Source: a virus
IMG/VR virus record: IMGVR_UViG_3300010160_000214
Location: 1-24,548 of that record
DNA length: 24,548 nt
Strand: one strand, 5' to 3'
A program made the position numbers and the translations under genes. Positions 1-24,548 of this stretch are shown here, piece by piece. The first letter of the stretch is position 1. The number at the start of each line of letters is the position of its first letter. Below the pieces are notes generated by a model. That model saw only the letters and a program-made list of their open reading frames with translations, searched no databases and was not told the origin of the DNA.

Positions 1-17
1 GATGAGGAGAAGAACAC

Positions 18-191
18 ATGACATACGAGGAGTTTCAAGAATATGTACGTGCCAAGTGTTTGTACGAAACAATTTATAGCGATAGCGATGGGCGGGAAAT
101 ACTGATCATTCGGATGCTAGATGCGTATGCGCTGATGAACAGAATGCCAAAGCATTGGATGGAAGCGGATAGAAAGGAGCGCATGAAATGA
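18..191 (+). CDS. Small hypothetical protein, 57 aa
   Basis: Short acidic/basic mixed protein beginning MTYEEFQEYVRAK, with no motif I recognise. The start is supported by an AGGAG ribosome binding site at about 5-9. The stop TGA (189-191) overlaps the next ATG (188) as ATGA, so the two are translationally coupled. The mostly charged, helical composition suggests a soluble cytoplasmic protein. It is the first complete gene of the four-gene rightward cluster that runs off the left edge of the window, so it is probably the distal part of an early or middle operon. Function unknown. Confidence 0.65.
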   Translation: MTYEEFQEYVRAKCLYETIYSDSDGREILIIRMLDAYALMNRMPKHWMEADRKERMK

Positions 192-349
192 GCATCTGGG
201 ATAGCTTGAAGGAAGAAAAATTGATGGACTGGGGCATCGTGGACAGGCACAGAAAACGTGCCTACGGTGAAGGGTTCCGTGATGGTATTTTAGTGGGTAG
301 TCTGATTGTCGTAGGTCTTGGAGGAGTGCTGGCGCTATGGATAAAGTAA
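188..349 (+). CDS. Small single-span membrane protein, 53 aa
   Basis: The protein begins MSIWDSLKEEK. A charged N-terminal half (about residues 8-32) is followed by one hydrophobic segment at about residues 34-51 (ILVGSLIVVGLGGVLALW), ending in IK. A tail-anchored or single-span inner-membrane protein is the simplest reading. It overlaps its upstream neighbour by ATGA and the downstream gene by 13 bases. I do not recognise the family, and its size gives no safe functional call. Small membrane proteins in phage operons are often regulators of lysis or superinfection, but nothing here proves that. Confidence 0.6.
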   Translation: MSIWDSLKEEKLMDWGIVDRHRKRAYGEGFRDGILVGSLIVVGLGGVLALWIK

Positions 350-636
350 GTGATACGGGCCTGATTGAACGGTTGCGCTACATTGCTGATACCGATGACG
401 GACGGTTTAGCGGGATTGACCACACGCTGAATGAAGCCGCCAACGAACTCGCCGCCGCACAAGCGCGAAGCAACCTGCTTGCCTGTGCGTTGAGATCGCT
501 GTTGTCAAAATGCGCCTGTTGCGGCGGGACAGGCGAGGTAGGCACTGGGATAATACAAATGGAGCACCCAGCCATGATGTCGTGCTTTGTGTGCGCGGGT
601 GAGCGCGGGATATTGTTGAAGGAGTGCGGGAAATGA
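337..636 (+). CDS. Putative zinc-ribbon protein, 99 aa
   Basis: The N-terminal half (residues 1-50) is helical and charged. The C-terminal half carries two CxxC pairs, C59-x2-C62 followed by GGTG, and C83-x2-C86 followed by AGERG. This is the pattern of a small zinc ribbon resembling one DnaJ-type CxxCxGxG repeat unit. The zinc binding is inferred from the spacing only. A GGAGGAG ribosome binding site lies at 320-326, about 10 bases before the ATG. The gene overlaps the previous one by 13 bases and the next by ATGA (633-636). Proteins of this design are common as unassigned phage early proteins; partner and substrate are unknown. Confidence 0.75.
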   Translation: MDKVSDTGLIERLRYIADTDDGRFSGIDHTLNEAANELAAAQARSNLLACALRSLLSKCACCGGTGEVGTGIIQMEHPAMMSCFVCAGERGILLKECGK

Positions 637-887
637 ACCTGACACCTTTACTAGCTTTTTCAACACTGGAATTCTGCATAATCGTCGCATTTATTTTTGG
701 TTACTTTCACATGGAAAAGAAAGAAAACCAAATGCGCGAGGATTGGAACGAGGACTTGATCGACTTGGGTATTGCTTGGCGCTTATACGTTAAATCAATC
801 GGCGGGGATTGGAACGTCTACGTCAAGAGCCGGCGCCGGTTTTACGAGCAGTTTAATGCAGGGGAAAATTCCCGCCCACGGGATTAA
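633..887 (+). CDS. Small membrane-anchored protein, 84 aa
   Basis: One hydrophobic segment covers about residues 5-25, followed by a charged soluble tail with several aromatics. A GTG at 624 would add three residues, but the ATG at 633 is chosen because it forms the same ATGA stop/start overlap seen between the preceding genes. The last 35 bases overlap, tail to tail, the end of the leftward late operon. Topology is probably N-out or N-in single span with a cytoplasmic basic tail (RRRF near the end). No family recognised. Confidence 0.65.
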   Translation: MNLTPLLAFSTLEFCIIVAFIFGYFHMEKKENQMREDWNEDLIDLGIAWRLYVKSIGGDWNVYVKSRRRFYEQFNAGENSRPRD

Positions 888-1383
888 GCGCACCCGCCGG
901 CGCAGCGGAGAAGGATTCTGTGCCGACAGGCACATGATCGCCGTTCCACGGGCTTTCGTTGATCGGGCCGTAGCAGGAGGCCAACTTCACGCCGTTGACG
1001 GGTTTAGCCTGGATTTCGCAACTGAACGACCACATATTCGACATGCCGGATTCTTTGGTTGTTACAAATTTAGTTACCGTCATTGCAGTGACCGCCCAGG
1101 TAGGCGCTTGCGGGTAGCTGGTGATGGTTGAGAACAGGCTCCAGACTTTACCCGGCGCGGCCTTGCAGGAGCCGTTCATCAGCGACAGGTCGGCAATGCC
1201 TTTGCCGGTCAGGATTGGACAAACCGCCACGCCCTCGGCAAACTTTTTTCCGTTGACTACGATCGTCTTGCCGGTCGGCGTTGTGCTGGACGCAGCGCAC
1301 AGGGCAAATTGGCCGTTACAGATAGCCAGGTCCATAGCCTGCGCTGAACCGACCATCAGTGCAAAAATAAGTAGGGTTTTCAT
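853..1383 (-). CDS. Secreted six-cysteine protein at the end of the lysis operon, 176 aa
   Basis: Residues 1-16 (MKTLLIFALMVGSAQA) form a classical Sec signal peptide with an AQA cleavage site. The mature part has exactly six cysteines (22, 29, 55, 73, 122, 137), enough for three disulfides, and no transmembrane segment. It is therefore predicted to be periplasmic or released. The start codon overlaps the muramidase stop by four bases, so it is co-translated with the lysis genes. I have an impression of similar proteins at this place in other phages of proteobacteria, but know no function. Options are an envelope-damaging lysis factor, a protein that modifies the dying host or its neighbours, or a lysogenic conversion factor. 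The 3' end overlaps the opposite-strand gene at 853-887. Confidence 0.8.
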   Translation of the reverse strand: MKTLLIFALMVGSAQAMDLAICNGQFALCAASSTTPTGKTIVVNGKKFAEGVAVCPILTGKGIADLSLMNGSCKAAPGKVWSLFSTITSYPQAPTWAVTAMTVTKFVTTKESGMSNMWSFSCEIQAKPVNGVKLASCYGPINESPWNGDHVPVGTESFSAAPAGALNPVGGNFPLH

Positions 1384-1892
1384 GCGATCATTCCTTCTGC
1401 GGTTTGTTTGACTTCAGAAACCCGGCGCAGCCATCCTTTGCCAAATACGTCAAACGTCTGCAAGCCACGGTAAAAGTGCTCTTTTGCCGCGCTAAATTTT
1501 TCTAGGAAGTGATCAGGATCGGCGTTGACCGACACGCCGATCGTGGCCGGCCCGACAATGCCGTCTGCGGCTGTTCCTAGCGCCGCCTGCATGGTTTTGG
1601 ACGCCCTGCTGACGCCAGCGTTCACCGCGAAGTCAAAGACCGCGTAATCGACGCCTAGTGGCAATTCATCACACTTGCAGGCATCCCAATACCGCGTCTT
1701 GTAAAACGGCGCCACAATCTCGGGCGTCAATCCGCGCATCTCGGCCTCGTCAACCGGGTGCCCGACATAGGCTTCCCACGCTTTTTTAGTCACGCCTAAG
1801 TTAGTCATGCCGCCGAAGTCGGCGTTGTGATTGGAAAATCCACCTTCCGACTTCAGCACCAACGCCAAAGACGCCGGCCAGTTACTTAGCAT
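1380..1892 (-). CDS. Endolysin, glycoside hydrolase family 108 (N-acetylmuramidase), 170 aa
   Basis: Cuts the beta-1,4 glycan bond of peptidoglycan during host lysis. The GH108 signature is near the N-terminus: LKSEGGFSNHNADFGGMTNLGVT, with E16 the expected catalytic glutamate, followed by the conserved YWDAC region (residues 68-72). From about residue 90 the protein matches the family's C-terminal peptidoglycan-binding domain (NAGVSRASKTMQAALG and DGIVGPAT). Length is typical. There is no signal peptide or signal-anchor helix, so export depends on the holin upstream. Its start overlaps the preceding membrane-protein gene by 11 bases, and its stop overlaps the secreted protein by four. Confidence 0.93.
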   Translation of the reverse strand: MLSNWPASLALVLKSEGGFSNHNADFGGMTNLGVTKKAWEAYVGHPVDEAEMRGLTPEIVAPFYKTRYWDACKCDELPLGVDYAVFDFAVNAGVSRASKTMQAALGTAADGIVGPATIGVSVNADPDHFLEKFSAAKEHFYRGLQTFDVFGKGWLRRVSEVKQTAEGMIA

Positions 1893-2109
1893 TTTCTTCG
1901 CCTGAGTTTGAGAATTTTATACCCGCCAACAAGCCAATAAACCCGCCAATAATTGTCTGAAACGCGGGGGCTAGAAGCTTGAAAATGTCTTCGTTGTTCA
2001 CCTCTTTGTCGAACAAGCCAACGCACAGGGCAAACACCATTCCGACGATTACAATGCACAGCGTAAAGCTGACCATGACCGTCACAACAAATGTCAGCTT
2101 TTCTTTCAC
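1882..2109 (-). CDS. Two-span membrane protein of the lysis cassette, 75 aa
   Basis: Two hydrophobic segments, about residues 7-31 and 48-65, are separated by a short acidic loop (DKEVNNED). The C-terminus is acidic (NSGEENAK). It sits between the 3TM-type holin and the muramidase, overlapping both (four and eleven bases). The position suggests a second holin, an antiholin that tunes lysis timing, or an accessory lysis protein. The sequence itself only supports a small inner-membrane protein. The N-terminal MKEK and short polar termini fit an N-in/C-in hairpin. Confidence 0.78.
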   Translation of the reverse strand: MKEKLTFVVTVMVSFTLCIVIVGMVFALCVGLFDKEVNNEDIFKLLAPAFQTIIGGFIGLLAGIKFSNSGEENAK

Positions 2110-2540
2110 CGCTTGCCCTCGGCGCCCTTGACCTTCTCGACCGAGCGCATAACGCCTAGCCCCAACATGCCCATTAGAATCTGCATCGTCAGGTCGGTAT
2201 CTATGACCGGAAACTCACCGCCATAGCCAAACCAGACTTTAGCCGCAAACCGCGCAAACGGTTCGACCAGCGCAGCGTAGGCCAGCCCCGCACCGCACAC
2301 CCATCCGATAGCCGGGCGCCACCCCGCCACAAACCAGTTGGTAGATTTAGCTTCCTCGATGTTGGTCTGGATTTGCAGCTTTGCTAGATCGGTTTCTGCG
2401 GCAAGTTGCGCCAGTTCTCCGTTCTGCTGCATACGGGCAAGCTCTAGCGCCGCTGCGGCCTTCTGCGCCGGATCGGGCCATAAGCGGTCGATTAGACCTT
2501 TGCCTAAATCGAAGATGCCCGACAGCAAAAGTGGATTCAT
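2106..2540 (-). CDS. Phage holin, 3TM family, 144 aa
   Basis: The holin forms lesions in the inner membrane that release the endolysin. Residues 1-10 are hydrophobic, and a charged amphipathic helix follows (about 24-66, rich in Ala, Gln and Glu). The family signature region is at residues 67-95, containing TNWFVAGWRPAIGWVCG and the YAALVEPF end of that helix. A last membrane segment lies at about 117-133. This arrangement matches the 3TM-type holin family that usually precedes GH108 or similar endolysins. ATGA overlaps couple it to both neighbours. The C-terminus is basic, as expected of a cytoplasmic tail. Confidence 0.88.
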   Translation of the reverse strand: MNPLLLSGIFDLGKGLIDRLWPDPAQKAAAALELARMQQNGELAQLAAETDLAKLQIQTNIEEAKSTNWFVAGWRPAIGWVCGAGLAYAALVEPFARFAAKVWFGYGGEFPVIDTDLTMQILMGMLGLGVMRSVEKVKGAEGKR

Positions 2541-2770
2541 TTGTCTGCCTTGGCCTCTAGCTTCTCAAATATCTTTGCCAGCATCGCTTTGATGTCCCTA
2601 ATGTCCTCGCGGTAATCGCTACGCAGAACATATTCTTTCGGTAAGTCCTCGCGCAGCGAAGCAAGATCGGTTTTGAGTTCCTTAACCGCCGCCCACAATT
2701 CACGCGCAAACCAGCCAAGGACGGTAAAGCCGCCGCCGAGTAAAGCGTTTATTAGGTGCTGGTTTTCCAT
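2537..2770 (-). CDS. Membrane-anchored coiled-coil protein upstream of the holin, 77 aa
   Basis: A hydrophobic segment at about residues 6-23 is followed by heptad-like charged helices (24-42 and 52-75) broken by a proline at 44. The layout, an N-terminal anchor plus coiled coil, is that of an inner-membrane spanin subunit (Rz-like). Similar short proteins also occur beside 3TM holins without a proven role. I see no lipoprotein partner gene with a lipobox nested in or after it, so the spanin reading is weak. It stands 32 bases after the largest ejection protein gene and overlaps the holin by ATGA, so it begins the lysis cassette. Confidence 0.8.
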   Translation of the reverse strand: MENQHLINALLGGGFTVLGWFARELWAAVKELKTDLASLREDLPKEYVLRSDYREDIRDIKAMLAKIFEKLEAKADK

Positions 2771-2802
2771 TGGTAATATTCTTTTCGCGGTTGTGTTTTA
2801 AA

Positions 2803-5721
2803 CTACTGCGGGGCAAGAGCGTTTTGCGGTTGCGATTGTGAAAGCTGGTTAGCTAGCACACCACCAGTCAGCATATTTTGCCTGCGGGCGGTAGGAGTTT
2901 TTGACGCCGACGGTTCTACAATTTTAGGTTGCGCCTTGGCTTGCGCTTTAGCGATCATCGCCGCCGCCGAGGGGGAGTTAGCAAGCTCAACGCCAATTTG
3001 CGCGGCCAGCTTATCGTCCGTTAACCCCTTAAGCCTACGCATAACAAAATTCACTATGCTCCCGACGTGGCTTAAACTTGCCAATGCCGGGCCAACAGAC
3101 TCCGTAGCTAAATTTCCAACACCGCCGCCAGCGGCCACACCTTTTGTAGCTAACTTATCAAAGCTAATACCTCCGTCTATTTCGGCTTGTATTTTTTGCA
3201 CCGTTGCCCGGACTTCCGGCAACCCCTGGGTTAAATCGGCAACGCGCTGTTCTGTGCCCAACGCGTTTGCGGGCCGCGCCTTCTGCGCGTCGTCTATCAG
3301 CGAACGCACCCTAAAGGCTTCTTTAGCGTTAGCCATGATGCGTACGGCAGTAGCGGGATCGGCAGCGCGCAACGCAGCCATGATGGGCTTTTCGTTAGCC
3401 GTTAATTCCGCTAGCGTTTTTACGTCTTGCAACACACCGCGCGCTAACGCCGCTTTTGCAGGGTCGTCCATACGCTGAAGGACTTGCCCCATTGTCGCTT
3501 CATCTTTAACTACTTTTTTGCGTAGATCGGTAACGGATTTAAAATTTAATTCTCTAGTTATTGCGTTTAAAGCGTCGTTTTGCGTTTTAAATTCAGCGGT
3601 AATTTTGCCCGGTATAGCCGTACCTGTTGCCTTTAGTTCAGCGGCGGTTTGTTCTAACTTTTGCGCGCTGCCGCCAAGACTTTCCAGCCGTTGCGTCAGA
3701 CCCAAACCAGCCTTATCCAGCGCGGCCAATTCAAACTGATGCGCGTCCATCCAATCTTTATGTGGTTTCTTTCCAACAACAACCGCAGCGCGGTATTCAC
3801 CTTCTACGCCAGCTTTGATCGCTTGCAACGCCACGGGCGATTCACCAAACGCCGCAACCGCGCGAATAGCATCTTCTTCGCTGCTCAGTATTTTCTTTGT
3901 CACCGCGCTAGGCGCCAGTACTTGCGTGCCGGTGGCGCCTTCACGTTCTAGGTTAGCCACCCACCCTTTTAAGAACGGCTCGACTACCTTTGTCCGGTGC
4001 AACGTGCGGGCGTCTTTGTATAGCTGGTTAGCTTCTTTAGACACGCCAAGTTCAATAGCTTGTTCAGCCGCCGATTTAAGCTCCATTAAATTTTTGCGCG
4101 TCATGTTTGACAGAGAATCGGTATTTCCCCGAATAGACGCCAAATCGGTGTTCAAGGCTTTTATCAGCTTATCTGCGCCTTCTAACGTCACCATTGCGGG
4201 CACAGGTGCGGGGGGCAGCGCGCCCGGTGCGGCGGGCGGGGCGCCAGGCACAGGTTCTGGCACCTTAGACCCATACATCCGCAAGGCTTCTGCGGTATAC
4301 GGTGCAATCCGCGCGTCAAGTTGCGTAGACGGATCGGCGGCTAATTTCTTGGCCGCAGCTTCTACCGGCGCAAAACTAAACGGTTCAGTTGATTTTTCAA
4401 ACGCCGCCTTATACGCGGGTTTAACTATATCAGTGCGCGCGGTCTGCTCTAAGGCTTTGCGCTCAGTCGTAAGCGTTTGACCGACTTGCATCTGGCGGGG
4501 GTTTAACACGCTTGCAGTTAGTTGATTTTGTTGCTGCGCCAACGCGGTTTCAGCGGCTTGTTGTTCAGCCGTTAGCACCCCCGTTCTTGCGGCTTGTTGC
4601 CCCGCCAACGCGGCTTGTTCTTGCGACAACGCGGTGTTTACCGCAGTGTAAGGTAGTTCAGGCGCGCCGGCGCTAGGCGGCAAATTAGCTTCGTTAAGTG
4701 CGTTAAGGTTTGTGCTAGCACCCGCTAGCTGATTGGCTTGGCCTTGCTTTAGCGCCAGTTCTCTTGCGCTATAAATGCCCGCCAACGCGGTGTTAGCGTT
4801 TTGCGATGTTTTAGCCATTGCGGCTAACCCTGGGCTGTTCAACGCAACCGCGACTTGTTCGATGGTCATGCCCTGCTCTAGCATTGCTATTGCCTGGCTC
4901 ATCTTGGCAATATCGGGCGTGCCCTTAACGGGGTCGGAAGTAAACGCGGCGGTAATAGCGCGGTTTTTTATCGCTTCCGCGCCGCCGGGGAGCGCCGGTT
5001 CTATAAGGTTATACCCTACGCCGGCTACTTTTTTTACCGCGCCGGCGCCTAAGTCTACCGCCCGCTGAACACCGGGCACGGCCAACGCCATATTTCCGGT
5101 TACACGCGCTACCGGGCCAACCGCTGCTAACGGGTTTGTGTATTGCCCCGCTGCGCTTAACACTTTGCCGGTCGTGGACAACGCGCCGGAAGTGCTAGCG
5201 GCGGCTTCCATACCCGGAAGCCCCGCCATAGCGCCGGCCACGATCGGACCGCGCGAAGCAACACCCAACCGCGTTGCTGCCGCGCCACCACCGGTAAATA
5301 GGATTGAAAGGTCTGCCACCGCGCCTACGGGATCATTGTAAAGCGTAGTTTTTATTTTTTCCCACGAACCATATCGTTCTTTAAGAAAACCACCCATTGC
5401 ATTAGCGGCATCAACAGCGCGCTTAACAGACGCTGCTTTTTCAGGGCTGTCGCCTGAGTTAACAAAATCAACAACGGCTTTTGGTAACGCGTTTTGTGCG
5501 GCACCCGCACCAATATCCAATATACCTCTAGCCGTGTCGATAGGACTCATAACCATACCGGCTATACCTTCGGCCAAACGACCCACAGAGGAAGGTATAT
5601 TCGATACAAAACCACCGACACTACGGCCCGAGGGCACTCCAGACTCTGACGCAGGCCGCGCGGTGTTAAGGTCAAACCCACCCGACGCAGCAGGTTTGGC
5701 TGTGTTGAGATCAAAAGCCAT
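2803..5721 (-). CDS. Large internal virion / DNA ejection protein, 972 aa
   Basis: Last and largest of three consecutive ejection-type genes, in the place of P22 gp16 but much longer (P22 gp16 is about 609 aa). The N-terminus carries a duplicated nonapeptide, FDLNTAKPA (residues 3-11) and FDLNTARPA (16-24). Next is a long Gly/Ala-rich, weakly hydrophobic region (about 35-230) that could insert into membrane. Ala/Gln/Glu-rich helices are interrupted by a Pro-rich linker (PVPGAPPAAPGALPPAP, around residue 495). A C-terminal helical part ends in a Gln/Ser-rich tail. I see no transglycosylase or peptidase motif. The start ATG overlaps the preceding stop as TAATG. The inferred role is transfer into the host envelope at infection to form part of the DNA channel. 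Confidence 0.82.
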   Translation of the reverse strand: MAFDLNTAKPAASGGFDLNTARPASESGVPSGRSVGGFVSNIPSSVGRLAEGIAGMVMSPIDTARGILDIGAGAAQNALPKAVVDFVNSGDSPEKAASVKRAVDAANAMGGFLKERYGSWEKIKTTLYNDPVGAVADLSILFTGGGAAATRLGVASRGPIVAGAMAGLPGMEAAASTSGALSTTGKVLSAAGQYTNPLAAVGPVARVTGNMALAVPGVQRAVDLGAGAVKKVAGVGYNLIEPALPGGAEAIKNRAITAAFTSDPVKGTPDIAKMSQAIAMLEQGMTIEQVAVALNSPGLAAMAKTSQNANTALAGIYSARELALKQGQANQLAGASTNLNALNEANLPPSAGAPELPYTAVNTALSQEQAALAGQQAARTGVLTAEQQAAETALAQQQNQLTASVLNPRQMQVGQTLTTERKALEQTARTDIVKPAYKAAFEKSTEPFSFAPVEAAAKKLAADPSTQLDARIAPYTAEALRMYGSKVPEPVPGAPPAAPGALPPAPVPAMVTLEGADKLIKALNTDLASIRGNTDSLSNMTRKNLMELKSAAEQAIELGVSKEANQLYKDARTLHRTKVVEPFLKGWVANLEREGATGTQVLAPSAVTKKILSSEEDAIRAVAAFGESPVALQAIKAGVEGEYRAAVVVGKKPHKDWMDAHQFELAALDKAGLGLTQRLESLGGSAQKLEQTAAELKATGTAIPGKITAEFKTQNDALNAITRELNFKSVTDLRKKVVKDEATMGQVLQRMDDPAKAALARGVLQDVKTLAELTANEKPIMAALRAADPATAVRIMANAKEAFRVRSLIDDAQKARPANALGTEQRVADLTQGLPEVRATVQKIQAEIDGGISFDKLATKGVAAGGGVGNLATESVGPALASLSHVGSIVNFVMRRLKGLTDDKLAAQIGVELANSPSAAAMIAKAQAKAQPKIVEPSASKTPTARRQNMLTGGVLANQLSQSQPQNALAPQ

Positions 5722-7556
5722 TATTGCGCCTCTTTGAATGATTTGCGATCCGGGCTAACCCATGCGGTATTGCCCGCCGCATCCGTTTCAAACGTCCAAT
5801 TTGCGCCTACGCCGGCAGGTCTTGCAGCGGTGGGCGGCGGCGCAACCGCTGGCGCGTTTTGACTTGGTGCTAACGCAGCCCGTGTTTGCGGGGTTAAGTA
5901 ACGTTGTTGAAAATTTGTTTTTCCGGTAGCGGCGCTATACTGCTGCTCTAAACCACCTAACTGACCACCCAATAGTTCTTTGTATTGTTTAATTACACCC
6001 TGTAACTGCGCGGGCGACGATTTTGCCATGATGGTATCTTTAAGTGCTTTACGATCCGCTAGCGCGCCTACACCGGGAACCACCGCTGCAACAATTTCAT
6101 CGGCAACTAATTCTTTAACCGCGTTAAAATTGGTAGGCGCAGCTTTTCCTGTTTCGCGTTGCCACGCTTGTTTGAACTGGTTAAACACGCGTATATCGCC
6201 TGAATTCAACGCCGCCGCTGCGGTGTCTAGGGTTGCCAAATGGCTTACCGCTACGTTAAGCGAACGTGTCTTATCACCTTGCTTGCCGGTGCCGAATGAT
6301 TTTTCAGCCGTTGTTTGTAGCCCATAATCGCGCGCGTTGTATTCGGGGTTAAGTTTCATTACCGCGTTCATAATCTTATCCGCGTTAATACCCGTAGCCG
6401 GCGGTAGATTGCCGTTGGCTATATTTTCAGCGCGCGTAGCGTCTACATCGGTAAGCGTTTGTCTTGCCGCTATGCGTGCGTTGGCTAGATACTGTGTTCT
6501 GGCGCCGGCCTGTTCAATACCGGTGTTTGTAAAGTCAATCTCTGGATTGGCTTTAAGTAACTTGGCGAACATCGGTGCAGACGTGCTATTTAACCGATCA
6601 ACCGGTATACGACCACTGGCAACCCCTTGGGCAACCAGTTCAATATCTGCGGGGTCAACCAAACCAAGTTTAGGTGCGTCTTGTGCTAGCTTAAGACGAG
6701 CTTGCGCTACGCTAAGCTGCCCACCGGCAATATTGGCTAGTCTGTTTAACCGTTCGGCTTCCCGTTCTAACGCCGCAATTTCGGCGGGCGGCGCGTTGCG
6801 CGCTTTTGCCGCTGCAATATCTACTTGCAACTTAGCTAACGGCGATTGCGGGACCGCACCTTCGCTGCCAGAAACAATAGTGGCAGGGCCGCCCATACCG
6901 GGTACAGATATTACGCGTGCTTTACCATCTACGGTTTGCGATAAGTTTTGCGATTTATTCATTTCCGCAAATTTTTCTACGCCTAGTTTAGACTCGTTAA
7001 TGAGCTGTTCCAAACCGCCAGGTTGTTGTAGCGCGGCGTTAATCCGCGTGCGGGATTGCTCCATAGTTACGCCCCGAGCTGCAAGTAACGGGCCGAGAAC
7101 AGGGTCAGCATGATTGGCTTCGTGCCAAGTAATGTATTGTTGCGCCGCGCCAGAATCGGCGGGGTTAATGCCTTCCAACATACTGCGGGACTGTTTAAGT
7201 TTGTCTTCAGCTAATTTAACTTTTGCATTGGCAAGCGCAATAGGCTGAAGGGCAAGTTCGCCTTCAGTTTTTCTTTGCGTTAAGCCAGATGTTAGTAAAT
7301 CGTTAGCTTCTTTGACTTTACCGACGCTACGCAACACAGCAGCTTGTTTTTCAAGAGTATCCGCACCTTGCAAACCGGCTAGCATCCGATTTGTCAGTTC
7401 ATCTTCCCGCTTTGCTTTGCCCAAAGTGTATTGAGCCAGCGCGTTCTGATTTTCCTGCGCCCGAGCCACCGCCGCTTGATCCATACCCGACGCAAACGCA
7501 TTACCAATCGACTGCGAGCCGGGCGGAGTCAATAGTCCAAAATTAAGTTCAGCCAT
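5721..7556 (-). CDS. Internal virion / DNA ejection protein, 611 aa
   Basis: Almost entirely Ala-, Gln-, Leu- and Lys/Glu-rich helix with long coiled-coil stretches (roughly residues 20-130 and 230-300), the usual look of P22 gp20-type ejection proteins. A Pro/Ala-rich linker near residue 565-580 leads to a small C-terminal beta motif containing WTFETDAAGNTAWVSPD. There is no signal peptide and no enzymatic motif. It sits between the 246-residue and 972-residue ejection proteins, in P22-like order gp7-gp20-gp16. The assignment rests on order, size and composition, not on a catalytic or binding signature. The start is the ATG at 7556, 11 bases after the upstream stop. Confidence 0.8.
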   Translation of the reverse strand: MAELNFGLLTPPGSQSIGNAFASGMDQAAVARAQENQNALAQYTLGKAKREDELTNRMLAGLQGADTLEKQAAVLRSVGKVKEANDLLTSGLTQRKTEGELALQPIALANAKVKLAEDKLKQSRSMLEGINPADSGAAQQYITWHEANHADPVLGPLLAARGVTMEQSRTRINAALQQPGGLEQLINESKLGVEKFAEMNKSQNLSQTVDGKARVISVPGMGGPATIVSGSEGAVPQSPLAKLQVDIAAAKARNAPPAEIAALEREAERLNRLANIAGGQLSVAQARLKLAQDAPKLGLVDPADIELVAQGVASGRIPVDRLNSTSAPMFAKLLKANPEIDFTNTGIEQAGARTQYLANARIAARQTLTDVDATRAENIANGNLPPATGINADKIMNAVMKLNPEYNARDYGLQTTAEKSFGTGKQGDKTRSLNVAVSHLATLDTAAAALNSGDIRVFNQFKQAWQRETGKAAPTNFNAVKELVADEIVAAVVPGVGALADRKALKDTIMAKSSPAQLQGVIKQYKELLGGQLGGLEQQYSAATGKTNFQQRYLTPQTRAALAPSQNAPAVAPPPTAARPAGVGANWTFETDAAGNTAWVSPDRKSFKEAQ

Positions 7557-7567
7557 GATTTAACTTT

Positions 7568-8308
7568 CTACGCGTAGGGATCGGTAATGGGTTGACCGCC
7601 GGGCGCGGGGATTGCGGGGGCCCGGCCATAATTACCGTAGAACCGGCCTAGCGCATTGGCGCCGCCACTAAACGCCGAACTACGCATCCCCGCGCCGGCC
7701 ATCGCTGCGTTGCCTTGGTTGGCGGCGTCGTTCATATAGGCGTTGCCAATATTACCCGCCATGTTTGCGCCCGCCACGCCAACCTGATTTGCCGCCGTTT
7801 GACCCGTTCCAGATACGCCCGAAAGACGGTTAAACAAGGAATTGCGCTCACCCGCGTTGGCGTTAAAACCGGTTGTGTAGCGGTTAAACGCGTTTTGGTA
7901 TTCTTGGCTACCCAGGTCTTGCCCATAGCGTTGAACACCCTTAAGCGTTGCACCCGACAACAGACCGCCACGACTGGCCGCACTACGGTCCAATGCCTTG
8001 ACACCTTCCGACATACGGAACGCGGTGCCCGGATCGGCATTTTGGTCGTATTGAAAATCAAACGGTGTAGTTGTACCAAACTCACCACCCGCCGCAACAC
8101 CCGCGCCTAGCCTGTTGACCGCGCCGGTGCCGGCAGCAAGATACGGTGCTTGGTCAGCGCGGGTTTGATCGTATTGCCGGCGCTGTTCGGCAATGGATGC
8201 CATAGTTGCTTCAGCCGACTTGTCTGCCGCATCTTTGGCGGCTTTATTGCCAAAATACCCGCTGACTAACCCCGTGCCTACTACAGCTCCTGCGACCCAA
8301 AAAGTCAT
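7568..8308 (-). CDS. DNA ejection protein, P22 gp7-like (often named DNA transfer protein), 246 aa
   Basis: The N-terminal hydrophobic Gly/Ala/Val segment (residues 3-19) contains the small-residue pattern VAGAVVGTGLVSGYFG. A charged helix follows with AEQRRQYDQTRADQAPYLAAG (about 38-58), a motif I know from many phage proteins named DNA transfer protein. The C-terminal half is low-complexity Gly/Asn/Ala. Size is close to P22 gp7 (about 229 aa). It is the first of the three ejection proteins and overlaps the cupin-like gene upstream by ATGA. It is expected to be packaged in the head and released first on ejection. Confidence 0.82.
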   Translation of the reverse strand: MTFWVAGAVVGTGLVSGYFGNKAAKDAADKSAEATMASIAEQRRQYDQTRADQAPYLAAGTGAVNRLGAGVAAGGEFGTTTPFDFQYDQNADPGTAFRMSEGVKALDRSAASRGGLLSGATLKGVQRYGQDLGSQEYQNAFNRYTTGFNANAGERNSLFNRLSGVSGTGQTAANQVGVAGANMAGNIGNAYMNDAANQGNAAMAGAGMRSSAFSGGANALGRFYGNYGRAPAIPAPGGQPITDPYA

Positions 8309-8736
8309 GGTAAAACTCCTTTAACAGTATTTCCTGCCAAATACATTGTATTTGGGTCGGTTTCTACCAATTCCGTTTCGGCGTCCTCAATGGTAGCTGA
8401 ATCCGTGCGATGGAAGGTTACGCAAAGGGCATCTGTTTCGGCATACACGGCGCGTTTTGTTCCGGGCATACTGCTCAATACGCAAGGGCCTGTAATACTC
8501 CGCACACCGTCATCCGTTGTTACGCTTACCGTGCCATACATGACGACGTAAAAATGTTCTTTTTTATGAACTTTTCCAATAACTAAAACGCCCGCCGGTC
8601 GCCAAACTTCACGGCAATACATGCCCCCGTGAAAAGTATGTTTTGTTTGCGGTTCGTATTGCGGCAGCTTTGAAACCTCAAACTGTAGTTTTTCTACGCG
8701 CTGTTGCATACCGTCATGTTTGGCTACGGCTTCCAC
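8305..8736 (-). CDS. Cupin-like protein in the virion operon, 143 aa
   Basis: After a short helical N-terminus (1-25), residues about 33-112 read as a small beta-barrel. It includes GKVHKKEHFYVVMYGTVSVTTDDG, with H57, E60 and H61 as candidate metal ligands, a turn at SSMPGTKRAVYAE and a late FHRT (H109). This is a cupin-type pattern; metal binding is inferred. Similar cupin-like proteins occur among structural genes of other podoviruses and marine phages, with no established role. It could be a virion component or a modifying enzyme. The start is GTG at 8736 in a TAGTG overlap with the preceding stop; the in-frame ATG at codon 10 is an alternative. Confidence 0.75.
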   Translation of the reverse strand: MEAVAKHDGMQQRVEKLQFEVSKLPQYEPQTKHTFHGGMYCREVWRPAGVLVIGKVHKKEHFYVVMYGTVSVTTDDGVRSITGPCVLSSMPGTKRAVYAETDALCVTFHRTDSATIEDAETELVETDPNTMYLAGNTVKGVLP

Positions 8737-9071
8737 TACGACACCTCCCGCCCGGAAGCGCGAATGTTGATCGCGCTGGCCGCACCCGCGATGGTGGAGA
8801 TAAACCCGCCGGCTACCAGCACCTGGCCGACAATCTCAGGGAAAGTATATACCTCCGCAGCCGCTAGCGTCTTGGTCTTGGTAATCAGGTTCTGGTTGCC
8901 CGTCGTGTCGCCCGAGGTAACTATATTGACGCTCAACGCCGCCGGGCTGGCGCTGTAGTTGGTTGCGGTAAACTTGTCGATAATCGTGGTGACGTTCGAC
9001 GCCGTATACTGCGTGGTCTGGATTGACTCGGCAGTTTTGGCGGGGATTAGCACTTTTACGGTAACGGTCAT
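8736..9071 (-). CDS. Small beta-rich virion-associated protein, 111 aa
   Basis: Thr/Ser/Val/Ala-rich protein without charged clusters, beginning MTVTVKVLIPAKTAES and predicted to be mostly beta strand. The middle (TATNYSASPAALSVNIVTSGD and the following strand) has the feel of a small beta-sandwich like those decorating phage heads or tails. No cysteine, signal peptide or membrane helix. It starts three bases after the stop of the fibre/needle-like gene and runs into the cupin gene with a one-base overlap. The position among tail-tube and ejection genes makes a structural role likely, but I do not recognise a named family. Confidence 0.75.
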   Translation of the reverse strand: MTVTVKVLIPAKTAESIQTTQYTASNVTTIIDKFTATNYSASPAALSVNIVTSGDTTGNQNLITKTKTLAAAEVYTFPEIVGQVLVAGGFISTIAGAASAINIRASGREVS

Positions 9072-9074
9072 GAC

Positions 9075-9752
9075 CTATTCCAGAAGTAGGATGTTGTTCG
9101 GCGCGGCTTGCATAATGACCCAATTAGTGCCGTCGGACACCAGTGTTGCCCAATTTCCGATTGCGTTTACCAGAATGGCCGTGCCAGCGGTTGTGCTGTC
9201 GATAGGCACAATGTTGCTGGTTGCCGACACCACCGTTTGCGCCTGCATATTCTTGACCGTAATATACCGACCAGGCCAAGCTGACGCGGCAGGGAAAGTC
9301 AACGTGAACGTCGAACCCGTCTTGTTGTTGATAATCCACGTGTCCGTTCCCGTAATCGTGTAGTCGGCGGTTTTGGTCAGGACGGTAGACAGAGGAACGT
9401 AATCGGTATTGGCAACCGCCGCCGAGATCGCCGTGCCATTACCCTTCAGCACGCCGGTGACGGTCGTCGAGAGCGTGATTGCCGGCGTGGTGGTATCGGT
9501 GGCTACGGTGCCCGCAAAGCCATTGGCTGACACCACAGACACGTTAGTTACGGTGCCGCCGGTGACGCTGCTGATAGGCTGCGCGGGTGGCCCTAATTGC
9601 AGTTCGTCAAGCGTGGTCGCGTTGCTACCGCTGCCGGTCAGGACAAACATATTGAGAAAAAACCGATACCACTCCCGCGCCATTAGGCCGGTGCGCTCAT
9701 CAACGAACGGCACCCGAGGCGCGGGAATATTGGTTATGTTAAGTTCGGACAT
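9075..9752 (-). CDS. Tail fibre/needle-like protein in the gp26 position, 225 aa
   Basis: Residues 1-40 hold a conserved attachment-type motif, NIPAPRVPFVDERTGLMAREWYRFF, seen at the N-terminus of various short-tailed phage tail proteins. The rest is Thr/Val/Ala-rich beta structure with fibre-type segments such as GVLKGNGTAISAAVANTDYV (about 100-119) and a C-terminal globular beta part ending APNNILLLE. In P22 the gene after gp10 is the gp26 needle (233 aa), a long trimeric coiled coil. Length and place agree here but no coiled coil is visible, so it may be a fibre or a tail-tip protein replacing the needle. Starts directly at the gp10-like gene's stop. Confidence 0.75.
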   Translation of the reverse strand: MSELNITNIPAPRVPFVDERTGLMAREWYRFFLNMFVLTGSGSNATTLDELQLGPPAQPISSVTGGTVTNVSVVSANGFAGTVATDTTTPAITLSTTVTGVLKGNGTAISAAVANTDYVPLSTVLTKTADYTITGTDTWIINNKTGSTFTLTFPAASAWPGRYITVKNMQAQTVVSATSNIVPIDSTTAGTAILVNAIGNWATLVSDGTNWVIMQAAPNNILLLE

Positions 9753-11284
9753 TAGCTGCTCGTTGGGGTGACGAACAGTTCAGCACCTACAATGGCAATC
9801 TTGACCGGATCGGTGCCGGACACTTCATACACCCGATCACGAATCTTCTCGGTCATGCCGAGCCGGCGCCAGATGGTGCGAAAGCCGTAAACGCCAATCC
9901 GGCCCATTGAGTTCCAGTGTTCGTTTGACCAAGTATGCCCCGCGTCATCTGACCAACGCAGCATGACCTGGGGGTCGTAACCGGCGGTTGCAAGAAACCC
10001 ATTGGTGACTAAATAGTCGTCAGATTCCGTTATAAGGTATAGCCCCGCTTCGGTTAGTATTTGTTTAGTTTCGATGCCTGGGGTTTGAGCAAGGCCAACA
10101 CCCGTTTCAGCGTCAAGTTGCAAGCTGTGGTGCGCGCTGCGCCTAAGGTTATTCTGGCCGGCGGGCAATGCGCGCCACGACCGCAACCATTTTTGCGTTT
10201 GGGTATCGTCAGCGTAAACGTCAAGGTCAAAGGCGTATAGACGCCCATCTTCGTAGTCTCCCACCACAATCTCGTCATTGAACGACATTTGGCAGTTGCT
10301 GCGATGACGAGCAAATTGCCCGTTTTCAAACGCGGCGCGTTCATGCCACAGTTGCGTGGACACGTCGTAAACCCATGTTGCCTCGGCAGAAGGAAATATC
10401 AGCACATAGAACGGGTGCCCGTCCTGTTGGTAGGTGTAGCCGATTGCGTCGGTGATATTGCCGTAGCTTTGGATGGCGTATTCAACCGCGTTGGTGGATA
10501 TCCGCGCGGGCGTGTAGCCGTTGGCGCGGTAGACAATGCCACGGCCTCGGGCATCCGACCCTAGCCAGAACACGCTGTTGTCCAGCTTGGCTACCGAATA
10601 CGCAGCTTCACAGCCGACCTCCATAAATGCGCCTTGAATCCGCGCCATCGGAAAGTCCGGCGTGCCGGCGTCATACCAAACCTCAACACTGGTGCTGCCA
10701 AACAAAAATATCTCGCGGTGGTCTACAATCAAGGCTACCACGTTGTCGGGGTAACCTTCCGCGCTGGCAAAATCTAACGGGTCAACAGCGGTGCCGTCTA
10801 GCAAGCTAGTTACCCAAAACTTTTGCGAATTGGGTTCGTTGAACACGAAGTAACCGTCAAGGTAACTGACCGAGCCGGCACCGGGGAAATCGTCGTCCGT
10901 AATTTCGGCAAACACCGCTGTCGAGGTGTTGTAGATGTAACTCAACGGATTACAGGCAATAAATATCTGCGTGCCGTTGTCGGCCATGCTGACCGGACCG
11001 CTGCCGGTTACGGTGCCGAGCAGGGTGATAACCCAATCGGTAGTCAGGCTGTAGAACTTATCGTCGGACACCACATAGGCAACACCGTTGGTCACCCACA
11101 GCCCGCGAATAGGCCCGGCGCCAACGGTTGTGATTAGACGCAAGCCGGGGCACCGCAGCAGAAAGCCCGCTTCTTTCCCGCCGCTGCCATCCGGCACCGC
11201 TTCGGGAAACAAGTTGACCATACGGTTATCGGCAGCGTTGACCGACCGGGCTACGTAGCTGCCACCTAAGATGGGTGATTTCAC
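9752..11284 (-). CDS. P22 gp10-like packaged DNA stabilisation / tail hub protein, 510 aa
   Basis: The N-terminus KSPILGGSYVARSVNAADNR then NLFPEAVPDG, and the CPGLRLI motif, are characteristic of the P22 gp10 head-closure family. A series of beta repeats follows (for example GPIRGLWVTNGVAYVVSDD), consistent with a propeller-like tail hub. Slightly longer than P22 gp10 (472 aa). It would plug the portal below the gp4-like ring and hold the fibres and needle. The start is a GTG immediately after the gp4-like stop, with no gap, so initiation is probably coupled. Confidence 0.93.
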   Translation of the reverse strand: MKSPILGGSYVARSVNAADNRMVNLFPEAVPDGSGGKEAGFLLRCPGLRLITTVGAGPIRGLWVTNGVAYVVSDDKFYSLTTDWVITLLGTVTGSGPVSMADNGTQIFIACNPLSYIYNTSTAVFAEITDDDFPGAGSVSYLDGYFVFNEPNSQKFWVTSLLDGTAVDPLDFASAEGYPDNVVALIVDHREIFLFGSTSVEVWYDAGTPDFPMARIQGAFMEVGCEAAYSVAKLDNSVFWLGSDARGRGIVYRANGYTPARISTNAVEYAIQSYGNITDAIGYTYQQDGHPFYVLIFPSAEATWVYDVSTQLWHERAAFENGQFARHRSNCQMSFNDEIVVGDYEDGRLYAFDLDVYADDTQTQKWLRSWRALPAGQNNLRRSAHHSLQLDAETGVGLAQTPGIETKQILTEAGLYLITESDDYLVTNGFLATAGYDPQVMLRWSDDAGHTWSNEHWNSMGRIGVYGFRTIWRRLGMTEKIRDRVYEVSGTDPVKIAIVGAELFVTPTSS

Positions 11285-11998
11285 TTAATAATTGCCGCTA
11301 AAAATATTGAACCGTTGGCGAGTTGCTACAATACTATACGGCAGGCTCATCACATCGTCGGGGTTATTGATCCGCTTGATATTGCGCTTGCTACTCATCG
11401 CAATCCGTTGCACTTGGGGCGGCGGCTCAACGCCAAACTCGGCAGCAATCTCGCAGGCTAGGTTAAACCGAAACGCCCGCAGATAGCCTGGCGGAATCAC
11501 TAAGTCCGTTATCAGCGTAGCCGGCTCAACCAATTCGGTGACGCTAATGAAATGCCACTCCAACGCCTTAGTCGGCACCGGGTAGATATACATATTGATG
11601 TTCGGCATATCCATGTTGATCCACAATACTTGCGGATATGTCGAGGTGACGGTCTTAACTGCAATACCGTCATACTGCTGCTGATTGATAATCTTGATGC
11701 CAAAGCTGATGTTGTTTGACGGATCGCGGAAGTAAGTTGAATCGTCTACTTGCACTGGGCGGTTGCCCACAAAATCGCCAGTGGGTCCAAGAGTCCGTGA
11801 GATAAGACCCTGCGTCCACGTAAACACTTGGTCTTGCGTTGAAAATACAGACAAACGTTCAGACGACCAGCTATCCAACATCTGGTTCATCGCGGTCAAG
11901 GCATCTTGCGAAGTCGCTGCCGATGGCGTTTCGCCTTCGGCCAATTGACCAATTAGCCGCAACGCGCCATTGATCTGATCGCCAGCCGTGGTCGTCAT
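11285..11998 (-). CDS. P22 gp4-like tail accessory / head-closure protein, 237 aa
   Basis: The N-terminal helical part, with ALRLIGQLAEGETPSAA followed by DALTAMNQMLDSWSSERLSVF, is the standard start of the P22 gp4 (portal-adaptor) family in short-tailed phages. The C-terminal part contains the conserved LPPGYLRA-like segment (here VIPPGYLRAFRFNLACEIAAE). The family binds beneath the portal as a dodecameric ring and is required for gp10 addition. Longer than P22 gp4 (166 aa), as usual in distant relatives. It overlaps the mini-protein gene upstream by ATGA (11995-11998). Confidence 0.92.
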   Translation of the reverse strand: MTTTAGDQINGALRLIGQLAEGETPSAATSQDALTAMNQMLDSWSSERLSVFSTQDQVFTWTQGLISRTLGPTGDFVGNRPVQVDDSTYFRDPSNNISFGIKIINQQQYDGIAVKTVTSTYPQVLWINMDMPNINMYIYPVPTKALEWHFISVTELVEPATLITDLVIPPGYLRAFRFNLACEIAAEFGVEPPPQVQRIAMSSKRNIKRINNPDDVMSLPYSIVATRQRFNIFSGNY

Positions 11999-12183
11999 GC
12001 CGCAAGCTCCTTACGCGGGCGCCCGCGAGGTTTTGCCAATTCGTTTACCGATTCGGGCAGCGAAGGGCGCAACAACGCACCAACGTCGTAGCGTTCCCAC
12101 CCGTTCGTTTCGTCGCATACCGCTTCGGCCTCGGCAATCGCAACCTTACTGCCGTGAATAGGGTGCCGCAGGTAAATGACCAT
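11995..12183 (-). CDS. Small protein with AT-hook-like RGRPRK tail, 62 aa
   Basis: Begins MVIYLRHPIHGSKVAIAEAEA, contains DETNGWERYDVG, and ends with a basic KPRGRPRKELAA tail. RGRPRK (residues 53-58) is an exact AT-hook core, a minor-groove DNA-binding motif, though in so small a head-operon protein it may bind packaged DNA or simply be a basic tail. Similar short proteins lie beside head genes in many short-tailed phages. A good AGGGG ribosome binding site (12189-12193) precedes the ATG, just after a terminator-like hairpin, so this is the first gene of the read-through part of the operon. Confidence 0.78.
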   Translation of the reverse strand: MVIYLRHPIHGSKVAIAEAEAVCDETNGWERYDVGALLRPSLPESVNELAKPRGRPRKELAA

Positions 12184-12191
12184 AATATCCC

Positions 12192-12227
12192 CTAAAAACC
12201 ACCTCGCGGCTGTTACACCGCGAGGTG
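12192..12227 (-). terminator. Rho-independent terminator / attenuator, leftward
   Basis: A perfect 10-bp inverted repeat pairs 12200-12209 with 12218-12227 (CACCTCGCGG / CCGCGAGGTG), with an 8-base loop. Read leftward it is followed by GTTTTTAG. It lies between the 140-residue accessory gene and the AT-hook-like gene in the middle of the late operon. It would therefore reduce rather than end transcription of the tail and lysis genes unless an antiterminator acts. Confidence 0.8.
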
Positions 12228-12234
12228 TTGTTAC

Positions 12235-12657
12235 TTAAGCTACCCGGTAAACGGAATACGCTGCCGTGCCGGTTTTGCGGAACAGAAACTGTGCCGCGCC
12301 ACCCACGCCAGCCGCACTGCCGGTAATAGCAACCAAAAGGTTACCCACCGAAGTGATGCCAGTGCCAACTACAAAGGTAAGAACACCAGACGAAGTGCCA
12401 AGATTAACCACGTTCAACAGAAAACAGCTATTGGTTTTAAGGTTGGTCATTGTTGCGTCAATCAAAGCCGCCGTAGGCAGCGTGTAAGACGCTGCGGTAG
12501 CGGTCGGATCGCACACCAAAAGCCCACCAGTGACTTGAGCAACAGACAGCGTTGCGGTTGCAGTTGCCGTTTGCGGTGCCGCTTGGGTTTCCATTACCTG
12601 CTCGTTAAGATTGCCATCGGTGTATTGATAGCCGCCACCAACTGAAGGAAGTGCCAT
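12235..12657 (-). CDS. Beta-rich capsid accessory protein, 140 aa (possible decoration protein)
   Basis: Thr/Ala/Val/Gly-rich, few charged residues, with an N-terminal MALPSVGGGYQYTDGNLNE followed by predicted beta strands (TLSVAQVTGGLLVCDPTATAASYTLPT and beyond) and a C-terminal FRKTGTAAYSVYRV strand. It follows the coat gene with its own AGGAG ribosome binding site and is bounded on both sides by hairpins, implying expression at coat-like levels. That suits a head decoration or fibre-like surface protein. The central GTSSGVLTFVVGTG type of segment resembles the globular parts of the phage's fibre proteins. I know no firm family name. Confidence 0.75.
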   Translation of the reverse strand: MALPSVGGGYQYTDGNLNEQVMETQAAPQTATATATLSVAQVTGGLLVCDPTATAASYTLPTAALIDATMTNLKTNSCFLLNVVNLGTSSGVLTFVVGTGITSVGNLLVAITGSAAGVGGAAQFLFRKTGTAAYSVYRVA

Positions 12658-12683
12658 GATTGTTTCTCCTAAAAATTAAGATG

Positions 12684-12702
12684 CCCCCGCACCAGGCGGG
12701 GG
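12684..12702 (-). terminator. GC-rich hairpin after the coat gene (weak terminator or processing site)
   Basis: CCCCCGC (12684-12690) pairs with GCGGGGG (12696-12702) around a 5-base loop, 8 bases after the coat stop. Read leftward a T run (ATTTTTAG) begins several bases after the stem, too far for a strong intrinsic terminator. It may instead stabilise the 3' end of coat mRNA. Confidence 0.5.
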
Positions 12703-12710
12703 TAGTTTTA

Positions 12711-13919
12711 TCAACCCCAGATACGGCAAGCCATCGCCGGGCGAATGGTTGAGAAGCCATACAGCACGTCAACACGGCAAGGCATACGGTCGTTGTTGAT
12801 ATCGTACTGACGCACGATACGCATCGAAATACCGTTATGCACTTGGCGAGAGGCCATATCAACACCTTGCGGCAGCAAGAGGTCAGCCGTAGCCAGCGTG
12901 ATCGCGTTCTTGTGATATACCAAGTTTTGCGGATACACGGTGGACGCGGTGCCCAAGAACGTCAGCGCAGCCGACGCAGCCGGGAACGCGTCAACCGTAG
13001 CCAACGCGTTAGTCGCGGTGTACATCGGGGGCTGGAACGCAATAGTAGCCGAGGTGCTGGTCAAGGTCTGATCGGCAGTCACGACAAACTGTTGCAGGCT
13101 ACCCGTGCTAAGACGGGTTTGCGGGTTGACCGCGTAAACGGCAGCGATGGTAAAAATATCGCCTTGTTTGATGGTCTTGGTGCCGCTGGTGTACGTAATA
13201 TCCAGCGTCGTCGCACCTTGAGTTGCAGGCACGGTGGACGCGCAGATCGGCGCAACCGGAAGGCTACCGACGGTGTGGTTGACAATCGACTGCGACATAT
13301 TGATTTCGTCGTAGCCGAGAACACCCTCACCCATCATGCCGGTCTTGAACTGGCGGGAAATCGTGCCCGTCGGGTTGAAGAAACCAGTCATGCCGTTGAC
13401 CAGCGCAGCGTTAGCCGCCGGGTTAACGGTCGCGTAACGCGGCGACATTGGCGCAGCAAATTCGCTCAGCTTCTGTTGCGCTTGCAACAGCACAAGCGAA
13501 GTAGCCGGCGTCGTGCCCGGAGTGCCAACAGACGAGTAAATCGACTTGTAGGCGTTAGCAACGTCAGCGTCCACACTAGCCGCCAATTGGCTGATACGCG
13601 GTTTCAAGACACGTTCCGCGAAATCGTCCAACTGCATCGTCAGTTCGGCAGACGTAAAGTTAATGCCGATGTGCTTCTGGCTGGAAACCGTCAGCGTGGT
13701 GTATTGCTCGTTGTCGTCCTGAACTTGCAGGGCGGCGCCGTCCGTCACCAGCGCGCGATCCGGCAGACGAATCCGCAGGGTCGAACCGATCTTGGCGCCT
13801 TCGACGGCAAAGCTGTCATCGTATTCTTTGTTGCAGTTGCGGGAAATTACCAGGTTGTTCTCCAGAATTTCCAGAGATTTCCTCGTAATCATATCAATGG
13901 TAAGCAGGCTGTTAGCCAT
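12711..13919 (-). CDS. Major capsid protein, P22 gp5-like coat, 402 aa
   Basis: The N-terminus MANSLLTIDMITRKSLEILE, the DDSFA segment and KIGSTLRIRLP match the P22 coat protein family. Its HK97 fold forms the icosahedral shell around the scaffold. Length is close to P22 gp5 (430 aa). Further conserved features include the SSQKHIGINFTSAELT stretch (about residues 80-95) and the long spine-helix region LDDFAERVLKPRISQLAASVDADVA. An AGGAG ribosome binding site sits 9 bases before the ATG. Scaffold lies 21 bases upstream and a strong hairpin follows the stop, consistent with high expression. Confidence 0.95.
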   Translation of the reverse strand: MANSLLTIDMITRKSLEILENNLVISRNCNKEYDDSFAVEGAKIGSTLRIRLPDRALVTDGAALQVQDDNEQYTTLTVSSQKHIGINFTSAELTMQLDDFAERVLKPRISQLAASVDADVANAYKSIYSSVGTPGTTPATSLVLLQAQQKLSEFAAPMSPRYATVNPAANAALVNGMTGFFNPTGTISRQFKTGMMGEGVLGYDEINMSQSIVNHTVGSLPVAPICASTVPATQGATTLDITYTSGTKTIKQGDIFTIAAVYAVNPQTRLSTGSLQQFVVTADQTLTSTSATIAFQPPMYTATNALATVDAFPAASAALTFLGTASTVYPQNLVYHKNAITLATADLLLPQGVDMASRQVHNGISMRIVRQYDINNDRMPCRVDVLYGFSTIRPAMACRIWG

Positions 13920-13940
13920 GAATGAAACTCCTAAAAAGTA

Positions 13941-14723
13941 TTAACGGTGGCCCTTAGACTCCTGCTTTTTCATCTGACGTAACCGTTCAGCTTCAATCCA
14001 CTGGCTTGTACTCATAGTTTTTATTGAGCGTGGGTCAGTAGTATCAAAATTGGTCGATCCCCCATTTCGGGGTGTGACAGGTGAAATCGGCGCAGATGCC
14101 TTCGAGGTTTGTTTAGTTACCGGCTCAGAAGCAACTTTTGCTTCCAAACGTCCTATTTCTTTTGCTTGCAAAAACGGTGCTAGTCGGGCAATACGATCAG
14201 CTTCTTTCGGATTGGTGCCTAGATAGTATGCAATATCCGGCCCGTTGTCCGATGCTTGAATTGTTTGCGCCATCACGTCGGTGATTGGTAGCTTGGGGTT
14301 ATACGCGACCTGTTCAAAGTCCTCGTATTTATCCCGCGCCGCTTCTTCCTTGTCGTGATAACCGCCAAGCAATTCTTGCTGCTGCTTTGCAAACTGCTGC
14401 TGCTGGACAATCTGTTGCGCCTTGGAAGTCGTCAATGCTTCAACGTATTCGTCGGTCGTAGCAAACTGATCTTGCCGCACTTGCTCTACAGGAACTGGCT
14501 TTGGTGCTTCGGCTTGTTTCTGTTCGCGTTCCCACTTGCGCTGTTCTCGTGCAAGCCGCTTACCGATGGCCGCGTCCAAATCCTCCTGGGTAAATACCTT
14601 TGGAGTTTCTTTCGGCTCACCTTCGGGTGCTTCTACTGCTTCCGGCGCATTTACTACGGGTTCAGGCGCAGCCGTTGCGTCCTGTTCCGGCGCGGGCACT
14701 TCCGCTATTACTTCGTCAGACAT
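13941..14723 (-). CDS. Scaffolding protein, 260 aa
   Basis: Acidic Pro/Ala/Glu-rich N-terminus (1-45), a VFTQEDLDAAIGKRLARE helix, then Gln- and Lys-rich coiled coil (60-125) and a basic C-terminus (QMKKQESKGHR). This is the general plan of P22-like scaffolds, whose basic C-terminal helices contact the coat protein; P22 gp8 is about 303 aa. It directly precedes the coat gene. It directs procapsid assembly and portal incorporation and leaves on packaging. Its AAGGAA ribosome binding site lies inside a potential hairpin (14729-14742). Confidence 0.88.
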   Translation of the reverse strand: MSDEVIAEVPAPEQDATAAPEPVVNAPEAVEAPEGEPKETPKVFTQEDLDAAIGKRLAREQRKWEREQKQAEAPKPVPVEQVRQDQFATTDEYVEALTTSKAQQIVQQQQFAKQQQELLGGYHDKEEAARDKYEDFEQVAYNPKLPITDVMAQTIQASDNGPDIAYYLGTNPKEADRIARLAPFLQAKEIGRLEAKVASEPVTKQTSKASAPISPVTPRNGGSTNFDTTDPRSIKTMSTSQWIEAERLRQMKKQESKGHR

Positions 14724-14728
14724 GGCTC

Positions 14729-14761
14729 GATTCCTTGGAATCCCCAGTGAAACCTCACTGG
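14729..14761 (-). promoter_or_regulatory. Two hairpins over the scaffold gene's ribosome binding site
   Basis: The first repeat is GATTCC-TT-GGAATC (14729-14742), which contains the AAGGAA Shine-Dalgarno sequence of the scaffold gene when read leftward. Next to it is a perfect 7-bp stem with a 4-base loop, CCAGTGA/TCACTGG (14744-14750 with 14755-14761). The first could mask the ribosome binding site; the second has no T run and is more likely an RNA-processing or stability element than a terminator. Confidence 0.45.
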
Positions 14762-14771
14762 TAAGGTTTGG

Positions 14772-15128
14772 TTATTTACGTTCAATCCAATTCAGTGTGG
14801 CTTCATCCCACGCATACATTTTGCCATCAGTAGGCATCGGGGTGGGAGATTCCCATCGGCAAGTTTGCTCGTTCAACAACCACGACGGATACGGAGTTGG
14901 CGCAATGAAAGCGTCCCGTGCTGCGTCAAAGGTGTAGCCGATACCCGCGTAGTTCTTTCGCATATTGCCATGATAACTAGTCTGCTTCCAGTCACCGCCC
15001 AGCAAACGCTCACAGAACGCAGCGCCTATATGCTCTAGTTCAACGCCTTCTGCGTTTGCAGTATCCGCATTGCCGACCACGATCACTTGAGTGACCAAGC
15101 CGTTTTTAATTTGTGCAAAGTGTGCCAT
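14772..15128 (-). CDS. Small conserved tail-fibre-associated protein, 118 aa
   Basis: The start ATG at 15128 (MAHFAQIKNGLVTQVIVV) is preferred over an in-frame upstream start because it forms a TAATG overlap with the glycine-rich gene's stop. Conserved segments KNYAGIGYTFDAARDAFIAP (about 69-88) and YPSWLLNE...CRWESPTPMPTDGKMYAWDEATLNWIE closely resemble a small protein family I know from marine T4-like and podoviral phages, with no established role. Trp/Tyr/Pro-rich beta composition and its position after three fibre genes suggest a fibre-tip or fibre-assembly factor. Confidence 0.78.
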   Translation of the reverse strand: MAHFAQIKNGLVTQVIVVGNADTANAEGVELEHIGAAFCERLLGGDWKQTSYHGNMRKNYAGIGYTFDAARDAFIAPTPYPSWLLNEQTCRWESPTPMPTDGKMYAWDEATLNWIERK

Positions 15129-15961
15129 TAGAAAGTTATCGAGCCGGAACCCGTCCATTTATACACTCGGTAGCCGCCAGCTACCGTAATGGTTGGCGAA
15201 CCCGTTGTTGAAGTTGCGGCAGGGAAAGCGTCTGAATACCGGACGATTACAATGCCTGAACCGCCAGCCCCGCCGCTAGCAGACGCGCCGCCAGCGCCGC
15301 CACCGCCGCCGCCTGTATTTGCAGTTCCGGCAGCGCCAACGCCGCCAGTGTTTCCGTTGCCACCACCACCAGTGCCACCTGTTCCGGCTGTTCCGCCATT
15401 TGCACCACCACCACCACCACCGGCATAAGTTACCGACGATCCGCTGATGCTGCTGGCAGTGCCTACGCCGCCATTACCTCCAACCGCAGGGTCTTTGTTG
15501 CCATTTGCGCCAACCGCACCGGCACCGCCACCACCACCACCGCCTAGATTTGTGCCGTTGAGCGAACCGACACCGCCATCGTTTCCTTGTGACGGTGATG
15601 TTGACGGAGTATTTCCTGTGCCGCCAGCGCCACTGACCGGCCCACCACCGCCGCCACTGCCGCCGTTACTACCCGCTGCGCCTTGCCCACCATTACCGCC
15701 GCCAGCAGAAGTAATGGAAGAAAAAACACTAGCAACGCCAACGCTACCCGTAGCGCCGCCAGCGCCAACGGTTACTGTGTATGGGGTACCAAGAGCTATC
15801 GAAAAACCGGTTGCCGTTCTAAAACCACCCGCACCACCGCCCCCTTGCCCGTTACCACCTGACGCGGCTCCACCCCCACCGCCAGCAACGACAAGGTATT
15901 CAACCGCAGAAAGCACGTTTGTAGCCTTGCGAGTAAAAAAGAAATTAGGGGCAGCAAACAT
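15128..15961 (-). CDS. Glycine-rich adhesin / tail-fibre tip, 277 aa
   Basis: After an N-terminal MFAAPNFFFTRK segment, VEYLVVAGGGGG opens a long region (about residues 25-235) built of Gly runs split by Ser/Asn/Thr/Ala. Such sequences can fold as packed polyglycine-II helices, as in T4-like and Salmonella phage S16-type receptor-binding adhesins. The C-terminus GGSGIVIVRYSDAF... and GGYRVYKWTGSGSITF is the usual end of glycine-rich phage domains. The chosen ATG (15961) overlaps the preceding stop as TAATG; a longer upstream frame is discarded. The likely function is receptor contact at the end of a fibre made with the two preceding proteins. Confidence 0.83.
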   Translation of the reverse strand: MFAAPNFFFTRKATNVLSAVEYLVVAGGGGGAASGGNGQGGGGAGGFRTATGFSIALGTPYTVTVGAGGATGSVGVASVFSSITSAGGGNGGQGAAGSNGGSGGGGGPVSGAGGTGNTPSTSPSQGNDGGVGSLNGTNLGGGGGGGAGAVGANGNKDPAVGGNGGVGTASSISGSSVTYAGGGGGGANGGTAGTGGTGGGGNGNTGGVGAAGTANTGGGGGGAGGASASGGAGGSGIVIVRYSDAFPAATSTTGSPTITVAGGYRVYKWTGSGSITF

Positions 15962-16818
15962 TATGCGAACGCCTGTGCGAAGGTGCCATACCAAACCGAG
16001 GCTATACACACAAAGCTAAGAATGTCCACGCCGGTTGTGGCCGTTGTGGTGATCGTCGGAACGGTGCCGCCCGGCCACTTAACGCCGGTAAAGGTTGCTG
16101 TGCGCGACCCGGTTCCGTCTTGAATCAGACGCACAATAAACGAAGTGCCAGAAGTTGCAGTCGGCATTGTAAACGTGCAGTTACCCGTCAACGTGTAGGA
16201 AAGAACCGTCCCGCTTGCAAGCGCGATGGTCTGCGTGGTCGATGAGTTGACAATGGCTGGCGCGGTTTCAAGGTAGGCCGTAACAGTTGGATTTGTCAAA
16301 ACCGGCGTAGTCAGCGTCTTGTTCGTCAGCGTGTCGGTCGTAGCCCGGCCTACCAAGGTGTCGGTAGAGGTCGGCAGTGTGAGTGTGCCGGTATTTGAGA
16401 TAGTCGCAATAATCGGCGCGGTTAGCGTCTTGTTTGTCAGAGTGTCTGTCGTAGCCCGGCCAACCAATGTGTCCGTAGAGGTCGGCAGTGTAAGCGTACC
16501 GGTGTTTGAAATCGTGGCTATGATCGGCGCGGTTAACGTCTTGTTCGTCAGCGTGTCCGTTGTAGCCTTGCCCACTAGGGTGTCTGTAGAGGTCGGCAAG
16601 GTCAGCGTCGGCGTGCCGGCCACCGCAGGCGTTACAATCGTTGCGGTGCCCGACGTGCTGCCCGTTATGGCTACAGCTGTGCTGCTAACCGATCTACCTG
16701 CGGTCAAATTGCTTACCGCAACATTGACGGTGGTGCCGGACTGAACAATCGGCAATACCTCTGCGCCCGTTAGCGGCGTAGTGGCTGCGGCGAGCGATGA
16801 AATTTTTACGTTAGCCAT
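15961..16818 (-). CDS. Tail-fibre protein with 37-residue tandem repeats, 285 aa
   Basis: Thr/Ala/Val-rich beta protein. The N-terminus NVKISSLAAATTPLTGAEVLPIVQSG (3-28) is a common fibre attachment motif. Residues 71-107 and 108-144 are two nearly identical 37-residue repeats (core TSTDTLVGRATTDTLTNKTL), and a third partial copy covers about 145-172. The C-terminal half (175-285) forms a globular beta domain with the TSFIVRLIQDGTGSRTATF segment and ends at AQAFA. It lies between the collar-domain fibre gene and the glycine-rich adhesin, so the three probably make one composite or branched fibre. Confidence 0.83.
   Translation of the reverse strand: MANVKISSLAAATTPLTGAEVLPIVQSGTTVNVAVSNLTAGRSVSSTAVAITGSTSGTATIVTPAVAGTPTLTLPTSTDTLVGKATTDTLTNKTLTAPIIATISNTGTLTLPTSTDTLVGRATTDTLTNKTLTAPIIATISNTGTLTLPTSTDTLVGRATTDTLTNKTLTTPVLTNPTVTAYLETAPAIVNSSTTQTIALASGTVLSYTLTGNCTFTMPTATSGTSFIVRLIQDGTGSRTATFTGVKWPGGTVPTITTTATTGVDILSFVCIASVWYGTFAQAFA
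16306..16608. repeat. 111-bp tandem repeats within the fibre gene, two full and one partial copy
   Basis: Copies run at 16608-16498, 16497-16387 and 16386 to about 16306 (leftward reading). The plus-strand landmark GTCTTGTTCGTCAG (or GTCTTGTTTGTCAG) recurs at 16316, 16427 and 16538, exactly 111 bases apart, keeping the reading frame. Copies differ mainly by silent or single-base changes. Unit-number change by recombination would lengthen or shorten the fibre shaft. Confidence 0.9.
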
Positions 16819-16824
16819 AATTTT

Positions 16825-17706
16825 TTAGGACTTCATAATGTAGCAAAGCGCGTAATACGGCGGGAGGTTCTGGTTTGTGCCGCTAACGCTTCCAACCGGA
16901 ACTGCGTTAGTGACGCTGGCGAAACCGGTGCTTGATGTAATCGCGCCCAACGCGGTATTACTTCCCGCGCCGCCAGAGAGCGCCGTGCCGGCAGCACCAT
17001 AGGCCGTGGTGGTGTGCGTGTGCCCCGCGTCTGTGGCTACGTGGGTGTGAGTAACAACAACCGCGTCAGCAGTGCCGCCCGTTGCATTTACGGCGTATGT
17101 TGACCCGGCGCCTACGACAAACCGATCCCGAAGGTTTGGTGTGCTTAAGGTGCCGTCGCACAACAACCAGCCGGTCGGAATAGACAAGACACTTCCGGAC
17201 CACAGAATAATCATGCCGGCAACAAAACTGGCCTGCATGGTCGGCAAAGCACCGACGCCGTTGCTGGTCAACACTTGCCCCGTAGTGCCTACCGAGGCTA
17301 TGGATTGCAGTGCCCCCGTGGCCGTAGTGCCGCCGCATATCACCGCATAGGCCGTAGCCGTTGCACGCCCGGTGCCGCCTGACGGAACCGGCAGAGGGTT
17401 ACCAATACCCGCCATGCCGGAAATATCGTCGGCACTCCACAACTGAACATCGTCGGTGGTTTTCAATACAAATTTGTACGCGACGGTGATATCTAGCCAA
17501 ACTTCGGTGGTGCCGGAAACACGCCCCGCTGAATCCAATTCAATCGGGTTCGCATTAGCGGTTGCGCCGGTGCTACTGGTGTACGTAGTTTGCGGCGTCG
17601 TAGTGCCTGCGGCGTAGGTATACAACCTGCCGCCGGACAAGGGCACGCCGTTGGAATCAAAAAACTGCCAACCCGCGCCAGCAACTGGAGAAAGACCGAC
17701 GGTCAT
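16825..17706 (-). CDS. Tail-fibre protein with phage tail collar domain, 293 aa
   Basis: Residues 8-100 form a virion-attachment type domain (GWQFFDSNGVPLSGGRLYTY and VWLDITVAYKFVLKTTDDV). Residues 107-157 hold a fibre repeat containing VPSGGTGRATATAYAVICGG and GTTGQVLTSNGVGALPT. Residues 164-200 are a tail collar domain (GMIILWSG...GWLLCDG...TPNLRDRFVVGAG). The tip region has two HxH pairs (H220/H222 and H229/H231), the pattern that binds metal ions in trimeric collar tips, and it ends NLPPYYALCYIMKS. As first large gene of the adhesin block it is the best candidate for the base of the fibre. Six bases separate it from the upstream gene. Confidence 0.9.
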   Translation of the reverse strand: MTVGLSPVAGAGWQFFDSNGVPLSGGRLYTYAAGTTTPQTTYTSSTGATANANPIELDSAGRVSGTTEVWLDITVAYKFVLKTTDDVQLWSADDISGMAGIGNPLPVPSGGTGRATATAYAVICGGTTATGALQSIASVGTTGQVLTSNGVGALPTMQASFVAGMIILWSGSVLSIPTGWLLCDGTLSTPNLRDRFVVGAGSTYAVNATGGTADAVVVTHTHVATDAGHTHTTTAYGAAGTALSGGAGSNTALGAITSSTGFASVTNAVPVGSVSGTNQNLPPYYALCYIMKS

Positions 17707-17712
17707 CTTTGC

Positions 17713-18006
17713 TTACTCATAAATGAATGTTAATTCCATTGTGCCCGCAGTCAACACATATAGGCCCCGGCTAAACCCGATGCCGCTATCCGCGCCACTT
17801 AACGCATAATTTTCCGCGGCCTGCGGGGTTAAAATGCTGATGATCGTGCCGTCTGCCGCTGTTTGTGTTGCTGAGTCATAGACCGTTATGCGCGGCGTGG
17901 CTGATGCAGAACTACAAAATATACCCTTAAGTTTGCCAAAGCCCACTTTAATCGTGGTCTTGTTCGGCACACTGGCAGTCACGCTTAGCTGGTAGTAATG
18001 GGCCAT
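17713..18006 (-). CDS. Small beta-rich structural protein, paralogue B, 97 aa
   Basis: Shares with the adjacent upstream gene the blocks IKVGxGKLKGIxCSxASATPxI, VYDSAT, YALxG, FSxGLYV and a common TFIYE C-terminus; about half the positions are identical by eye. It has no signal peptide or membrane helix, and one conserved cysteine. Both look like small single-domain beta sandwiches. They sit directly before the collar-domain fibre gene, so they may be a hetero-oligomeric collar, fibre connector or head-surface protein. I recognise the type from other phages only as hypothetical. Confidence 0.78.
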   Translation of the reverse strand: MAHYYQLSVTASVPNKTTIKVGFGKLKGIFCSSASATPRITVYDSATQTAADGTIISILTPQAAENYALSGADSGIGFSRGLYVLTAGTMELTFIYE

Positions 18007-18014
18007 GTTTGTTC

Positions 18015-18293
18015 CTATTCGTAAATGAACGTGACACCAACAGTGCCGCCGATCACTACATACAAGCCCTTGCTAAACCAGATGCCGCCATCGTCACCCG
18101 TCAACGCATACATTGTGTGTGCGCCAGGCACAAACTCCGCAATTATCGTTACCGCGCCCGTAGCCGCCGTTGCGGAGTCATAGACCGCAATGGTCGGCGT
18201 GGCAGACGCGGTGCTGCACATGATGCCCTTGAGCTTGCCAGCGCCAACTTTAATTTGCGTGGTTGCGCTGATGTTTAGATAGTTTGATGCCAT
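18015..18293 (-). CDS. Small beta-rich structural protein, paralogue A, 92 aa
   Basis: First of the tandem pair, beginning MASNYLNISATTQIKVGAGKLKGIMC and ending GTVGVTFIYE. An AGGA ribosome binding site spans the upstream gene's stop, followed by ATAAATC and the ATG. Eight bases separate it from paralogue B. The two copies have diverged mostly in the N-terminal strand and the loop after VYDSAT, where contacts with different partners could be made. Function is unknown; a virion structural role is inferred from composition and location. Confidence 0.78.
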   Translation of the reverse strand: MASNYLNISATTQIKVGAGKLKGIMCSTASATPTIAVYDSATAATGAVTIIAEFVPGAHTMYALTGDDGGIWFSKGLYVVIGGTVGVTFIYE

Positions 18294-18301
18294 GATTTAT
18301 C

Positions 18302-18667
18302 CTATGCCAAGAAGCGCAACTTGTAGAGCGTGCGAAGATATATTTCGACAATGTTGTCGATAAGCTGTTGCAACGAAGAATCAGATTTGTCGCACACATC
18401 ATACCGAATCAATTCAATTTCTTTCAGTTGATCTTCCAGAAACTCAATAATGTTGGTCGTTTTCTTGGCCGACATAAGCGAGATTGGGCCAATCAGACCA
18501 TTCCGGCCTTGGTAGGCTTCGGCAAAGTCGTCGGCAGCGCCCACGATACGATCGTAAAAGATGTTCAGGGCTACGTGTTTGGCGTAGCTGCGGGTGTTCA
18601 AGTGGACGCTGTGCGCCACATCGCGCGCTAGGAACAGCATCCCTACAAAATCACATGCTTTGGTCAC
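18302..18667 (-). CDS. Conserved small helical phage protein, 121 aa (DUF5856-like)
   Basis: Entirely helical, beginning MTKACDFVGMLFLARDVAHSVHLNTRSYAKHVALN, and containing DDFAEAYQGRNGLIGP. This matches from memory a small family (DUF5856-type) found beside portal genes in podoviruses. Spaced His, Glu and Asp residues (H19, H22, H31, D39, E50) along two helices give it a ferritin-like or DNA-protecting (Dps/YkgJ-like) look, but metal binding is speculative. The start is GTG at 18667, overlapping the portal stop as GTGA. Followed four bases later by the structural paralogue pair's leader. Confidence 0.72.
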   Translation of the reverse strand: MTKACDFVGMLFLARDVAHSVHLNTRSYAKHVALNIFYDRIVGAADDFAEAYQGRNGLIGPISLMSAKKTTNIIEFLEDQLKEIELIRYDVCDKSDSSLQQLIDNIVEIYLRTLYKLRFLA

Positions 18668-20895
18668 TGTGGCATCCCCATCGGTGGCATTTGTTGTGGC
18701 ATCTGTTCCATACCTTGCGGTGGCATTTGTTCCATGCCCTCTTGCGGCATTTCGGCCATACCCGGCATGTCGGTGTCACGTCCTGGCATCTCGCTCACCA
18801 GATCGCCCGAGGTAATCATGCCATGCACGGTTCCCAAGACTATATCCTGAATCTGTTCTGGCGACATGCTGGCCTGCACCGCGCTGATACGTTTGGTTTC
18901 GGCGTCGTAGGCTTTGACCTCGGCCTCAAACTGTTTGACCTGCAAATCTTGCGCTTCCATCGACTTGTTGACGTTTTGCAACATCATGTGCATCTGATCC
19001 ATCTCTTTAGCCATCGCTTGCATCTGCTGATTGGCTGCTTGAAGTGCCGGATCGTCCTCGTTGGACAGCAGTTTCGGGTCGATGGTCTTGGCAAACCGTG
19101 CGGCCATTTCCTGCGCGCCCGGCCAATCCATGTGTTTGATGAACAGGTCGCCGGCCACCGCCCACAGTTGCGGGTTGCCTTGCAGCAGTTGGCTCATGGC
19201 GTCTAACGACTCTTGCCGTTTGGTCATGTAACTCGGGCCGGTCGTGACCGCCACGTCGTAGGTGCCAACACCGGGGTTATAGATTTTCTTGATGACGATG
19301 CCGCGCTCGTCCTGAATCTTCTTGACCGGCATCGGTTGCGTCGGGTCGATAGCCGCTTGATCCGTTTCGCCGTCTATGCCGATGATGCGGGCAATGCGTT
19401 GCGTGTCGTAAATCTTTGGGATCAGATCGACCAGTTGCCGCGTCGCGTAGCGAATGGCGCGCGCCAGGTTGTCCACATAATGGTAGGTGCCGGTATCCGA
19501 CTGCTTCTCGCGCGCCAGAATCGCCCGCCCGGAGCGTTCGTTGCTGGTGGCGCCAAGGCTAGAGTCATACTGGCCTGTCGAACTTTTAATGTCGTCGGAT
19601 GCGCCCGCTTTAGCTTGCAGGAGGCCACTGGAGGCCATCGGCGGTTGCGCCCGCGACGGTAGCGGCAATGGCCCGCCCTGGCCGTCGGTTACGTCGGGGT
19701 TGACTTCCAGATACGGCCAGTTGTTGATGTTGGCCGTTTTCCACTGTTGCTCGTAACCCTCAAACTGACCGCCGTAGCCAATAAACGGTGCCTTTGGCGC
19801 CAAGGCCAGCATTTCCGCTTCTTGGCTTACCCAATAGTTATACATGCGCTGCGCGTCTTTGGCGTTTCGCACCAGACCGCTAACATACATACGGCCATCA
19901 ATCTCAAATTCGTTGCCGACCACGCGGATAACGGGGATAAATTTGCCCATCCAATCGCGTTTTTCTAGTATCTCAAAACCGTTGGTTTTGCACCATTTGA
20001 CCGACCTAACGTCCACATCCCGCGTCTTTATCGGCTTCAAACCCATCATTTCGGCTTGCTTTGCCTCGGGCGAACCGGCCATCGCGGTGATGCCGCTGTG
20101 ATACTGGTGCAGTTTCTTGGCTTCATGCTCAATGTAGAAGTATTCCGCGATCCGTACCGTGTCTTGGTTGATCCACGCGCTCAGTTGCCCGTCGCCCACG
20201 CCGTATTGCAGGCTGGACAACGTAGCCGCGTCTGGAAACTGGCGTTCGTAGTCCTCTTTGGTGATTTCTTGGCATATAAAGCACCATTCGGCGTCCGAAC
20301 CGCAGGGGTCTTGGATCGTTGGGTCCATATAGACGCTAAAACTGTCGCGTATGCGCCCAATTCGCAGGTCTTGGTCAAAGCTGTCGTCGTTGCAATACTC
20401 GGTCAGGATGCGAAAGTAACCCTCGCCAAACGTTACCTGGTTGTCGCAGGCCGTGTCATAGGCTACGTCGGCGTCCGAGATATACTCAATGTGCCGCACA
20501 ATGCCGTTGAATATCTCGGCCACCTCAATGTCGGCCTTGTCGTCAGCGGGAATGACCTTGCCGCTAGGCCGGTTCTGCCGCTGGTCGTTGGTGACTTGCA
20601 GGACGTGTTGCGGCAACTTGTTGATGGTCAGGCACGGGCGCGCATTGATCGTCTGGCCTTGCACTGAACCGCGTGTTGCCAGCACGTCTGCCGGCCATTG
20701 CCACTGGTTGTCGGGTGAGGCCGCACGAAAGCGCAGGTCGTCCAGTTCGTCCTCGCGGCTGTCCGAATACGCCGAGATCGCCATTGTCAGGCGCGTACGC
20801 ATCGTCGCCAGCATCTCGCCGTTGCCACGGTCGGACTTGGTGCCGCCCGACGCTACGGCGCCGGCTTCGTTAATGCCTGTGTCCTGATAGGCCAC
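18664..20895 (-). CDS. Portal protein, P22 gp1-like, 743 aa
   Basis: Dodecameric ring at one vertex through which DNA enters and leaves. The N-terminal part (residues 25-130) has the family's YSDSREDELDDLRF, RPCLTINKLPQHVLQVTNDQRQNRP and ISDADVAYDTACDNQVTFGEGYFRI segments. The C-terminal 130 residues change to coiled coil (about 615-690, repeated Met/Gln/Glu), comparable to the P22 portal barrel. They end in a Met/Pro/Gln-rich tail with repeats of GMEQMP. Length agrees with P22 gp1 (725 aa). The start is GTG at 20895 overlapping a TAG by one base, with AAGAAGG seven to eight bases upstream. Confidence 0.94.
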   Translation of the reverse strand: MAYQDTGINEAGAVASGGTKSDRGNGEMLATMRTRLTMAISAYSDSREDELDDLRFRAASPDNQWQWPADVLATRGSVQGQTINARPCLTINKLPQHVLQVTNDQRQNRPSGKVIPADDKADIEVAEIFNGIVRHIEYISDADVAYDTACDNQVTFGEGYFRILTEYCNDDSFDQDLRIGRIRDSFSVYMDPTIQDPCGSDAEWCFICQEITKEDYERQFPDAATLSSLQYGVGDGQLSAWINQDTVRIAEYFYIEHEAKKLHQYHSGITAMAGSPEAKQAEMMGLKPIKTRDVDVRSVKWCKTNGFEILEKRDWMGKFIPVIRVVGNEFEIDGRMYVSGLVRNAKDAQRMYNYWVSQEAEMLALAPKAPFIGYGGQFEGYEQQWKTANINNWPYLEVNPDVTDGQGGPLPLPSRAQPPMASSGLLQAKAGASDDIKSSTGQYDSSLGATSNERSGRAILAREKQSDTGTYHYVDNLARAIRYATRQLVDLIPKIYDTQRIARIIGIDGETDQAAIDPTQPMPVKKIQDERGIVIKKIYNPGVGTYDVAVTTGPSYMTKRQESLDAMSQLLQGNPQLWAVAGDLFIKHMDWPGAQEMAARFAKTIDPKLLSNEDDPALQAANQQMQAMAKEMDQMHMMLQNVNKSMEAQDLQVKQFEAEVKAYDAETKRISAVQASMSPEQIQDIVLGTVHGMITSGDLVSEMPGRDTDMPGMAEMPQEGMEQMPPQGMEQMPQQMPPMGMPQ

Positions 20896-21038
20896 TATTT
20901 AACCTTCTTCTTGCCCGCCGCAGCGCGCTTGACGGAATAGGCGATTGCCACGGCCTGCTTGACCGGCTTGCCCGCAGCCACTTCAGCCCGAATGTTTTTT
21001 CGGAAGGCGGCGGGAGATTTTGACTTAACGAGGGGCAT
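20895..21038 (-). CDS. Very small basic protein, 47 aa
   Basis: Sequence MPLVKSKSPAAFRKNIRAEV then AAGKPVKQAVAIAYSVKRA and a KKKVK tail. A longer in-frame start is discarded because the ATG at 21038 stands one base after the preceding stop. Strongly positive, with no cysteine and a single amphipathic helix. I have seen this mini-protein family between terminase and portal in many tailed phages; its role is unknown. It could bind packaging DNA or be a minor virion protein. Its stop overlaps the portal GTG by one base, so it probably helps drive portal translation. Confidence 0.78.
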   Translation of the reverse strand: MPLVKSKSPAAFRKNIRAEVAAGKPVKQAVAIAYSVKRAAAGKKKVK

Positions 21039-21039
21039 G

Positions 21040-21186
21040 TTAGCGTTTCTTTGCAGTTTTGGCCGATTGCTTGAACGCCTTGGCGGTCGGCGCACCGGGG
21101 GCACTTGGCTTACGCATCTTCTCTTTGCTGCCCGCAGCGATACGGTCGCGTTTGGCGTTGATGTTGGCGTAGAGTCCAGGTTTCAT
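21040..21186 (-). CDS. Very small basic protein, 48 aa
   Basis: MKPGLYANINAKRDRIAAGS, then KEKMRKPSAPGAPTAKAFKQ and a SAKTAKKR tail. It is Lys/Ala/Pro-rich and very basic, too short for most gene finders. The MKPGLYANI start, KMRKPxxxGAPT motif and basic tail are, from memory, a recurrent mini-protein in phage packaging regions. One base separates it from the stop of the gene before and one base from the next ATG, showing tight coupling across all three small genes. Function unknown; DNA or RNA binding is the most natural guess from charge. Confidence 0.78.
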   Translation of the reverse strand: MKPGLYANINAKRDRIAAGSKEKMRKPSAPGAPTAKAFKQSAKTAKKR

Positions 21187-21187
21187 A

Positions 21188-21445
21188 TCAGCACTTCCAC
21201 CGTTTAAGAGAGGCTTTTGCGCGTTCTGCCGGGCCTTTGGCCTTGGCTACCACGCCAGACATTCTGGCGCAAAACGATGCTTTGCGCCCTTTGTCGGCAG
21301 CAGTCTTGGGGCTAGGCGCGGGGGCTTTCAAATTGCTGCCGGTCGCCGCGTTATACTTAGCGCGCCCTTTGGCGGTCAGGCCGGCGCCTTGGCTAACGGA
21401 ACGTTTCTCGCCACGGCCAACGGATAACGACACGCTTTTCTTCAT
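21188..21445 (-). CDS. Small basic protein, 85 aa (DUF6321-like)
   Basis: MKKSVSLSVGRGEKRSVSQG, then AGLTAKGRAKYNAATGSNLK, a Pro-rich stretch, KGRKASFCARMSGV and a KRWKC end. The motif GAGLTAKGRAKYNxATGSNLKAP with a later SFCARM is, from memory, that of the DUF6321 mini-protein family. It has two cysteines (near residue 59 and at the last position). The ATG at 21445 overlaps the large terminase stop as ATGA and is preferred over an in-frame ATG four codons earlier. First of the three basic mini-genes between terminase and portal; no function known. Confidence 0.78.
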   Translation of the reverse strand: MKKSVSLSVGRGEKRSVSQGAGLTAKGRAKYNAATGSNLKAPAPSPKTAADKGRKASFCARMSGVVAKAKGPAERAKASLKRWKC

Positions 21446-22965
21446 GACCCCATCCATGAGTTAGTTACGGCGTTTGATTGAGAGTTTACGCGCCGCACAG
21501 GCTCGCGGTATTCGCGGTGCGCGACGGGGAAGGCAAAGGTGACGGCCAGCGCGTCAGCGGCATCCGGTGAGGCTAGTCCACGACTACGCATCTCTTTTTT
21601 CCCCTCAAGGAAAATCGTGCCGCTGCTGTTAGGCTTTTTCATGGGGCCGACCAGATCAGCTTTTAGCTGGCGGTCGCTTGGAATGGATGCTGTTTTCAAC
21701 CAATCCTTCATGGTGCCCCGCATTTCCGCCCGCTTGTTGCCCCACATAATAGAGTTCTTGGCCTTCCAGCCAAAGTTTACCCCGCGTACCTTATAACGCT
21801 GCTCCGTCAACCTGTCAAGTATGCCGTAGCCGAGGCCACCTTCGTCGATTACCGACAGGATCGGCTTGTATTCCTCTATGGCGTCGATCACCCGCCCAAC
21901 AATCGTCATGGTGTCCTCGCCCGAGTAGCGTTTGATTGCCACAATGTCGCGCCCCTGGCGCACCACCAGCACGGTTGAGTCGGCGCCCCCTCGCGCCGGG
22001 TCGATCCCTAATACTATGGGTGCGGTGGTGTCCTTCCACTTGTCGCGGTTCATGGCGTCCTCGACCAGCATGGGTTTGATGAACTGATCCTCGCCCGCGT
22101 CGGGGAATTCACCATACACCTCAACCTTGGCCTGCGGTGAGTCTTCGCCATACTCCGCAATAATCTGCTCGTATACCTTCTTGTCGGTGTCCTCGACGGT
22201 GCGCGCGTCCACGCTGCGAGTGTTCCAGAAGGCGCGCTTGGCGTGGAAACACTCAAAAAAGTAGCCCTCGTTGCGGCGCGGGTTGCTGAAGGCAAACCAA
22301 TACCGGTCTGGCGTGTTCTCGGTAAAGAACCCCGCGCCCACCTCCCATATCGGGTTGGGGATACCGCTTGACTCGTCAAAGATCAACATCATGCCGTCTT
22401 GATTATGCACACCCGCGTAGCTGTCCGGATTCTCCGCCGACCAGAGTTTGCCCTCTGCCGCCCAGTAGCGTGTGCCTTTCTTCAGGTCGCGCTCGACTAA
22501 TTCGCACAGCCACTGCGCCGGCACCAGCTTCGTTGCGCTAATCTCAAACCAGTGGTTGTTGATGGTCATCGCTGCCCACTTGGTCAGCTCAGCCCAGGTC
22601 ACCGACCGCAGTTGACTCTCCGAGTTGGCGCTGATGACGATGCTGCCACCGATGCGGGTGGTCAGCATCCACAGCACCAGCCAACTGACCAGTGCCGACT
22701 TGCCGATCCCGCGCCCGCTGCTAACGGCTTCCCGCAGGGTGTCCATCTGCACCTTGCCTTTGTTACCTTGTATATGCGCCTTAATGTCGCGCAGCACCTG
22801 CCGTTGCCACGCGCGCGGGCCTTTGAACTTATGCAGCGGGGTGTTCTTCTGCCCCCACGGAAACGCAAACAACACGAACGCCTCGGGGTCGTCGGCCAGT
22901 GCCGGCGACCATAGCTCCACCATCAACTTCTGTTCTTCGTCGGACTTATAGATGGGCTGTTGCAT
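21442..22965 (-). CDS. Terminase large subunit, 507 aa
   Basis: ATP-driven packaging motor with nuclease. The N-terminal ATPase has a Walker A-like SGRGIGKSA at residues 83-91, with preceding adenine-motif candidates near W53 and Q54. Walker B is MMLIFDES (192-199, catalytic E198), and a coupling motif FSNPRR lies at 226-231. The C-terminal RNase H-like nuclease shows acidic residues D322 (GIDPARGGADS), D374 (SVIDEGGLG) and D468 or D471 (SPDAADAL). Length is close to P22 gp2 (499 aa). The 20-base overlap with the small terminase gene implies coupled expression. All key residues appear intact. Confidence 0.96.
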   Translation of the reverse strand: MQQPIYKSDEEQKLMVELWSPALADDPEAFVLFAFPWGQKNTPLHKFKGPRAWQRQVLRDIKAHIQGNKGKVQMDTLREAVSSGRGIGKSALVSWLVLWMLTTRIGGSIVISANSESQLRSVTWAELTKWAAMTINNHWFEISATKLVPAQWLCELVERDLKKGTRYWAAEGKLWSAENPDSYAGVHNQDGMMLIFDESSGIPNPIWEVGAGFFTENTPDRYWFAFSNPRRNEGYFFECFHAKRAFWNTRSVDARTVEDTDKKVYEQIIAEYGEDSPQAKVEVYGEFPDAGEDQFIKPMLVEDAMNRDKWKDTTAPIVLGIDPARGGADSTVLVVRQGRDIVAIKRYSGEDTMTIVGRVIDAIEEYKPILSVIDEGGLGYGILDRLTEQRYKVRGVNFGWKAKNSIMWGNKRAEMRGTMKDWLKTASIPSDRQLKADLVGPMKKPNSSGTIFLEGKKEMRSRGLASPDAADALAVTFAFPVAHREYREPVRRVNSQSNAVTNSWMGS

Positions 22966-23416
22966 CGGGTTCCACGTGGATCATCCGCGCCGGGGGGCGC
23001 CGGTGCGGTTGCGCGTCCTCAACCTCGACTGCTTGGCCGTCGATCACCCTTGCGCGGGCTTCCTCAAGGGCGGTTAGCACACTGATCTTCTGATACACGT
23101 CCACACTGATCTCGGTCTTGGCCGTCCAACCGTGCACGTGTTGCAGGATCGCCAGGCTCGCTTTAGCGTCGCCCTGTTCCGACGCCTCGTTCAGTCGGCG
23201 GGCGGCTTGCATTTCGTTGTCGGCCTTGCCCTTCTGCGCGGCCATCTCGGCCAATGGGTCAAATTGGCACAATTGGCGATACTCCGTGGGGAGCATCCCG
23301 GCCGCTAGCGCCAGTGAATCCCCTTTTAAACCTAAATTTGCAGCAGTGTATATGGCGTTCAAGCGTTGCTCTGTCGCCTTGACAACGCGCGGTGTGAACG
23401 GGAGTGACTTGAACAT
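22946..23416 (-). CDS. Terminase small subunit, 156 aa
   Basis: Recognises the packaging start site and loads the large subunit. The N-terminal part contains NAIYTAANLGLKGDSLALAAGMLPTEYRQLCQFDP, a helix-turn-helix-like segment typical of podoviral small terminases. It is followed by a central helical oligomerisation part (MQAARRLNEASEQGDAKASLAILQHVHGW) and an acidic/basic tail. Length agrees with P22 gp3 (162 aa). I take the ATG at 23416; a TTG 12 codons upstream (23452) is also open, and neither has a strong Shine-Dalgarno sequence. It follows the endonuclease gene after 50 bases and overlaps the large subunit. Confidence 0.88.
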   Translation of the reverse strand: MFKSLPFTPRVVKATEQRLNAIYTAANLGLKGDSLALAAGMLPTEYRQLCQFDPLAEMAAQKGKADNEMQAARRLNEASEQGDAKASLAILQHVHGWTAKTEISVDVYQKISVLTALEEARARVIDGQAVEVEDAQPHRRPPARMIHVEPDATAHL

Positions 23417-23466
23417 AGCCCGTTTATAGCACGACTGTTTCTTGTTTGCCAATATGACAATTTTGC

Positions 23467-24123
23467 CTATGTTTGCTTGGCATACAATTTTTGCAAGGTA
23501 TTGATTGTTGACTCGGATGCTTTAGCTTCAAAATCTACCACCATAAATGACCGCGATACCGCGTATACCTCCCGTGCCAATTCAAACACAACCTTAAACG
23601 TATCCAACGCAACAAAAGCAAAAATATCGCACGCATCTTGGTTAGCTGGTAAACCACTAAATTTATACGCCGGCGTATCCCCCGCCCGGCCTTCGGTAGC
23701 ACACGTTGTAGTTTTGACTTGCACAGTAAAGAAATGCCCCCGCCCAAAGTCTCCGATAACATCGTATTCGGCGGTGTTACACGCCGGCAAAACGGCAAAA
23801 ACGCCGCACCGTTCCAATACCGCGCAGACTAAGTATTCTCCCGCAGCGCCGGTATGCCTGGGCACGTGGGTTTGGTTTGCCCAAGGGCCGTAACTGTCGC
23901 GCGCGGCGGCGCGCCTGCTGGTCTTAGCCGCCAGAGTTTCCGGCGGTAAAACCGCATACGAGGGTGCTAAGTCTTTAACGCTCACTGTCGTAGGCAATCC
24001 GTTTTTGCTTAGTGTGACGCGACCGGACTTAACCGGTATGGGCCGGGTGGTGCGGGCGTTTCGGACGCGGCCTTCTGGCGATATTTCGTATAGCCCTTCG
24101 TAACCAGTGATTGGCTTAAACAT
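23467..24123 (-). CDS. NUMOD4 plus PD-(D/E)XK endonuclease (I-Ssp6803I-like), 218 aa
   Basis: First gene of the leftward operon. Residues 3-60 match the NUMOD4 DNA-contact domain of HNH homing enzymes: PITGYEGLYEISPEGRVRNA, then GRVTLSKNGLPTTVSVKDLA. Residues about 92-145 are not HNH but a PD-(D/E)XK-type nuclease: GAAGEYLVCAVLERCG with E96, NTAEYDVIGD with D121, and TVQVKTTT with Q135 and K137. The E-25-D-14-Q-x-K layout, with Q in place of D/E, is the pattern I recall for the group I intron enzyme I-Ssp6803I (PDDEXK_5). It is probably a free-standing homing-type endonuclease, or one recruited to packaging because it sits beside the small terminase. No intron or disrupted gene flanks it. AGGA precedes the ATG by about 8 bases. 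Confidence 0.83.
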   Translation of the reverse strand: MFKPITGYEGLYEISPEGRVRNARTTRPIPVKSGRVTLSKNGLPTTVSVKDLAPSYAVLPPETLAAKTSRRAAARDSYGPWANQTHVPRHTGAAGEYLVCAVLERCGVFAVLPACNTAEYDVIGDFGRGHFFTVQVKTTTCATEGRAGDTPAYKFSGLPANQDACDIFAFVALDTFKVVFELAREVYAVSRSFMVVDFEAKASESTINTLQKLYAKQT

Positions 24124-24151
24124 ACCAAATTCCTAATAAAAAATAAAAATA

Positions 24152-24160
24152 ATTTTAGCA
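24152..24160 (-). promoter_or_regulatory. Extended -10 promoter for the leftward late operon
   Basis: Read leftward, TGCTAAAAT is an extended -10 element (TG-N-TAAAAT). It is placed about 28 bases before the endonuclease ATG, with a transcription start expected near 24145. No good -35 hexamer lies 16-18 bases upstream, as is usual for extended -10 promoters or those needing an activator. Transcription would cover the operon from 24123 down to 853. Confidence 0.45.
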
Positions 24161-24194
24161 CATCTTTTTTAATTGTAGCTGTTTATTTTTCAAA

Positions 24195-24203
24195 TTGTTC
24201 ACA
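24195..24203 (+). promoter_or_regulatory. Near-match DnaA box beside the AT-rich segment
   Basis: TTGTTCACA differs at one position from the consensus TTWTNCACA. It borders an AT-rich run (about 24125-24195), and the iteron-like array begins 58 bases further on. Alone it is weak evidence; taken together the parts resemble the arrangement of iteron origins. Confidence 0.3.
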
Positions 24204-24209
24204 AACGAT

Positions 24210-24226
24210 GCCGTGACCGACACGGC
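24210..24226. repeat. Inverted repeat GCCGTG / CACGGC
   Basis: A perfect 6-bp inverted repeat with a 5-base spacer (ACCGA), located upstream of the late promoter and between the DnaA-like box and the direct repeats. There is no T run on either side, so it is not an intrinsic terminator. It may be a protein binding site. Confidence 0.4.
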
Positions 24227-24260
24227 CAGCGCAAGGCCCTCCCTCCCCCCATGCTCCAAG

Positions 24261-24357
24261 TTAGTGTGCCCTCACTTCAAAGTTAGTGTGCCCTCACCTC
24301 AAAGTTAGTGGGCACTTACATCAAAGCCGGGATCGCATTGGGTTAGTGGGCACTCAC
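24261..24357 (+). repeat. Iteron-like direct repeats, four copies
   Basis: The 15-bp core TTAGTGKGCMCTYAC occurs at 24261-24275, 24283-24297, 24305-24319 and 24343-24357. The first three are exactly 22 bp apart and share a following HTCAAAG linker; the fourth is 38 bp further. Copies 1-2 carry TGCC where 3-4 carry GGCA. Each contains a GTG-N6-CAC (or TAC) dyad. The helical spacing (about two turns) indicates cooperative protein binding on one face. Confidence 0.85.
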
Positions 24358-24393
24358 AGACTGTCACCTGGTAGCCTGCAACATGTAGTTTTT

Positions 24394-24437
24394 TGTATGT
24401 AACCTCCTTGCAGTTTGCATGTAGTCGCCTTGCAAAC
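24394..24437 (+). repeat. Imperfect 22-bp tandem repeat, two copies
   Basis: TGTATGTAACCTCCTTGCAG (24394-24413) plus TT is followed by TGCATGTAGTCGCCTTGCAA (24416-24435) plus AC. Fifteen of 22 positions match, with core TGYATGTA and CCTTGCA. A further ACATGTAG at 24381-24388 may be a partial third copy. The unit length equals that of the upstream iteron-like array but the sequence is different. Confidence 0.6.
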
Positions 24438-24459
24438 GTGCATTGCGGGCTGGGCAGTT

Positions 24460-24548
24460 ATGGGCACTATTGGCAATATTGTCATGCCGGAAAAATCGCG
24501 CCCAAAACGGAGGAGATTACGCGCCAGTGCCATATATATACTTTTTAC
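24460..24548 (+). CDS. Possible start of a rightward gene, truncated by the window edge
   Basis: An open frame from ATG 24460 (MGTIGNIVMPEKSRPKRRRL...) or in-frame ATG 24484 stays open to the edge. The visible part is basic (KSRPKRRRLR). Neither start has a convincing ribosome binding site. A better GGAGGAG at 24509-24515 would instead serve a GTG at 24527 in another frame. Only about 30 codons are visible, so this is a weak call; it is listed because the region otherwise looks like a divergent control region. Confidence 0.2.
   Translation, partial: MGTIGNIVMPEKSRPKRRRLRASAIYILF

Follow-up and report, generated by a model that had tools for sequence, protein, structure and literature searches.

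A phage gene beside the terminase genes joins a NUMOD4 arm to an I-Ssp6803I-type PD-(D/E)XK nuclease and is probably a free-standing homing endonuclease

I-Ssp6803I (PDB 2ost; Pfam PDDEXK_5), an enzyme of about 150 aa, has its coding sequence within a group I intron that interrupts the tRNA-fMet gene of a cyanobacterium (PMC1995217). In I-HmuI (PDB 1u3e) and its NUMOD4-HNH kin, which are phage genes with free-standing relatives adjoining essential genes, an N-terminal NUMOD4 arm is linked to an HNH catalytic domain. A review of homing endonucleases describes the single well-characterised PD-(D/E)XK enzyme as compact and reports NUMOD-type arms on HNH, GIY-YIG and EDxHD enzymes (PMC3943268). 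Essential phage genes are places around which homing endonuclease genes from different classes gather (PMC10448857). Nuclease genes also lie beside terminase genes in the HK97 gp74 type and in Skunavirus HrdP; these are HNH enzymes conserved throughout their lineages. Each of the 89 skunaviruses studied has a packaging HNH, and packaging HNHs can be told from homing HNHs by whether their presence is fixed or variable (PMC12724721).

The open reading frame (ORF) described here (positions 23,467–24,123, minus strand, ATG start, 218 aa) combines features of these systems. It shares with I-Ssp6803I a restriction-type core and an E..D..QXK active site, but whereas that enzyme is compact, intron-encoded and devoid of a NUMOD, the ORF is a free-standing phage gene whose product begins with a NUMOD4 arm. 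That arm it shares with I-HmuI, although its catalytic part is PD-(D/E)XK rather than HNH. Stand-alone phage PDDEXK_5 proteins (PHROG 5018 / 24524) have the same nuclease domain and invariant residues at 24–33% identity but are mostly 130–210 aa long and lack the arm. Like the genes of the HK97 gp74 and HrdP type, the ORF adjoins terminase genes, yet it is PD-(D/E)XK and sporadic. I-Bth0305I, an EDxHD homing endonuclease, is set apart from the ORF by its different catalytic motif, as the review describes it.

The window, that is the whole stretch of 24,548 bases that was analysed, is an IMG/VR virus record; besides the gene for a terminase large subunit it has portal and coat genes of the P22-like type, and its source is a freshwater phage. 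The endonuclease ORF is located upstream of the small terminase gene terS (22,946–23,416, minus strand, ATG start) and the large terminase gene terL (21,442–22,965, minus strand; PHROG 2 terminase large subunit, 2e-43), all in one orientation. Searches of the window proteins against known families (Pfam, PHROG) gave no match for TerS, which is 55–100% identical among relatives and whose identity rests on its position and on a relative with an annotated terS at the equivalent place. The start of terS is probably the ATG at 23,416 rather than the TTG at 23,452; the TTG start, which the ORF list gives, sits within a −35 box. The gene is near-leaderless in appearance, with an apparent −10 TATAAA ending 6 nt ahead of the ATG, and relatives keep this arrangement. 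Elsewhere in the window, a 111-bp tandem repeat of 2.6 copies (16,313–16,598) lies within an ORF for a likely structural protein (15,961–16,818).

The N-terminus of the endonuclease ORF matches Pfam NUMOD4 over residues 3–43 (23,995–24,117, minus strand) with 30.3 bits against a gathering cut-off of 23.4 (E = 5e-7). A sequence-only reading of the window had assigned the N-terminal 60 residues to NUMOD4; the module is indeed present, but NUMOD4 proper covers only residues ~3–43, and homology to I-HmuI extends past it to about residue 54. A profile of eleven NUMOD4 N-termini including three from fusion alleles (profile A7) retrieved I-HmuI 1u3e as the sole confident PDB chain (7e-16; profile positions 2–62, 1u3e residues 3–63). 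In the Foldseek search of the PDB with the ORF model, I-HmuI appears at rank 22 (54 columns, rmsd 1.8, 30% identity), a match that we read as the predicted NUMOD4 arm. The NUMOD4 match is weaker in the other two alleles of the gene (8.5e-4 and 0.058).

The PDDEXK_5/I-Ssp6803I-type nuclease domain occupies residues about 86–217 (23,473–23,868, minus strand), as judged from PHROG 5018, a profile match to 2ost and Foldseek. PHROG 5018 matches residues 89–183 at 5e-9. Residues 89–143 of the window protein alone give a weak PDDEXK_5 match (E = 0.01) that lies below the Pfam cut-off, and the assignment therefore needs the relatives of the protein; the allele proteins of loci L003 and L162 match at 0.001 and 1.4e-4, respectively. 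Scanning viral contigs with the family alignment yielded many stand-alone PDDEXK_5 proteins, and an alignment of 33 rows was assembled from the four fusion proteins and 29 stand-alone relatives, 32 of which rows individually match PDDEXK_5 at E ≤ 0.01. Ten positions are invariant in this alignment (G92, G95, E96, L103, G107, D121, Q135, T139, Y153 and D166). They include E96 in helix 1 (23,836–23,838, minus strand), the predicted catalytic residue, and D121 of the PD motif (23,761–23,763, minus strand), the predicted metal-binding Asp. Q135-V-K137 (23,713–23,721, minus strand) places a QXK at the (D/E)XK position and aligns with the QVK of 2ost, K137 being conserved in at least 90% of the 33 sequences. 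The catalytic pattern E96, D121, Q135-x-K137 that had been read from the single sequence thus recurs across the family. A profile of the alignment (A6) had a single significant match in the PDB, I-Ssp6803I (2ost; 4e-4); the single-sequence PDB search with the ORF gave no match. No HNH family of Pfam or PHROG matched the catalytic part of the ORF, and no intact HNH signature follows the NUMOD4 module.

An AlphaFold2 model computed from the four fusion proteins alone reached a pLDDT of 35, and the model computed with the 33-row alignment a mean pLDDT of 83.8, with about 80–90 in the arm, about 83–94 in the nuclease and a weakly predicted linker at residues about 61–90. Foldseek placed chains A–D of 2ost at ranks 1–4 (9e-6 to 4e-4, TMt 0.65–0.71), followed by archaeal Hjc resolvases, and a restriction-endonuclease core fold is accordingly predicted for the C-terminus. 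Because 2ost is the sole significant PDB chain in the profile search and its four chains also head the fold search, the match to the nuclease family exceeds chance. The domain swap proposed in the sequence-only reading, a NUMOD4 arm joined to an I-Ssp6803I-type PD-(D/E)XK domain, is well supported by the profile searches together with the predicted fold. When the ORF is aligned with NUMOD4-HNH proteins, similarity fades at a ‘VHxLVAxAF’ stretch, the usual start of HNH_3, and this stretch is the putative swap junction. Three BFVD fold matches, Klosneuvirus A0A1V0SIJ8, A. anophagefferens virus A0A076FH51 and A0A3G3BW87, span most of the ORF length, and these proteins might represent a similar fusion elsewhere.

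The gene is part of a presumably mobile cassette of about 725 bp comprising leader, apparent promoter and ORF (23,467–24,191, minus strand), which is absent in close relatives. Homology to empty-site phages ends after GAACAATTT (24,192) and restarts at the ORF's own stop codon. Locus L001, which carries the identical allele, and the empty-site phages have in common one block ending GAACAATTT and another starting from the cassette stop codon (cATAGGCAAAATTG); the two are separated by 725 bp in L001 but by only a short variable linker in the empty-site phages. In the comparison of L003 with L085, the cassette is likewise 725 bp and likewise ends at the stop codon. To the left of the insertion point, a conserved block GGGGGGAGGGAGGG...GGTCACGGCA...GAACAATTT (24,192–24,250, minus strand) is retained as 82–93% identical pieces in the empty-site phages L082–L096, and the clean empty site is found in phages with 94–98% identical TerL.

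Reading by eye, we recognised an extended −10 promoter element TGCTAAAAT in the cassette (24,152–24,160, minus strand), and TG(C/T)TA(A/T)AAT followed by ATTTTT-rich DNA stands ahead of the ORF in all three alleles (window/L001, L003 and L162). The apparent terS promoter TTGGCA-N18-TATAAA (23,423–23,452, minus strand), also read by eye, is unbroken on the right-hand side of the cassette and conserved in empty-site phages. A sigma-70 pattern scan listed neither of the two. From these motifs, the cassette seems to bring a promoter with it, and terS seems to retain its own. Further upstream of the cassette, the window contains four copies of GTTAGTGnGCnCTnAC (24,258–24,357), three of them at 22-bp spacing, which are possible operators, iterons or packaging sites. 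As the repeats are found in relatives with the gene (L003) and in relatives with the empty site (L083, L085 and L093), a tie to the cassette was rejected.

Across relatives, the distribution of the gene is patchy. Of 80 loci with 80–100% identical TerL, only two (L001 and L002, one allele) contain it. A protein scan added L003 and L004 with a second allele (TerL 94% identical), and another scan added a fifth record, L161, and L162 with a third allele of 43% identity (TerL 68%). The three alleles, which diverge to 66% and 43% identity, are all open, keep every catalytic residue and lie upstream of terS, with an HNH_3 ORF in between in L162. On the terL tree, presence of the cassette requires at least three changes of state, and a single clade of the window with L003/L161 is rejected (lnL −107, AU p 3e-5); the sporadic distribution does not follow the phage tree. 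Between the window and L003, synonymous divergence (pS) is 0.71 for this gene compared with 0.55 for terS, 0.49 for terL and 0.52 for the portal gene, and pN/pS of the ORF is about 0.31. Judging from these values, the gene appears older than its neighbours or inherited separately from them, yet maintained under purifying selection.

Other endonucleases use the same neighbourhood. A script applied to 90 loci in which 500 b or more of DNA precedes terS counted three with the fusion, one with an HNH and 86 with neither, a count that is not exhaustive as it missed endonucleases in L162 and L406 that were found by hand. HNH_3 genes occur at the equivalent position in L130 and in Manatee Spring podovirus MW202483, and another adjoins the L162 allele. 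A second insertion site at the terminase locus is marked by HNH_3-AP2 endonuclease genes that separate terS from terL (L087:849–1382 and L091:549–1064). The HNH_3 and HNH_3-AP2 genes around terS therefore identify the terS neighbourhood as an endonuclease landing zone. An ORF of ~300–360 aa between terS and terL (L003:3317–4219; also in L004, L084, L090 and L161) has a weak ART-PolyVal (ADP-ribosyltransferase) match (E = 0.008).

The ORF is intergenic with its own start and stop, outside any intron or intein, and an Rfam search of the window gave no group I intron or other family. We assign a probability of roughly 0.8 to the reading that this is an intronless, free-standing homing endonuclease gene of a phage, whose product pairs a NUMOD4 arm with a PD-(D/E)XK blade. 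Domain make-up, active-site conservation, predicted fold, purifying selection, empty sites, patchiness and use of the site by other endonucleases were computed, and from them we infer cleavage, target and homing. The free-standing homing character already suspected from the sequence is well supported by the empty sites and the patchy distribution. According to the proposed mechanism, the N-terminal arm of the I-HmuI kind would grip DNA and place the nuclease on empty-site DNA, and the C-terminal domain would cut with the aid of bound metal ions and residues E96, D121, Q135 and K137. In a mixed infection, a cassette-lacking phage would be cut in terS or in the region upstream of it, and repair from cassette-bearing genomes would copy in the cassette together with flanking DNA. 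The patchiness with three distinct alleles suggests recent mobility, but repeated loss or ordinary recombination could give an equal pattern.

HNH proteins such as HK97 gp74 are reported to act together with terminase in nicking or cutting the packaging site, and the sequence-only reading had offered the role of a packaging cofactor as an alternative. The position of the gene directly upstream of terS and terL in equal orientation and its purifying selection would suit such a role. What nevertheless makes it unlikely is that the gene is missing from nearly all relatives that share the terminase: most of them have neither the fusion nor an HNH there, including phages with 94–98% identical TerL. 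The gene occurs sporadically, in contrast to packaging HNHs, which are fixed within a lineage, and it has neither the HNH motif nor the conservation with terminase across a lineage that mark packaging nucleases. It also has an apparent promoter of its own and sits upstream of that of terS, which terS keeps, and other mobile endonucleases occupy the position. All this speaks against the packaging alternative. Marker exclusion by phage homing endonucleases is a known phenomenon, and a site-specific nuclease that destroys co-infecting cassette-lacking relatives without copying itself would resemble a homing enzyme in structure and distribution. Several endonuclease classes at the site and clean insertions are, however, explained by gene copying and not by pure attack, and we rate this superinfection weapon as improbable as the packaging cofactor.

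Still less probable is a Holliday-junction resolvase or DNA-repair nuclease with a PD-(D/E)XK fold. Archaeal Hjc structures follow I-Ssp6803I in the fold search, but I-Ssp6803I clearly heads the ranking; the NUMOD4 arm suggests that DNA is recognised by its sequence, and a gene with a core repair role would hardly be missing from nearly all relatives. That few phages carry the gene might also fit a decaying or accidental ORF, but with three alleles at 43–66% identity all open, catalytic residues kept and a pN/pS of about 0.31, this explanation, already at odds with the conserved active site, is the most far-fetched of the four.

Returning to the free-standing homing endonuclease, the arm and the blade are each known, and we could not find their pairing described: the part of the literature that was searched contains no account of a NUMOD-PD-(D/E)XK enzyme. 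We consider it somewhat better than an even bet that the gene represents a new homing endonuclease architecture, in which a PD-(D/E)XK blade gave up the compact oligomeric DNA recognition of I-Ssp6803I, acquired a detachable HNH-derived NUMOD4 arm in its place and, as a cassette of promoter plus ORF, spreads to the region upstream of terS, so that it competes with HNH enzymes for the packaging locus of related phages. If true, the PD-(D/E)XK blade joins the modular arm-blade toolkit of phage homing endonucleases. The fusion, a compact natural arm-plus-blade nuclease, would show a swap at a definable junction, and its natural empty sites make target finding and homing directly testable.

The fusion is rare among the sequences searched. 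Profile classification of 116 non-redundant NUMOD4-type ORFs in the fetched loci gave 99 with HNH, 14 with neither nuclease, mostly truncated or degenerate, and three with PD-(D/E)XK, which are the three alleles described here. NUMOD4 is absent from all inspected stand-alone PDDEXK_5 ORFs. Of the stand-alone PDDEXK_5 phage proteins (L281, L282, L302, L316 and others), several bear a C-terminal helix-turn-helix instead of the arm, and arm-swapping may therefore be a habit of the family. Among 50,697 phage records, no relative was found beyond NUMOD4 or weak partial nuclease matches, and plasmids contained none. Two collection scans of bacterial genomes gave NUMOD4-only matches and no relative of the fusion, and 595 sampled bacterial genomes of two phyla, the second sample being without a positive control, gave no fusion and one weak C-terminal-only match.

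NUMOD4-like modules were also seen in other contexts. In Bacteroides phage BS162P1 (L165:3923–4912), NUMOD4 and HNH_3 are followed by a C-terminal stretch (LYIECKV...) resembling a PD-(D/E)XK domain of the resolvase type, which may make this protein a triple fusion. L195:5899–6909 combines a NUMOD4-like N-terminus with a sigma factor-like C-terminus, with no HNH detected. Finally, in Lysinibacillus genomes (L240, L241 and L243) and a viral contig (L061), a NUMOD4-like module ends a nuclease-free protein of ~200 aa that is conserved across species and possibly represents domesticated DNA binding.
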